Part shown: positions 1-59,102 of the stretch, piece after piece
Layout of the letters: each line of letters begins with the position of its first letter
How positions within the stretch are numbered: the first letter of the stretch is position 1
NCBI GenBank assembly: GCA_025359165.1
Contig: JANYHG010000032.1
Location: 1 to 59,102 of the forward strand
DNA: 59,102 nt
From: Hyphomicrobiaceae bacterium
GTDB taxonomy: Bacteria; Pseudomonadota; Alphaproteobacteria; Rhizobiales; Hyphomicrobiaceae
Direction of reading: 5' to 3'
The notes under the pieces: generated by a model
Database searches by the model: none
The model's input: the letters and a program-made list of their open reading frames with translations, nothing else
What the model was told of the DNA's origin: nothing
Position numbers and translations under genes: made by a program

Positions 1-630
1 GGCGGAGTTACTTGTGGCGACTTTGAGCTACGAAAACCGTCCAAATCCGTCCCTCCTCCAAGCTCCGAGGTTGAGAGAGTTCTCGCGGGAGACGGTGGAC
101 AAGCACAGCAGGCGGAGTGCGAGATGCCGCGCGCCGACTACATCCAAAATCATGCGCGGCTCGCCCGCACTCCGCACCCGGTGAATTTTTTTTCGAGAAA
201 TGTGGGTGCTGATTTTCAAAAGCCAGTGGGCTGATTGTGCCGGATTGAGTCTGGGGATCGGGTTGCAGCGGCATAATGGGCGGATCGTGGCGCTGCTTCG
301 AGCGAACAGGTCAGTAGCGGAAGGCCTCGCAAGCGCATCCAGCGACCCGTCATCCCGGCGAAGGCCGGGACCCACGACAAGATACATTTCTGCTGCACTG
401 GTTAGTGTTTGTAGCCGTTTTTAGCAGAACGCAGAACTAGCATGAGGGTGCGATAGCACCTTGTCGTGGGTCCCGGCCTTCGCCGGGATGACGAAATTTA
501 AGGTGTCGGCAAGCGAGCTGTTGGTGACCCGCCACGACCAATCGAGGAACTCTGCGGGTGCACACCGTCCCAAAGCGGCACGGGATTTGCGGAGCAGCGG
601 TCATTGTGAGGCCAGCCCCGGAGAAGTTCG
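1..630. other. Repeat-rich intergenic leader without a convincing gene
   Basis: No reading frame here has a ribosome site and a recognisable protein. The stretch holds two inverted-repeat structures. One is a 10-bp pair at 112-121 and 166-175 (GCGGAGTGCG and its complement). The other is a perfect 34-bp pair, listed separately. Short frames over the repeats translate to the stock peptide WVPAFAGMT, which is a by-product of this repeat class and not a protein. The left part (about 1-180) may be the remnant of a repetitive element, but I cannot name it. Confidence 0.6.
348..493. repeat. Perfect 34-bp inverted repeat pair (REP-like)
   Basis: The arm at 348-381 and the arm at 460-493 are exact reverse complements over 34 bp, separated by 78 bp. 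Each arm is itself palindromic in its middle (CCCGGCGAAGGCCGGG). The core is the short extragenic repeat commonly seen in alphaproteobacterial genomes, which when translated gives WVPAFAGMT. Transcribed, the pair could form a long stem with a 78-nt loop. It lies upstream of the epimerase gene at 631. Whether it is a transposable REP/MITE-like unit or only a transcript structure cannot be decided from one locus. Confidence 0.85.
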
Positions 631-2472
631 ATGCTTACTGTATCATATGTGTGCGCTGACGGTCTGACGTTCCAGCTTGCCGTCTCGGAAGCGGCGACTG
701 CCGGCGCGCAGACGGCTGTCATTCAGTCGGCGCTCGACACGGTCGCCGGGCATGGTGGCGGCACCGTCAGCTTGTCGGCGGGAACCTGGACCCTCGCTGG
801 ATCGGGCAAGGCCGCTGACGGTTGCTTGAAGATCGGTAGCGACACGGCGCTCGAGGGTGCCGGCATGGGCGCGACCGTGCTCAAGCTCGCCGATGGATCG
901 TCATCGGTAACGGGCATCCTGCGCACCGACAGCGGCAAACTGCTTCCCGACGGCACTTATTCCACCGTGCACGACGTGTCGGTCAGCGGCCTCTCTATCG
1001 ACGGCAACGGTGCGCACACGACCGGCAACGTCGACGGCTTCTACTGCGGACCGAAACCCGGCACGGCGCAGGCCGATACGAACATCACGCTCGATCACGT
1101 CGAGATCTCCAACTGTTCGCGGTACGGATTCGATCCGCACGAGCAAACGGTCGGACTGACGATCGCCAACAGTTCCGGGCACAACAACGGCGTCGACGGC
1201 TTCACGATCGACTTCTGTTCCAATGTCACGCTGACCAACAATACGGCCTACGCCAATGGTCGCCACGGCTTCAACATCGTCACGGGATCGCACGATGTGA
1301 CGATGACCGGCAACGATGCACACGACAACGGCGGCTCCGGTATTTCGCTGCAGACCGGCGACAACGAAATCCGCGCCTGGACCGACAGCATTCACATCAC
1401 CGGCGGCAGTCTGGATCACAACGGCCGCGCCGGGATCGAGATCAAAGAAGCCAGCCACATCGACATTTCGCACGTGACGATCTCGGCCAACGGGATGGAC
1501 GGCGTGCTGCTGTCCGGAGTCGACGGCGTCTCGATCACTGCGAACACTTACGCCGACAACGGCGGCACAGGCAGCGTGCGCATCGCGGGTTATCTGCAAG
1601 ATTTCACCGACGCCGACGTATCCAACGATCGCTGGATCGCCTCGCACAACGTCACCATCGACGGTGTGCATCAGAACGATCCAAGCGTTGCCACAAACGT
1701 CCCGATCTGGAACTATTCCGTCTCATCGGGGGACGACACGATCAACGGCAGTGCAGGTGCGGACGTCATCGCCGCCGGTAGCGGCAACGACACGGTCAAC
1801 GGTGGCGCGGGCAACGACAGTCTCAGTGGCAACGACGGCAACGACATCCTTTGTGGCGGCGACGGCGTCGACAAGGTTTATGGCGGTGCGGGCGACGATC
1901 GGCTCATCCTCTCGAACGGCTATGACATCCTCGATGGTGGCGCGGGCTCAGACACGGTCGATACGTCGAAAGCGGTCAGCGCGGTCAGCATCGACCTGTC
2001 GACCACGACAGCGCATATCGTGTCGAATGGCGTCGTCGTCGCCGATCTCGTTTCGATCGAGAACATCAAAGGCTCGTCGTACGCCGACACGCTGTCAGGC
2101 AACGCATTGGCCAATGCGTTCGAGGGCGGTGGTGGCAACGATATCCTCGACGGGCGCGCCGGCAACGATGTCCTGAGCGGCGGCGGCGGCAACGATCGTC
2201 TCATAGGTGGGACTGGTAACGACGTTCTGTCCGGCGGCACCGGCTCGGACGTGTTTGCGTTTTCAGCCGGCTGGGGCAGCGACACCATAACCGACTTCAC
2301 GCGCAAGCAGGACAAGATCGAATTTTCTGGCGTCGACGGATTGACGGGATTTGCGCAACTGGCCATCAGCCAAGTCGCAGGCGATACACACATCGCCTAC
2401 GGCGGGCACGAGATCATCCTGGCGGGCATCGCCGCCTCGAGCGTGCAAGCGAGCGATTTCATTTTCGTGTGA
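631..2472 (+). CDS. Secreted mannuronan C5-epimerase-like protein with RTX repeats
   Basis: 613 residues. Residues about 20-345 form a right-handed beta-helix of the AlgE A-module type. The motif YGFDPHEQ at 165-172 matches the AlgE active site, so Y165, D168 and H170 correspond to AlgE4 Y149, D152 and H154. D194 in DGFTIDF corresponds to AlgE4 D178. Residues about 366-442 and 482-546 are glycine/aspartate RTX nonapeptides (GGxGNDxL) that bind calcium, and the end (ITDF..DKIEFSG) is the serralysin-type C-terminal region used by type I secretion. By family this enzyme turns mannuronate into guluronate in alginate-like polymers outside the cell. There is no classical signal peptide. GGAGAAG at 620-626 is the ribosome site. 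No alginate synthesis or type I exporter gene lies nearby, so the true substrate is open. Confidence 0.85.
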   Translation: MLTVSYVCADGLTFQLAVSEAATAGAQTAVIQSALDTVAGHGGGTVSLSAGTWTLAGSGKAADGCLKIGSDTALEGAGMGATVLKLADGSSSVTGILRTDSGKLLPDGTYSTVHDVSVSGLSIDGNGAHTTGNVDGFYCGPKPGTAQADTNITLDHVEISNCSRYGFDPHEQTVGLTIANSSGHNNGVDGFTIDFCSNVTLTNNTAYANGRHGFNIVTGSHDVTMTGNDAHDNGGSGISLQTGDNEIRAWTDSIHITGGSLDHNGRAGIEIKEASHIDISHVTISANGMDGVLLSGVDGVSITANTYADNGGTGSVRIAGYLQDFTDADVSNDRWIASHNVTIDGVHQNDPSVATNVPIWNYSVSSGDDTINGSAGADVIAAGSGNDTVNGGAGNDSLSGNDGNDILCGGDGVDKVYGGAGDDRLILSNGYDILDGGAGSDTVDTSKAVSAVSIDLSTTTAHIVSNGVVVADLVSIENIKGSSYADTLSGNALANAFEGGGGNDILDGRAGNDVLSGGGGNDRLIGGTGNDVLSGGTGSDVFAFSAGWGSDTITDFTRKQDKIEFSGVDGLTGFAQLAISQVAGDTHIAYGGHEIILAGIAASSVQASDFIFV

Positions 2473-2476
2473 GCGC

Positions 2477-2524
2477 GCCGGCGGCGGGCGCGTCGAGCCA
2501 AAAAGATCCGCCCGCTGCCCCGGC
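2477..2524 (+). terminator. Possible imperfect hairpin after the epimerase gene
   Basis: GCCGGCGGCGGGCG at 2477-2490 can pair imperfectly with CGCCCGCTGCCCCGGC at 2509-2524 just after the stop codon. No T-run follows, so it is only a weak terminator candidate. It bears on whether the cupin gene at 2691 is co-transcribed with the epimerase. Confidence 0.25.
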
Positions 2525-2690
2525 CTTGATGTGATTGTCGCCGCAACCGGCATTAAGCTGCGACGACGGCCGCTGCGGACGTCGACGTCGAATTATTCGA
2601 GATCGTTAACGATATTATCGCCTTGCTGAGAAATTACTGCAGTCATAAGCTGAAGTCGTTCTTCCAATTATTTTTTGTGAGGAAATGGCG

Positions 2691-3671
2691 ATGCTGAACA
2701 ATCGTCCGCACGCAAGTGTCTCTCCGTCAGCGATGGGCGTCACCAGCGCTTCTCCTGTCATCACTTATGTCTCGGACGAGCAACGCGCGCGAATGCTCGC
2801 GTTCCAGTCTTTCAAATTCAAGCATAGCCTCGCGCCGAAAAACCTCATGCCGCTCGACAAGGTGAAGGATCTCACACGCGAGATGCTAGCGCAAAAGCGC
2901 TTCTCACAGATTTACAGCCGCATCGGCGCGCAAGAGCTCGCGCCACAAAATGTCTTCGATGCACTCACTGCACTCGAGGCTCTGCACCCAACCGACACAT
3001 GGGTTCGATTGCAAGACGTCGATGCGGTCCTGCCGGAGTTTCGAGATGTCGTAGAACAATTTTATGCCGATCTTTCCGAGCTGTTTCAGCGAAACATAAA
3101 AGCAGAAGTGCTCAGACCATTCGTGACGATTTTCGTGTCCTCACCCGGCGAGACCACGCCCTACCACATCGATCACACGTGGAATTTCCTGCTGCAATTG
3201 AGTGGTAGCAAAACGGTGCATCTGTTCGATCCAACCGATCCGAACGTCCTGCAGCCTAACGATCAAGAAGATTGGTACTGCAGGCGCAGGGGTGTCGTGC
3301 AGCAGCCCGGAACAACCGGGATCGCCTATCGGCTCGATCCGGGCGAAGGCGTCCACCACCCTGTCAACGCGCCGCATTGGGTACAGAACTACGACGAGGT
3401 TTCGGTCTCGTTGTCACTGGGGTTATGTCGGCACGACTCCACACGCAAAGCAAAAATACATCAAACAAACTGGCTGTTGCGCAAAGCCGGGTTGAAGCCG
3501 AAGCCGCCCGGACACTCGCCGCGTGGCGACCAGATCAAAGCGCTGATCATGGAGTCGATGTCTAATCGTCATCCCAAAAATTTCGACGAGACGCTGTACT
3601 CCGGCTTCAATCGTATCTTGTCGCCGGCCCGGTTTTTGAAGCGCGTCGCCGAGCGTAGCCGGCCGTCGTAA
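2691..3671 (+). CDS. Cupin_8/JmjC-type Fe(II)/2-oxoglutarate oxygenase-like protein
   Basis: About 326 residues. The iron-binding pattern is visible: HID followed by HTWNFLLQLSGSKTVHLFD (near residues 159-180) and later GEGVHHPVNAPHW (near 219-230). These supply the HxD pair and a distal histidine of a double-stranded beta-helix fold of the cupin_8/JmjC class. Members hydroxylate proteins or small molecules using 2-oxoglutarate and oxygen; the substrate here is unknown. An ATG at 2685 also opens the frame, but GAGGAA at 2679-2684 abuts it and is well spaced from the ATG at 2691, so 2691 is preferred. It lies about 215 bp after the epimerase gene on the same strand and may share its transcript. 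It converges with the amidotransferase gene. The iron ligands are assigned by pattern only. Confidence 0.7.
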   Translation: MLNNRPHASVSPSAMGVTSASPVITYVSDEQRARMLAFQSFKFKHSLAPKNLMPLDKVKDLTREMLAQKRFSQIYSRIGAQELAPQNVFDALTALEALHPTDTWVRLQDVDAVLPEFRDVVEQFYADLSELFQRNIKAEVLRPFVTIFVSSPGETTPYHIDHTWNFLLQLSGSKTVHLFDPTDPNVLQPNDQEDWYCRRRGVVQQPGTTGIAYRLDPGEGVHHPVNAPHWVQNYDEVSVSLSLGLCRHDSTRKAKIHQTNWLLRKAGLKPKPPGHSPRGDQIKALIMESMSNRHPKNFDETLYSGFNRILSPARFLKRVAERSRPS

Positions 3672-3690
3672 AAGGCTGCGACGTCGAGGC

Positions 3691-4488
3691 TCAAACGCTG
3701 TCGATCAACTCGCGTTCGATGGCGAAGGGGTGCATCGCGACTTTTCCGGCGCTGACGGTCAGAAAGCTTTGCGCGGGTACGGCTGTCCAACCCATCTGTC
3801 CGTGATCGAGCGGCTCAGAGACGACCAGCGTGCCGCCGACTTCCGTGCACACGCGCGTGTAAAGCGTAGGCGGCTGCCGATCCGAGGCATAGCGTACGGC
3901 ATACAGGGTGCGGCCGTCGGTAAACGCGGCCGTGAAGCGCAGCGGTTCGTCGATGCGCGCGCGCCGCATTTCGTCCTCGACCAGCGACAGCGTGCGGGCG
4001 ACCGCGCGCATAGGCTCGCGTTCCAATCCGAACGAAAGCATCAAAAGGAAGATGGCTTCGCTGTCGGTGGTGCCGGCTCGGTGACTGAAAAGTTCATCTG
4101 GGATCGCGGTGTCGATGCGCCGACGGATGCGGTCGTAGCCGCCGATCTGGCCATTGTGCATGAACAGCCACGGACCGTGAGTGAAAGGATGGCAGTTGGC
4201 GCGCGTGGTGGCAGTGCCAGTGGATGCGCGCACATGGGCGAAAAACAGGCGCGACTGAATTTGATGTGCCAGCGACAGCAGGTTCTCGTCGCTCCAGGCG
4301 GGGCGGATGTCGCGAAAGGTGCCGGGCTTGGCGCGAGCACCGTACCAGCCCAGACCAAAGCCATCGGCGTTCACTTCGGTTTTGGCTTCCTTGCAATGCC
4401 GGCTCTGCGCCACAAGGCTCTGACACGGCCGCGAGACGAATTCCTCGAGGAATACCGGCTCCCCCTGATAGGCAACCCAACGGCACAT
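3691..4488 (-). CDS. Class II glutamine amidotransferase (YafJ/EgtC-type)
   Basis: 265 residues. The chosen ATG at 4488 gives the N-terminus MCRW, so Cys2 becomes the N-terminal nucleophile after methionine removal. A longer frame to 4545 would bury this cysteine and is rejected. AGGGGAT precedes the chosen start. Class II glutaminase motifs follow: NADGFGLGWYG, FAHVRASTG and NCHPFTHGPWLFMHNGQIGG, the last being the glutamine-binding region. Such proteins hydrolyse the amide of glutamine or of gamma-glutamyl compounds, as in EgtC of ergothioneine synthesis and the Dug3/YafJ group. No ergothioneine genes (egtB, egtD) are seen nearby, so the general class is safer than EgtC. It appears to be a single-gene unit. 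Confidence 0.8.
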   Translation of the reverse strand: MCRWVAYQGEPVFLEEFVSRPCQSLVAQSRHCKEAKTEVNADGFGLGWYGARAKPGTFRDIRPAWSDENLLSLAHQIQSRLFFAHVRASTGTATTRANCHPFTHGPWLFMHNGQIGGYDRIRRRIDTAIPDELFSHRAGTTDSEAIFLLMLSFGLEREPMRAVARTLSLVEDEMRRARIDEPLRFTAAFTDGRTLYAVRYASDRQPPTLYTRVCTEVGGTLVVSEPLDHGQMGWTAVPAQSFLTVSAGKVAMHPFAIERELIDSV

Positions 4489-4696
4489 GCGTCGATCCCC
4501 TTTATTGCGCGCGCCCGGGCCTTCAGAAGTCGCCCAGAGAATCACAGTTGTATTGTGCCACTCGCTGCATGAACGCGAGATTATCGAGCGGCGTCAGGCT
4601 CAGGTGGCTACGTCTGAAGCACGTTGTGACTGGGAAATTTGTCAATGCCGCGTCAGGCGCTCAAGATCGCGCGCTGCGTCGGAAGCTGAGCGCAGC

Positions 4697-7600
4697 TCAG
4701 TTGAGGCGACCGGCGGCATGAGCCAGGAACAAATAGGTGCGGCCGCTCGGCGACGAGAGATGGCTCTCCATGGTGCGCCCACTGGCGTCACGCGCTTCGC
4801 TTTCGCGCAGAAGTCGTTCGAAGTCGGCCAGGAACTTGTCGACCGTGCCGTGAAAAACTGCTTCGCCAGCATAGCGGCGGACGACTTCATCGAAGGTCGA
4901 GCGACCGTCGGGCGTGTAAATGCTGCGCACCATGATACCGCGTTGCCCGGCACGATAGCGCGACCAGATCGCTGCGGCCGTATCGGGATCGAGTGCGCTG
5001 GCGATCACCTCGAGATTGATCGGCGCGCCCGGTGCGGCGTTGGGGTTGTGCTCCGTCATCACGACGGGTGCCGGCGGTGGCGTCTCCGAGGCGCGCGACA
5101 ACAGGTCGCCGAGCGACCAGCGTCCAGGGGCCTGGCCACCCGGCACGTCGGCGGGCAATTGCTGCGTAGTTGGCTGCAGGTATTGCGGCTGCGCATACTG
5201 CTGGTGCGGCAACGGCTGGTACAAATGCTGTTGTTGGGCGGACTGCTGTTGGGCAGGCTGCTGTTGCAGGAGGTGATGTTGCATCGCCGGCTGTGATTGC
5301 GGCTGGCGTGCCTGGTCGGCCCACGCTGCGGTGAGCGAGGCGGGCGGTGCCAGCGTAGTGGGCGAGCGCGTCGACTGGGGGGTGACCGGCGGCATCACAT
5401 CGCGGCGTGCGGCTTCGCGATTGGACAGGCTCGTCAGCTGGTCCAGCGCGCGGATCTGCTCCTGCAGCACACGCCGCATCGCATCCGTGCTTTCGCGGGT
5501 GGCAGCTGGAATGCGCTCGGCTTCGGCGCGCAGGCGATCCTGCTCAGCCTTCAATTCAAGTGCTGCCCGTTGGGTCTTTTGTCTCAGGTCCTCGCTCGTT
5601 TCAGACAGGCGCGAGGACAAGGTGCCCATCTGCTGCGTCATTTCACGGCCGACGTTGGAAAACTGGCTGTGCATGTCACTTAGTGTGCGTGACGCCTGTT
5701 GCTCGGTTTCCTGGCGCATGCGTTCGATATCGGCGAGTGTCGTACGCGCGTGCGTCTCGGCGGATCTGCTCAATTCATGGGTAAGGCTGCGCGCCCGCGT
5801 CTCGGCGGCGGACATGGAGCCTTCGATATTCGCCGAGTAGCCCTGCATCACCGCGTCGAGTTCGCCAGCCTTGCCGGTCAATTTCTGCAGCGTGTCGTTG
5901 AGTTCGGCGTGGCGCGACTTCAAGGTGGTGTCTATGCGGAAGTTCGCTGTTTCGAGCGCGTTCGCGGCGCGCATGATCGACTGGCCCTGGTTTTCGAACC
6001 GGTTTGTCACACCGCCGATCTGGGTCAGCAGGTTCTCCGACACACTGCGAAGCATATCGGCTTGCCCCGACAGCCCCTCGATCGCTTTGACCGATTGCTT
6101 GGTGATGTTCTCGCTCGACCGTCTGACAGCATCGATGCCGTGCATCAACGTCTCGTCGATGTCGGACGATTGGCGTCCGAGCGCATCGGCAAGTTGCCGC
6201 GCATGTGTTTCCATGGCCGACGACAACGCAATGGCTTTTTCGCCAATGACGCTGTCGATCGTCGACGTCGAGCGCATGATGGAATCGTCGAACAGGCGGA
6301 CGCGTTCGGCAAAAGCGCTGTCTAGCGCCTGGGTGCGCGCCATCAACACGTCGCTCATATCGTTGGAACGCTGCGCCAGCGTGGCGTCGAGTGCCATGGT
6401 GTAGTCGTGAAAGACCGCTTGCATCTCGGTGGTGCGATTGCCCAGGGCAAGGTTGATCGCGCCGGTGTATTCGTCGAGCACCTGCTGCAGATGTCCAGTG
6501 CGATCCGACAGGGCACCTTCGATCTTGTCGGAGGCCAACAGCAACGTGTTTTCGATTTTTCCGGAGACCACACCGAGGGAGCCCTCGAGCTTGTCGGAGG
6601 CCTTGAGCAGCGAACCCTCGAGGGCGATCAGGTTCTGGCCGGCGCTTTCGATGATGCGCGCAAGCTTGCCCTGCTGGCCATTCAACTTCTCGATCAGCGC
6701 CGGGACTTCATCGCCCATCGCCCTTAGCGTGGTGTGCATATCCGTGGATGTCGTCGCAAGCTGTGTACGCTCACTGGCCAGCTCGGTCAGCACGCGGCGG
6801 ATGCGCTGCTCGTTTTCCTGAAACGATCGTTCGAGGTTGCTGACCTCGCTGTGCACCATGGCTTCGAGTTCGCCGGCGCGGCCGATGGCCTGCGACACGG
6901 CATCATTCATAAAGTTGACCTGCTTGCGCACGGTCTGGCCCAACGACGATACCGACTGCTCGGCGCCACGATCCGGCTCAGCCAGTCGCACGGCGACTTC
7001 GGTCATGGCCGACGACATCAAGCGGAGTTCCTGCGCCCGCCACACGAGGGTGGCGAGGAACCAGAACAATACGATTGGCAACACGATGGTTGCCGACAGC
7101 GTCAACAGGACGGGCTTCGCCAGCATCGCCCAGATACTCGTGCCCGTCGCCATATCGGCGGCCAGCATGCCATAGCCGAAACCTAATCCGAGCATGGCCC
7201 AGACGGCGCTGACGTAGGCGGCGACCTTGAAGGGCTGCCGGGAGGGTTTCTGCTCCAGCGCGTAGATCAATGCGCCGATGGTCGGAATGTCATCATTGGC
7301 GGCCAACTGGGTGCGCGCGGGGCCTGCCGGACGCCGTTTGGCGGCGCGCCGCACTGGCTGTTCAGTCGTGGCTTCGGGTTCCGGTTCTCCGGACGGTGCA
7401 AACGCAGCAGCCGCCTCGGCTGCGGTTTTGACCGCATTGGCTGCCGCCTTCGGCATCGGCGGCATGGCATTCAATTTCTGCGCGAGCGGCAACGCCGGCG
7501 GGACAGCCGGGGATGGCGGCAAAGACTTCGACAACGACTTCGCGAACGGTGACGCTTGCAACGCCGGCGGCGCGGCGGCCTCAATCGGGGCGGCATCGCT

Positions 7601-7747
7601 GATCTTGTCTGTCTCGGACGAAGCCGGCCAGACAGGCGGAAACACTGCAGTAGACGCAGCCTCGCCTGCGGTCACACGACCCGCGTCAGCGCTATCGCCG
7701 GCAATAGCCTGGGGCGCGATCTTTTTGCTGGACGTGTCTTGCCCCAT
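4697..7747 (-). CDS. Large membrane coiled-coil protein, Growth Pole Ring (GPR/RgsE)-like
   Basis: 1016 residues. Order of parts: an Ala/Pro-rich cytoplasmic N-terminus (1-170), two membrane segments (about 175-197 and 212-236), then about 550 residues of heptad-rich helix with repeated SDKIEGSL-like and ERV..FDDSI-like units (240-800). A Gln/Pro-rich linker follows (about 840-890), then a compact C-terminal domain ending FLAHAAGRLN. This plan matches the apolipoprotein-like GPR of Agrobacterium and RgsE of Sinorhizobium, which form a ring at the growing pole of polar-elongating Hyphomicrobiales; those proteins are about twice as long. The assignment is by architecture only, so a generic coiled-coil membrane protein remains possible. 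The ribosome site before the ATG is weak. The gene stands alone, with about 350 bp upstream to the Hpt gene. Confidence 0.6.
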   Translation of the reverse strand: MGQDTSSKKIAPQAIAGDSADAGRVTAGEAASTAVFPPVWPASSETDKISDAAPIEAAAPPALQASPFAKSLSKSLPPSPAVPPALPLAQKLNAMPPMPKAAANAVKTAAEAAAAFAPSGEPEPEATTEQPVRRAAKRRPAGPARTQLAANDDIPTIGALIYALEQKPSRQPFKVAAYVSAVWAMLGLGFGYGMLAADMATGTSIWAMLAKPVLLTLSATIVLPIVLFWFLATLVWRAQELRLMSSAMTEVAVRLAEPDRGAEQSVSSLGQTVRKQVNFMNDAVSQAIGRAGELEAMVHSEVSNLERSFQENEQRIRRVLTELASERTQLATTSTDMHTTLRAMGDEVPALIEKLNGQQGKLARIIESAGQNLIALEGSLLKASDKLEGSLGVVSGKIENTLLLASDKIEGALSDRTGHLQQVLDEYTGAINLALGNRTTEMQAVFHDYTMALDATLAQRSNDMSDVLMARTQALDSAFAERVRLFDDSIMRSTSTIDSVIGEKAIALSSAMETHARQLADALGRQSSDIDETLMHGIDAVRRSSENITKQSVKAIEGLSGQADMLRSVSENLLTQIGGVTNRFENQGQSIMRAANALETANFRIDTTLKSRHAELNDTLQKLTGKAGELDAVMQGYSANIEGSMSAAETRARSLTHELSRSAETHARTTLADIERMRQETEQQASRTLSDMHSQFSNVGREMTQQMGTLSSRLSETSEDLRQKTQRAALELKAEQDRLRAEAERIPAATRESTDAMRRVLQEQIRALDQLTSLSNREAARRDVMPPVTPQSTRSPTTLAPPASLTAAWADQARQPQSQPAMQHHLLQQQPAQQQSAQQQHLYQPLPHQQYAQPQYLQPTTQQLPADVPGGQAPGRWSLGDLLSRASETPPPAPVVMTEHNPNAAPGAPINLEVIASALDPDTAAAIWSRYRAGQRGIMVRSIYTPDGRSTFDEVVRRYAGEAVFHGTVDKFLADFERLLRESEARDASGRTMESHLSSPSGRTYLFLAHAAGRLN

Positions 7748-8100
7748 ACCCCGAACCCACTCGCACCGGGAAAACCGGCCCCGCCAAGGAGAACCGGATC
7801 ATAAAACCTTTTACACTATAGGCCTATCCGGTCTGCACACCAATTTTTACCGCTCCTGGTCGACACCGAAACGGTGCAAAACACGTGAGGGTACCCACCG
7901 TCAGTCTAGTTCCACTTTAGGGCGAAACCAAGAACTCGACCCCGCCGGGCCGCGTCACCGCCCTCCGGTGCGAAGACGTAATCAGTAATTGATTAACGGT
8001 ATCTCTTCATCAGCGCTTAGCGGGTGCGCATTAGGCTGATCATCAGGGGGTACATTCCGTTTCGCATGCCGTTGCCCCCGCCGAAGCACTCGAGGTCGAC
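7748..8100. other. Divergent intergenic region between the GPR-like gene and the Hpt gene
   Basis: 353 bp without a supported gene. It must hold promoters for the coiled-coil gene (leftward) and the Hpt gene (rightward). AT-rich patches near 7798-7825 and 7980-8000 are plausible promoter ground, but I see no box clear enough to name. Confidence 0.5.
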
Positions 8101-8529
8101 ATGCTGCTGCTAGACACACCCCGCTTCATACTCGACACGGCGCATTCGCATGACGCAGCGCGCAATGATCGCCGTCAGCGCCCACGCCCTGATGGCGGGA
8201 CCAAACCGGTCGATCTGCAGTACCTCGCACGCTTTACCCTGGGTGACCGGGCGCTGGAACGTGAAGTGCTGGATTTGTTCCTGGCTTACACGCCCATCTA
8301 TTTCGCAAACCTCAAAAGTTCGGCGACGGCAAAAAGCTGGCACGATGCCGCGCACACACTCAAGGGTGCGGCGCGCGGGATCGGCGCGTGGCGTCTCGGC
8401 CGCTGCGCTGAGGCGGCCGAGCGGCTGCGTTTCGATACCGATATCGACCGGCGCGCCTTCGCACTCGACGTCACCTCAGAAGCGCTCGACGAAGCCATCG
8501 GATTCATCAAGACGCTGTCGGTGCGCTGA
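8101..8529 (+). CDS. Hpt (histidine phosphotransfer) domain protein
   Basis: 142 residues. The motif AHTLKGAARGIGA near residues 84-96 is the Hpt phosphoacceptor motif, with His85 as the likely phosphorylated residue, followed by the helix RLGRCAEAAERL. Preceding residues (PVDLQYLARFTLGDRALEREVLDLFL) form the first helices of the four-helix bundle. GAGG at 8092-8095, five bases before the ATG, supports the start. By family it relays phosphate between a hybrid histidine kinase and a response regulator. No kinase or regulator lies in the window, so it is an orphan relay protein. The first 30 residues (with DAARNDRRQRPRP) are not part of the domain and look disordered. It is followed after 68 bp by tRNA-Lys. 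Confidence 0.75.
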   Translation: MLLLDTPRFILDTAHSHDAARNDRRQRPRPDGGTKPVDLQYLARFTLGDRALEREVLDLFLAYTPIYFANLKSSATAKSWHDAAHTLKGAARGIGAWRLGRCAEAAERLRFDTDIDRRAFALDVTSEALDEAIGFIKTLSVR

Positions 8530-8597
8530 AACGCGCCGTCGAACCACGCATGCTCGCTTGCCAAGGCGGTCGATCCCTAGTATCCAGCGCGGCGGTA

Positions 8598-8672
8598 GGG
8601 CCTGTAGCTCAGTGGTAGAGCAGCGCACTTTTAATGCGCGGGTCGATGGTTCGAACCCATCCGGGCTCACCA
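8598..8672 (+). tRNA. tRNA-Lys (anticodon TTT)
   Basis: A complete cloverleaf can be folded by eye. The acceptor arm GGGCCTG pairs with CGGGCTC (two G-U pairs). The D-stem is GCTC/GAGC, the anticodon stem GCGCA/TGCGC with loop CTTTTAA (anticodon TTT at 8630-8632), and the T-stem GATGG/CCATC with loop TTCGAAC. The discriminator is A and the CCA end is encoded. Its length is 75 nt. Confidence 0.95.
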
Positions 8673-8693
8673 ACTTTCTGAGCGATCCAGTTG

Positions 8694-9497
8694 TCAGATA
8701 ACGCGGCGACGGATGGCAGCGGTGACGACTTCGGTCGCGATGACGACGGCAAAGATGACTGCTAAAATCAGTCCGACCTGATCCCAGTAGAGGTTGTTCA
8801 GAGCGGTATCGAGCGACATGCCGATGCCGCCCGCGCCCACCAAGCCAAGCACGGCGCTCTCACGAATATTGATATCCCAGCGCAGCAGGGCGACGCCCCA
8901 GAAGCTCGGCTCGACCGCCGGCCAGTAACCCTTGCTCAAAACACTCAGCGATGGCGCACCGGTCGCTTGTAAGGCTTCGATCGGCCCGCGCGGCGTTTCT
9001 TCAAGTGCTTCCGCCAGCATTTTGCCGACGAAGCCGATGGAGTGAAAGCCGATCGACAGCACGCCGGCGAGCGCACCGGGGCCGAACACCGCCACGAACA
9101 GCAGCGCCCAAAGCAGCGTATTAATCGAACGGGTTGCCACCAGAATGAACGTGGCGATCAGATTGAGCGTACGCGAGCGCGTTATGTTGCGCGCGGCAAG
9201 GAGTGCAATCGGCACCGCCAGCGCGATGGACAGCAGCGTTCCGAGGGTCGCGATGTGCAATGTCTCGATCAGTGCAGCGTGCACTTCTTTTGCATAGTGA
9301 CCCCAATCGAAAGGCCACATGCGCCGGAAGAGATCGGCGGTCTGCGCGGGTGCATCGGCCAGAAATTCGGGGATGATTTCGACCGACCGTGCGGCCCAGA
9401 CTACGGCTGCCGTCGCTGCGAGATAGGTGGCGAAGCGCGCGTTGCGCTGCAGCGGCGTGAAGCGTTCCCAATGACGTGTCGGCGATGCAGCGGTCAT
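8694..9497 (-). CDS. phnE: Phosphonate-type ABC transporter permease (second PhnE)
   Basis: 267 residues, an integral membrane permease of the PhnE family. Hydrophobic segments are spread along the chain (for example LNLIATFILVATRSIN, and AVIFAVVIATEVVTA at the end). The cytoplasmic coupling loop EALQATGAPSLSVLSKGYWPAVEPSF is the EAA-type loop that docks on the ATPase. Its ATG overlaps the stop of the preceding permease gene by 4 bp (9494-9497), so the two are translationally coupled. It is the last gene of phnD-phnC-phnE-phnE, and the operon converges on tRNA-Lys. Two non-identical PhnE permeases in a row are usual for this transporter class. The cargo class (phosphonate, phosphite or phosphate ester) is not readable from the permease. 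Confidence 0.85.
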   Translation of the reverse strand: MTAASPTRHWERFTPLQRNARFATYLAATAAVVWAARSVEIIPEFLADAPAQTADLFRRMWPFDWGHYAKEVHAALIETLHIATLGTLLSIALAVPIALLAARNITRSRTLNLIATFILVATRSINTLLWALLFVAVFGPGALAGVLSIGFHSIGFVGKMLAEALEETPRGPIEALQATGAPSLSVLSKGYWPAVEPSFWGVALLRWDINIRESAVLGLVGAGGIGMSLDTALNNLYWDQVGLILAVIFAVVIATEVVTAAIRRRVI

Positions 9498-10306
9498 TGG
9501 AACAGCCTTCGAATTTGTACCGACACCAGTTCACTGACCATCACGATGGCGATGACGGCGAGCAGGATCGTAAACACGAAGTCATAGTCGAAGCGCTGGT
9601 AAGCCGTGTAGAGCGCGGACCCGATGCCGCCACCGCCGACGATGCCGACCATGGTGGAATTGCGCAGATTGGAATCGAGCTGATAGGCGGTGAAGCCGGC
9701 GAAACGGGCCATCACCTGCGGCAGCACACCCATGATCAAAACATTGGCGAACGACGCCCCCGTGGAGCGCACTGCCTCTACCTGGGCGAGGTCCACCTCT
9801 TCGATTGCTTCGGCAAAAAGCTTCGAGACGAACCCCAGCGTACCGACGATCAGCGCCAGGATGCCGGCAAGGGCACCGAAGCCGACGGCCTTGACGAACA
9901 AGATGGCGACGATCAGCGAATTGAACGAGCGCAGCAATCCGGTCACTCCGCGAGCGGCCCACGACACCCAGCCCGGCATCAGATTGCGCGCTGCCAGCAA
10001 GCCGAGCGGGAGCGCCAACAGCACACCAAAGGCCGTCGCCAAAATCGCGATCTTTATCGATTCCAGCAGACCCTGCCACATGAGATCGAGCTTGAACGGC
10101 TCGACGTTCGGTGGCCACATACGAGCCAGGAAATGCGCGCCCTGGGGCAGGCCCCGCACGATGCGTTCCCAGGTGAAGTCCAGCGTCGAGCTCGCGTAAA
10201 TTGCGTATAGGGCAAGGGCCGTGAAGGCGGCACGGCGAGGCCAGTTCGCGGGCAGCGCAAGGGGTCGTGCGTTCGCCATAGACGTGGCTTGTTTCTGCTG
10301 GGTCAT
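9494..10306 (-). CDS. phnE: Phosphonate-type ABC transporter permease (first PhnE)
   Basis: 270 residues. It has the PhnE layout: an N-terminal membrane segment (RAAFTALALYAIYA), a short periplasmic stretch with MWPPNVEPF, then about five membrane helices. The EAA-type loop EAVRSTGASFANVLIMGVLPQVMARF is near the middle of the C-terminal half, and LDSNLRNSTMVGIVGGGGIG follows, a motif shared by the family. The ATG directly abuts the stop codon of phnC (10307), and its own end overlaps the next permease by 4 bp. It should form a heterodimer with the following permease in the inner membrane and be driven by PhnC. Confidence 0.88.
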   Translation of the reverse strand: MTQQKQATSMANARPLALPANWPRRAAFTALALYAIYASSTLDFTWERIVRGLPQGAHFLARMWPPNVEPFKLDLMWQGLLESIKIAILATAFGVLLALPLGLLAARNLMPGWVSWAARGVTGLLRSFNSLIVAILFVKAVGFGALAGILALIVGTLGFVSKLFAEAIEEVDLAQVEAVRSTGASFANVLIMGVLPQVMARFAGFTAYQLDSNLRNSTMVGIVGGGGIGSALYTAYQRFDYDFVFTILLAVIAIVMVSELVSVQIRRLFQ

Positions 10307-11095
10307 TCAGATCCAACTCTGCCCACCGTAGATGTCGGCCAAGTGCTTTTCGGTCAGGGCGGCGGGCGGCCCGTCGAAGACGATGGCACCTTGCGACATG
10401 CCGACGATGCGGGACGCAAAACGCTTTGCCAGATCGACATTGTGGATATTGATGATCACGGGAATGCCGCGCGCAGACGCCAGATTGCTCATCAGCTCGA
10501 CGATTTCGACAGACGTTTTCGGATCGAGCGATGAGGTCGGTTCGTCAGCGAGCAGGAGATCCGGTTGCTGCATGAGGGCGCGTGCAATACCGACGCGTTG
10601 ACGCTGTCCGCCGGACAATTGGTCTGCCCGGCGGTTCGCGAAATCACCGAGGCCGATGGCGTCGAGTAACTCATAGGCCTGCGCGATGTCGGCCGGCGGA
10701 AAGCGCCGCAACCAGGCTCGCCACGCCGGCACGTAGCCGAGCCGGCCTGTCAGCAGGTTCTCCATGACCGAGAGACGTTCGACCAAGCTGTATTCCTGGT
10801 GCACCATGCCGATGCGGCGGCGCATCTCTCGCAGGCGCTTGCCGCTCAGCCGCGTCATGTCTTCGCCGTGGAACAGAATTTCGCCGCTGGTCGCGGAGAC
10901 GAGACCGTTGACGCAGCGGATCAAGGTAGATTTGCCTGCACCTGACGGACCGATTACCGCGGTGATACCGCGCTCGCCGAATACGAGATCGATATCCCTG
11001 AGTATCGGCTTGTCCAGCACGTAGGATTTACAAAGGCGGCGAATAACCAGGGATGCACCGGATGACGTAGCTTCGCTCGACGTAACAGTGGTCAT
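10307..11095 (-). CDS. phnC: Phosphonate-type ABC transporter ATP-binding protein
   Basis: 262 residues. Nucleotide-binding motifs are complete: Walker [11 protein letters not shown]-loop [13 protein letters not shown], signature [15 protein letters not shown], Walker [13 protein letters not shown] and switch histidine INIHN. The insertion [14 protein letters not shown] between Q-loop and signature is typical of PhnC rather than of general amino-acid ATPases. Its ATG overlaps the phnD stop by 4 bp (ATGA). It powers import through the two PhnE subunits. No C-P lyase (phnGHIJKLM), phosphonatase (phnX) or phosphite dehydrogenase (ptxD) gene is in the window, so the metabolic use of the imported compound must be encoded elsewhere. 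Confidence 0.9.
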
Positions 11096-12153
11096 GGCTT
11101 GGCAGGGGTCGCGACGGGAGCAGGTTGTGCGGGCGGTGCCGCTGCCTTCTTCGCTGCAGCTTCAGCTTCGCGTTTCTGCGAGGCCTCGTAGGCGGTCTTG
11201 TTGTAGGGCGTGCCAGATTTTTCGGCGACGTCGCGGATCGGCTTCCAGGTCTCTTTGTAGGTTATCCGCACGAAGCGGTCGAAACCGGGATATTCTTTCC
11301 GCAGCCCTTCGGGAAAACGATAGTCCTCAAAACACTTGCGGATGGTCGCTTGCAGTTCCGGCTTGAGGTCGTGCGCATAGGTGACGCCGAGCGTGGGAAA
11401 CGTTTCGCTCTTCCAGATGATGCGGAATGCATCGGCTTTGATATCGCCGCGAGCGACCATGCGCTCGATGATGTCGGATGCGACAGGGGCCATATCGTAG
11501 TCGCCGGAGAGCACGCCCAGGATGGACTTGTCATGTCCTCCGGACATGAGTGGTTTGTAGTCTTTGTCCGGCACAAGGCCCTGGTCGGGAAATAAGACTC
11601 GCGGCGCAAGGTTGCCCGAATTTGACGACGGCGCGACATGTGCAACGCGCTTGCCTTTGAGATCGCCTAATGACTGATACGGGCTGGCGGTTTTGACGAC
11701 GGCCCACAGCCGGTAGCCCGCGATCTCCTTGTCGTTGCCGACCGCGACGAAGGGTACGGCTCCTGCGAGGTTGACCCCGAAACCGACCGCACCCGTGGAC
11801 AAGCTTGCGACGTGGAGCCGCCCTGAACGCAATGCTTCGATCTGTGCGCTCGACGATTGCGCCGAGTAATAGACCACTTTCTTGCCCGTGCACGCGGCCA
11901 GACGGTCGATGACGGGTTGATACACAACGGCGTAAACGGCAGGGTTTTCGACCGGCGCATACGAGAAGACCAAGGTGGACGGGTCTTTCCACTTGGCGGG
12001 ATCGACCGGCGTGTCAGCCACCAGATCTCCGTCGGCGTCGCAATATTGCGCGTCGAGTTGGCCGCGATCGGGGCAGGCATCCTGCGCCTGAACCAGCGTC
12101 GGGATCGCAGGCAGTGTGACTGCGAAAAGCCAACGTGCAAAATTTGAACGCAT
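11092..12153 (-). CDS. phnD: Phosphate/phosphite/phosphonate ABC transporter substrate-binding protein
   Basis: 353 residues from the chosen ATG at 12153, which begins [26 protein letters not shown], a Sec signal peptide with a cut after VQA. A further frame to 12192 adds 13 residues without a signal-like purpose. Body motifs fit Phn[40 protein letters not shown] and [21 protein letters not shown]; the serine/asparagine stretch lines the oxyanion pocket in the family. The C-terminal tail ([17 protein letters not shown]) is a low-complexity extension. The early stretch [21 protein letters not shown], with two cysteines, is an insertion before the usual start of the fold. First gene of the phn operon, so the promoter should lie in 12154-12456. 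Confidence 0.87.
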
Positions 12154-12456
12154 GCCCGGAACGCCCCCTTGTTGGTGGTCTGTCGAACCCACTCGCGGTA
12201 CGCAGCATCACCGGATCGACAATAGGGCCAAGGTGCGCGCGAAGGCAATCTGCTCGAGGCAAGACCGCTGCTGTAGATGCTGTCGGGTCGACAATCGGAC
12301 AAACCGCTGGGCAGCTGTTGCCGTGCGATGCCTAAATTATGTGCCGAAGCTCTCTTGCCGGCAGGGTTCGGGCCTCATAGCTTGCCTCTCGAGACGACGT
12401 GTGCGCTCCGGCACGATTACGAAATCAGGGGTCGAGATCGGCATTCGGGAGGTCGT
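12154..12456. promoter_or_regulatory. Divergent control region between phnD and the peptide importer
   Basis: 303 bp between two operons transcribed away from each other. It contains a direct near-repeat, CGGATCGACAATAGGG at 12211-12226 and CGGGTCGACAATCGGA at 12284-12299 by eye (13 of 16 bases alike), which could be a regulator site. I could not find a convincing Pho box. GGGAGGT at 12447-12453 is the ribosome site of the rightward gene. Confidence 0.35.
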
Positions 12457-14061
12457 ATGACATTCAGTCGTAGAACTGCACTCAAGGGTCTGGGTAGCGC
12501 TGGATTGTTGGCATCAAGTGGATTGCACGCGCCGGCAATCTCGCAAGGTGTGGCGGCCAAAACTTTGAAGTTCGTACCGCAATCCAATCTCGCGAATTTC
12601 GATCCGATCTGGGGCACGCAGTATGTCGTGCGCAACGCGGCAGCGCTGGTCTGGGATACACTGTACGGCGTCGACGACAAGTTGCAGCCGCAGCGCCAAA
12701 TGGTCGAAGGTGAAGAGGTGTCGGCGGATGGCCTCGTCTGGACATTCAAACTGCGCGACGGCCTGAAATTTCACGACGGCGAGAAGGTGCTGGCCAAGGA
12801 CGTGGTCGCCAGTATGGACCGCTGGTCGCAACGCGATCCGATGGGGCTGATGATCCGTGGTGTCCAAAACGAATTGGTTGCCGTCGACGATCGCACCTTC
12901 AAATGGTCGCTGAAAAAGCCTTATCCGAAAATGTTGCTGGCGCTGGCCAAGAACAATGCGCCGTGCTCGTTCGTCATGCCCGAGCGAATCGCCAAGACCG
13001 ACGCGTTCAAGCAGATCACGGAGTACATCGGCTCGGGTCCGATGAAATTCGCGAAAAGCGAATGGGTGCCCGGCGCGAAAGCAGTCTTCGAGAAGTTCGC
13101 CGACTATGTGCCGCGCAGCGAGCCGGCGTCGTGGCTGGCCGGCGGCAAACGCATGCTGGTGGATCGCGTCGAATGGATCATCATGCCGGATCCGGCAACG
13201 GCTGCGGCAGCGCTGCAAAGCGGCGAAGTCGATTGGTGGGAAAACCCGATCTCCGATCTCGTGCCGCTACTCAAGAAAAACAAGAACATCAACGTCGATA
13301 TTGCCGATCCGCTCGGAAATATCGGTTCTTTCCGGATGAACCATCTGCAGGCGCCGTTCAACGACGTCAAAGTGCGTCGTGCAGTGCTGACGGCGCTCAA
13401 CCAGGAAGACTACATGCGCGCGCTGGTGGGCAGCGACGATACGCTGTGGAAGCCGGTGCCCGGGTATTTCACGCCGAATACGCCGCTCTACACCGAAGAG
13501 GGTGGTGAAATCCTGAAGATGCGCAATATCGAAGCGGCCAAAAAGTTGCTCGCCGAGAGCAGCTACAAGGGGGAACCTGTCGTGTGCGTGGTGGCGCAGG
13601 ATCAGCCGATCACCAAAGCACAGGGCGACGTGACGGCCGACCTGTTGAAGAAGATCGGCATGACGGTCGATTTCGTGGCGACGGACTGGGGTACGGTCGG
13701 CGCGCGGCGTGCCAAGAAGGATGCGCCCGGTCAGGGTGGCTGGGGCATGTTCCACACATGGCATGCGGGTGCGGACTGCATCAATCCGGCGGCCTATACG
13801 GCAATCCGGGCAAACGGCGACAAGGCCTGGTTCGGCTGGCCCGACGTGCCGGAAGTCGAAGCGCAAGTGACGGCGTGGTTCGACGCGACCGATCTCGCAG
13901 GCGAAAAGGCGGCGATCGGCAAATTGAACAAAGCGGCGCTCGACTCGGTGGTTTATGCGCCGACTGGATTTTTCCTGGGTTACCAAGCTTGGCGCAAGAC
14001 CGTGTCGGGCGTGGTAAAAGGTCCGTTACCGTTCTTCTGGGACGTTTCCAAAACCGCTTGA
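12457..14061 (+). CDS. Peptide/nickel-type ABC transporter substrate-binding protein
   Basis: 534 residues from the ATG at 12457, which follows a strong GGGAGGT. A longer frame from 12277 lacks a ribosome site and would bury the export signal. The N-terminus MTFSRRTALKGLGSAGLLAS is a twin-arginine signal. Family SBP_bac_5 features follow: SNLANFDPIWGTQYVVRNAAALVWDTLY, then ADGLVWTFKLRDGLKFHDGEKVLAKDV, and a C-terminal WRKTVSGVVKGPLPFFWDV. It binds cargo in the periplasm and delivers it to the permeases encoded next. Tat rather than Sec export means it is probably folded before transport. It heads a six-gene operon ending with an amidase, which points to peptides or amides as cargo. The exact ligand cannot be read from sequence. 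Confidence 0.9.
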   Translation: MTFSRRTALKGLGSAGLLASSGLHAPAISQGVAAKTLKFVPQSNLANFDPIWGTQYVVRNAAALVWDTLYGVDDKLQPQRQMVEGEEVSADGLVWTFKLRDGLKFHDGEKVLAKDVVASMDRWSQRDPMGLMIRGVQNELVAVDDRTFKWSLKKPYPKMLLALAKNNAPCSFVMPERIAKTDAFKQITEYIGSGPMKFAKSEWVPGAKAVFEKFADYVPRSEPASWLAGGKRMLVDRVEWIIMPDPATAAAALQSGEVDWWENPISDLVPLLKKNKNINVDIADPLGNIGSFRMNHLQAPFNDVKVRRAVLTALNQEDYMRALVGSDDTLWKPVPGYFTPNTPLYTEEGGEILKMRNIEAAKKLLAESSYKGEPVVCVVAQDQPITKAQGDVTADLLKKIGMTVDFVATDWGTVGARRAKKDAPGQGGWGMFHTWHAGADCINPAAYTAIRANGDKAWFGWPDVPEVEAQVTAWFDATDLAGEKAAIGKLNKAALDSVVYAPTGFFLGYQAWRKTVSGVVKGPLPFFWDVSKTA

Positions 14062-14079
14062 GCGAACGGACAACTGCGA

Positions 14080-15021
14080 ATGCTGGGTTACGTTCTCAGG
14101 CGCATTCTATCGACAGTGCCAGTGATGGCGATCGTCGCGATGATCGTATTCAGTCTGCTTTATCTGGCGCCGGGCGATCCGGCGTCGGTTATCGCTGGCG
14201 ATCAGGCGACGCCCGAAGATGTCGCCCGCATTCGCGCCAATCTTGGTCTCGATCGCCCGTTTCTGGTTCGCTTTTTCGAATGGAGCGGGCAGATCGTGCG
14301 TGGCGATCTCGGCACGTCCATTTTCACGAACTTGCCGGTGACGTCGCTGATCAAGCAACGCATCGAACCGACGTTGTCACTGACACTCGTGACGCTGATC
14401 TTGTCGGTGCTCGTCGCTGTGCCGCTCGGAGTGCTGGCGGCTTGGAAAGTCGGGACTTGGCTCGACCGTGGGATCATGGCGCTGGCAGTGGTCGGCTTCT
14501 CCGTGCCGGTGTTCGTCGTCGGCTACGTGCTCGCATACTTGTTTGCGCTCGTGCTCGATTGGCTTCCCGTGCAGGGGTACACGCCGATCGCGCAAGGGTT
14601 CTGGCCGTGGATCCAGAACCTCATCCTGCCGTCGATCGCACTGGGCGGCATTTATATCGCGTTGATCGCCCGCATCACGCGGTCGGCGATGCTGGATGTA
14701 TTGGCGCAGGATTATATCCGCACGGCGCGTGCCAAAGGGTTGGGTCAAACTCCGACTCTTTTTGTGCATGCGCTTAAAAACGCTGCGGTTCCGATCGTGA
14801 CGGTGATCGGGCTCGGCATGGCCCTGTTGATCGGCGGGGCGGTCGTCACGGAGAGCGTGTTCGCCATTCCGGGTCTCGGCCGATTGACGGTCGATGCCAT
14901 CTTGCGCCGCGACTATCCTGTGATTCAGGGCCTCGTGCTGATGTTCAGTTTCGTCTACGTGCTGGTCAATCTGCTGGTCGACATCTCCTACACGTTTCTC
15001 GATCCGAGGATCAAATATTGA
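14080..15021 (+). CDS. Peptide ABC transporter permease (DppB-type)
   Basis: 313 residues. It begins MLGYVLRRILSTVPVMAIVAMIVFSLL, the typical first membrane helix of DppB/OppB permeases, followed by the periplasmic PGDPASVIAGDQATPEDVARIRANLGLDRP. Five further helices follow, with the coupling loop DYIRTARAKGLGQTPTLFVHALKNAAVPIV (EAA type). The end, FLDPRIKY, is the family's usual C-terminus. It starts 18 bp after the binding protein and its stop overlaps the TTG start of the next gene (TTGA at 15018-15021), so the operon is tightly coupled. With the next gene it makes the membrane channel. Confidence 0.93.
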   Translation: MLGYVLRRILSTVPVMAIVAMIVFSLLYLAPGDPASVIAGDQATPEDVARIRANLGLDRPFLVRFFEWSGQIVRGDLGTSIFTNLPVTSLIKQRIEPTLSLTLVTLILSVLVAVPLGVLAAWKVGTWLDRGIMALAVVGFSVPVFVVGYVLAYLFALVLDWLPVQGYTPIAQGFWPWIQNLILPSIALGGIYIALIARITRSAMLDVLAQDYIRTARAKGLGQTPTLFVHALKNAAVPIVTVIGLGMALLIGGAVVTESVFAIPGLGRLTVDAILRRDYPVIQGLVLMFSFVYVLVNLLVDISYTFLDPRIKY

Positions 15022-15950
15022 ACGTCGCTCCAAGGCTTGACATGGTACGGCTAGACACGGGCCGCGACAGTGCCGCGAGAGTGGATTTGCCGCCGGTCTG
15101 GCCGCCCATCCGCCTGCGCACCGGCGTGTGGGGTTGGATCGCGCGCTATCCCAGCATCGCGCTCGGGTGTTTCCTGCTGTCGATCATGCTGGTGGGTGCC
15201 GTGTTCGCACCCTGGCTCGGTACGGTCGATCCGACGGCTATCGCAACCGTCAAACGGACGCGTCCACCGGGGGCCGAATACTGGTTCGGCAGCGATATGC
15301 TCGGACGCGACATCTACTCGCGCGTCCTCTACGGGACGCGTGTTTCGCTACTGGTCGGGTTCTCGGTCGCGGTGGTCGCTTCAGTCGTGGGGCTACTGCT
15401 CGGATTGGTGTCGGGATTCGTGCGGTGGGCCGACGGCGTGATCATGCGCTTCATGGACGGCATGATGTCGATCCCGCCGATCCTGCTGGCGGTCGCACTG
15501 ATGGCACTGACGCGCGGCAGCGTCGGCAATGTGATCGTCGCAATTTCGGTGGCGGAATTTCCGCGCGTAGCCCGACTGGTGCGCGGCGTCGTGCTGTCGG
15601 TGCGCGAGCAGCCGTTCGTCGATGCGGCCATCGCATCGGGCACCCGGACGCCGGTCATCATCTGGCGTCACATTCTGCCGAACACGTTGGGGCCGTTGAT
15701 CGTGCAGGCGACCTATATCTGCGCCTCCGCCATGATCACCGAAGCGATCCTGTCGTTCATCGGTGCGGGCACGCCGCCGACGATCCCGTCGTGGGGCAAC
15801 ATCATGGCCGAGGGCCGCGCGCTCTGGCAGGTCAAGCCGTTCGTGGTTTTCTTTCCTGCCATCTTCCTGTCGATCACGGTGTTGGCGGTCAACCTGCTCG
15901 GCGACGGTCTGCGCGACGCGCTCGATCCACGCGGCCAAAAGGATCGCTGA
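15018..15950 (+). CDS. Peptide ABC transporter permease (DppC-type)
   Basis: 310 residues. The start is a TTG at 15018 inside the stop of the previous gene, supported by GAGGA at 15006-15010, seven bases away. An ATG at 15042 is a weaker alternative. Family marks are the N-terminal helix GCFLLSIMLVGAVFAPWLG, then WFGSDMLGRDIYSRVLYGTRVSLLVG (the LGTDxxGRD motif of DppC), and the coupling loop AAIASGTRTPVIIWRHILPNTLGPLIVQ. The end, DGLRDALDPR, is standard. It pairs with the DppB-type permease and the two ATPases that follow. Confidence 0.93.
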   Translation: MNVAPRLDMVRLDTGRDSAARVDLPPVWPPIRLRTGVWGWIARYPSIALGCFLLSIMLVGAVFAPWLGTVDPTAIATVKRTRPPGAEYWFGSDMLGRDIYSRVLYGTRVSLLVGFSVAVVASVVGLLLGLVSGFVRWADGVIMRFMDGMMSIPPILLAVALMALTRGSVGNVIVAISVAEFPRVARLVRGVVLSVREQPFVDAAIASGTRTPVIIWRHILPNTLGPLIVQATYICASAMITEAILSFIGAGTPPTIPSWGNIMAEGRALWQVKPFVVFFPAIFLSITVLAVNLLGDGLRDALDPRGQKDR

Positions 15951-15954
15951 CCCA

Positions 15955-16971
15955 ATGGCACTTCTCGAAGTCGACCACTTGCGCACGCACTTTCGGACCC
16001 CCGGCGGTATCGTACGTGCCGTCGACGGCATTTCGTTTCACGTCGACGAGGGCGAGGTGGTCGCCATCGTGGGCGAAAGCGGCTGCGGGAAATCGGTCAC
16101 CGCGATGTCGATCCTGCGTCTCATTCCAGAGCCACCCGGCCGCAGTGCGGGTGCCGTGCGCTTCAACGGTCGGGACCTGTTGCAGGCGACCGAAAAAGAG
16201 ATGCGCAAAATCCGCGGCAACGATATCTCGATGGTGTTTCAGGAACCGATGACGTCGCTCAATCCGGTGCTGACGATCGGGCGGCAAATCGGCGAGGCGC
16301 TGCAGCAACATCAGGGTCTCGGTAAAAAAGAAGCTTTGGCGCGCGCGGTCGACAGCCTGGCGACTGTCGGCATTCCGGAGCCTGCGCGACGCATCACGCA
16401 GTATCCGCACGAGTTGTCGGGCGGGATGCGGCAGCGTGTGATGATCGCGATGGCGCTCGCCTGTTCGCCAAAGCTGCTGATCGCCGATGAACCCACGACC
16501 GCGCTCGACGTGACCGTGCAGGCGCAAATTCTCGATCTTCTGCGCGGTCTCAACAAGCGGATCGGATCGGCACTCATTCTAATCACCCACGATCTGGGCG
16601 TCGTCGCGGAAATGGCGCAACGGGTTATCGTCATGTACGGAGGCAGAAAGGTCGAGGAAGCGCCCGTCGCGGAGCTGTTCGCCAATCCGCGGCATCCCTA
16701 TACGCGTGCGCTTTTGAAATCGGTGCCGCGTCTCGACACAATACGGCATCCGACTGGCAGCCAGCGGCTCAACGAAATTCCGGGAACGGTCCCGAGCCTG
16801 CGCGACGAGATCGCCGGATGCATCTTCGCGCCGCGCTGCGGTTTTGCGACCGACCAGTGCCGTGGAGCATATCCACCGCTCGAAACCAAGGGTCGCGGAC
16901 ACAGCGTCGCGTGCTGGGAAGCCGACCATTTGTCTGTGCTCTCGGTCGGCAACGTCGAGATGAGCGCATGA
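15955..16971 (+). CDS. Peptide ABC transporter ATP-binding protein (DppD-type)
   Basis: 338 residues from the ATG at 15955. Longer frames upstream run through the permease gene and are shadows. Motifs are Walker [12 protein letters not shown]-loop [11 protein letters not shown], signature [15 protein letters not shown], Walker [13 protein letters not shown] and switch LITHDLGVV. The C-terminal oligopeptide-transporter domain is present: [15 protein letters not shown], then [15 protein letters not shown], whose cysteines could take part in an iron-sulfur cluster as proposed for DppD-like ATPases. The stop overlaps the start of the next ATPase gene (ATGA at 16968-16971). Confidence 0.93.
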
Positions 16972-17933
16972 CACAGCCAGTCCTGGAAGTTCGCGATCTG
17001 AAGAAGCATTTCGATGTCGGTGGCGGTTGGCTTGGAAAGTCGGGGCAAAGCGTCAAGGCCGTGGACGGCATCAGCCTGACGCTCGGCGCGCGCGAAACGC
17101 TTGGCCTGGTTGGCGAGTCCGGCTGTGGCAAGTCGACGGCAGGGCGATTGATCCTGCGGTTGATCGACCCAACCGAAGGTGAGATCCATCTCGACGGCAA
17201 GCGCATCGATGGCCTTTCGCGTAGACAGATGCGGGCGCAGCGACGCGGGTTGCAGGTGGTTTTTCAAGACCCTTACTCTTCGCTCAACCCGCGTTTGCGA
17301 GCGGTCGACATCGTCGCCGAGCCGCTGCGCAATTTTGAACCGCTGAGCCGCGAGGAGATCCAGGCGCGGGTTGCGGCGTTGTTTGAGAAAGTCGGTTTGC
17401 GGAAGGACCAACTTTCCCGTTATGCGCACGAGTTTTCTGGCGGCCAGCGGCAACGGCTGGTCATCGCGCGGGCGCTTGCGCTCAACCCTAAAGTCATCGT
17501 CTGCGACGAGCCGGTATCGGCGCTCGATGTCTCGGTGCAGGCTCAGGTGATCAATCTGCTGATCGATCTGCAGGCGGAGTTCGGGGTGTCGTACCTGTTC
17601 ATCGCGCACGATCTGGCCGTCGTGCAGCATATTTCGCACCGGGTGGCGGTGATGTATCTCGGGCGCATCGTCGAACTGGCGGAGAAGAAGGCGCTGTTTG
17701 CACAGCCACAGCATCCCTACACCGAGGCGCTGCTGTCGGCGGTGCCGGTGCCCGATCCGTCGTTCCAGTCGAAGCGTATCATTCTGAACGGCGATGTGCC
17801 GAGCCCGATCAATCCGCCGAGCGGGTGCCACTTCCATACGCGTTGTCCGATCGCCGTTGCACGCTGCAAGTCGGAAGCACCGGCCCTGCGGGAAGTTTCA
17901 GATCAACACTTTGCCGCCTGCCATCTAAGATAA
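16968..17933 (+). CDS. Peptide ABC transporter ATP-binding protein (DppF-type)
   Basis: 321 residues. The start is the ATG at 16968, which overlaps the preceding stop; the same frame is open further left but lies within the DppD-type gene. Motifs are Walker [31 protein letters not shown] (typical of DppF/OppF), signature [15 protein letters not shown], Walker [15 protein letters not shown] and switch FIAHDLAVV. The C-terminal domain has [16 protein letters not shown] and [15 protein letters not shown]. With the DppD-type protein it forms the ATPase heterodimer of this importer. The amidase gene begins 15 bp later. Confidence 0.93.
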
Positions 17934-17948
17934 GCGAATGGAATTCCC

Positions 17949-19289
17949 GTGATGTCGAGCAACCCGATCGATCTGAGCGCGGTGGCGGCGGCCGAGGCGA
18001 TCGCTTCGCGTCACCTCACCTCGGAAGCGCTGACGAAAGCCTGCCTCGCGCGCATCCAGGCGCGCGAGGCCGACGTACGCGCGTGGGCGCATCTCGACGT
18101 CGACTATGCACTTTCGCAGGCGCGCGCGGCGGACAAAAAATTGGCCGGTGGCGAACCATTGGGTGCGCTGCACGGTGTGCCGGTCGGCGTCAAAGACATC
18201 ATCGATGTCGCGGGGCTCGGCTGCGAACACGGATCGGCGATGTTCGCAGGCCGGATGCCAGAACACGATGCGCTGTGCGTCGCCGCGCTGCGGTCGGCCG
18301 GTGCGATCATTCTCGGAAAAACGGTGACGACAGAGCTTGCCAACCGCAGCGCCAATCAGACCCGCAATCCGCACAATCTGGCCCATACGCCGGGGGGTTC
18401 GTCGTCGGGCTCAGCAGCGGGGATCGCCGATCGCATGATGCCGCTCGCACTGGGTACGCAGACCGCAGGCTCGGTCATCCGGCCGGCGTCATATTGCGGG
18501 ATTCATGGCATCAAACCGACGTTGGGCACAATCCCGCGCGGCGGCGCGCTGCTGCAATCGCACACGCTGGATACGATCGGTCTTTACGGTCGATCGGTCG
18601 AAGATCTGGCGCTCGGGCTGGATGTGCTGTCGGTGGAAGAGCCGAACGATGCGATGAGCTATCCGCGCGCGCGGGTCCGGTTTCTCGATCATGTCCGCCG
18701 TGGAGCAGGGGCAAAACCGAAGCTGGCGTTCGTACGCTCGCCTGTGTGGGATGCGGGCGAGGCTGCTATGCATACGGCATTGGAAAATTATGCGCGGTCG
18801 CTCGGCTCTGTCGTGAAAGCGATCGATCTGCCGGCGTCGTTCGAGCGGGCACGTGGGTATCAGTCCGTGATCATGGCGACGGAGTCGGCGCATTATTATG
18901 GGCCGTTGCTGGACGCGCATCCCGACACTATGAGCCAAGCTCTGCAGCAGCGGTTGGTGGCGGGGCGGGCAGTTCACGCCTGCGACTATGTCGATGCGCT
19001 GCAGGCACGCGAGCCGCTCTATCATGAGCTTGCCAACGTGCTCGACACGTTCGATGCCATTCTGACACCATCCGCGCCGTCCATCGCGCCGCGCGATCTG
19101 GGCTTCACCGGCGATCCGGTTTTCAATGTGATCTGGACGTATCTGGGGGTGCCCTGCTTAAACCTGCCGCTGCTCGAGATCGACGGCATGCCGCTTGGCG
19201 TCCAACTTGTCGGCAAGCGGCGCGAAGACGCCAAGCTGCTTGCGACGGCGCGGTGGCTGGAGGAAGCTACGCGCGGCGCAGGCTCGTGA
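17949..19289 (+). CDS. Amidase signature family hydrolase
   Basis: 446 residues from the GTG at 17949 (an ATG follows at once at 17952). The Ser-cisSer-Lys triad of the amidase signature family is intact: Lys82 in GVPVGVKD, the cis-serine Ser151 in PGGSSSGSAAG, and the nucleophile Ser175 in GTQTAGSVIRPAS. No signal peptide is seen, so it is cytoplasmic. It hydrolyses carboxamide or related C-N bonds; members range from acetamidase to allophanate hydrolase and GatA. This one lacks GatB/GatC neighbours, so it is not GatA. It sits 15 bp after the last transporter gene and is probably co-transcribed, which suggests that it processes the imported cargo. Its stop is only 3 bp from the stop of soxA on the other strand. 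Confidence 0.87.
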   Translation: MMSSNPIDLSAVAAAEAIASRHLTSEALTKACLARIQAREADVRAWAHLDVDYALSQARAADKKLAGGEPLGALHGVPVGVKDIIDVAGLGCEHGSAMFAGRMPEHDALCVAALRSAGAIILGKTVTTELANRSANQTRNPHNLAHTPGGSSSGSAAGIADRMMPLALGTQTAGSVIRPASYCGIHGIKPTLGTIPRGGALLQSHTLDTIGLYGRSVEDLALGLDVLSVEEPNDAMSYPRARVRFLDHVRRGAGAKPKLAFVRSPVWDAGEAAMHTALENYARSLGSVVKAIDLPASFERARGYQSVIMATESAHYYGPLLDAHPDTMSQALQQRLVAGRAVHACDYVDALQAREPLYHELANVLDTFDAILTPSAPSIAPRDLGFTGDPVFNVIWTYLGVPCLNLPLLEIDGMPLGVQLVGKRREDAKLLATARWLEEATRGAGS

Positions 19290-19292
19290 TCA

Positions 19293-20099
19293 TCATCGCC
19301 TGACGCCCGGTGCATCCAGCGGCAGATCCTGCGACCGCCATGCCAAGTAGAGTTCCAGCGCGACATACTCGGGGCTGCCGAACGGCAGCTGTTCTGCGCG
19401 GACACCCAGACTGCACGCACGCAAACGACGGTGCAGCGACCCCATCGTCTGCCATTCGAATCGATAGGCCGGCCATCCCCCGCTTTGGCCTTGGCTGATG
19501 GTGTCGCCACGCAGTTTCTGGCCGACGCTCTGATCGTGACACTGGGTGCACGCAAGGTTGAGCTGGCCCTGGCGCGTCACAAAGAACGAGCGACCGGCCT
19601 CGAATTGTGCGGCGGCTGCGCCATCAATCTTCACGTCGCGCGGCATGCCTCGGGACTGCAAGGTTATGTAGGCAGTCAGCGACAGCAAGGGCGCGCTTTC
19701 GTAGGCGTAGGGCGTAGCATGCTGCCGATCGGTGCGGCATTGATTGATACGGCCTTCCAGGTTCAGCAGCGCACCAGACTTGGCGTCGATCTGCGGGTAG
19801 CGGGTGGCGACGCCCTTCATGCTGGCGACAGCATCGCCGTGACAACCCGCGCACGACTTTCCATCGCCTGCGTCGGTGCTGGACCAAAGCTTTTCACCTT
19901 GTCCGACCCAGAGCATCGCGGGGTTGGCGCCATCATCTGCCTGCTGGGCTTGGGTGGCCGGTGATTGGTAGACATTGCCGGGCTTGGCAATGGCCGGGCG
20001 CGACGGAAGGTTGGTTTGCGCAGCCAAACTGCACAAACCCACGGCCTGCGATGCAGCGAAAACCAGCCCCACCACTATTGTCGATCGAAAGCAACTCAC
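19293..20099 (-). CDS. soxA: Sox sulfur-oxidation diheme cytochrome c, SoxA
   Basis: 268 residues from a GTG start that directly follows the soxZ stop. A Sec signal peptide is seen (TIVVGLVFAASQAVGLCSLAAQ). There are two haem sites, CAGCH at 83-87 and CTQCH at 184-188. The SoxA-specific cysteine is Cys229 in RLRACSLGVRAE, the residue that in the family becomes a cysteine persulfide and haem ligand at the active site. The end (YVALELYLAWRSQ.LPLDAPGVRR) is diagnostic of SoxA. With SoxX it joins thiosulfate oxidatively to the carrier SoxY in the periplasm. It is the last gene of the six-gene operon and ends tail to tail with the amidase gene, only 3 bp apart. Confidence 0.92.
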   Translation of the reverse strand: MSCFRSTIVVGLVFAASQAVGLCSLAAQTNLPSRPAIAKPGNVYQSPATQAQQADDGANPAMLWVGQGEKLWSSTDAGDGKSCAGCHGDAVASMKGVATRYPQIDAKSGALLNLEGRINQCRTDRQHATPYAYESAPLLSLTAYITLQSRGMPRDVKIDGAAAAQFEAGRSFFVTRQGQLNLACTQCHDQSVGQKLRGDTISQGQSGGWPAYRFEWQTMGSLHRRLRACSLGVRAEQLPFGSPEYVALELYLAWRSQDLPLDAPGVRR

Positions 20100-20432
20100 T
20101 CAAGTCACCGTCAGGGTGCGGGTCTCGACGGTTTTGCGGCCAGCGAGATCGGTCCATGTAAACGTGACGGGGCCGCTGTCGCCGACGATGGTGGAAAACG
20201 CGAAATATGGGTTGGCGGAAACGCCGGCAAACGTATCGGCAGCAAAGATGATCTCATCGAGATAGCGAACTTCGAAGTGCGCAACGATGTCACGCGGAAT
20301 GACGCGGCCATTCGCATCGCGGCGATAGCCGGTTTCCATCTCGTGTTGGATCAGCGTTTTGATGTCGATGATGTCACCGCGCTTGGCGGTCGCGGGCATT
20401 GAAATGCGCGTCGGGTGCGGTGTGTCGGCCAC
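20100..20432 (-). CDS. soxZ: Sox sulfur carrier subunit SoxZ
   Basis: 110 residues, of usual SoxZ length, with a GTG start preceded by GGAGA. The body fits SoxZ: RISMPATAKRGDIIDIKTLIQHEMETGYRRD near the start, then VRYLDEIIFAADTFAGVSANPYFAFST and a final beta-rich FTWTDLAGRKTVETRTLTV. It has no export signal of its own; in known systems SoxZ leaves the cell bound to SoxY by the Tat route. It forms the heterodimer that holds the SoxY carrier arm. The gap to soxY is 15 bp and to soxA is zero. Confidence 0.93.
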   Translation of the reverse strand: MADTPHPTRISMPATAKRGDIIDIKTLIQHEMETGYRRDANGRVIPRDIVAHFEVRYLDEIIFAADTFAGVSANPYFAFSTIVGDSGPVTFTWTDLAGRKTVETRTLTVT

Positions 20433-20447
20433 GGGTCGTCTCCGGTG

Positions 20448-20936
20448 TCAGCCGCCGTCGAGGCAGGCGGATAGCGTCACGAGGACGGACATGGTGCCCG
20501 ACCAAAGCGTACCGTCGCTCATTTCAGCCAATGCAGTCACGGTTTGCGTCGTCGCCAAACGAATGGTGCTTTGCACGCGGGCGCGACCGGAGCGCGGCCC
20601 GAGATGGTAGCGCGCGATAATGGCGAGCGGGTTTTGGCCGGCGATGATATGGATCGTTTTGACAAAGTCGGTCGCCGTCATGGCGCTCTCGACTTCGACA
20701 GAGAGTGCGACGACGTTACCGTTTTCGGCGAGCTCGGGCAGAACGAGTTTGACGCGCCCGGGCTTGATTTCGCGGCCGGCTGCGATGTGCGCGATCGCGG
20801 CTGTCGCATTGCCATCGTCCTCGAAAGCTGCGGCTGCTGGCCACGCCGATCTCGTCAGTGCCGCCGCCGTGGCGCCTGCAACGACGCTACGGCGCGAGAG
20901 TGTCGGCAGAATTCGGGTGCACGAAGGCTGCGGCAT
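20448..20936 (-). CDS. soxY: Sox sulfur carrier subunit SoxY with a variant C-terminal arm
   Basis: 162 residues from the ATG at 20936, two bases after the soxX stop; the longer frame to 21209 runs back through soxX. A Tat signal is seen (LSRRSVVAGATAAALTRSAWPAAAA). The body (AREIKPG-like GREIKPGRVKLVLPELAENGNVVALSVEVES) matches SoxY. In canonical SoxY the chain ends GGCGG, whose cysteine carries the sulfur intermediate. Here it ends SACLDGG, so the cysteine is kept (Cys158) but the flanking glycines on its N-side are replaced and two residues, Leu-Asp, are set before the final Gly-Gly. That is an unusual arm. It still looks like a working carrier, but reach or partner choice may differ. Confidence 0.88.
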   Translation of the reverse strand: MPQPSCTRILPTLSRRSVVAGATAAALTRSAWPAAAAFEDDGNATAAIAHIAAGREIKPGRVKLVLPELAENGNVVALSVEVESAMTATDFVKTIHIIAGQNPLAIIARYHLGPRSGRARVQSTIRLATTQTVTALAEMSDGTLWSGTMSVLVTLSACLDGG

Positions 20937-20938
20937 GA

Positions 20939-21499
20939 TCACTTCCCGAGCGAACTTAAAAAGGCGACGACGTCCTCGATCTCGATCGGCGACAAGACTG
21001 GCTTGTCGCGATAACGCGCATCGACCCGCGTAAGATGCCCAGTGCGATACAACGGCGGCATGAGCGTCAGAGGCGACAGCCGACTTTGGTCGACCAGTCG
21101 GAGGCGAATCTGCGCCGGCATCAAACGAGCGCCGACACCATCGAGAGGCGGACCGATCGTTCCCTGGAACTGCTCGCCCGGCACGGACAGCTGATGGCAA
21201 ATCAGGCAATTCCCATTAGCGCGGTCGAGTACGATGGCGCGACCCCGCCGGGCATCGGGATGCTCTGTCGTCAGCGGCACCGGAATGGCATCCGCGACGA
21301 CTTCGACATCATCCGGCGCGACAATGTTGGAGACGACATCGATCTTCGCGCCGACCGCTTGGGCCTGCGCGAAGATGGGTTGTAAAGAGACCAGCAGGGC
21401 AAATGCAGCAACTCTTGCAAACCACGCGAGGTGCCGCGACGCTGGCGGTACCTCCCATCGTCGTTCGCATCGCTGACGCTGCGACCGCCCTTGCCTCAT
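20939..21499 (-). CDS. soxX: Sox monohaem cytochrome c, SoxX
   Basis: 186 residues. The ATG at 21499 overlaps the stop of the molybdenum hydroxylase gene by 4 bp. A signal-type hydrophobic stretch (about 24-47, ending AQAQA) lies after a 23-residue basic lead. There is one haem site, CLICH at 98-102, with the likely axial methionine Met147 in LTLMPPLY. SoxX marks are IGPPLDGVGARL and LSPIEIEDVVAFLSSL. It forms SoxAX with SoxA and receives electrons when thiosulfate is joined to SoxY. The translational overlap with iorB ties the Sox genes to the Mo enzyme. Confidence 0.9.
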   Translation of the reverse strand: MRQGRSQRQRCERRWEVPPASRHLAWFARVAAFALLVSLQPIFAQAQAVGAKIDVVSNIVAPDDVEVVADAIPVPLTTEHPDARRGRAIVLDRANGNCLICHQLSVPGEQFQGTIGPPLDGVGARLMPAQIRLRLVDQSRLSPLTLMPPLYRTGHLTRVDARYRDKPVLSPIEIEDVVAFLSSLGK

Positions 21500-23724
21500 G
21501 CGCGAAGTTTTACATCGCGGATCGGTAGCGAACGCACCGGCTTACCGGTTGCTGCAAATATGGCGTTGAGCACCGCGGGTGCTGCGACGCAGATCGTCGG
21601 CTCACCGACACCTCCCCAGAATCCGCCCGATGGCTTAAGAACGGTTTCGATCTTGGGGAAATCTTCGAGACGCATGCTCTCGTAGGTATCGAAGTTCTCC
21701 TCGACGACGCGACCATCCTTGATGGTGATCTTCTGATAGAGGGATGCCCCGAGACCGTAGGCGACCGAACCCTGAACCTGGGCCTCTATCTGATCGGGGT
21801 TGACCGCGTATCCGCAATCGGTGCCCATCACGAGGCGATGGACCTTGAGTTTGCCGCGATCGGAGACCGAGACTTCGGCTGCTGCGGCGACGTAGCTGCC
21901 ATACCCCATGTGCTGGGCGATACCGCGGAACACGCCATCGGCGGGCTTGGTGGTTTCCCAGCCGATCTTCTCGGCGACAGCATTGAGAATGCCAAGATGC
22001 TTGGGATATTTCGCCATCATCTTGCGGCGGAAGGCGAGGGGTTCCTGGCCGGCTTCCTTGGCGAGTTCGTCCATAAAGCATTCGAGATAGACGGCGTTCT
22101 GGTTATTGTTGACACCGCGCCAGAAGCCGACGGGTATGTGCAGATTGCGCATCGCGTATTCGATGGAGCGATCAGCGATGTCATAGCCGAACTGCCCCTC
22201 CGGACCATCAGCGTTGAGGCCCTGATAGGCCGCAGGATCGGAGCCGTCTTTGTTCAGGCGCGATGGCGCGACCGCCGTCAAGATCGATGGGCCGGAGATA
22301 CGCATCTTGAAGCCGGTGATATTGCCCTGAGCGTCGAGGCCGGCATCTAGTTTGCATTGCGAGACCGGGCGGAAACGGCCCTGTCGCATATCTTCTTCGC
22401 GCGTCCAAATGGTTTTGACCGGAATGCCGGGCAACTGCTTGGCGAGCAAGACGGCCTTGGTCGTGTAGTCCTGGAAGCCACGGCGACCAAAACCACCACC
22501 GAGATGCACTTTGTAGACTTCGCACTTCGATGGCGGCAGGCCGGATGCTTCCGCGGTCGCCGCCAGCGATGCATCGCCGTTCTGTGTGGCGACCCACACT
22601 TCGCACTTGTCCGCCGTCCATTTCGCGGTGCAGTTCATCGGCTCCATGGTGACATGGTTCCAATAGGGGCTGTCATAAGTTGCGGAGATTTTCTTGGCAG
22701 AAGTTGCAATCGCCGCATCGGCATCGCCCGCCTTATTGCCGGTGAAGATACCTTCGTTCGACGTCAGGCCCGCCTTCAGAAGCTCGGCGATGCTGGCGGT
22801 CGACACTTTGTTGTTGGCTGTCTCGTCCCAGACCGGGCTCAGCGCATCGAGACCTTTTTTGGCCTGCCAAAACGTTTCGGCCACGACGGCAACGGCGGTG
22901 TCACCGACTTTATAGACACCCTTCACGCCCGGCATCGCTTTGACTTTGGCTTCGTCGTAGCTCTTCAGTTTGTTGCCAAATACGGGTGCGTCCATGATCG
23001 TCGCGGTCAGCATGTCGGGCAATTTCAAATCGATGGCGTAGACTTGTTTGCCATTGAGTTTATCGGCGGTGTCGAGCCGTTTGACACCCGCTTTGCCGAT
23101 CAGCTTCCAGGCCGAGGGATCTTTGAGTTTGACCGTCTTCAGGTCTGGGACCGGCAGCTTGGATGCTTCGCCGACGAGCTTGCCATAGGTGGTGGACTTG
23201 CCGGACTTGGCGTGGGTCACGGTGCTGTTTTCAGCTTTCAACTCGTCGACCGGGACGCCCCATAGTGTCGCTGCGGCCTGCAACAGCATGCCTCGCGCTG
23301 CGGCACCGCCCTGCCGCACATAATCCTGCGAACCGCGAATGCCGCGGCTGCCGCCGGTCGACATGTCGCCCCACACGCGATTGCGCGCGAGGTTCTGCCC
23401 AGGGGTCGGGTACTCGGCTTTGACTTTGGTCCAGTCACACTCGAGTTCTTCAGCAACCATCTGCGCAAGACCGGTCAGCGTGCCTTGGCCCATCTCGGAG
23501 CGTGCAATCCGGATCGTGACCTGATCATCGGGCGCGATCACAACCCAGGCGCTGACTTCGCCAGCGGTCGTCGCATCGGCCAACACCTTCTGTGCCAGCG
23601 CTTTCGTTATGAGGCCGCCGGCCCCTACGCCGAGTGCCAAGCCGCCAACGGCCGATGCACCAACGATGGTGCGGCGCGATACTTGTTGCGCGGTCGAGTT
23701 CGAATTTTGCTTCACGTTTTTCAT
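21496..23724 (-). CDS. Molybdenum hydroxylase large subunit (isoquinoline 1-oxidoreductase beta/aldehyde dehydrogenase type)
   Basis: 742 residues, of the usual length for IorB-type large subunits. It has a twin-arginine signal at the start (SRRTIVGASAVGG), so it works in the periplasm. Molybdopterin-binding motifs of the xanthine oxidase family are visible: GQGTLTGLAQMVAEEL, MSTGGSRGIRGSQDYVRQGGAAAR, LGGGFGRRGFQDYTTKA and GFWRGVNNNQNAVYLECFMDELA. Near the end, GGVGEPTI contains Glu708, the likely catalytic base of the family. It should oxidise an aldehyde or N-heterocycle and pass electrons to the iron-sulfur subunit encoded 10 bp upstream. Its stop overlaps soxX by 4 bp, so a c-type cytochrome acceptor is plausible. 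The substrate is unknown. Confidence 0.88.
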   Translation of the reverse strand: MKNVKQNSNSTAQQVSRRTIVGASAVGGLALGVGAGGLITKALAQKVLADATTAGEVSAWVVIAPDDQVTIRIARSEMGQGTLTGLAQMVAEELECDWTKVKAEYPTPGQNLARNRVWGDMSTGGSRGIRGSQDYVRQGGAAARGMLLQAAATLWGVPVDELKAENSTVTHAKSGKSTTYGKLVGEASKLPVPDLKTVKLKDPSAWKLIGKAGVKRLDTADKLNGKQVYAIDLKLPDMLTATIMDAPVFGNKLKSYDEAKVKAMPGVKGVYKVGDTAVAVVAETFWQAKKGLDALSPVWDETANNKVSTASIAELLKAGLTSNEGIFTGNKAGDADAAIATSAKKISATYDSPYWNHVTMEPMNCTAKWTADKCEVWVATQNGDASLAATAEASGLPPSKCEVYKVHLGGGFGRRGFQDYTTKAVLLAKQLPGIPVKTIWTREEDMRQGRFRPVSQCKLDAGLDAQGNITGFKMRISGPSILTAVAPSRLNKDGSDPAAYQGLNADGPEGQFGYDIADRSIEYAMRNLHIPVGFWRGVNNNQNAVYLECFMDELAKEAGQEPLAFRRKMMAKYPKHLGILNAVAEKIGWETTKPADGVFRGIAQHMGYGSYVAAAAEVSVSDRGKLKVHRLVMGTDCGYAVNPDQIEAQVQGSVAYGLGASLYQKITIKDGRVVEENFDTYESMRLEDFPKIETVLKPSGGFWGGVGEPTICVAAPAVLNAIFAATGKPVRSLPIRDVKLRA

Positions 23725-23734
23725 GGCGACGCCC

Positions 23735-24193
23735 TCACGCTTTCTTCATGTCGGCGGCCATGTGCACCGCAGCGCGGATGCGCTGATAGGTGCCGCAGCG
23801 GCAGATGTTGGTCATCGCGGCATCGATGTCGGCATCGCTCGGCTTTGGTGTTTTAGCCAACAGAGCGGTTGCGGCCATGATCTGGCCGGACTGGCAATAG
23901 CCGCATTGCGGCACATCGAGAGCGAGCCACGCCTTCTGCACGGGGCTGCTGCTATCAGCGGACAGGCCCTCGATCGTCATGATTTTGTCGGCAGCTTTGA
24001 CATCCTTGACGCTGATCGTACACGACCGCTGCAGTTCGCCGTTGATCTGGACGGAGCACGCGCCGCACTGGCCGACGCCGCAACCATACTTCGTGCCCGT
24101 CAAGCCCGCTTGCTCGCGGATAACCCATAACAAGGGCGTGTCGCCATCGACCTTCAAGTCAAGCATTTTACCGTTGATGTTCAAATTTGCCAT
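23735..24193 (-). CDS. Molybdenum hydroxylase [2Fe-2S] small subunit (IorA-type)
   Basis: 152 residues, the standard length. Two iron-sulfur sites are complete. The plant-ferredoxin-type site has C38, C43, C46 and C58 (CGVGQCGAC...C). The second site has C97, C100, C131 and C133 (CGYC...CRC). No signal peptide is seen; such subunits are exported together with the Tat-bearing large subunit. It carries electrons from the molybdenum centre toward an acceptor. It is the first gene of the operon iorA-iorB-soxX-soxY-soxZ-soxA, and the promoter should lie in 24194-24599. Confidence 0.92.
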
Positions 24194-24599
24194 GCGCTGC
24201 TAAACCTTCTGAGGGAACGCGTGGCGGGACACTGTGACAGTTTGCTTGCCTTTACAAGTCGCGGCGTGCCGTTGCGATTTCAGGCGTCGGCAAAGGTGAC
24301 CTGCGGCGACCGAATGGCGGATACTATTCTGCGCTCCCCTAGCCACCCGGTCGTGCACGGCACCGAAGCTTAAACGATGATAAACACGTAAGGGCTGCGC
24401 ACGTGTGCTGGGCATCGGGCGCTTCAAGAGGCCGTCGCTCTCACGAATTGCTTGGCAAGCGAAAGAAAATATCAACTGTAATTGCGCCCACCACATTCGA
24501 AATTGGTGACGCATCGGACGTATTCACCAATGTGAAAGTCTCACAGACGTATCGTCACCGCAGCGGCCGTCGCCCGAACGGATACACGCTGGGAAAGCA
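24194..24599. other. Divergent intergenic region between the iorA-like and PilZ genes
   Basis: 406 bp without a supported gene. It must include the promoter of the leftward iorAB-sox operon and that of the PilZ gene. Frames on either strand have no ribosome site or recognisable sequence. I see no named regulator site. Confidence 0.5.
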
Positions 24600-24947
24600 A
24601 TGAAAAATCAATTATTCAGCTCGGCCGCTCTACTGCTCGAACAAGGGAATGCAGCGGGGCTGTCGGAGCATCGGCGACGCGATGAACGCGTCGACGTGTC
24701 GATCCGGGCATTGTGCCACGCTTTCGGCAGTTTCAAAACAGTGACAATTTACAATATCGCGCCGGGCGGTGCCGCGATCAAAGACTGTAAAAGCCTGCTT
24801 AAGGGGGATTTAATCGAGCTCGAGTTCCTCGACCACAGAATGATCGTAGCCACCGTCCGATGGTGGCTGAATGGGTTGTGCGGAGTCGAATTCGCATCGA
24901 GACTTAGCGACGAAGACACTTTGTTAACACGGCGAGTTCATCGATAG
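24600..24947 (+). CDS. PilZ domain protein, likely cyclic-di-GMP sensor
   Basis: 115 residues. The pattern HRRRDERVDVSIRALC near residue 25 is the arginine-rich first half of the c-di-GMP site (RxxxR). About 28 residues on, NIAPGGAAI stands where the usual (D/N)xSxxG motif is found. The serine is replaced by alanine, so binding may be weaker or altered. The rest (LKGDLIELEF... VRWWLNGLCGVEF) is the PilZ beta-barrel. It is a stand-alone domain that would act by protein contact. It is single, on the plus strand, and about 190 bp before the H-NS-like gene. Confidence 0.78.
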   Translation: MKNQLFSSAALLLEQGNAAGLSEHRRRDERVDVSIRALCHAFGSFKTVTIYNIAPGGAAIKDCKSLLKGDLIELEFLDHRMIVATVRWWLNGLCGVEFASRLSDEDTLLTRRVHR

Positions 24948-25138
24948 GGTCGATTGGGCCGCTCGCATAATCCGCGCCCGCGCTGGAACCAATTAACAAA
25001 GTGGTCGCAGATCAGCTTTCATGAGTCCGTAAAGGATTTTTCCTAACGGCAATCGGCGAGAGATTATTGACCGCATTCTGTTTACTCGCTAACACACACC
25101 GATCGAGACATCGACGACTTGTGGTTACGGAGAGAGAC

Positions 25139-25471
25139 GTGAAAGATTTCCAACTAGAAAAAATGACCGTGAAAGAGCTGGAAGCGCTCGATATCGAGCT
25201 CCAGGATGCCATCGCGGCACGCAAGGTCGCCGAAAAAGCTGAAGTTAAGGAAAAGTTGGCCGCGCTGGCTGAGAAGAGTGGGTTTTCGGTCGATGAATTG
25301 TTCGGCAAGCCACGCCGGAATGCCGCTGGCAGTGCAAAGGGCAAAGTCGCACCGAAATATCGTAACCCGCAAAATGCGACTGAGACTTGGACCGGACGTG
25401 GCCGCATGCCGCTTTGGATTAAAACGCTCACTGAAAAAGGTGCGAAACGCGATAAATTTCTGATCAAGTGA
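25139..25471 (+). CDS. H-NS family nucleoid protein
   Basis: 110 residues from a GTG at 25139 preceded by GGAGAG at 25129-25134; an upstream ATG at 25067 in frame lacks a ribosome site. The N-terminal half is a charged coiled coil (EKMTVKELEALDIELQDAIAARK), the oligomerisation part. The C-terminal half holds the H-NS core motif YRNPQNATETWTGRGRMPLWI, which binds AT-rich minor grooves. Such proteins silence horizontally acquired or virulence-type genes and organise the chromosome. A strong terminator follows at 25499, so it is a single-gene unit. Confidence 0.88.
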   Translation: MKDFQLEKMTVKELEALDIELQDAIAARKVAEKAEVKEKLAALAEKSGFSVDELFGKPRRNAAGSAKGKVAPKYRNPQNATETWTGRGRMPLWIKTLTEKGAKRDKFLIK

Positions 25472-25498
25472 TTTTGGTCGCCACCTAATGCATCAGGA

Positions 25499-25523
25499 CC
25501 CCGGCTTTCGCCGGGGTTTTTTT
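25499..25523 (+). terminator. Rho-independent terminator after the H-NS-like gene
   Basis: CCCCGGC-TTTC-GCCGGGG forms a 7-bp GC stem with a 4-base loop, followed at once by seven T. It lies 28 bp after the stop at 25471. Confidence 0.93.
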
Positions 25524-25662
25524 ATGGTGCGATGTTTGCGAGTCGCGGCAACGGCGGATCGTTCGTGTGGATCGTTCGTGTGTCGTTCGTGTTGCCTCTG
25601 CCAAGCTATCGGCGCAATCTGCAGCGAAAGGTCAGGCGTCGCGTCGTTCAAGAGTAGTCCCA

Positions 25663-27342
25663 ATGCAAGTTTTAAGATGCTGCTTCCGGCCACTCGTGAA
25701 GGCGTCAGGTCCAATATCGATTTTTGCGGCGGTTATGACGTTCGCCATGACGGCAACGGCGCAAGACGCGCCGAAAAATGTGCCTGATTCTCCGAACAAC
25801 GCAGCTAAAACGTCAGGCCAGGGCCGCTCTCAAGATGGCGGCACTCGAACGCCACCGGCCTCGCAAACGAGTACGCAGCTCCGCCAACTTCCGGCCGACA
25901 GCACGACGTCGCACACCTTGGAGTTGCCGGGGCGCACGCTCAAATTTCACGCCACGGCTGGGTCCATCGCACTCACGGGAGACGACGGAAACCTGACGGC
26001 AGAACTGGGCTATGTCGCCTATCAACTAGATGGCGGCGACCCGCGCACACGGCCGGTCGCTTTCCTTTTCAATGGAGGGCCCGGGTCGGCGTCGGCATGG
26101 GTTCACATTATCGGATTTGGACCGTGGCGGTTGCCGGCGGATGCTTCGTCACTGTCGCCATCGGCGGCACCCGTGCTCGTGCCGAACGCTGAAACATGGC
26201 TGGATTTCACCGATCTGGTTTTCATCGATCCAGCAGGTACGGGATTTTCGCGGGTCGCACGCGCGGCGGACGGTGCAACGGGTGGCGCATCCGGATCCGG
26301 CTCACGTCAGCAGTCGAACACTCGCTCCTTCTACTCGGTCAACGGCGACGCGGATTCAGTCGCCGACATGATCGCGAAATGGTTGCGAAAGCACGATCGT
26401 CTGGTGTCGCCGAAAGTTATTGTCGGAGAAAGCTACGGCGGCATTCGGGCACCCAAGGTGGCTTACCGACTGCAGACGCAAAATGGGGTGGGTCTCAGCG
26501 CGATCGTGCTGTTGTCGCCGGTGATGGATTTCGGTCTGTTTCGCGGTCCGCGACATCATCTCAACGTATATGTGAATTCTCTGCCGACTATTGCTGCAGC
26601 CGCGCGAGAGGCAAAAGGCCAGCCGTTCAAAACGCGCGACGAACTCGCCGAAGTGGAAATTTATGCACGCAGCGAGTATCTGCTGGATTTGATGCGTGGC
26701 CCCCGTGATGCTGCAGCCGTCGAACGCGTGGTGAAGCGTGTCGCCGACATATCCAACCTTCCCGAAGCGGTGGTTCGCCAATACGGCGGGCGGCTCGACG
26801 AATTCATCTATATCCGCGAAAGCAATCGAGCGTCGCGCACGCATGCGAGCGGCTACGACACCAGCGTCGTCAGCGACGACCCTGATCCGACGACGTACTT
26901 CAAGAATTGGGATGACCCGTTCGCGTCCGCGCTTGCTGCACCGATCACGGGTGCCATGATCAATCTGTATGCGAAGCTGGGTTGGCGCACCGATCTTTCC
27001 TACAATCTTGCGGCGGGTGATGCTTTAGGGTCGTGGCAGTGGGGGAACTCGACCACATCGGTGGAGAGCTTCTCTCAGCTCAAAGCTGCGATGGCACTCG
27101 ACCCAAAGCTCCGCCTGCTCGTCTCGCATGGCGCGACCGATCTACGCACCCCATATCTCGGTAGCGTGCTGCTGCTTGATCAGCTGCCTGGGTTTGCAGA
27201 CAAAACCAAGGGACGTGTCGCGTTGCGACTCTATCCGGGTGGCCACATGCACTATACTCGGGAGGTCGCGCGGAAAGCCCTGCAGGCCGAGGTTAGAGAT
27301 CTTGTGGATCGGGTGTTGTCCGACGTCGCAGCGGTCAAATAG
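25663..27342 (+). CDS. Serine carboxypeptidase, peptidase family S10
   Basis: 559 residues from the ATG at 25663, which opens a signal peptide (FRPLVKASGPISIFAAVMTFAMTATA, cut near ATA-Q). An in-frame GTG at 25567 would place 32 residues before the signal and is less likely. Ribosome pairing is weak at both. The oxyanion-hole motif FLFNGGPGSAS is near 135-144. The catalytic triad by pattern is Ser257 in VGESYGG, Asp493 in SHGATDLRTPY and His528 in YPGGHMHY. The enzyme should be secreted to the periplasm or beyond and trim peptides from the C-terminus. The low-complexity stretch 36-80 (NNAAKTSGQGRSQ) is a linker. It is a single-gene unit after the H-NS terminator. Confidence 0.85.
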   Translation: MQVLRCCFRPLVKASGPISIFAAVMTFAMTATAQDAPKNVPDSPNNAAKTSGQGRSQDGGTRTPPASQTSTQLRQLPADSTTSHTLELPGRTLKFHATAGSIALTGDDGNLTAELGYVAYQLDGGDPRTRPVAFLFNGGPGSASAWVHIIGFGPWRLPADASSLSPSAAPVLVPNAETWLDFTDLVFIDPAGTGFSRVARAADGATGGASGSGSRQQSNTRSFYSVNGDADSVADMIAKWLRKHDRLVSPKVIVGESYGGIRAPKVAYRLQTQNGVGLSAIVLLSPVMDFGLFRGPRHHLNVYVNSLPTIAAAAREAKGQPFKTRDELAEVEIYARSEYLLDLMRGPRDAAAVERVVKRVADISNLPEAVVRQYGGRLDEFIYIRESNRASRTHASGYDTSVVSDDPDPTTYFKNWDDPFASALAAPITGAMINLYAKLGWRTDLSYNLAAGDALGSWQWGNSTTSVESFSQLKAAMALDPKLRLLVSHGATDLRTPYLGSVLLLDQLPGFADKTKGRVALRLYPGGHMHYTREVARKALQAEVRDLVDRVLSDVAAVK

Positions 27343-27951
27343 CCAACCCCCCCTGGTTATACTTTTGCAGAGCTGCAACGCGTTAGTGAACGATGATCAT
27401 CTGGTTCGGCAGCGATGAGGCGTGTGGTCGCACCGGACATTAACGTCGTTCAAAAAGAAATCGCGAAGTCAGAAATTTGTGGCGACGTTGGGATTTATCG
27501 TCGCAGTTTGCGCCAATGATGCATTTGCATCCACGTCGTATATGGAATCTAAATATGCTGTCGAAAACAGCCATTTAATCTTTCGAACGACTTCGAAATG
27601 AATATCCATTCACGGAATTAGCGCACTTCGAGACGGTGTTTAGATAGTTTTGTACACCGTTCGAAGGCTCGCCTGCAGCCTGATCACAGTGTTTTGTTCC
27701 AGTTGTGCGCTGCGATCAAGTCGCGGCCCCGGGTGGTGGACACGCGTCAACTTTTGCCGCATTTCCAGCGCGCAAGAGACGCAACCTTCGAGCTGCTGTG
27801 AAGTTAGCGGTGATCACTCGAAGCTTACTCCTTCTCCAGAGTCGACGTTAACGATGTCTCGCGGTCACGGTTTTGCTCAGGCTACTGTGGGCGTATTTAA
27901 AGCGAGTTTACCCCAGTGCCGTCGCTCGTAGGGGTCACCAGTTCATGAGAT
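27343..27951. other. Long intergenic region with lower GC and one candidate small frame
   Basis: 609 bp between the S10 peptidase and the HAD phosphatase. The middle is clearly more AT-rich than the neighbouring genes. Only the small frame at 27422-27601 (listed separately) has protein-like character. No RNA gene or repeat was recognised. Confidence 0.5.
27422..27601 (+). CDS. Candidate 59-residue small secreted protein
   Basis: An open frame from a GTG at 27422 to a TGA at 27599-27601. Its translation has a basic start (SFKKKSRSQK), then a hydrophobic run (FVATLGFIVAVCANDAFA) ending in a signal-peptidase-like AFA, then about 23 polar residues (beginning STSYMESKYAV). This signal-peptide shape is seldom seen by chance, but GAGG lies only one base before the GTG, which is too close for a good ribosome site. 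It may be a small secreted peptide or the remnant of a longer secreted protein. Confidence is low. Confidence 0.3.
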   Translation: MWSHRTLTSFKKKSRSQKFVATLGFIVAVCANDAFASTSYMESKYAVENSHLIFRTTSK

Positions 27952-28755
27952 GTGCCAGTGCCGAGTTCTCTTCGTAACGTGCGTGTGCTTGTCGATTTCG
28001 ACGGAACCATTGTTCCCGGCGACGTAACAGATCACATTTTTCAATCTTTCGCTCAGCCGGAGTGGCTTAAGCTGGAGGAGGAATGGCAGGCCGGTCGCAT
28101 GAATTCGCGCGATTGCATGGGCGCGCAGGTCGAGCTGATCCGTGCGACGCGAGACGACATCTTCCGTGCCGTGAGCGAGCGAGACATAGACCCGGCCTTC
28201 CCGGAATTCGTTCGGCAGTGTCAGGCCCGCGCCATTGATGTGACGGTCGTATCCGATGGCTTCGACTTGGCCATTGAAGCGACGTTCGAGCGGTACGGTA
28301 TCGATCTTCCGTTCTACGCCAACCATCTAGCGTGGCAGGGTGACAACCGCTGGAAATTGGAATTTCCGAACCGGAACAGCGCTTGCGACACCGGTTCCGG
28401 CAATTGCAAGTGCCGGCAGCTGGCAGAGCCGCTGACGAGGACGGTGGTTATCGGTGACGGGAGATCGGACTTCTGCGTAGCATCGAAAGCTGATTTCGTT
28501 TTATCCAAAGCGAGCCTTACACGCCATTGTCAAAGCCAAGGATTACACCATTGGGCGATCTCCGGTTTCGCCGATGTGGTCGCCCGCTTCGACGGATGGC
28601 TGCTGGAGGCACGTTCGGGTGTCAGACGCGGCAGCAGCTCATCTCAGAACGTTATACCCGTTCGTCCGGTCGGCATCTCTTCGCTCCGACCGCGACTGCC
28701 GGAGCGTCGCCTTGGCCTTCCTGTCAGCCGCCCGCGTCCCTCAACGACGGCCTGA
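27952..28755 (+). CDS. HAD-superfamily phosphatase, MtnX-like, with a C-terminal extension
   Basis: 267 residues. HAD motifs are in order: VDFDGTI with nucleophile Asp15 and acid Asp17, VVSDGFD with Ser101, and VVIGDGRSDF with Asp169 and Asp173 as magnesium ligands. The form is that of the MtnX/phosphoserine-phosphatase-like group, which dephosphorylates small metabolites such as the methionine-salvage enol-phosphate. No other methionine-salvage gene is near, so the substrate is open. The domain ends near residue 215; the last 50 residues (SSSSQNVIPVRPVG... RPRPSTTA) are low complexity and may be disordered or read through a mutated stop. The GTG start at 27952 is chosen by frame; no good ribosome site is visible. 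Confidence 0.72.
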   Translation: MPVPSSLRNVRVLVDFDGTIVPGDVTDHIFQSFAQPEWLKLEEEWQAGRMNSRDCMGAQVELIRATRDDIFRAVSERDIDPAFPEFVRQCQARAIDVTVVSDGFDLAIEATFERYGIDLPFYANHLAWQGDNRWKLEFPNRNSACDTGSGNCKCRQLAEPLTRTVVIGDGRSDFCVASKADFVLSKASLTRHCQSQGLHHWAISGFADVVARFDGWLLEARSGVRRGSSSSQNVIPVRPVGISSLRPRLPERRLGLPVSRPRPSTTA

Positions 28756-28939
28756 TCAAAATAATTGGTTATGGTTTTCATCTTCTCTGACATCTCGCAC
28801 GTATAGACCCTCACACCCAATGACGCTTTACGCAGTGCGGACAGCGCTTGTGACCCGGTGAAACAAATAATCTGAAGATGCGCTCGAATCCCCCAATTCG
28901 AGCTGCCTCTCGTGTGGCCTTCCAAAAAGGATCGTTTGC

Positions 28940-29830
28940 GTGACAGCGACAATACGCGACCGCAGTTTTTTCAATGCCGGCTCGAAGACGGGCTTTCTGC
29001 TCATTCACGGCTTGACCGGAACGCCGATCGAGTTGCGGTACATCTCGAATGGGCTTGCGCGAGCAGGCTTCACCGTGAGTGTCCCGCAGCTTGCTGGCCA
29101 TTGCGGCACGCTTGAAGACTTGAAGGCGACCACATGGCAGGATTGGTATCAAAGCGCCGAGGACGCGCTGGTCGAACTGCGTAAGACATGCGACCTGATC
29201 ATCGTCGGGGGCCTTTCGATGGGCGCCGTTCTGGCACTTCGTTTGGCCGCAGAGCATCCAGATACAGTTAACGGCGCTACGTTGTTTGCGCCGACTTTCA
29301 AGTTCGACGGCTGGTCGATGCCTTGGTATGCGAGGCTTTTCGAGTTGGTCAACGACAACTGGAGCGCCGACAAATTCCTGTTCACGGAGCGTGAACCTTA
29401 CGGCATCAAGAATGTTCGGTTCCGTGAGTTCGTCATGAATGCAATTCACAGCGACGATAGTTCGCAAGCCGGCTTGCCGGGAACTCCTGGCCGGTCGCTG
29501 CTACAGTTTCGTTACCTGACGAAGTCGGTCAACCGCGTGCTTGGATTGATCCGGCAGCCGACGCTGGTTCTGCATCCCCGCGAAGACGATCGCGCCAGTC
29601 TCGGCAATGCCGAACATTTGCAGCGCAACCTGGGTGGTCGCGTGACAACGGTCGTCCTCGAAGACTGCTATCACGTCATTACGCTGGATCAACAGCGCGA
29701 TGTCGTGCTGGATGAGACCCGCGAATTCGCGTTCAAGCTCGAGCAAGCGGCAATCGCGGCAAAGAAAATCGGTGTGCGCGGAACGCCGTCGCGCGTCTCG
29801 ACCGCCCCGAAGATCAACCGCATCCAATAG
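28940..29830 (+). CDS. Alpha/beta-hydrolase, carboxylesterase/monoacylglycerol-lipase type
   Basis: 296 residues from a GTG at 28940 with AAGGAT shortly before it. Fold marks are LLIHGLTGTPIELRYISNGLA (oxyanion region), the nucleophile elbow GGLSMG with Ser93, an acid region HPREDDRAS, and the terminal histidine in LEDCYHVITLDQQRD. This pattern fits the Est30-type carboxylesterases and bacterial monoacylglycerol lipases. No signal peptide, so cytoplasmic. It lies about 185 bp after the phosphatase gene; co-transcription is possible but unproven. A GC-rich hairpin follows the stop. Confidence 0.82.
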   Translation: MTATIRDRSFFNAGSKTGFLLIHGLTGTPIELRYISNGLARAGFTVSVPQLAGHCGTLEDLKATTWQDWYQSAEDALVELRKTCDLIIVGGLSMGAVLALRLAAEHPDTVNGATLFAPTFKFDGWSMPWYARLFELVNDNWSADKFLFTEREPYGIKNVRFREFVMNAIHSDDSSQAGLPGTPGRSLLQFRYLTKSVNRVLGLIRQPTLVLHPREDDRASLGNAEHLQRNLGGRVTTVVLEDCYHVITLDQQRDVVLDETREFAFKLEQAAIAAKKIGVRGTPSRVSTAPKINRIQ

Positions 29831-29837
29831 GCATACG

Positions 29838-29864
29838 CACCGCGGGCCGATCAGACCCGCGGTG
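29838..29864. terminator. Shared hairpin between convergent genes
   Basis: CACCGCGGG at 29838-29846 pairs perfectly with CCCGCGGTG at 29856-29864 across a 9-base loop. It sits between the esterase stop and the DUF2147 gene and overlaps the last codons and stop of the latter. No T-run is present on either side, so action as a two-way terminator is plausible but not certain. Confidence 0.45.
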
Positions 29865-30396
29865 GACCGCACCTGGCGAGATCGACCGGGGCGCGTTTCC
29901 AGGTGTAAGTCTCGCTGAGGAATTTGAGACCGGCGTAACCTAGTACCGACATTTCGTCGGCGGTTATCAGCTTCAATTCCACGTCGAATTTCTCGCCTTC
30001 TTCCGGATCATAAATCGAACCGCCTCCCCAGATGTTGCCGATACGCGCGGGCTTCTGCCGTGCCAGATCGATCAGAACCTGTGTCCCGCAAATCGGTTTG
30101 TTTCGCCGTTTCGGATCCGGATTCTTCGCGTCCACGACCGGTTGGCCGGTTTTGCCGACAGTATCTTTGACCCAGTAGATGTATCCGCACGCTTTCAGAC
30201 CGCACGGAACAATTTCGACCGCGCCGCGGCCGGTATGATCGATCCAAACGCCAAGCACGTCGGGCTGGGTCGCGGGTGCGGGAGCGGACGTCGCTGCCGT
30301 CCCTTGGGCCGCCAAAGGTTCGGGCGCGAGCATAAGCCCCAGGGACCCGAGAGCTACCAAAGCTGACCCAATTGCAATTTTTCGAGCTGCCATCAT
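29851..30396 (-). CDS. DUF2147 family exported protein
   Basis: 181 residues. It starts with a Sec signal (ARKIAIGSALVALGSLGLMLAPEPLAAQ). The DUF2147 core follows: DVLGVWIDHTGRGAVEIVPCGLKACGYIYWVKD, then ICGTQVLIDLA and GGGSIYDPEEGEKFDVELKLITADEMSVLGY, ending RAPVDLARCG. The four cysteines (two in the first strand pair) may form disulfides. The family is periplasmic or outer-surface in proteobacteria and its function is not known. Two ATG codons stand in tandem at 30396 and 30393. It converges with the esterase and diverges from the exporter operon. Confidence 0.82.
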   Translation of the reverse strand: MMAARKIAIGSALVALGSLGLMLAPEPLAAQGTAATSAPAPATQPDVLGVWIDHTGRGAVEIVPCGLKACGYIYWVKDTVGKTGQPVVDAKNPDPKRRNKPICGTQVLIDLARQKPARIGNIWGGGSIYDPEEGEKFDVELKLITADEMSVLGYAGLKFLSETYTWKRAPVDLARCGPPRV

Positions 30397-30712
30397 ATGT
30401 ACTTCCCTTTTTCAACTCGCAGAAGCGCAACAAAACATGGACGCAATGTGGCTTTAAGGAATTCTGCTTACGGATGGAGCCAATCAACAAATGGCATCTT
30501 TACGTTAGCAGCGTAGTTTATTCGAGGTCCGATTAAAACGCGCTATACCTAAACCGTCAGATGCGCGTTGTAGTTCATGGCTGCCATTTAGGTGAATTGA
30601 GCTGCCGTGATTTCGTCTTGCAGTGTGGTTTCGCCGGATTGACACCGTTCAGCCCGGTCACATGGCCCGTGTTCATCTTTCTGCAATATCGATAGTGTGG
30701 TGTTCGAGTTCA
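30397..30712. other. Divergent intergenic region before the DevC-type exporter
   Basis: 316 bp between the DUF2147 gene and the exporter operon. An in-frame extension to 30623 exists but has no ribosome site. The AT-rich stretch near 30480-30550 is likely promoter ground. No clear operator was seen. Confidence 0.45.
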
Positions 30713-31846
30713 ATGACGTTCATTCTGGCATTCAGAAATCTGTTCCATGATCGCGTCCGGTTAGCGGTAACGCTGATCGGCATTTTGTTCGCGATCGTCC
30801 TTATCGCGGTTCAGCTCGGGCTTTACCTGGGGGCCCGTCAGATCATTGCCTCGACCATCGATCACGCCAAGGGCGATATCTGGATCATGGCCTACGGCAA
30901 CAAGAACTTCGAAGAGGCGCAACCGATCAATCAACGTGCGCGCTTTGTCGCCCTGTCGACGCCTGGTGTCGCGGCGGTCATTCCGATGATTACTTCTTTC
31001 GTGGACTGGAAAAAGCCTGATGGCGGTACCGCGACCATCGTCCTTGTCGGCGCTGATCCTGAAGATGGTGGGCTGGTGCCCTGGGACCTCGTCGACGGCG
31101 ATATCGCCGCACTCGGCGCACGTGACGCCGTTATCATCGACAAGACTTACCTCGAGGATCTCGGCGCATCCGGCCTTGGTTCCACGGCGCAGATCAACGG
31201 CAGCCGCGTGCGGGTCGTTGGTCTGACGGACGGAATCCGGTCGTTCACGACGACGCCGTTCGTATTCACGACCTTCTCGCGGGCCCGCTCGCTGCTGGGG
31301 CTGGGGCCCGATCAGATCACCTATGGATTGGTTCAACTCGCGCCCAGCGCCAATCCCGACGCGGTCCGCGCCGCTTTACAGGAACGATTGCCGAGCGAGC
31401 AGGTGCTGACCAAAGCCGAATTCCGCAATCGCAGCCTCAACCATTGGATGATGTCGACGGGTGCCGGGGTGGCGCTCATCGGTGGTGCAATTTTGGGCTT
31501 GATCGTCGGCACGGTGATCGTCGCGCAGACGCTTTATTCGTCGACCAAGGACCATCTGAACGAGTTCGCGACCTTGCGCGCGCTCGGGTCGTCGACGGGC
31601 TATATTCACAAAGTGATCCTGTCGCAGGCGGCGTTGTCCGCTGCGATCGGGTATGGCTTGGGCATGACGATTGCTTTGCTGATTATCTACGTGACGGAAA
31701 GCATGGCATTGCCGCTGCCCATCGTCATGACGCCCGGCCTTGCCGCGTTGCTGTTCGGATTGACGCTGTTCATGTGCGCTATCTCGGCCATCGCGGCCAT
31801 CAGCAAGGTCACGCGGATCGACCCAGCCATGGTGTTCAGCCGATGA
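30713..31846 (+). CDS. FtsX-like ABC exporter permease, DevC-type
   Basis: 377 residues from the ATG at 30713. The start MTFILAFRNLFHDRVRLAVTLIGILFAIVLIAVQLGL gives a first membrane helix at about 18-40. A large periplasmic domain (about 45-250) follows, then three membrane helices (IGGAILGLIVGTVIVAQTLYS, ILSQAALSAAIGYGLGMTIALL, LAALLFGLTLFMCAISAIAAI) and the end KVTRIDPAMVFSR. This is the MacB/FtsX permease plan, closest in type to DevC. It would work with the ATPase (4-bp overlap, ATGA at 31843) and the membrane-fusion protein that follow. A TolC-type outer-membrane partner is not in the window. The ribosome site is weak. Confidence 0.85.
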   Translation: MTFILAFRNLFHDRVRLAVTLIGILFAIVLIAVQLGLYLGARQIIASTIDHAKGDIWIMAYGNKNFEEAQPINQRARFVALSTPGVAAVIPMITSFVDWKKPDGGTATIVLVGADPEDGGLVPWDLVDGDIAALGARDAVIIDKTYLEDLGASGLGSTAQINGSRVRVVGLTDGIRSFTTTPFVFTTFSRARSLLGLGPDQITYGLVQLAPSANPDAVRAALQERLPSEQVLTKAEFRNRSLNHWMMSTGAGVALIGGAILGLIVGTVIVAQTLYSSTKDHLNEFATLRALGSSTGYIHKVILSQAALSAAIGYGLGMTIALLIIYVTESMALPLPIVMTPGLAALLFGLTLFMCAISAIAAISKVTRIDPAMVFSR

Positions 31847-32607
31847 CCCAACCTTCAGTGCTCACGGCGAGCAACATCGTCAAAGATCTTGGCGCGGGCG
31901 CAGGTGCGGTGCGCGCGCTCAAAGGCGTGTCGCTCGATTTGCGGCCCGGCGAGTTGACACTGCTGATGGGGCCATCGGGGTCCGGCAAAACGACGTTGCT
32001 GTCGATCCTCGGGTGCATCTTGACGCCAACGGAAGGTACGCTGACCCTCGCCGGGAACGATACGTTCGGATTGAATGCGGAGCAGCTGGCGAACCTGCGG
32101 CGTCACCACGTCGGCTTCATCTTTCAGTCCTACAACCTGTTTCCGACGCTGACGGCGGAGGAGAACGTGCGGCTGGCGCTCGATGTGCGTGGCGAACGTG
32201 GGCCTGGGGTCGTCGTGCGGGCGCAACGCGCGCTACAGCAAGTGGGCCTCGGCCATCGCATGAAATCGTATCCGGGCAATATGAGCGGCGGGGAGCAGCA
32301 ACGCGTGGCAGTCGCCCGGGCCATCGCCGGCAAGCCGAGCGTCATTCTCGCGGACGAACCAACGGCGGCGCTCGACAGCGAGAACGGAAACGCCGTCATG
32401 GAGTTGCTGAGCGAAATCGCTTCGAACCCCGAAAACCAACACGCCGTATTGGCTGTGACGCACGATCCGCGAACGATCAAATATGCCGATCGTATTCTTA
32501 AAATCGAGGACGGTCGCATCGTCGGCGAAGATCGGCCACCCGGCGGCGACGACAACATTCACAAGCTATCTCGTGGAAAGAAACGGAAGTTCGATGCAAA
32601 ATCGTGA
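31843..32607 (+). CDS. ABC exporter ATP-binding protein, DevA/LolD-type
   Basis: 254 residues from the ATG at 31843 overlapping the permease stop. Motifs are Walker A GPSGSGKTT, VGFIFQSYNLFPTLTAEENV (typical of MacB/LolD/DevA ATPases), signature MSGGEQQRVAVARAI, Walker B VILADEPTAALD and switch AVTHDPRT. The end is basic (KLSRGKKRKFDAKS). It powers the DevC-type permease by mechanotransmission rather than substrate passage through the permease, as known for this class. The next gene starts 14 bp inside it. Confidence 0.9.
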   Translation: MTQPSVLTASNIVKDLGAGAGAVRALKGVSLDLRPGELTLLMGPSGSGKTTLLSILGCILTPTEGTLTLAGNDTFGLNAEQLANLRRHHVGFIFQSYNLFPTLTAEENVRLALDVRGERGPGVVVRAQRALQQVGLGHRMKSYPGNMSGGEQQRVAVARAIAGKPSVILADEPTAALDSENGNAVMELLSEIASNPENQHAVLAVTHDPRTIKYADRILKIEDGRIVGEDRPPGGDDNIHKLSRGKKRKFDAKS

Positions 32608-33694
32608 AAGCGCGCTTGGTCCCCTGTTAGCGGCTGCAGCCATTGCCGTCGCCATAGCGATCTTCGTTTCTCGCACCCCTCGCGCCATCGATGCGGGCGG
32701 TTCGGCGCAGTCGATTGCGACCGGCAGCACGAACACCCCCGGCTCGACCACGGCGACAGCGCCAGCGGCCAAAGTGGCCTGGGCAGTTTCAGCACCAGGA
32801 CGAGTCGAGCCCAAAGGTGGAGAAATTCGCATTTCGCCGCAGAGCGCAGGGCGCATCAGCGAGGTGCTCGTCGCGCTTAATCAGAAAGTGAACGCGGGCG
32901 ACCTGCTGATCAAGCTCGATGACAGCGAAGTGGAGGCGCGACTGGCGGCAGCGGATGCGGAAGCGTCGGTGCGCCGCCGTGACCGCGACGGAGAAGTGGT
33001 GACCGGCGCCGCCCGCGATCGCCGCAGCGCCGAAGACGAAGCCTTCAAAAGCGAACGGCAGTTCAGTGTGAACCGTGCCGAGTTGGACCGCTGGTTCGAG
33101 GCGCGGAAGGCGGGGCTGGCGACGGATGCGCAGGTGTCGACTGCGCGGGAAACCGTCACGAAGGCCAGGGACGCCATGGTTGCCGCGCGTACGACGTTGC
33201 GACGCCTGCTCGGGGATACGGCACTTGCGCAGACACGTCTGGAAGCGGCGCTCGCGGCGGCGCGTTCCGAGCTTGCCGGCGTCGATGCGGCGGCAGAACG
33301 GTTACGCGTCCGGGCACCGCAGGACGGTACCGTGTTGCAGCTGACTGCAACGGCGGGCGAGAGCGTAGCGCCGTCACCCGAAACTGTTCTGGTCGTATTG
33401 GGCGATATGAGCGGGTTACGGGTGAAGGCGGAAATCGAGGAACGCGACATCGGGAAATTGCGCGTGGGCCAGGTGGCGGTCGTGCGCTCCGATGCGTTTC
33501 CGGGTCGCGACTTCGACGGTAAAGTCGTGTCATTCGCGCAAGCGATGGGACCAAGCCGGTTGGGCCAGAAAGGCCCGCGTAAACTGGCGGATGTCGATGT
33601 GCTCGAGGTTTCGGTCGAGCTGACGGGCGCGTCGCCGCTGCTGCCGGGAATGCGGGTCGACGTATTCCTCAAACCGGAATCGGCGACAAAGTAA
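32594..33694 (+). CDS. Membrane-fusion (HlyD/DevB-type) protein of the exporter
   Basis: 366 residues from the ATG at 32594, with GGAAG shortly before it. A membrane anchor lies at about 9-26 (GPLLAAAAIAVAIAIFVS). The lipoyl-like part (APGRVEPKGGEIRISPQSAGRISEVLV) is at about 67-95, then a long coiled-coil hairpin rich in Ala/Arg/Glu (about 110-235), then a second lipoyl half (RVRAPQDGTVLQL) and beta-barrel (LRVGQVAVVRSDAFPG). It should bridge the inner-membrane exporter to an outer-membrane channel. The complete set devC-devA-devB here suggests export of a lipid, glycolipid or peptide; in cyanobacteria DevBCA exports glycolipids. Confidence 0.85.
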   Translation: MQNRESALGPLLAAAAIAVAIAIFVSRTPRAIDAGGSAQSIATGSTNTPGSTTATAPAAKVAWAVSAPGRVEPKGGEIRISPQSAGRISEVLVALNQKVNAGDLLIKLDDSEVEARLAAADAEASVRRRDRDGEVVTGAARDRRSAEDEAFKSERQFSVNRAELDRWFEARKAGLATDAQVSTARETVTKARDAMVAARTTLRRLLGDTALAQTRLEAALAAARSELAGVDAAAERLRVRAPQDGTVLQLTATAGESVAPSPETVLVVLGDMSGLRVKAEIEERDIGKLRVGQVAVVRSDAFPGRDFDGKVVSFAQAMGPSRLGQKGPRKLADVDVLEVSVELTGASPLLPGMRVDVFLKPESATK

Positions 33695-33766
33695 TTCGCT
33701 TTACCTGGACTGCTCTTGTCGAAGCCGTAGAATGGTGTCGCAACGGGTCAACCAGGGGTCACAAAC

Positions 33767-34570
33767 GTGGACGATCGTAAATCGAGCGGCCAGAGTCGGA
33801 GCGCCCGCGATGTTCGTGTCGCGTGCCGGAAGGGCGTTCTGACGGGCCAGACGGCCGGTTCGGCTCCCGGATACGTGCAGGGAAATCTGGTTATTCTGCC
33901 GCGTGATCTGGCCGACGACTTCTTGCGCTTTGCGCAACGAAACCCGAAGCCGTGCCCGCTGATCGGGGTGTCGGAGGTGGGGTCGCCACAGGTGCCGGAA
34001 CTCGGTGACGATCTCGATCTGCGGACAGATCTGCCGCGCTATCGGGTGTGGCGGCATGGCGAACTGGTCGATGAACCAACCGACGTGCTCAGCTATTGGA
34101 CAGCGGATCTGGTCGGCTTCGTGATCGGCTGCTCGTTTTCGTTCGAGGAAGCGCTGCTGGCCGCCGACGTGCCGGTGCGCCATATCGCCGAGGGCAAGAA
34201 CGTGCCGATGTTCCGGACCAACATCGCGTGCACTACGGCCGGGCGGTTCGCGGGCCCGATGGTGGTTTCGATGCGTCCACTGAAACCTGCCGACGCGATC
34301 CGCGCGGTGCAGATCACGTCGCGGTTTCCAAGCGTGCATGGCGCACCCGTGCACATCGGGCTGCCTGGGTCGATCGGCATCGGCGATCTATCGCGGCCAG
34401 ACTATGGCGACACGGTCGCCGTGCACGACGACGAGCTGCCGGTGTTCTGGGCCTGCGGCGTCACTCCGCAAGCGGTCATCGCCGCCGCCAAACCCGCGTT
34501 CGCGATCACCCACGCTCCCGGCGCGATGCTGGTGACGGACCGCAAGAATTCGGAGTTCGCAGCGTTTTAA
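33767..34570 (+). CDS. DUF1445 family protein (D-glutamate cyclase-like/putative hydro-lyase)
   Basis: 267 residues from a GTG at 33767, with AGGGG at 33754-33758. Family marks are [66 protein letters not shown], and [24 protein letters not shown]. The end has [12 protein letters not shown]. Bacterial members are annotated as putative hydro-lyases, and the mitochondrial homologue acts as a D-glutamate cyclase; the reaction here is inferred from that relation only. Cytoplasmic. It lies 72 bp after the exporter operon and converges with the sugar importer operon, with a 14-bp gap. Confidence 0.85.
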
Positions 34571-34584
34571 ACAGCTTGCGCCGC

Positions 34585-35502
34585 TTACTCTTTCACGGCG
34601 CCGGTCATGGCGGAGACATAGTGCTCGACAAAGAAGGTATAGAGGATCACCAGCGGCAGCGAGCCGACCAGTGCGCCGGCCATCAGCGCGCCCCAGCGAT
34701 AAATGTCACCGTCGACGAACTCGTTGACGATCGCCACCGGCACGGTCTTGTTGCCGGTCGTGGAGATGAAGGTCAGCGCGTAGATGAATTCATTCCAGCA
34801 CAGCGTGAAGCAGAAGATGAAGGCCGAGATCAACCCCGGCACCGCCAGCGGCAGTACGATTTTGGTGAGGATCTGCCAGCGGCTCGCGCCATCCATCAGC
34901 GCGCTTTCCTCGAGTTCGAACGGGATGGATTTGAAATAGCCCATCAAAAGCCACGTCGCGAACGGGATGAGGATCGTCGGGTAGACCAGGATCAGCGACA
35001 GCGGGCTGTCGATCAGACCATAGGAGTAGATGATCGAGGCCAAGGGGATGAACAGGATCGACGGCGGCACGAGATAGGCGAGGAAGATCAAGCCACCGAC
35101 CAGCTGCGCGCCGCGAAACTGCAGCCGCACGATGGCGTAAGCAGCAAGCACGCTAGCGAACAGCGACAGCGCGGTCGCGGCTGAGGCCACATACATCGTG
35201 TTCCAGAGCCACTTTGGATAGTTGCTCTGGAACAGCAGCTTGTAGATGTGCTTGAACGTCGGATTCCAGGTCCAGAGCGGATTGAAGGTTTCCATGTCGA
35301 GGAGTTGGTCGTCGGGCTTCACCGCCGTCAGCGCCATCCAGTAGAATGGAAACAGCAGCACGAACACGATGATCGCCAGCGGGAAATAGGTGAAGACCAG
35401 CCGCCGCTGCCACGTCTCCAGGAATTCCATGCCCTCGGCGTTGTCCTCGCGGGTGACCGAAGGGGCCTCGACAGGCCGGGCGGTGGCGCTTGCGTCAGAC
35501 AT
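34585..35502 (-). CDS. Sugar-type ABC transporter permease (MalG/UgpE-like)
   Basis: 305 residues. Six membrane helices can be seen (for example YFPLAIIVFVLLFPFYWMAL, AATALSLFASVLAAYAIV, LIFLAYLVPPSILFIPLASII). The coupling loop ELEESALMDGASRWQILTKIVLPLAVPGL is the EAA motif of the MalG type. It is the last gene of the four-gene minus-strand operon (ATPase, binding protein, permease, permease) and begins 47 bp after the other permease. The first 30 residues are an acidic cytoplasmic tail. The carbohydrate is not readable from the permease. Confidence 0.9.
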   Translation of the reverse strand: MSDASATARPVEAPSVTREDNAEGMEFLETWQRRLVFTYFPLAIIVFVLLFPFYWMALTAVKPDDQLLDMETFNPLWTWNPTFKHIYKLLFQSNYPKWLWNTMYVASAATALSLFASVLAAYAIVRLQFRGAQLVGGLIFLAYLVPPSILFIPLASIIYSYGLIDSPLSLILVYPTILIPFATWLLMGYFKSIPFELEESALMDGASRWQILTKIVLPLAVPGLISAFIFCFTLCWNEFIYALTFISTTGNKTVPVAIVNEFVDGDIYRWGALMAGALVGSLPLVILYTFFVEHYVSAMTGAVKE

Positions 35503-35549
35503 GGCGGGATACCTGAAATGGGTGCTGCGCGACGGCGCTGGAAACGGGC

Positions 35550-36506
35550 TCAGTCATTGCCCACGCCCGCCTGCCATTTACGGCGCTGCAGGCCGAACCA
35601 CGAGACGAGCACGGCTGCCAGCAAAAACGGGATCATGGCGGTGGCGATGGCCGCACCTTCCCCCATGTTGCCGCCGAGAATGGCGCGCTGGTAGGACAGG
35701 GTGGCCATCAAATGCGTGGCGTTGACCGGGCCACCGCGCGTCATGGCCCAGATGAGCTGGAAATCCGTGAACGTGAACAGCACGGAGAAGGTCATGACGA
35801 CGGCGATAATCGGCGTCAGAATCGGATAGGTGATGTAGCGGAAACGCTGCCAACCGGTTGCGCCATCGAGGGTGGCTGCTTCGTAGAGCGACGGCGATAC
35901 GGTCTGCAGACCTGCCAGCAAGGTGATGGCGACGAACGGAATACCACGCCAGACGTTGGCGAAAATAGTGGACCAGCGGGCGTTCCAGGGATCGCCGAGG
36001 AAGTTGATGTTGGTGGTGATGAAGCCGGCCTTGCGGAGCAGCCACGAAACGATCGAGAACTGGCTGTCATAGATCCACCAGAACGCAATGGCGGACAACA
36101 CCGTCGGCACGATGAAGGGGATCAAAACCACAGCTCGGATCATCGCCTTGAACGGCATGTGCTTGTTGAGCAGGAGGGCGAGATACAGGCCGATGGCGAA
36201 TTTCGCGACGCTCGCGACGACGGTGTAGAGCAGCGTGTTCGTGACCGACAGCCAGAACACCTTGTCGTCCATCAGCCACTCGTAATTTTCGAGGCCGATG
36301 AATTTGCCGACGCGACCGATTTTCGTATTGGTGAAGGACAGCCAGATGCCGAGAAACAGCGGATAGGCGAGAAACACACCCAGCAGCAGAACCGTGGGCA
36401 CCATGAACCAGAAGCCGAGCCAGTCGCGATTCGAGCGCAAACGCTCCCAGCTCGTGGGTTCACGCATCGGCCTGTCGCGGGTCGCAGGAAGTGCAGCGTC
36501 AGTCAT
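35550..36506 (-). CDS. Sugar-type ABC transporter permease (MalF/UgpA-like)
   Basis: 318 residues. The first membrane helix is WFMVPTVLLLGVFLAYPLFLGIWLS. The periplasmic motif FIGLENYEWLMDD and the helices SVAKFAIGLYLALLLNK and VVLIPFIVPTVLSAIAFWWIY follow. The coupling loop LYEAATLDGATGWQRFRYITYPILTPII is the MalF-type EAA motif. It pairs with the MalG-like permease. It is separated from the binding-protein gene by about 130 bp that holds stacked hairpins, which may lower permease expression relative to the binding protein. Confidence 0.9.
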   Translation of the reverse strand: MTDAALPATRDRPMREPTSWERLRSNRDWLGFWFMVPTVLLLGVFLAYPLFLGIWLSFTNTKIGRVGKFIGLENYEWLMDDKVFWLSVTNTLLYTVVASVAKFAIGLYLALLLNKHMPFKAMIRAVVLIPFIVPTVLSAIAFWWIYDSQFSIVSWLLRKAGFITTNINFLGDPWNARWSTIFANVWRGIPFVAITLLAGLQTVSPSLYEAATLDGATGWQRFRYITYPILTPIIAVVMTFSVLFTFTDFQLIWAMTRGGPVNATHLMATLSYQRAILGGNMGEGAAIATAMIPFLLAAVLVSWFGLQRRKWQAGVGND

Positions 36507-36551
36507 AGGCGGTGGCTCTTTCCGCGGGAGCGCGAAGGTCCGGACTCGTCA

Positions 36552-36626
36552 TTGGGTCGAGCTTTCGCGCGACCCAACACTGCGAACTCGAGCTGAAAAG
36601 TTGGGTCGCGCAAGTGCTTGACCCAA
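36552..36626. repeat. Stacked palindromic repeats inside the sugar importer operon
   Basis: Two palindromic units lie between the binding-protein and permease genes. TTGGGTCG at 36552-36559 pairs with CGACCCAA at 36570-36577, and TTGGGTC at 36601-36607 pairs with GACCCAA at 36620-36626. In addition GCGCGACCCAAC (36567-36578) and GTTGGGTCGCGC (36600-36611) form a 12-bp alternative stem. They resemble intergenic repeats of alphaproteobacteria. In an operon such stems usually protect the upstream message and reduce downstream expression. Confidence 0.8.
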
Positions 36627-36637
36627 CCTACGCAACG

Positions 36638-37975
36638 TTAGCGATACAGTTTCTTGGCGGCGCGTTCGGCCTGCGCGATGGCGCCCTTCAAGTCGGCGCC
36701 GCCCGTGCAATAGTTGGCGAACATATCGACGACGATGAAGTCGGCGATCGCAGAGGCCGCCTTCTCGTCCATCTTGCCGATGCCGGCCGCAGTCAGAGAG
36801 CGCTTCGCGGCGTCGCGGTAGACGGTACGCTTCGGATCGGCGGTCCAGAACGGCAGCTTCTCGAACTCGTTGAGGGGTTGCGTGAGGTACCCGACTGCCG
36901 CCGACAACCACGGTCCATATTGTGCGGCATCCATCATGAAGGCGATGAAGGCTTTGCCGGCGTTCGGCACCTTGGTGTACTGGAACTGCAGAATGGGAAA
37001 GCACAACTGCAATTCCTGAGGCTTGCCACTGGGGCCGATCGGGAACGCCGCGTGATCCATATCGTCGGCGATTGCCTGCTGCTTGGCGTCGCCGCCTTTG
37101 CCAGCGGCCTGCGCTGCGGCGTAGATCGAGATCCCGTTCGCGGTGAGGAAGAGTTCACCTGACAGAAACGCTTTGTTGTTCGAGCTGTCGTTCCAGGATG
37201 CGGTGCCCGGGATGAACGTCTCGTAGAGCGCCTTGCAGTACTCGAGCGATTTTGCGGTTTCCGGCGAATTGATCGAAACGGCGTTGTCCTTGTCGATCAG
37301 GTAGCCGCCGTGCGACCACAGCACCCAGTGCAGCCAGGCGTTGGCGTCACCTGTCGCGTGACCCATAGCAAAGCCCGGTGGCGTGCCCTTAGCCTTCATG
37401 GCCTTGCACAATTCCAGAAGCCCGGCGGTGTCTTTCGGGAATTCCTTGAAGCCGGCGTCGTTCATCGCCTTGATGCGATAGTTCATGTAGCCGCCGTTGA
37501 AGGCGACCGGAATGCCGATCCACTTGTTGCCGATCTTGCAGGTGCCTTCGGCCGCAGGGACCCAGCCGCCATACTTCTTGCCGAGATAGTCGGCGACGTC
37601 GGTCAGGTCGTTTACCTTGTCGGGAAACAGATGCGGCAGTGAGTGCAGGCCCCATACGAGATCCGGACCTTGCCCGGTGTTCGCGGCGACCGAAGCCTTC
37701 GGCTGGATGTCGTCGAACGATTCGTTGGTGATGTTGACTTCGACGCCGGTGGCCTTGCTGAACGCGGCGACGATCTGCATGAACGCGTCGTCTTCGGCGG
37801 GCACGAAACGTTTCCAGCGGAGAACGTTGAGCTTGGCACCAGCTTCCGGCTTCCACTGCGCTTCCTGCGCCCAGGCCTTGGCGAAGTGCAGCAGGTCGGT
37901 GGCACCGAGAATGCCAGCGCCAGCGGCGGCGGTTCCCTTGAGCACATTACGGCGTGAGAATTTCGAGTTTGTCAT
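36638..37975 (-). CDS. Sugar-type ABC transporter substrate-binding protein
   Basis: 445 residues from the ATG at 37975, which has a full AGGAGG before it; the frame to 38029 adds a basic lead without a ribosome site. It opens with a Tat signal (FSRRNVLKGTAAAGAGILG). SBP_bac_1 marks follow: LNVLRWKRFVPAEDDAFMQIVAAFSKATGVEVN, the hinge region DLVWGLHSLPHLFPDKVNDLTDVADYL, and KWIGIPVAFNGGYMNYR. It binds a carbohydrate-like ligand in the periplasm. The Tat route is shared with the peptide-binding protein elsewhere in this window. Second gene of the operon, about 180 bp after the ATPase gene. Confidence 0.88.
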   Translation of the reverse strand: MTNSKFSRRNVLKGTAAAGAGILGATDLLHFAKAWAQEAQWKPEAGAKLNVLRWKRFVPAEDDAFMQIVAAFSKATGVEVNITNESFDDIQPKASVAANTGQGPDLVWGLHSLPHLFPDKVNDLTDVADYLGKKYGGWVPAAEGTCKIGNKWIGIPVAFNGGYMNYRIKAMNDAGFKEFPKDTAGLLELCKAMKAKGTPPGFAMGHATGDANAWLHWVLWSHGGYLIDKDNAVSINSPETAKSLEYCKALYETFIPGTASWNDSSNNKAFLSGELFLTANGISIYAAAQAAGKGGDAKQQAIADDMDHAAFPIGPSGKPQELQLCFPILQFQYTKVPNAGKAFIAFMMDAAQYGPWLSAAVGYLTQPLNEFEKLPFWTADPKRTVYRDAAKRSLTAAGIGKMDEKAASAIADFIVVDMFANYCTGGADLKGAIAQAERAAKKLYR

Positions 37976-38100
37976 GCGTCGTTTCCTCCTAGGTCGTTTT
38001 TGTTTTTTGCAGTTTGGGGACGGCTCCACGCTCTATACCGGGATTACCTTTTCCCATCGGGGTGGGGCTAGCACGCGCCAGCGCCATGGTCGTACTGACC

Positions 38101-38140
38101 ATTCCCCCCCACCCTAGCCCTCCCCCGCAAGAGGGAGGGA
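38101..38140. repeat. CT/GA-rich hairpin repeat between ATPase and binding-protein genes
   Basis: CCCTCCC at 38118-38124 pairs with GGGAGGG at 38133-38139 across an 8-base loop, preceded by a run of eight C. This CCCC.ACCCTAGCCCTCCCCCGCAAG type is a common extragenic repeat in alphaproteobacteria. It lies in the 5-prime leader of the binding-protein gene within the operon and may act as a transcript structure. Confidence 0.6.
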
Positions 38141-38156
38141 ATCAGTGCGGAGAACG

Positions 38157-39221
38157 TCAAATGCGCTTGCCGGTTTCCTTGTCGAACAAATGCACCACAT
38201 CCGGCCGTGGCTTGAGCTTGACCTTCTGTCCCGGCTGGAAGTCATAACGTTCACGGAAAATCGCGACGATATCGTGACCGGCCATCTTGGCCACGAGCTG
38301 CGTTTCCGAACCGGTCGGCTCGACCACGATCACTTCGGCGTCGACACCGTCGTCGGCAATCGTGAAATGTTCCGGCCGCACGCCCGAGACGATGGCGCGC
38401 CCAGCGCTCGCAGACGGGGCGGAGGCCAATGGCATCTTGGTGCCGGACGCGGTTTCGAGCATCGGCTGGCCGCCCTCGACGCGCAGCGTGCCGTTGATGA
38501 AGTTCATCGACGGCGAACCGATGAAGCCGGCGACGAACTGGTTCTGCGGGTTGTCGTAGAGGTCGAGCGGCGCGCCGATCTGCTCGATGTAGCCGTCGTG
38601 CATAACGACGATCTTGTCGGCCATGGTCATCGCTTCGATCTGATCGTGGGTGACGTAGATCGTCGTGGTTTTGAGGCGCTGGTGCAGTTCCTTGATTTCG
38701 GCACGCATTGCCACGCGTAGCTTGGCGTCGAGGTTGGACAGCGGTTCGTCGAACAGGAACACCTGCGGATCGCGAACAATGGCGCGGCCCATGGCGACAC
38801 GCTGGCGCTGGCCGCCTGAGAGTTGTCGCGGGTAGCGGTCGAGGAGATTTCCGAGGCCGAGAATGCCGGCCGCTTTGTCGACCTGGGCCTTGATGATCGC
38901 CTTGTCGGTGTTCTTGAGCTTGAGCGAGAACGCCATGTTGTCGGCGACCGTCATATGCGGATACAGCGCATAGTTCTGGAACACCATCGCGATGTCGCGC
39001 TCTTTGGGATGGATGTTGTTGACCACGCGGTCGCCGATCGAAACGGTGCCGCCGGTGATGTTTTCAAGGCCGGCGATCATCCGCAGCAAGGTCGACTTGC
39101 CGCAACCGGAGGGGCCGACGAGAACTACGAACTCGCCGTTCTTGATCGGTACCGACACGCCGTGCAGCACCTCTACCGAGCCATAGGATTTTCGCACGTC
39201 GCGAATGTCTACCGAAGCCAT
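38157..39221 (-). CDS. Sugar ABC transporter ATP-binding protein (UgpC/MsmX/MalK-type)
   Basis: 354 residues. Motifs are Walker A GPSGCGKST, Q-loop VFQNYALYPHMTV, signature [15 protein letters not shown], Walker B VFLFDEPLSNLD and switch YVTHDQIEAMT, followed by the C-terminal TOBE/OB domain (about 240-354) with SGVRPEHFTI and VVEPTGSETQLVAK. GGGAGAG precedes the ATG. The sequence is of the general UgpC/MsmX group that can serve several importers. It heads the operon. The C-terminus DVVHLFDKETGKRI is canonical. Confidence 0.93.
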   Translation of the reverse strand: MASVDIRDVRKSYGSVEVLHGVSVPIKNGEFVVLVGPSGCGKSTLLRMIAGLENITGGTVSIGDRVVNNIHPKERDIAMVFQNYALYPHMTVADNMAFSLKLKNTDKAIIKAQVDKAAGILGLGNLLDRYPRQLSGGQRQRVAMGRAIVRDPQVFLFDEPLSNLDAKLRVAMRAEIKELHQRLKTTTIYVTHDQIEAMTMADKIVVMHDGYIEQIGAPLDLYDNPQNQFVAGFIGSPSMNFINGTLRVEGGQPMLETASGTKMPLASAPSASAGRAIVSGVRPEHFTIADDGVDAEVIVVEPTGSETQLVAKMAGHDIVAIFRERYDFQPGQKVKLKPRPDVVHLFDKETGKRI

Positions 39222-39423
39222 CTACTCTCCCATCGGGTCCGATCCTTTCGCCGATCGGTTGATCCGATGGCAGGCGGTCCCTTTGTTTTTCATTCTAGTC
39301 GGGTGCGACTTCCGCACGGCCAGCGATTTGCTGCAAGAGGGAAATGCATTCCGGGGTGCTGGCGGTCGAGCGCACGTTGGGTTAAGGCGCTGATGGTTTG
39401 CGCGCGATTTGGGACACGTCGTC

Positions 39424-40317
39424 ATGAATACGAGACAAGGGTTCGGTTCAGCCTCGGTCGACTGGGCGGCGGATCCGGCTACGATTATCGCATCGTTCGA
39501 GGCGCACAGCATGCGCTTCGAGACGCCGTGCGGAGCCGGGACAATGGTCTGGCGTCGCTGGGGCGAGCGCCGTGAGGGGCTGCTCCCATTGGTGTTGCTG
39601 CACGGCGGCTCGGGCGCGTGGACGCATTGGATCAAGAACATCCCCGCACTCGCCGACATGACCGAAGTCTGGGCCTGCGATCTGCCCGGCCTCGGCGATA
39701 GCGCCATGCCGAACGCGCCGCACACGCCGGCGACTGCCGGTCAGGTGGTGGCCGACGGACTGCGCAAACTCATCGCCGACGCCGGGCAGATGCACATGGT
39801 GGCATTCTCGTTCGGGGCGCACGTGGGCACGTTTGCCGCCGCCTTCCTCGGCGACCGGCTGGCGAGCTTTACGATTTGCGGATCGGCGGCGCTTGGGCTG
39901 CCGCACAACCGGCTGGAATTCGATCGCGAGCGCTCGACGATGACGACCGACGAGTCGGCGGTCGTGCATCGTAACAATCTGGCGAAGTTGATGTTTCTCG
40001 ACCCCGCTCGGATCGACGCGCTGGCGGTTCATATTCAAGCCGAGAATATCCGCCGCGCTCGTTTCAAATCGCGCGCCTTCGCCGGCACCAACGAGATTCC
40101 GGCAACGCTGCCACACGTCACCGCGCGACTGAGTGCCATCTGGGGGGCGGGCGATGTGCTGGCCACACCGAGCGTCGAGGCGCGCTACGACATTCTGCGC
40201 AAGGATCATCCGGAACTTCGGACCCGCACGATCGGGGATGCTGGACACTGGGCGCAGTACGAGCAGCCGCAGGCGTTCAACGCTGCGGTGCTGGAGTTGA
40301 CGCGGTTGGCTGATTGA
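39424..40317 (+). CDS. Alpha/beta-hydrolase
   Basis: 297 residues from the ATG at 39424; a TTG at 39409 also opens the frame. Motifs are LVLLHGGSGAWTHWI (oxyanion region), DLPGLGDS, the nucleophile elbow VAFSFGAH with Ser129, and DAGHWAQYEQP with the catalytic histidine. This is the general fold of epoxide hydrolases, esterases and C-C bond hydrolases; the sequence does not tell which. No signal peptide. It stands alone, divergent from the sugar importer operon by about 200 bp, and might share its regulation. Confidence 0.8.
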   Translation: MNTRQGFGSASVDWAADPATIIASFEAHSMRFETPCGAGTMVWRRWGERREGLLPLVLLHGGSGAWTHWIKNIPALADMTEVWACDLPGLGDSAMPNAPHTPATAGQVVADGLRKLIADAGQMHMVAFSFGAHVGTFAAAFLGDRLASFTICGSAALGLPHNRLEFDRERSTMTTDESAVVHRNNLAKLMFLDPARIDALAVHIQAENIRRARFKSRAFAGTNEIPATLPHVTARLSAIWGAGDVLATPSVEARYDILRKDHPELRTRTIGDAGHWAQYEQPQAFNAAVLELTRLAD

Positions 40318-40416
40318 TTGGCGTACTTCGAAGGATGCAATTGTGACGTGTAGCACCGCCGAGGCCCGGATCGGTGCACTACGGCTTGGCCTATTGCACC
40401 CTGCGGAGCGGCGGCA

Positions 40417-41715
40417 TCAACCCGCCACGACCGGGCGCAGGCTGTCGACGATCAACCGCATCTGGGTGTCCGGATCTTTGATCGCGAGCTGGCTTTCGAA
40501 CCACTCGGTCACGAGGCGACAGACGGTCTCGGGCGAGGCCTTAGCCAAGGCACCGCTATCGGAAAACAGCTGCATGTCGGCGTTTTTCCAGCCGCGCGCC
40601 TCGAGGATCTTTACGAGCTCGTCGTAGTCTTGGGGTTTGGGCTGCGGATAGATGCGCGTGGCGCGGCGACCTTCGCCGATGGCCTCAAACGTGGCGACCA
40701 ATTGTGCCTGCAACGCCGACGTATGTTCGGGCGCCTGCAGCAGCGCCACCACGGCAGGTGCGCCTTCACCAGCAGAGACGAACTGGTAGCAGGTGTCGAT
40801 GCTTTGCGCACGAAGCCTGGACAGATTGCTGGTGAATTGTTCGGCGATCAATTTCAAACGCGGCAACGGTGCCGACGCGGCTTCCGCCGCATACTGGCGG
40901 CGCAGCTTCACCACACCCTGCATCATGAGATTGGCGACTTCGGCCTCGCTCTTGTTGGCGACGACGGCTTCGGTGGCCTCGCGGACGCGGTCGGCGTACC
41001 ACTCGGCATGATTTTTCTTGAGCACCTGCCACAAGGCGCTGCGCTGCATGGCGCTGTCGGTGGCTTCCAGGGTGCGCGCAAAACCGCCGATCGGGGCCGT
41101 GGGGCCGATACGGTCGCCGCCACGCGGGATGAGGGCGGTCGCCATGCGCAGCAGGTTTTTATCGCCAGCAACGACCAGATAGGCTGCGGTCAGCGTGACG
41201 GCGAAGAATGCGGCGATGGCGGTCCAAAGCAGGCCCCGACCCAGCCGGCCACGGCGCGATCGCTTCGCCGCGACGGGGCGCTCGGCGGTACGATTAGCCC
41301 GCGCTTTGTGCGCTTCGGCAGGTGCCGTCCCACGGGCTGGCTGGGCCAGGCGGGAGTGGATGGGTTGCTGGACGGCGGTGGCTGCATGATTTGCCGCCGG
41401 GGCGGCTCTCGCGCTCGTGGCCGGCGCGGCAGAACGTGACTCTACGGCGGCGGAGGTCCTAAGTGGTGCAGGTGGCACCACGCCGGGTGGAGGCGATGCC
41501 AGCAAGGCGCCTACCGGCTGCCACTCGGGATAGCCTTCGCGCCAGGCCAGATCGGTGGGGAGCAACTGGCCGGTCCGAAACAGCCGGTGGAACTCGCTCT
41601 CGGTGACAGGACCGAACTGCTGGCCATCACGCCCGAGATACCAGGCAGCGACAGCCAGCGACGACGCGTCACCCGCGCCATCATCCGCTCGTCCATCTCC
41701 CGGATGCCCTGTCAT
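40417..41715 (-). CDS. GYF_2 (DUF4339) domain membrane protein
   Basis: 432 residues. Residues about 25-68 are a GYF_2 domain (WYLGRDGQQFGPVTESEFHRLFRTGQ ... AWREGYPEWQPV; the tract is split here for length). A Pro/Ala linker (70-150) and a basic stop (KRSRRGRLGRG) lead to one membrane helix at about 161-183. The C-terminal 240 residues are helical and likely periplasmic, with no family I can name. GYF_2 domains bind proline-rich peptides or membrane partners. So it is a single-pass protein with a cytoplasmic binding module. It is alone, on the minus strand, divergent from gshB. Confidence 0.75.
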   Translation of the reverse strand: MTGHPGDGRADDGAGDASSLAVAAWYLGRDGQQFGPVTESEFHRLFRTGQLLPTDLAWREGYPEWQPVGALLASPPPGVVPPAPLRTSAAVESRSAAPATSARAAPAANHAATAVQQPIHSRLAQPARGTAPAEAHKARANRTAERPVAAKRSRRGRLGRGLLWTAIAAFFAVTLTAAYLVVAGDKNLLRMATALIPRGGDRIGPTAPIGGFARTLEATDSAMQRSALWQVLKKNHAEWYADRVREATEAVVANKSEAEVANLMMQGVVKLRRQYAAEAASAPLPRLKLIAEQFTSNLSRLRAQSIDTCYQFVSAGEGAPAVVALLQAPEHTSALQAQLVATFEAIGEGRRATRIYPQPKPQDYDELVKILEARGWKNADMQLFSDSGALAKASPETVCRLVTEWFESQLAIKDPDTQMRLIVDSLRPVVAG

Positions 41716-42082
41716 ATGCCTCGCACTGTTATTTGCCTTATCAGTATGCCTTGTACCGTCGCCTGTGTCGCGCGGTGTGCATTTCAGAATGCTCAGCCCG
41801 ACTCTGACGCCGACTTCGGGATGATTTGTCGATACAGGCTAAAGTTTCCTGGTCCAATCACTGGCCCCGGTCAACGGCGTCGATAACGGTCAGTGGTGGC
41901 AACAGTGGGGCAAAACGGCAACAACCAATGTGCCTAAACTGGCGATAAGTTCATTCAAGGCATTGGCGCGCGTGTGACGCACAGTCTCATATTTGGGTCT
42001 GGTCGCAATCCGACCGCCGCTCCATAGTGCGGCGCGCGCATCGCCTACAACTCCCGCCATCTCCCGCTATCGAGGACTTCGC
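41716..42082. other. Divergent intergenic region before gshB
   Basis: 367 bp between the GYF_2 gene and gshB. A frame extension to 41993 exists for gshB but lacks a ribosome site. GAGGA at 42072-42076 is the gshB site. I see no other element. Confidence 0.5.
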
Positions 42083-43030
42083 ATGGGCCTGAAGATCGCT
42101 TGCCAAATGGACCCGATCGACAAGATCGATATTCGCGGCGACAGCACCTTCGCGATGTTGCTGGAGGCGCAGCACCGCGGGCACGAACTGTTCTATTATC
42201 TGCCCGACCATCTGACACTCGACGAGGGCAGGGTGATCGCGCGCGGTGCGACGCTGAGGGTGGAGGACAAGATCAACGACCACTACAAGCTGTCCAATCC
42301 GCGTACTGTCGATTTGTCGACGTGGGACGTCGTCCTGCTGCGCCAGGATCCGCCTTTCGACATGAATTATATCACGACGACGCATCTGCTGGAACGCATC
42401 CACCCCAAGACCCTGGTCGTCAACGATCCCGGCAGCGTGCGCAACGCGCCCGAAAAAGTCTGGGTGCTGGATTTTCTCGATCTGATGCCGCCGACGATGG
42501 TGACGCGCAACGCAGAGGACGTGCGCGAATTCCGCGCGCGGTACAAGGATATCATCATCAAGCCGCTGTACGGCAATGGCGGTGCCGCCGTGTTCCGTGT
42601 GCGCGAGGACGACAGCAATCTCAATGCGCTGATCGAGATGTTCCACATCGTCAGCCGCGAGGCGTTCATGGTGCAGCAGTATCGGCCGGAGGTGCGGCAG
42701 GGCGACAAGCGGATCATCCTGATCGACGGCGAGCCGGCCGGGGCCATCAACCGCGTGCCAGCCGATGGCGAAACGCGTTCGAACATGCACGTGGGTGGTA
42801 CGCCGAAGCCGACCGAGTTGACGCCGCGCGATAAGGAAATCTGCGCCCGGTTAGGGCCGGAGCTGAAACGGCGGGGGTTGATCTTCACCGGCATCGACGT
42901 GATCGGCCCGTATCTGACCGAAATCAACGTGACGTCACCGACCGGTATCCGGCAGGTGAAAGCGTTCGGCGGGGAGGACATCGCGGCGCTGATCTGGGAT
43001 GCGATCGAGAGACGGAAGCGGGCGGGATGA
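42083..43030 (+). CDS. gshB: Glutathione synthase
   Basis: 315 residues, the usual length, from the ATG at 42083 preceded by GAGGA. The start [30 protein letters not shown] is characteristic. ATP-grasp and substrate marks follow: [52 protein letters not shown] (glycine loop), [20 protein letters not shown] and [22 protein letters not shown]. It joins glycine to gamma-glutamylcysteine with ATP in the cytoplasm. No gshA is nearby. It appears as a single-gene unit ahead of uvrC with 286 bp between. Confidence 0.96.
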
Positions 43031-43316
43031 GGGTGCGGCTGGCGTGGCATGAGCGCCGCGCTTTGTCCAATTTGTCCTATCGTGCTTAATCGCCGCTGAG
43101 CCGCCTAATAGCTTCGTAGAGCGATTAACTATCGGCTTGGCTACCCACCCCCGCAACTGATTGGTAAACGGGCCCTACGGCGCATCCTCGGCGATTTGGT
43201 GCGGGAAGCAAACGGACTTACGGGCCGGTCGCGCGAACAGGCGGTCGTTGGCGAGCGTGCGGGTCCGAGTCTTGCCGCGCCGCACACTTTTCCCTGGAGC
43301 ATCCTACATAGCGACC

Positions 43317-45491
43317 ATGAGCGAAACTCACCCCCCAGCCACGACCGATGACGCGCCCGAGGCGACACCCGATGTTACGGCAGCACCCGTCGCAACAGGC
43401 GCGGAGGTCATCCAAGGTTACCTGAAAGACTTGCCGTCGCGTCCCGGCGTGTACCGCATGATCGATGCCGCAGGTGAGGTGTTGTACGTCGGCAAGGCGC
43501 GATCGCTGAAAGCCCGCGTTACGAACTACGCGCGCCCGGCGGGGCTGTCCAATCGCATCCTGAGGATGGTGATGGCCACCGCGTCGATGGAGTTCGTCAC
43601 CGTCCGAACGGAAGCCGAAGCGCTGCTGCTTGAAGCCAATCTCATCAAGCGCCTGCGCCCGCGCTTCAACGTGCTGATGCGCGACGACAAGTCATTCCCA
43701 TATATTCTCATTCGACGCGATACCGAGGCACCGCAGATCCTCAAGCATCGCGGCGCACGCGGCTCCAAGGGCGACTACTTCGGCCCGTTCGCTTCCGCCA
43801 CCGCCGTCGTGCGAACGGTCAACATGCTGCAGCGCGCGTTTCTGTTGCGCACGTGCTCGGACAGCGTCTTCGACGGGCGCACGCGTCCGTGCCTGCTGTT
43901 CCAGATCAAGCGCTGCGCCGGGCCGTGCACGGGCGAAATCGCAGCGCCCGACTATGCCAAGCTGGTCGATGACGCGACCGCATTCCTGCGCGGCGAGAGC
44001 CAGAACGTGCGCCGCATGTATCAGGGCATGATGGAAAATGCCGCTGCGAAGCAAGATTACGAGCAAGCGGCCAAATTCCGCAATCGCCTGTGGGCGCTGG
44101 CCCACGTCACCGCCGACCAGGTCATCAACCCCGACGGCATCGACGAAGCCGACGTGTTCGCGGCGCATCAAGAGGGCGGGCAGACCTGCATCCAGGTGTT
44201 TTTCTTCCGCACCGGCCAGAACTGGGGCAATCGCGCGTATTATCCGAAGGCCGACAAGGCCATCGAGCTCGGTGAGGTGCTGGAGAGCTTTATCGCGCAG
44301 TTCTATGACGACAAGCCGGTGCCGCGATTGATTCTGGCGAGCTACCCGCCCGACGACTGCGCGCTGCTTGCCGAGGCGTTGTGCACGAAAGCTGGCCACA
44401 AGGTGGAAATCCGGGTGCCGCAACGCGGCGCCAAGTCCGACATGATCGAACACGCGGTGCAAAACGCGCGCGAAGCGCTTGGGCGCAAGCTCGCAGAAAC
44501 TTCGTCGCAGCGGCGCTTGCTCGAGGGCGTGCAGGAGCGCTTCGGCTTATCGCGCCTGCCGCGCCGCATCGAGGTCTATGACAACAGTCACATCCAGGGT
44601 GCGCATGCGGTCGGCGGGATGATCGTCGCCGGGCCCGAAGGCTTCGTGAAAGGCCAGTACCGCAAGTTCAACATCAAGTCTGCCGGCCTGACGCCGGGCG
44701 ACGATTACGGCATGATGCGCGAAGTGCTGACACGACGCTTCAAGCGCCTCGCTCAGCCCGACGCCGAGCCTGTCGATGCAGCAATGATCGATATCACAGA
44801 GCCGTTCAGCGTACCGCTTATCGAGGGCGATCCAGTGCCTGACGATCCCTCACGGTTGGAACAGCCCGCGCCGCCGCCGCGCGCCCAACGCGGTGCAGAT
44901 GCAATCGCATTCGGCGTGCTGCGTGCCGATGTGCGCGCGACAACCGATCAGGCGGAACCCGAGATCGAGACCGACACCGATCAGGACGATATCGAGGCTG
45001 CGGAGCCGGCGCTGAACGACGAGCCCTTTCCGGACCGACCGGATCTGGTGTTGATCGACGGTGGTTTAGGCCAACTGGCGGTCGCCCGCGACGTCCTCGC
45101 CGAACTCGGCGTCACAGATATCGCGCTGGTCGGCGTCGCCAAGGGGCCGGATCGCGACGCGGGTCGAGAGCATTTTCATTTTCCCGGTCGCGCGACGCCG
45201 CTGATGCTGGAGCCGCGCGATCCGGTGCTTTATTTCGTGCAGCGCCTGCGCGACGAAGCGCATCGTTTCGCCATCGGTGCGCACCGCGCGAAGCGGTCGA
45301 AAGCCATCGGTGTCAATCCGCTCGACGAGATCGAAGGGATCGGTCCGACCCGCAAGCGTGCGCTGCTGGCTCATTTCGGGTCGGCCAAATCGGCGTCACG
45401 CGCCGGCGTGGAAGATCTGAAAGCCGTCAAAGGCATCAGCGCAGAAATGGCGCAGAAGATCTACGACTTCTTTCACGACAAGCGCGGCTGA
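43317..45491 (+). CDS. uvrC: Excinuclease ABC subunit C
   Basis: 724 residues from the ATG at 43317; the frame to 43161 adds a lead without a ribosome site. Domains in order are GIY-YIG nuclease ([19 protein letters not shown] at 43-61), the cysteine-containing region [17 protein letters not shown], the UVR helix pair ([23 protein letters not shown]), the C-terminal RNase H-like nuclease ([20 protein letters not shown] and later [11 protein letters not shown]), and helix-hairpin-helix motifs at the end ([17 protein letters not shown]). An acidic, proline-rich insert of about 80 residues (near 500-575) splits the RNase H-like domain and makes it longer than the enterobacterial protein; such an insert is known in alphaproteobacterial UvrC. 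It cuts DNA on both sides of a lesion with UvrAB. Confidence 0.95.
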
Positions 45492-45525
45492 AGAATCCGA
45501 AGATCGTTTATTTCGGATAATCATC

Positions 45526-46170
45526 TCAAGTCACGCCACAAGCCGGCGCGACGCCGACTTGCAATTGCGGCGCATTCGAACGCGGTTTTTGATAAACCGT
45601 TTCTTTCATTTTATAGACGCCGCCCGAACCACCCGTATAATACTTTTTCATATAGTTATCGAACAATGTCGGTTTGTAATCGTATGATATATCAGCGATG
45701 ACCACCGCATCACCTTGCGACACCAGGCCTGCAGGGATCGCGTAAGTCGTCGAGGGGCAGGTGCAGGTGACGGTGGTCGGGGCGCTTGCCTTATATGAGC
45801 ACGTCCATTTCAACTTCGTGTCGGTCGCATTCGTCGCGCTCGATGCGACGACGCGAATGTCGACCGAGAGGCCCGTCAGAGCATACGGGCTCATCAGATA
45901 ACTGCCGACCTTCATGATATCGACGATTTCGCTGTCGCTGATATTCTTGTCGGCGCGTGCGACCAGATCGCCTGTCGACGTGGCGACCTGCGTGACCCGC
46001 CGGTTGGCGGTGACCGCCTGGCTCAGTTCGACGGACCCGACGAACATCGCCGCCATGACCGGTGCGATCAGTGCAAATTCGACGGCGGCAACACCTTGCG
46101 TACAACGCGCCAGCGCACGCACCGAAACTGCGAGACGGACGTACGGGCGGAACAAAAACGATTTGGACAT
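45526..46170 (-). CDS. TadE/TadG-like pseudopilin
   Basis: 214 residues from the ATG at 46170. The frame to 46347 lacks a ribosome site. A basic lead of about 25 residues ends in TQG, followed by the class III pilin-like core VAAVEFALIAPVMAAMFVGSVEL, so prepilin peptidase would cut after Gly26 and leave Glu at position 5, as in type IV pilins. The rest is a periplasmic domain with a cysteine-rich loop (WTCSYKASAPTTVTCTCPS) and a final C. It is encoded beside a second TadE-like gene. The rest of the tad/cpa locus is not in the window, so the pair is detached from a pilus operon. Confidence 0.78.
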   Translation of the reverse strand: MSKSFLFRPYVRLAVSVRALARCTQGVAAVEFALIAPVMAAMFVGSVELSQAVTANRRVTQVATSTGDLVARADKNISDSEIVDIMKVGSYLMSPYALTGLSVDIRVVASSATNATDTKLKWTCSYKASAPTTVTCTCPSTTYAIPAGLVSQGDAVVIADISYDYKPTLFDNYMKKYYTGGSGGVYKMKETVYQKPRSNAPQLQVGVAPACGVT

Positions 46171-46229
46171 GATGGCTTCCGGTTGAAACTTCGAACACAT
46201 CGGCGCGCACGCCGCTGCTTCCGGGTGGC

Positions 46230-46829
46230 TCAGTTGTAGGGTTCGGTGCGGAACGCGGCAGAGGCCTGGATCAAAAGACCGCCATCGCTGAGCTTGTTCG
46301 TTACCGGCAGGAACGGCAGTTTGGCTCCGAGACGCCAAGAGTGACACAGCGTTACGAGAACCACTGCGCTTTGCGCGCCTGCATTGAAAGCAGCCATCGC
46401 ATCGGTATCGGAGACGAGCCCGTTCGAAGCCGTGCGGCAGTTAGGTTGCTGCAGATTGCCGAAGCCCGTGTTGGATTGAACCAGGATCGAGGAATAGCTC
46501 ATGCAATCGCTATAATTGACCGCTTTTTCGCAGATCGCTTTTTTAAACTCTGTCTTCAGAGCATCACCGGTCAACCCGGCATATCGTGATCCCAGCGATG
46601 TCGTCTGGAATGCGCCGGTGCGCATATCGCGTGATGCACTCCATACGGCATTTTCGAGCGTAAACATCCAGAAAAACATGTGGCATACGCCCATGATGCC
46701 AAATAGCATGGCAAAAAACGGGAATGCGATTATCCCAAGTTCTACTGCCGTCGCACCATCTTCGTTGCGTCGCAGTTCGATACCGAAACGACGGGAGCGC
46801 TTGATAGATGTGCCGAACGCCAATGTCAT
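46230..46829 (-). CDS. TadE-like pseudopilin
   Basis: 199 residues, with AAGGTGA before the ATG at 46829. The leader is basic (IKRSRRFGIELRRNEDG) and is followed by the pilin-like hydrophobic core ATAVELGIIAFPFFAMLFGIMGV, with Glu at position 5 after the expected cut at Gly25. The outer part contains cysteines (AICEKAVNYSDC, QPNCR) and ends KLSDGGLLIQASAAF. TadE proteins are minor pilin-like parts of Flp/Tad pili used in surface attachment. It is first of a two-gene unit with the following TadE/TadG-like gene (59 bp gap). Confidence 0.82.
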   Translation of the reverse strand: MTLAFGTSIKRSRRFGIELRRNEDGATAVELGIIAFPFFAMLFGIMGVCHMFFWMFTLENAVWSASRDMRTGAFQTTSLGSRYAGLTGDALKTEFKKAICEKAVNYSDCMSYSSILVQSNTGFGNLQQPNCRTASNGLVSDTDAMAAFNAGAQSAVVLVTLCHSWRLGAKLPFLPVTNKLSDGGLLIQASAAFRTEPYN

Positions 46830-47040
46830 CGTCTGTCACCTTTTACGCACGATACCGAAAGTCAAAACGGACGGTTTCTTGCATAATGTTGTGGGGCGAA
46901 TGCAATGAATATTGAGTAAAAAGCCTCGTTTCCGCGACGCAACCGAGCGGCAACCTGAAAACATCGTTGAAATCGCGTAAACAACCCGGTCGAAAGAATA
47001 CGTTCAAGCTGTCATTCGACCGCGCAGCCGTATATTTCCG

Positions 47041-47964
47041 TCAAATGATCACTGCGTCCTGCTCGGAAATATCGCCCTTGGCCTTGATGTGCGGCTCGAC
47101 ATGGATGAGTACGTTGGCCCCGGGCACCGCCTCTTCCAGGGCTGCTTCAAGCCGATCACAAATCTGATGCGAGCGCGCGACGCTCATTTCGCCGGGCACC
47201 ACCAGGTGAAACTCGATGAAGCTGACGCGCCCGGCCGTCCGGGTCCTGATATCGTGAGCCTCGATTGCCCCCGACCCCTTGTCCGAAATGACGGAATGAA
47301 TGCGCCGTTGGATCTCAGCGGTAACAGCTTCGTCCATCAAGCTACTCATCGAAACGTGAATAATCCGCCAGCCTGCCCATAGAATGTAGAACGCAACGAG
47401 CGCCGCAAGGGCGGGGTCGAGCCATTGCCATCCGGTCAGTATCGCCAGCACGATCCCGACCAGCACGCCGACCGAGGTCGCAACGTCGGTCCAAAGGTGC
47501 CACCCGTCGGCGATCAGCGCCGGTGATCGCCACTCGCGACCGCGACGGATCAGATACCAACCCCAGGCACCGTTCAGTAGGGTGGCGAAACCGCTCAACG
47601 CCAGCCCTATGCCAGATTGCTCCAGCGCCCTTGGTTCGCGCCACGACGACAGCACTTCGTGTAAAATCGCCAGGGCGGCGACGAGGATCAAAATCCCCTC
47701 GAGCACCGCTGCGAAATATTCGGCCTTGTGGTGCCCGTACTGATGCCGCGTGTCCGCCGGGCGGCCGGCCATGTGTACGGCCAACGTCGCAGCCATGGCT
47801 GTAATGACGTTGACGATGCCTTCCAGCGCATCGGAATAAAGCGCCAGACTTCCAGTACGCCGATAGGCAATTGCCTTCAGCAACACGACGACCACGGCTA
47901 CGGCAATACCGGCACCGGCCAGCCGGAAGGTCTTGTCGTGCTGTTTATCGAAAATTGCCGGCAT
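47041..47964 (-). CDS. Cation diffusion facilitator (CDF) metal exporter
   Basis: 307 residues. Six membrane helices and a C-terminal cytoplasmic domain (about 215-295, with HDIRTRTAGRVSFIEFHLVVPG) fit the CDF family. The second-helix motif reads YSDALEGIVN, and DTRHQYGHHKAEY follows. Aligned with FieF/YiiP, the site that is Asp45/Asp49 there is Glu48/Asn52 here, while the fifth-helix pair is kept as His156/Asp160 (DGWHLWTD). The changed site may alter metal choice. It exports divalent metal ions by proton exchange. It is a single gene, divergent from the YdjM-type gene. Confidence 0.88.
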   Translation of the reverse strand: MPAIFDKQHDKTFRLAGAGIAVAVVVVLLKAIAYRRTGSLALYSDALEGIVNVITAMAATLAVHMAGRPADTRHQYGHHKAEYFAAVLEGILILVAALAILHEVLSSWREPRALEQSGIGLALSGFATLLNGAWGWYLIRRGREWRSPALIADGWHLWTDVATSVGVLVGIVLAILTGWQWLDPALAALVAFYILWAGWRIIHVSMSSLMDEAVTAEIQRRIHSVISDKGSGAIEAHDIRTRTAGRVSFIEFHLVVPGEMSVARSHQICDRLEAALEEAVPGANVLIHVEPHIKAKGDISEQDAVII

Positions 47965-48248
47965 CTAAAACCCGATTGCTGGAGCGCGTTGCATACAGAG
48001 GCGTCAACCGGCCGAGGCGTTGCATTCAAAGACCCTGCTGTAAGTTTTTGTCTGGTCGCACTTTCAGCAACGAGCTGCGAGCCTTGTTCGTGGCAAAAGC
48101 CTCTAGCAGCCCATGCTGTTCGTGCCCTGAAAAATCGCCTCCATCCACACAAATCGGTAGCCGCGGGCTTCGTTCCCAGCTGCGAATCAGGTGCGGTGCA
48201 CCTTTCGACAATCCATTGATCGTCCGCGTGTCGCAAAGGATCGCCCGC

Positions 48249-49136
48249 ATGGCAAATTTCCCCACACACATCGCCGTCGGCACCATCGTCAGCGGCACGC
48301 TCGCGACTTTGACCCTGGCGGTCGACGCGGTTTCACCTGAGAACCTCGTCGGCGTCACCCTCGCCGGTGTGCTCGGCTCCGTTCTGCCCGATATCGATCT
48401 CAAAGAGTCGCGCCCCGCGCGCGCCATGTTCGCAGGGCTTGCGGTGTTCTTTGCGTTCGCCGTGCTGTTTTCGACGGCGGGCCGCTTCTCGGTCGTCGAG
48501 ATGCTCATCCTCTACATCGGTACGCTTGCGTTCGTGCGTTATGTCGGCAAATGGATCTTTTTCAAGATCAGCTATCATCGCGGCATCTGGCACTCGATCC
48601 TGGCGGCAGTGTTCGTGTCGCTGTTCACGGCTGTGATCTTTTATCAGGTGCTCGGACGGCCCGACGCGGTTGCCTGGCTGGCGGCCGGCTTCATGTTTCT
48701 CGGCTATATGACGCATTTGACGCTCGACGAGATCTATTCCGTCGACGTGATGGACACACGAATCAAAGCTTCGTTCGGAACCGCCATCAAACTGGTCGAC
48801 CGCAAGCATTGGGGACACACCGCCGCCATGGCTGCGGCTGCGGCACTGGCGTTTCTCGCGACGCCGTCGAGCAAGCTGTTCGTGACCAACCTGTCCTCGC
48901 CTGCACTCTGGTCGCATCTAAATGCGCAACTGCTGCCGCGCAATGGCGCGCCCTGGTTCGGTGTCAACGTCGGCGACATGGTTGCGCGCGTTCGGCTCAA
49001 AGCCAATCGCGTCGAAGCTGCCGAACCTGCGATGCCGGCATCGGCGATCTCGACCGGATCGATCGCGCCTGCAGCACCCGACGTCGCGCCGCCGCCGCAA
49101 GTGCTCCCCGCATCGCCCGTCAAGACGATCCAGTAG
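48249..49136 (+). CDS. YdjM-type membrane-bound metal-dependent hydrolase (DUF457)
   Basis: 295 residues from the ATG at 48249 with AAGGAT before it; the frame extends left without support. It begins MANFPTHIAVGTIVSG, the family's His-containing start. LAGVLGSVLPDIDLKESRP, YHRGIWHSI and MTHLTLDEIYSVD supply the His/Asp residues that make the presumed metal site, set between membrane helices. The last 70 residues (from RVEAAEPAMPASAIS) are a Pro/Ala-rich tail. In enterobacteria YdjM is LexA-regulated; no LexA box was sought successfully here. Substrate unknown. It converges with the TetR gene. Confidence 0.78.
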   Translation: MANFPTHIAVGTIVSGTLATLTLAVDAVSPENLVGVTLAGVLGSVLPDIDLKESRPARAMFAGLAVFFAFAVLFSTAGRFSVVEMLILYIGTLAFVRYVGKWIFFKISYHRGIWHSILAAVFVSLFTAVIFYQVLGRPDAVAWLAAGFMFLGYMTHLTLDEIYSVDVMDTRIKASFGTAIKLVDRKHWGHTAAMAAAAALAFLATPSSKLFVTNLSSPALWSHLNAQLLPRNGAPWFGVNVGDMVARVRLKANRVEAAEPAMPASAISTGSIAPAAPDVAPPPQVLPASPVKTIQ

Positions 49137-49166
49137 CCTCCTGTTTGAGTCCGCGCTGTCTTGCAA

Positions 49167-49772
49167 TCACGTTTTCTGCTGAAGACCGGCCAGATAGGTC
49201 GACACCAGATCATCGACCAGGTTACCTGCCGCTTCGGTCGTGACGATCGAGAGCTTATCGGTGGTCGAGAGCGACGTGATGCCGTGCACACCGGCCCACA
49301 ACACCCGGGCGGCGCGCTTGCGCTCGGCCTCCTCGACATGCGGCATCAGCGGCGCAAGGCCCTGTTCGACGCGCGACAGCAGACCTTCGAGCTTCTGCTG
49401 ATACCAGTCCGGCAACTCGGTTCCGGCCGGCAGATGGTGCTCGAACAGCAAGTTCCACAGCTTCGGTTTTTCGTGCGTGAACGCGAGATAAGCTTGCGCC
49501 AATCGCTGCACCTTTTCGCGATCGCTGCCGTGTTCGGCCAATTCAGCGACGAGGCGCTGATCGAGCGCCTCGAGAATCCGCGCCTCGATCCGCAGCACCA
49601 CGTCGTCGAGGTTGGCGAACATGTTGTAGATGGTGCCCGGCGAATACCCGATGCGGCGCGCGATCTCGCGCGCGGACAGCCCTGCCAGCCCATGTGTTTC
49701 GATGATGGCGTAAGCCGCTTCGAGGATCAGTTCGCGCAACTGTTCCGGCGTGTGAGAGGATCGTCTACCCAT
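49167..49772 (-). CDS. TetR-family transcriptional regulator
   Basis: 201 residues. The N-terminal helix-turn-helix is clear: LRELILEAAYAIIETHGLAGLSAREIARRIGYSPGTIYNMFANLDDVVLRI. The C-terminal ligand domain (75-200) has EKPKLWNLLFEHHLPAG and a helical bundle of no assignable ligand. It stands alone on the minus strand, so its target is uncertain; its own gene or the adjacent YdjM-type gene are candidates because TetR proteins often regulate neighbours. About 295 bp separate it from the ribonuclease gene. Confidence 0.9.
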   Translation of the reverse strand: MGRRSSHTPEQLRELILEAAYAIIETHGLAGLSAREIARRIGYSPGTIYNMFANLDDVVLRIEARILEALDQRLVAELAEHGSDREKVQRLAQAYLAFTHEKPKLWNLLFEHHLPAGTELPDWYQQKLEGLLSRVEQGLAPLMPHVEEAERKRAARVLWAGVHGITSLSTTDKLSIVTTEAAGNLVDDLVSTYLAGLQQKT

Positions 49773-50067
49773 GATTTTCTACACTGCGTTCGATGCAAGT
49801 TGACGTTGAACAGGAAAAAAGCGATGCCGGGCCTGCAACCGACAAGCCGCCGACGCCGATCCGCTCGGATTGATCAACGTTTATTGGACGCACAGTAATT
49901 TGCCTCGGCTCCGATCGCAATGACTTTACCGAGGCCATTATGCATCGTCCGCTGCCGACACTTGTGGTTGTCGGCCCCGTTGCACGCTCAGTCGGAATGT
50001 CTATGGTACGCGCCCAACAGGGGGCAGACTCGCTATTCTGCGCCGCAGACATCGAATGGGGATAGGC

Positions 50068-50886
50068 ATGACATATTCTTGGGCTGACCGCTGCCGACTG
50101 CTTGCGAGCGTCAAGCTGCTCGGCGTTGCATCCGTTGCGATTGTCCTTTCGTGCTTATCGGGCATCGGGCCTGCCGAAGCACAGCGTAATACCGGCGGCT
50201 TCGCACGTGAGTCGAATCCCTACGGGCGGACGCAGAAGACCTACGAGGCCGGCAAGTTCGACTATTACGTGATGTCGCTGTCGTGGAGCCCGAGTTACTG
50301 CGCCGGCCAACCGAGCGGCAGCGGCGATGTCCAGTGCAGTCCCCGCAGCGGGCGTCCATATTCGTTCGTATTGCATGGCGTCTGGCCGCAATTCGAAAAA
50401 GGCTGGCCGCAGGACTGCGCTTCCGCCGATCGTGGCTTCGTGCCGCGGCCGGTCGCCAACAAAATGCTCGATATCATGCCGAGCGACAAGTTGGTGTTCC
50501 ATGAATACCGCAAGCACGGCACCTGCAGCGGTCTCGGCGTCGACGGCTACTTCGAGATGGCGCGCTCGCTGTACAACAAGGTGAAAATTCCGCAGCGTTA
50601 TGTCGACGTCACCGATCCCAGGATGTTCGTTTCGACGCCCGACCTGCTGGCCGATTTCGTCGCCGCCAACCCCGGGCTGAAGCCCGACGGCATCGTCGTC
50701 GACTGCGGCGGTGCCGGTCCGCGTTTGAAGGAAGTACGCATCTGTTTCGACAAGGGCGGCAATTTCCGCAGCTGTGGTCGCAACGAAAACCAATCGCGTA
50801 TGTGCAAGGCGGACCGCGTCTACGTGCCGCCGGTCCGGGCGACCAACATAAAATCTGTCCCGTCGGCAGTTGGTCAGAAAATCTGA
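50068..50886 (+). CDS. Secreted ribonuclease T2
   Basis: 272 residues from the ATG at 50068, chosen for GGGGATA just before it; an ATG at 50056 is also in frame. A signal peptide is seen (SVKLLGVASVAIVLSCLSGIGPAEA). Both active-site blocks are intact: CAS-1 SFVLHGVWPQ with His103, and CAS-2 FHEYRKHGTC with His145, Glu146 and His150. Cysteines are spaced for disulfides (YCAGQ, QCSPRSG, DCASAD, GTCSG, DCGGAG). The enzyme cleaves RNA to 2-prime,3-prime-cyclic phosphates in the periplasm or outside and can scavenge phosphate and nucleosides. The gene is single. Confidence 0.9.
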   Translation: MTYSWADRCRLLASVKLLGVASVAIVLSCLSGIGPAEAQRNTGGFARESNPYGRTQKTYEAGKFDYYVMSLSWSPSYCAGQPSGSGDVQCSPRSGRPYSFVLHGVWPQFEKGWPQDCASADRGFVPRPVANKMLDIMPSDKLVFHEYRKHGTCSGLGVDGYFEMARSLYNKVKIPQRYVDVTDPRMFVSTPDLLADFVAANPGLKPDGIVVDCGGAGPRLKEVRICFDKGGNFRSCGRNENQSRMCKADRVYVPPVRATNIKSVPSAVGQKI

Positions 50887-51047
50887 CCACCGATTCGGCG
50901 CTTACCCTCGAGTGGAGAATACATCTCCACTCGGTGTGACCGGTAGCCGACTTGCGGCCACCGATCTGGCTGCAGGCTTGCCGCCATCGCTTGCAAGACA
51001 CACGCGAATCAGACTCGTTGGACACTGTCTCCAATGGGGAAATCGTG

Positions 51048-51527
51048 GTGCTGCACCCAGGTAAATCGACGCGACGTTCCCCGCAGTGGCAGGACGACGC
51101 CGAAGAACTGTTCGCGAGCGACGTCGAGCGCCGACCACACCACGGCATGAATGCGCCAACGGATGCGGATAAGGAAGCGCCGGGGCCAACGGTCATCAAA
51201 GTTGCGCCGACCGGCCGGAAGCCGGTTCGTCGACCTCGTCTCCGTCGCTCTGGGCTGAACCCTGCCCGGACCTGGGGAGCGGTCGGCTTCGTCGGCGGGA
51301 TCATCTTCTGGCATCTGATTGGTTTTTGGAGCTTCGTAGTCGACACGATCTACCCCTTGGCAGCTCAATCGGTGGCGTCGGCACCAGCGACAGCGGTGCG
51401 CAGCGCTGCCAACCCGCATACGCTCGCGACCCGCGCCACCAAGGCGCGCAACGGCAAAGCTGCAACCGCTGTCGCGACAAACAGTGACGCCTGGACGGCA
51501 AAAGTCCTCGACGCACCCTCCGACTGA
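51048..51527 (+). CDS. Hypothetical small membrane protein
   Basis: 159 residues from a GTG at 51048, seven bases after GGGGA at 51036-51040; a GTG at 51045 is an equal choice, and a frame to 50952 is open but unsupported. It has an acidic/basic N-terminus (QWQDDAEELFASDVERR), a very basic stretch (GRKPVRRPRLRRSG), and one membrane helix at about 78-98 (VGFVGGIIFWHLIGFWSFVVDTI), with an Ala/Thr-rich tail outside. I do not recognise a family. Orientation by the positive-inside rule places the N-terminus in the cytoplasm. It is followed after 140 bp by another unknown gene. Confidence 0.5.
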   Translation: MLHPGKSTRRSPQWQDDAEELFASDVERRPHHGMNAPTDADKEAPGPTVIKVAPTGRKPVRRPRLRRSGLNPARTWGAVGFVGGIIFWHLIGFWSFVVDTIYPLAAQSVASAPATAVRSAANPHTLATRATKARNGKAATAVATNSDAWTAKVLDAPSD

Positions 51528-51667
51528 AATATCGCAGGCGGCGTTGATTTTTCGGATAAATCAGGTCTTTTTGGCACGCATATTAACCGGCTGGCAAATT
51601 TTGCCTGCCATTCTCTCGATGGTGTGCTCACCCCGTGCGGGTGGGGAAGTCTGTCGGGGAGTTTTTC

Positions 51668-52264
51668 ATGTCGGCGTCAGCGTCAGCTATTTTGCGCGGA
51701 ATGCGGGTCATTCTACGCGCACTCGGACTGCAGCCTGCGAAATCGACCGGGGTGAGCGAAAAAGCGCCGCTGAAGCTCTTCGCCACCATCGAATTCCTCG
51801 CGGAGGGCGATCTTGTCGACCAAGTGGATCGCCCCGAACCGCCCGACGGCGGCACTCCGGCGGCGTTGCCGTTACCTGTGCTTGCGCAAACCATAGCGCT
51901 CGCGACCATGTACCGTCCGGCGCAAGCGCGTCCGCTCGCCCATCAGATGGCCTATACGGCGTCGCGTAACGTGCCCAAGGGGCGCAAGCCGGCGACCCTG
52001 ACGAAAGCAGTCGCCACGTCGAAGCCATCACAGAAAGCCAAGGCCCCCCGCCGCGCGACGACCGCGAAGGCCAAGCCGGTGGTTCTCGTCGTCAGGAAGA
52101 AAGCGCCGAAACGTCGGCATGTCTGGCTGAGCACGCAATCGCGGGTCATCAAACCTGTCCTGGGCAATGTCGTGACGATGCAGACTGTCAACCGCACGCC
52201 ACGTCAAACGACGCGCCCGTCTGCCCTGACCACCGTCGTCCGGCCACTGAAAATCGCCGCGTGA
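51668..52264 (+). CDS. Hypothetical basic protein, Ala/Lys-rich
   Basis: 198 residues from the ATG at 51668, seven bases after GGGGAG. The first 60 residues (MSASASAILRGMRVILRALGLQPAKS, then EKAPLKLFATIEFLAEGDLVDQV) look folded and partly helical. From about 105 on the chain is dominated by Lys, Arg, Ala and Thr (KPSQKAKAPRRATTAKAKP, VRKKAPKRRHVWLSTQSR), like a nucleic-acid or envelope-polymer binding tail. No family recognised. It may be co-transcribed with the small membrane protein before it. It converges with the MFS gene. Confidence 0.55.
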   Translation: MSASASAILRGMRVILRALGLQPAKSTGVSEKAPLKLFATIEFLAEGDLVDQVDRPEPPDGGTPAALPLPVLAQTIALATMYRPAQARPLAHQMAYTASRNVPKGRKPATLTKAVATSKPSQKAKAPRRATTAKAKPVVLVVRKKAPKRRHVWLSTQSRVIKPVLGNVVTMQTVNRTPRQTTRPSALTTVVRPLKIAA

Positions 52265-52293
52265 GCCTGTTGGCAATGCAGGACACAAAGCGT

Positions 52294-53460
52294 TTAATCC
52301 TGCGGTGCCGACTTCATCTGCAACCGGAACGCCACCGAAAACGCCATCACAAGCAGGATCACGCCACCCAGCATGATCGGTGCGTTCATGCCGAGGGCCT
52401 CGAAGGCCGCGTGGTAGATCAGCGGACCCAGCGCCTGGCCGAGAAAGAAGCAAAACGCGAACATCGCCACCGACGAGGCGCGCGCCTGTGGTGCCAATTC
52501 CGTCGCCTGCAGCTGTAGCGAATTGTGGATCATGAAGAACCCGAAGCCCAACAGCGCGAAAAACGCGGCTTCGGTAACCCACGACCTGTTGTAGGCGATA
52601 CCGGCCATAGCAATGCAGGCGATGACGCCGCCAGCACGAAACACGCCTTCGCGACCGAGCATCCGTACGAGCCGTGCGACGCAAAGCGTGAAAGAAATTC
52701 CGCCGATACTCATCGCCGCAAGCACCAGCCCGGCTTCGACGATGCCGCCAAGATTGCGCTCCTCGAGGCGATGGGCGACGAACGGCAGCAAGCCGAACAG
52801 CACCATTCCCTCCACAGCGGCCGCAGGCAAAATCACGCGCGCCAGCGGATTGGAGAGCACCAACGCATATTGACTGCGCATTTTGTCGAGGCTGAGCGGC
52901 GGCTGGCGTTCCGTACGCGCTGCGCTCGGAAGCGCACGAGTCATGGTGACAAACGAGACTGCAGCTATGGCGGCCGCGAGCGCGAATACGGCGCGCCAGC
53001 CGAATTGCGCGGCGATCAGGCCCGATAGTCCGGCACTCAGCAGGATCGCAATCTGGGAGGCCATGACCAGTTGGGCCAGCGCGACCTGCCGCTCATTGAC
53101 TGGGAATCTGTCGCCGATGATAGCGAAGGACACGGGAATGATGCCGCCGCCCGCAACGCCGGCGAAGCAACGTGCAATGAACAGGATGGAGTAATTGTTG
53201 GCCAGCGCGGCGGCAGTCAACGACAGCGCCAGCATCGCCAGGCAAGCTTTGATGATCCGTTCCTTGCCGAGCTGATCGCCGATTGCCCCGAGTACGGGTT
53301 GAGACATCGCGTAGGGAAAGGTGCAGGCCGGGGCCAGCATCGCCGCGGTGCCGACGAGCACGCCGAGGTCACGCGCTATCGATGGAACCAGCGGATCGAG
53401 TATCCGGATCGAGAATGCCGACACGAATGCCGCAATACTCAGCACGAAAAGCAGCGGCAT
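52294..53460 (-). CDS. Major facilitator superfamily transporter
   Basis: 388 residues with about 12 hydrophobic segments. The MFS motif in loop 2-3 is visible as GAIGDQLGKERIIKACLAM, and FIARCFAGVAGGGIIPVSFAIIGDRFP (motif C-like region, drug/proton antiporter type) is in helix 4-5. The middle loop holds RTERQPPLSLDKMRSQ. This fits the Bcr/AraJ-like group of small-molecule exporters. Substrate unknown. It is a single minus-strand gene; the ribosome site is weak. A terminator for the upstream gene lies between it and the 76-residue gene. Confidence 0.87.
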   Translation of the reverse strand: MPLLFVLSIAAFVSAFSIRILDPLVPSIARDLGVLVGTAAMLAPACTFPYAMSQPVLGAIGDQLGKERIIKACLAMLALSLTAAALANNYSILFIARCFAGVAGGGIIPVSFAIIGDRFPVNERQVALAQLVMASQIAILLSAGLSGLIAAQFGWRAVFALAAAIAAVSFVTMTRALPSAARTERQPPLSLDKMRSQYALVLSNPLARVILPAAAVEGMVLFGLLPFVAHRLEERNLGGIVEAGLVLAAMSIGGISFTLCVARLVRMLGREGVFRAGGVIACIAMAGIAYNRSWVTEAAFFALLGFGFFMIHNSLQLQATELAPQARASSVAMFAFCFFLGQALGPLIYHAAFEALGMNAPIMLGGVILLVMAFSVAFRLQMKSAPQD

Positions 53461-53582
53461 CGACAGCGGTCATCCCAAGCGAAGGTGTTCGACGGGCACC
53501 ATGCGCCGGGGCGGTCGGCCCAGCAATCGTCAACTCGGCACGGGTTCTATGCAGGTGTGCCATTCAAACCGATCGGCGGAAC

Positions 53583-53618
53583 GCAAAAGGCGCTCCCGGG
53601 GACACCCGGGAACGCCTT
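53583..53618 (-). terminator. Rho-independent terminator after the 76-residue gene
   Basis: AAGGCG-C-TCCCGGG at 53587-53600 pairs with CCCGGGA-A-CGCCTT at 53605-53618 around a 4-base GACA loop, with one mismatch. Read on the minus strand it ends in TTTT. It lies about 37 bp past the stop of the small gene at 53655. Confidence 0.85.
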
Positions 53619-53654
53619 CGATACAACGCTCACAACTCGCGCTAACGTCTACAT

Positions 53655-53885
53655 TCAGGTCATCGAACCGAAACGACGGCTGATCTGACGCTCGATGTCG
53701 TCGGTAAGTTGGCCACCTTGGGCTTCGATAAAGCGCCCGACTTCCTCGTCCACGCGCTTCTGGCGTGAGAGAGCGAAGCGCTCCGTAATCGTTTTGAACA
53801 GGCCGGACAGTCCGACATTCGTCGCGCTCTGCGGAGCGATCATTGCGGTGCTGTCGAAATCGTCGGTTGCAAAAGTATTGGCCAT
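53655..53885 (-). CDS. Conserved-looking 76-residue hypothetical protein
   Basis: 76 residues with a good AAGGAG before the ATG at 53885 and its own terminator. The chain is soluble: an acidic/Ser-rich start (TFATDDFDSTAMIAPQ), then a helix GLSGLFKTITERFALSRQKRVDEEVGRFIEAQGG and an end with QLTDDIERQISRRF. The spacing RQKRVDEEV resembles short rhizobial stress or envelope proteins, but I cannot name the family. Gene signals (site, terminator, length) argue for a real gene. Confidence 0.65.
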   Translation of the reverse strand: MANTFATDDFDSTAMIAPQSATNVGLSGLFKTITERFALSRQKRVDEEVGRFIEAQGGQLTDDIERQISRRFGSMT

Positions 53886-54203
53886 GGTGATGGCTCCTTG
53901 TCTTGCTCAGTGATCAGTCCCATCTCTGGGCTCGCAATATCAGGAAGATATTACGAGGGCCGACATTCGCCGTGCACAGTGATCATTTAATCGATCTCGC
54001 ATCTGCGAACAAGGTATACCAGGGCAATCCAGCTATGCGTCGATCGCCGGAACGTTTCATAAATGCGTTGCAATTGAGCAGTTTATCTAATTTTTAAGCT
54101 AGTCACATGGCTGTTAATTCAGCGTTCAGAAAAGGATAACAGGCGAAATATATTGCGGCGCAAAACCAATAGGAACGCAGTCTCGGAATCGTTTGAATAC
54201 AAA
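53886..54203. other. Intergenic region between rpmB terminator and the 76-residue gene
   Basis: 318 bp, more AT-rich than the neighbours near 54050-54190. It should hold the promoter of the 76-residue gene on the minus strand. No gene, repeat or RNA was recognised. Confidence 0.5.
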
Positions 54204-54235
54204 CAAAAACTCCACCGCGCAGCCGCGATGGAGTT
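54204..54235 (-). terminator. Rho-independent terminator of rpmB
   Basis: On the minus strand CTCCATCGCGGCTGCGCGGTGGAG (54210-54233 on the plus strand) folds into a stem of about 10 bp with a small loop and is followed by TTTTTG. It begins 27 bp after the rpmB stop. Confidence 0.9.
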
Positions 54236-54261
54236 CAAGATTCGCAAAAGTGTATCGTGGC

Positions 54262-54552
54262 TCAGGCGGCTTTCGGCGCGGCTTTCTTGAGTTCGCGCTT
54301 CAGTGCCAGGCACTTGTCCGAGAGATCGAGATCGTTCGCCTTGAGCAGGAACGCATCGAGCCCGCCGCGATGTTCGACCGTCTTCAGGCCATTGGCGCAA
54401 ACCTTAAGCCGCACCTTCTTGCCGAGAACGTCGCTCATCAGCGTGACGTTGACGAGATTGGGGCGAAACACGCGGCGCGTGCTGTTTTCGGCGTGGCTGC
54501 GGATATTGCCAGACATGGGGCCTTTGCCCGTAAGCTCACAGCGGCGCGTCAT
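54262..54552 (-). CDS. rpmB: 50S ribosomal protein L28
   Basis: 96 residues from the ATG at 54552 with GGAG before it; the frame to 54663 adds an unsupported lead. L28 marks are [32 protein letters not shown] near the start and [23 protein letters not shown] in the middle, of the typical alphaproteobacterial length. One cysteine pair (Cys5, Cys52-53 region) is present but does not make the full zinc motif of C+ forms. It is a component of the large ribosomal subunit. A single gene with its own terminator. Confidence 0.96.
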
Positions 54553-54792
54553 TTCAGTCACTCCAAGTACCCGCAGCGCGGACGAAAGGGTCAAGCCCGA
54601 ACACGAGTTGATCGGAGCGGCCTGACCGATCCGATACCTTGCCTGCACCTGCAGACGAGGCACTACTGTGGGCTGAATTCAGAAAAATAGGTAATGCCGC
54701 CGGACAACGCCCAGCAGCAGCGACCGTTATTTAGTAGACCAATCCGCAGCGGTCAACTGTCAAATACGGCGCGCGCCAGCCGTTTCGCGCAT

Positions 54793-57606
54793 TCAACTTG
54801 CTCGTGTCTCGACATGCCCCGCCAACACGGCGATCAGCCTGTCGCGTATGGCGGCCTGCCGTTGCGGGCTTGTGACTTTCTTGTTCGTCAGATCCGTCAC
54901 GTAGAACACGTCGACCGCCTTTTCGCCAAACGTCGTGATGTGCGCCGAGGTGATGTCGAGGTTGAGATCGGAAATAGCGCTCGTCAGCTCATACAACAGT
55001 CCGGTCCGGTCGAGGCCAGACACTTCGATAACCGTGAACTGATCGGACAACGCATTGTCGATAACGACGTCGGGGGGGACCTGAAACGACGACGCACCCG
55101 CCAACAATTTCGACGTTTTCTCCAGCAGCCGCTGTGGCCATTGTTCGCCCTTCAGCAGCTTGTCGATCATGTCGCCGATCCGATTTCCCCGCCTTTGCTC
55201 ATCGGCGTCGAGGTCGAATGCGCGCTGCAGCAAGAACGTATCGATCGCGGTGCCGTCGCGCGTGGTCGCGATGTGAGCGCCGACGATATTGGCACCCGCT
55301 GCCGCACAGGCTCCGGCAAACATCGCCAACAGCCTGGGATGATTGGGTGCCAGCACGGTCAGCTCGGTCACCGCCTTGAACGTGTCAGGCTCGACGTCGA
55401 CAGCCAGCGTCTTACCGGCCGTCTCCATGGCCGCCAGCAGGCGAGCGTGCGCGACTTGCTTGCCGGTTTCGGTGCGCAACCAGTAATCGGGATAACAGCG
55501 GTCCGAGAAGGCATTGGCTGGCAGGTTCGGATCGGCGGCGGCCAACGCGCGGGTGAATTCGTGCTGTGCCCCCTGGATGCGCTCGCGGGCGCCGGCCACC
55601 GTATGGCCGCCGGCGACAAGGGGCTCCGTTTCATTGTAGAGCGTCCGCAGCAGCTGCCCCTTCCAGCCGTTCCATGTGCCGGGCCCGACCGCGCGAATGT
55701 CCGCCACCGTCAGCAGAATGAGCAACCGCAGACGCTCCGGACTTTGTACGATATCGGCAAAGGCGCGGATCGTTTTGGGATCGCCGAGGTCGCGGCTCTG
55801 CGCCGTGTTGCTCATCGTCAGATGTTGTTCGATCAGCCATGCCACAGTGTCGGTTTCGGCGGCGCTCAAACCGAAACGCGGACACAGCTTGCGAGCGATC
55901 TCGGCGCCGACGATGGAGTGGTCGCCATCCGATCCCTTGGCGATGTCATGAAGAAAAGCCGCGACATACAGGGCCCGCCGGTTCTGGATCTTTGTGATCA
56001 ATTGCGTCGACAACGGAAGTGCAGCGGTATCGGCTCCGTGCTCGATCGCGGAGATTTCCCCGACCGTCCGCAATAGGTGCTCGTCGACGGTGTAGTGGTG
56101 ATACATATTGTATTGCATCATCGACACGACTTTACCGAACTCGGGAACGAAGCGGCCGAGCACGCCGGTTTCGTTCATGCGGCGCAGTGCGTCGGCAGGA
56201 TCGCTTTCACTCGTCAGAAGCTCAACGAAAATTCGGTTTGCTTCCGGATCGGTGCGTAGTTTTTCGTCGATCAGGCGCAGCGAGACGCGTATCAGGCGCG
56301 CGGCGTCCGGATGCACGAATGCCTTGGTGGCTTCCACCTCGCGGAAATAGCGGATCAAATTTACCGGATCGCGCTCGAAGACCTTGACGTCGGGCACGGT
56401 CAAGCGGCCGTTCTCTATGCGAAATTCGGTCTTGGTGCGGACGCGCCGGCGGGTCCGCCAACTCATCGGGTTGAGCATCTGCGCAAACCCCGGCGACACC
56501 TTGAGCTGCTGCATTTCGAGGGAAGCGCACAACACCGCCGTCAGATCGCCGACATCCTTGGCGACCAGAAAGTAATGCCGCATGAAGCGTTCGACTGCGC
56601 GCAAACCACCGCGATCGTGGTAGCCGAGACGCTGTGCCAACTGCGGCTGCAGATCGAATGTCAGCCGTTCTTCGGCGCGTCCGGTCAGAAAATGCAGGTG
56701 ACAACGCACCGTCCAGAGAAAGTTTTCCGAATGACGGTAGGTCGTCATTTCGCTCTGTGAAAAGATGCGGCTTTCCGCTCCCTCCTGACCCGGCGTTTCA
56801 CCGTGAATGTACTTCGCCAGCCAGTGCAGGGTGTGCAGATCGCGCAGGCCGCCCTTGCCGTCCTTTACGTTGGGCTCGACCTTGTAGCGGCTCTCCCCCG
56901 CACGGGCATGACGTGTGGCGCGTTCGTTCAGCTTGGCATCGATGAAAGCCTTCGCCGATCCTGCCACGACTTCTTTCTGAAACCGCGCCTGCATCGTCGC
57001 AAACAGCGTGGCGTCGCCGAAAATCCGTCGCGAGTCCAGCAGCGCGGTGCGGATCGTCATGTCCGATTGCGCGAGCTTGACGCACTGTTCGATCGTGCGC
57101 GTCGCATGGCCGACTTTGAACCGCAGATCCCACAGCATGTAGAGCATATACTCCACCACGCTTTCGCCCCACGGGGTCTGCCTGGCGGGCAACAAGAATA
57201 GCAGATCGAGATCGGATCCGCGCGACAACAATCCACGCCCGTACCCGCCTGTCGCAACCACGCTGATCAGATCCGGGTCCGCAGGATTGAGCGGGCGATA
57301 CACGTAGGTGACCGTATAATCGTAAATCAGGTGGATCAGCTCGTCCTGGAACTGCGACAGTCGCGCCGCGCACTCACGACCCGAGCCGTCCTTCCGCAAT
57401 TGCGCCTCGACGACCGTGTTCGTTTCGCCGACCAGCGCCGTGAGGCACGCCAAGACTTCTGTGCGCGCCTCCCTCGCCTGGCCATCGTGCCGGCACACGA
57501 TATCAGTCAGTGCCGCGAATGTTGCGTCCTTATCGAACATCGCGCGCGCAATCGGTAGTGCCCGGCTGCGCATGTCGTGTGTCGGGTGAGCAGTAGTTGT
57601 GATCAC
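54793..57606 (-). CDS. glnD: Bifunctional PII uridylyltransferase/uridylyl-removing enzyme
   Basis: 937 residues, the usual length. The nucleotidyltransferase motif GGYGRGLLSRGSDLDLLFLL is at 120-139. The GlnD linker with VEPNVKDGKGGLRDLHTLHWLAKYI follows, then the HD domain (AAFLHDIAKGSDGDHSIVGAEIA, near 540-560), then two ACT domains (about 735-815 and 850-930). It reads glutamine and adds or removes UMP on PII (GlnB/GlnK), so it sets nitrogen control. The start is a GTG at 57606; a later ATG (MRSRALPIA) is possible. It is 46 bp from mutS on the same strand, an arrangement common in Hyphomicrobiales. Confidence 0.96.
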   Translation of the reverse strand: MITTTAHPTHDMRSRALPIARAMFDKDATFAALTDIVCRHDGQAREARTEVLACLTALVGETNTVVEAQLRKDGSGRECAARLSQFQDELIHLIYDYTVTYVYRPLNPADPDLISVVATGGYGRGLLSRGSDLDLLFLLPARQTPWGESVVEYMLYMLWDLRFKVGHATRTIEQCVKLAQSDMTIRTALLDSRRIFGDATLFATMQARFQKEVVAGSAKAFIDAKLNERATRHARAGESRYKVEPNVKDGKGGLRDLHTLHWLAKYIHGETPGQEGAESRIFSQSEMTTYRHSENFLWTVRCHLHFLTGRAEERLTFDLQPQLAQRLGYHDRGGLRAVERFMRHYFLVAKDVGDLTAVLCASLEMQQLKVSPGFAQMLNPMSWRTRRRVRTKTEFRIENGRLTVPDVKVFERDPVNLIRYFREVEATKAFVHPDAARLIRVSLRLIDEKLRTDPEANRIFVELLTSESDPADALRRMNETGVLGRFVPEFGKVVSMMQYNMYHHYTVDEHLLRTVGEISAIEHGADTAALPLSTQLITKIQNRRALYVAAFLHDIAKGSDGDHSIVGAEIARKLCPRFGLSAAETDTVAWLIEQHLTMSNTAQSRDLGDPKTIRAFADIVQSPERLRLLILLTVADIRAVGPGTWNGWKGQLLRTLYNETEPLVAGGHTVAGARERIQGAQHEFTRALAAADPNLPANAFSDRCYPDYWLRTETGKQVAHARLLAAMETAGKTLAVDVEPDTFKAVTELTVLAPNHPRLLAMFAGACAAAGANIVGAHIATTRDGTAIDTFLLQRAFDLDADEQRRGNRIGDMIDKLLKGEQWPQRLLEKTSKLLAGASSFQVPPDVVIDNALSDQFTVIEVSGLDRTGLLYELTSAISDLNLDITSAHITTFGEKAVDVFYVTDLTNKKVTSPQRQAAIRDRLIAVLAGHVETRAS

Positions 57607-57652
57607 GGCTGGTCTCTTCTTGCTCTCGATCGTGACGGAGTACGCGCGCGAA

Positions 57653-59102
57653 TCAGCGCGGCGTCGTCAACATCGTCTTCAGCTTATACAGGACTTCGAG
57701 CGCGGCTTTCGGGCTCAATTCGTCGGGATTGATTGCCTGCAGCGCGATTTCGATTTCACCGCGTGTCAGCGTGGCTGCGGCTTCGGCGTGGGCGCCAGGA
57801 ACGTGCGACGTCGGTCGTGCCGCCGCGAACAACGGCAAGTCCTCGAGCAACGACGCCCCAGACTTGCCGCCGCGCGCGCGACCGTCGTTCGCCTCCAGCG
57901 TCTTGAGCACCTCGCCGGCTCGCTTGATCACCGCCGCAGGCAGTCCCGCCAATTTCGCCACCTGGATACCGTAGGAGCGATCGGCAGCGCCTGGCTTGAG
58001 CTTGTGCAGGAAAACGATTTCGTCCTGCCACTCCTTGACATCGATGGTTACGTTGGAGACGTCGCGCAGACGCTGCGCCAACGCGGTCATCTCGTGATAA
58101 TGCGTCGCGAACAGGGCACGACACCGCACCTTCTCGTGCAGGTGCTCGACCGTCGCCCACGCAATCGATAGCCCATCGAACGTCGCCGTGCCGCGACCGA
58201 TCTCGTCGAGAATGACCAGGCTCTGCCGGGTCGCCTGATTGAGAATGCCGGCTGTTTCCACCATCTCGACCATGAACGTCGACCGGCCACGCGCCAAATC
58301 ATCCGACGCGCCGACGCGAGAGAACAGCCGATCACAGAGCCCGATCGCCGCACTGCGCGCCGGGACGAACGACCCCATCTGCGCCAACACGACGATCAAC
58401 GCGTTCTGGCGCAAGAACGTCGACTTCCCCGCCATGTTCGGACCCGTCACCAGCCAGATGCGCCCGTCGGCGGTCTCCTCGAAGCCCGCGAACTTAGACA
58501 AGCTGCGCGGCTGCTCGAAGGCGACAGGTGGCCGGCCGAGGACGCAGTCGTTTTCGACGAATGGCCCGGCGTGCTGCGCCTTGAGCGCCTGCTCCACCAC
58601 CGGATGGCGGCCACCGATTATCGTCAGATCGGCCTGTTGTCCGAGCACCGGACGGACATAGTTCTGCTCGACCGCGATTTCAGCCAGACTCAGATGACAA
58701 TCGAGCGCCGCCATGCCTGCCGCCATTGCGCCGAGCGGGCGCTCCGCTTTCGCGATCGCGTCCGCAAGCAGATTGAAAATATCCTGCTCGAGCGCCAGCG
58801 CACGCTCACCCGCCGACGCGATCCGGCCCTCGATATCGACGAGTTCGGCGGTGGTGAAACGCATCGCACTGGCCATCGTCTGGCGATGCTTGAACGTATC
58901 GGTCAGCGGCGCGACAGTGAGCGGCTTGGCATTGCCTGCCGAGACTTCGATGAAATAGCCGAGAATGTTGTTGTGACGGATTTTCAGCGTTTTCACGCCG
59001 GCGGCTACGACGTAGGTGGCCTCGAGGGCAGCCATGACCTTGCGGCTGTCCTCGCGGAGTGCGCGGGTGCGGTCGATGTCCTCGGAATAGCCAGCGCGGA
59101 CG
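57653..59102 (-). CDS. mutS: DNA mismatch repair protein MutS (3-prime part; runs off the right edge)
   Basis: About 483 codons of the C-terminal half are in the window; the frame stays open to the edge, with [20 protein letters not shown] upstream of the first internal Met, typical of the MutS core. Seen are the clamp/lever region ([14 protein letters not shown]), the ATPase Walker [18 protein letters not shown], the signature [14 protein letters not shown], Walker B region [31 protein letters not shown], and the C-terminal helix-turn-helix region. It recognises mismatches and recruits MutL. The N-terminal mismatch-binding domain (with the Phe-X-Glu motif) lies outside the window. Confidence 0.96.

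Follow-up and report, generated by a model that had tools for sequence, protein, structure and literature searches.

Ala-Cys-arm SoxY proteins, a widespread branch of the Sox carriers encoded with a molybdenum enzyme instead of SoxB

Described SoxY families and the window operon

The soxB gene is commonly used as a marker for Sox-type sulfur oxidation. The SoxY of the canonical thiosulfate system (TIGR04488; Paracoccus pantotrophus structure 2oxg) ends in GGCGG, and NCBIfam already names a paralog clade, TIGR04487 'SoxY-related AACIE arm protein' (SoxY_para_1), in which an Ala precedes the arm Cys and GGCGG is lacking. In TIGR04557, the quinoprotein-dehydrogenase-associated SoxYZ-like carrier, a carrier of the SoxYZ type is paired with a dehydrogenase from outside the Sox system. 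IorAB-like periplasmic molybdenum dehydrogenases, among them the deoxyribose dehydrogenase of Pseudomonas simiae (PMC6365646) and 8gy3, combine a Mo enzyme bearing a Tat signal with a [2Fe-2S] subunit; in the accessible part of the P. simiae report electrons are proposed to pass to cytochrome c, and no Sox carrier is described there. A large SoxY survey deleted sequences without GGC as poor quality, a filter by which the AACIE-arm clade would be excluded, and proposed, in the part accessible, a possible role in other metabolism for other divergent SoxYs (PMC11237559). Among the literature matches listed, with most subscription journals outside coverage, there was no paper on an AACIE-arm SoxY ('AACIE' itself occurred only in unrelated papers) and no description of an ior-sox operon. 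The operon-wide pairing, the exclusion of soxB and the presence in isolates without SoxB, all reported below, thus appear to be unreported.

The window investigated here, a stretch of 59,102 nucleotides from a Hyphomicrobiaceae bacterium, contained a minus-strand operon in the order iorA-iorB-soxX-soxY-soxZ-soxA, neighbouring genes overlapping or lying 0 to 15 nt apart. The iorB and soxX genes overlapped, soxX and soxY were 2 nt apart and soxZ and soxA 0 nt. The iorA-like gene (23735..24193; PF00111, PF01799) encoded the [2Fe-2S] subunit and the iorB-like gene (21496..23724; PF02738, PF20256) a molybdopterin subunit with a twin-arginine signal, the motifs GVGEP and GGGFGRR and, as nearest solved relative, the aldehyde dehydrogenase large subunit 8gy3_C (254.6 bits). 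MoCoBD domains, GGGFGRR, GxGE and a [2Fe-2S] partner subunit were all found, and these we take to be the marks of a xanthine-oxidase-family Mo hydroxylase of the IorAB type. The products of soxX (20939..21499; TIGR04485, 68.1 bits, cut-off 61), soxZ (20100..20432; TIGR04490, 85.6 bits, cut-off 76) and soxA (19293..20099; TIGR04484, 225.1 bits, cut-off 110) all scored above their own curated NCBIfam cut-offs, and SoxA had two CxxCH motifs and the Cys haem ligand (RACSLGVRAE). The partner of the Mo enzyme in the window operon is thus SoxXYZA, in which it differs from the IorAB-like dehydrogenases described so far, as far as the accessible part of that literature goes. No soxB was present in the operon. 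A promoter and terminator scan gave signals no more frequent than chance. On the minus strand at 9494-12192, near the sox operon, lay an ABC transporter set that by eye we take to be phosphonate-type, and a plus-strand ABC set at 12277-19289, presumably peptide-type with an amidase, converged on soxA.

The soxY gene (20448..20936, 162 aa) was a real open reading frame, starting with ATG at 20936 and encoding a Tat-like SRR motif and the Pfam domain PF13501 (95.6 bits). Its C-terminus read Val-Thr-Leu-Ser-Ala-Cys158-Leu-Asp-Gly-Gly-stop (VTLSACLDGG). The arm SACLDGG with its stop codon occupied 20448..20471, the arm Cys158 being the TGC at 20465-20463. As had been predicted, the minus strand at 20448-20465 reads TGC CTC GAC GGC GGC TGA, that is Cys158-Leu-Asp-Gly-Gly-stop, with Ser156-Ala157 upstream. 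The arm was indeed slightly longer, with four residues after the Cys and not two. That it is also less flexible, as the original prediction held, is left unproven by an AlphaFold2 model (pLDDT 85), in which the last residues are coil with a pLDDT of about 48. The model has the SoxY fold, and the best PDB matches were the Paracoccus SoxY entries 2oxg and 2ox5 (TM-score on the target 0.84-0.89 for 2oxg and 2oxh chains).

The best NCBIfam family for this SoxY was TIGR04487, with 160.5 bits, 11.5 bits short of the curated cut-off of 172. The scores of three relatives were 161.2 (L009), 166.5 (L011) and 191.7 (L014). The Ala before the Cys and the lack of GGCGG agree with TIGR04487, as do the soxX, soxZ and soxA neighbours and the ior-type genes found upstream in annotated Methylobacterium and Neorhizobium plasmids, although the window arm ends in LDGG and not in IE. 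Against canonical TIGR04488 the protein scored 98.9 bits (cut-off 125). The window shares with the canonical Sox thiosulfate system the arm cysteine, the SoxZ partner and SoxXA, but it lacks the GGCGG end, and its cluster lacks soxB and soxCD. In TIGR04557 the SoxYZ carrier is fused and the dehydrogenase is another one, and the window SoxY scored 53 against a cut-off of 140. By its sequence, the window SoxY falls in the named paralog clade and is not an aberrant SoxY. The same seven arm residues were found in L009 and L010, of which L010 differed from the window by synonymous changes at 6 of 7 codons, and Ala157 and Cys158 were invariant among 30 aligned relatives. A sequencing slip or frameshift was ruled out as the source of the tail, since L009 and L010 keep the seven residues and the L010 changes are synonymous.

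Arm type and gene linkage

Relatives were collected in a single scan, for which four AACIE-type SoxYs were aligned as the query, and the best 80 of 463 loci were taken. They spanned Alpha-, Beta- and Gammaproteobacteria and Rokubacteriota. Within these best 80 of 463, Ala preceded the arm Cys in all 80 tails, and with the window added Cys-x-[Glu/Asp] was kept in 80 of 81, the exception being L075. Chance as the origin of the tail was ruled out by this conservation and by the invariant Ala157-Cys158 of the 30 aligned relatives. The iorB gene lay beside the sox genes in 76 of the best 80 loci and soxB in none. Among the four loci without a neighbouring iorB, L035, L079 and L085 were at contig ends or on short contigs, and L010 had no iorB beside its sox genes; an IorB 59-85% identical was found on another contig in the genomes of L010, L035 and L079. 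The partner proteins were also kept among these best 80 loci, with the Cys haem ligand of SoxA in 79/79, two haems in 78/79, and the IorB motifs GGGFGRR and GxGEP or GxGEA each in 72/73.

A flavoprotein resembling the flavin subunit of flavocytochrome c sulfide dehydrogenase (FCSD) was present in 55 of the best 80 loci; the Methylobacterium one matched 5n1t with 433 bits. When 12 genomes were searched with a protein query, the FCSD-type flavoprotein was present in nine, G002 gave a match of 27% only, and the window genome and that of L009 (G001) had none. The flavoprotein is thus an optional member of the operon. Apart from ior, sox, cytochrome and flavoprotein genes, the neighbours of the related loci were lineage-limited or generic. 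Two neighbour clusterings brought out no further conserved neighbour, which ruled out that the operon hides a substitute for SoxB; the second clustering is the better one, since the first was muddied by shadow frames.

On the Methylobacterium plasmid NZ_CP087107 the relative is annotated as an AACIE arm protein, and the genes run iorA-iorB-cytochrome-flavoprotein-soxX-soxY-soxZ-soxA (the names iorA and iorB were assigned here). Close variants of the operon occurred on Neorhizobium galegae and Roseomonas marmotae plasmids. It was also carried by two MAG records titled Bordetella parapertussis (L026) and Klebsiella pneumoniae (L036), which are probably mislabelled environmental bins.

The best 80 loci were picked by similarity and are by themselves no test of an association between arm and linkage. 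As TIGR04487 also matches true SoxY, it was used to search a sample of the whole class Alphaproteobacteria, in which 70 of 289 genomes had a match, giving 73 regions and 71 unfused SoxYs, whose neighbours were scored with profiles built here. The iorAB-linked SoxYs (n = 29) were Ala-Cys in 28 cases and Gly-Cys in one (L214, SGCI), all 27 soxB-linked SoxYs ended in GGCGG, and those with neither soxB nor iorAB (n = 15) comprised ten GGC and five Ala-Cys arms (Fisher p 7.6e-15 for arm against linkage, the related rows not being independent). In a phylum sample of 397 genomes, 122 with a match and 79 regions, Ala-Cys was found in 20/20 iorAB-linked and GGCGG in 36/36 soxB-linked SoxYs, and there was no Ala-Cys among the 23 SoxYs with neither gene. 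No locus with both soxB and iorB was detected in either sample. The residue before the arm Cys thus separates iorAB-linked from soxB-linked SoxYs cleanly, and since 63/63 soxB-linked SoxYs were exactly GGCGG, the change of the arm accompanies the loss of SoxB linkage.

The expectation of a different set of partners beside a Mo hydroxylase is strongly supported by this lack of overlap in two samples, and an ending like that of the window, whose frequent occurrence in soxB clusters would have spoken against that expectation, was found in 0/63 soxB-linked SoxYs. The predicted tie to iorB-soxX junctions was also borne out, on few rows: iorB lay directly against soxX in 6/6 iorB-linked SoxYs ending in DGG, compared with 43/110 other same-strand cases.

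Several other SoxY arrangements were observed. At L199:7899-14160 two iorAB-like pairs lay beside a SoxY with the arm GACVED and about 36 residues after the Cys, together with a flavoprotein, soxX and soxA. A natural SoxY-SoxZ fusion via GGCGAPGAP at L174:3455-4327 adjoined a flavocytochrome-c-like pair, with no soxB nearby. Ten SoxYs of the phylum sample (L265, L267, L268, L269, L271, L274, L277, L278, L279 and L281) had arms like AEGGCAG or AAGGCVG and formed a separate variant with neither soxB nor iorAB nearby. Intermediate arms ending in GGCGAG, GGCST, GGCGS, GGCAS or GGCIT were found in L171, L181, L183, L187, L188 and L202, where neither soxB nor iorAB lay within some 8 kb; these are possibly further carriers freed from SoxB.

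SoxB in the host genomes and descent of the arm

The absence of soxB that had been predicted held for the cluster and failed for the genome: SoxB (759.6 bits, cut off by the contig end) was present on another contig of the window genome, and a second SoxY, ending in GGCGG, on a further one. This canonical soxY was followed by soxZ and a short-chain-dehydrogenase-like open reading frame on contig C260 (L002:1328-2244, L221), and the soxB lay at the truncated end of contig C151 (L003/L222), not after the canonical soxYZ. Among the 79 host genomes of the best 80 of 463 loci (that of L087 was left out), SoxB scored above its cut-off in 55 (33/50 and 22/29), and in G077 it was in two pieces. In 23 of the 79 no SoxB was found, and as the assemblies are drafts its absence there is likely, not certain; 12 of these records were not titled as MAGs (L017, L019, L023, L024, L029, L035, L049, L050, L051, L063, L064 and L076). 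A set of 50 host genomes contained both canonical SoxY and SoxB in 32 cases, canonical SoxY alone in one, SoxB alone in one and neither in 16, and the canonical SoxY loci fetched from these genomes ended in GGCGG in 30/30.

A tree of 116 SoxYs, built with the arm columns removed, grouped the window with L009 and L010 (97), within a weakly supported clade of 55 rows (SH-aLRT 80) of which 52 were iorAB-linked and three unlinked. This clade also held rows above the TIGR04487 cut-off, such as L148 and L149. A second clade of nine rows, with arms GACS, GACN, GACGG or SGCI, stood apart (100), and iorAB was near in 6/9. The tree suggests that the Ala-Cys arm arose twice, independently, and a single origin was not rejected (AU p 0.40). 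The GACS-arm SoxYs L203, L207 and L210 had soxX, soxZ and soxA and no iorAB nearby; of the GACS-arm genomes, G139 and G320 contained only a distant IorB (<=36%), and no IorB was found in G239 at E 1e-30. IorB distances correlated more closely with those of the AACIE SoxY (r 0.78 over 378 pairs) and SoxA (0.77) than with those of the canonical SoxY in the same genomes (0.45), a pattern that would also be expected if the operon were simply inherited as a unit.

Possible roles of the arm

The reading that we favour, at about even chances, is that a periplasmic module independent of SoxB, made up of IorA, IorB, SoxX, SoxY, SoxZ and SoxA, has the window SoxY as its dedicated carrier, with an arm shaped for IorAB and not for SoxB. 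In its favour are the split of arm types by linkage in both samples, the 23/79 host genomes lacking SoxB, the want of a conserved neighbour able to replace it, the kept catalytic motifs, the closer correlation of IorB with the AACIE SoxY and the tight spacing of the operon. Judging from the intact two-haem, Cys-ligated SoxA, SoxXA would load the arm cysteine by oxidative coupling of a sulfur-containing substrate. With its Ala before the Cys and an acidic residue two after, the arm would have ceased to be the glycine arm that serves SoxB. It would pass its load on to IorAB, an enzyme of the xanthine oxidase family, and IorAB would oxidise this load, taking over from SoxB and SoxCD. The substrate, the physical hand-over and the release step we infer. 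Electrons from IorAB may pass to a c-type cytochrome, for which SoxX is a possible candidate; most relatives add an FCSD-like pair, and the window genome does without it. Against this reading stand the GAC-arm clade with iorAB near only 6/9 of its SoxYs, the SGC arm of the iorAB-linked L214 and the SoxB found elsewhere in the window genome and in 55/79 host genomes. A wider claim, which we hold only tentatively, is that of a complete, mobile oxidation pathway free of SoxB and SoxCD, in which SoxYZ presents a covalent substrate to the Mo hydroxylase and the Ala-Cys-x-acidic arm is the docking signature. If true, this would possibly be the first xanthine-oxidase-family Mo hydroxylase acting on a protein-bound substrate.

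The load might instead be carbon, the arm thiol holding an organic group (an aldehyde hemithioacetal or an organic-thiol disulfide) which IorAB oxidises, so that sulfur is the handle and not the fuel. The aldehyde dehydrogenase likeness of IorB, the oxidation of deoxyribose by the IorAB-like enzyme of P. simiae (PMC6365646) and other SoxYZ variants adjoining alcohol, methanol and formate dehydrogenases (PMC11237559), as given in the accessible parts of these sources, are in keeping with this; SoxXA with its Cys-ligated haem in 79/79 and the sulfide-dehydrogenase-like flavoprotein in 55/80, both among the best 80 of 463 loci, point to sulfur chemistry, and we regard a carbon load as unlikely. 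SoxB-dependent work could also be done in trans, given the SoxB above cut-off elsewhere in the window genome and in 55/79 host genomes. The AACIE SoxY would then be an ordinary thiosulfate carrier, as its ordinarily scoring SoxZ, SoxX and SoxA would allow, and iorAB a neighbour inherited along with it that plays no part in the mechanism. The operon is however kept without SoxB in 23/79 genomes, 12 of them isolates judging by their titles, and every soxB-linked SoxY of the two samples had the GGCGG arm, which makes such a role rather improbable.

Gene linkage could likewise be a sign of shared regulation, with IorAB oxidising a free small molecule whose sulfur product is handled by SoxXYZA, or with these roles exchanged, and with no hand-over between proteins; the change of the arm would then reflect nothing but the lost SoxB constraint. 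Linkage and co-inheritance are no proof of contact, and iorAB is divergent or absent in the GAC-arm clade. The arm is nevertheless not merely relaxed, since the conservation of Ala157-Cys158 and Cys-x-[Glu/Asp] argues that the new arm has a positive function, and two parallel modules seem improbable to us. Loss of soxY function is disfavoured: a genome with a canonical SoxY could afford to let a paralog decay and its arm drift freely, but the arm changes relative to L010 are synonymous only, the catalytic motifs of the partner proteins are kept and the operon is conserved across three classes of Proteobacteria and Rokubacteriota, so that decay is scarcely credible.

As the residue before the arm Cys separates the two kinds of SoxY cleanly, the question of the partner is directly testable. 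SoxY is usually read as a thiosulfate carrier, and here a SoxXYZA set occurs in isolates in which no SoxB was found, a molybdenum enzyme accompanying it in nearly all cases. The clade escapes surveys that demand GGC in SoxY, and annotation based on soxXYZA may credit such bacteria with thiosulfate oxidation. The Ala-Cys-arm SoxYs are a widespread, unstudied branch of the Sox proteins that is encoded together with a molybdenum enzyme in the place of SoxB.
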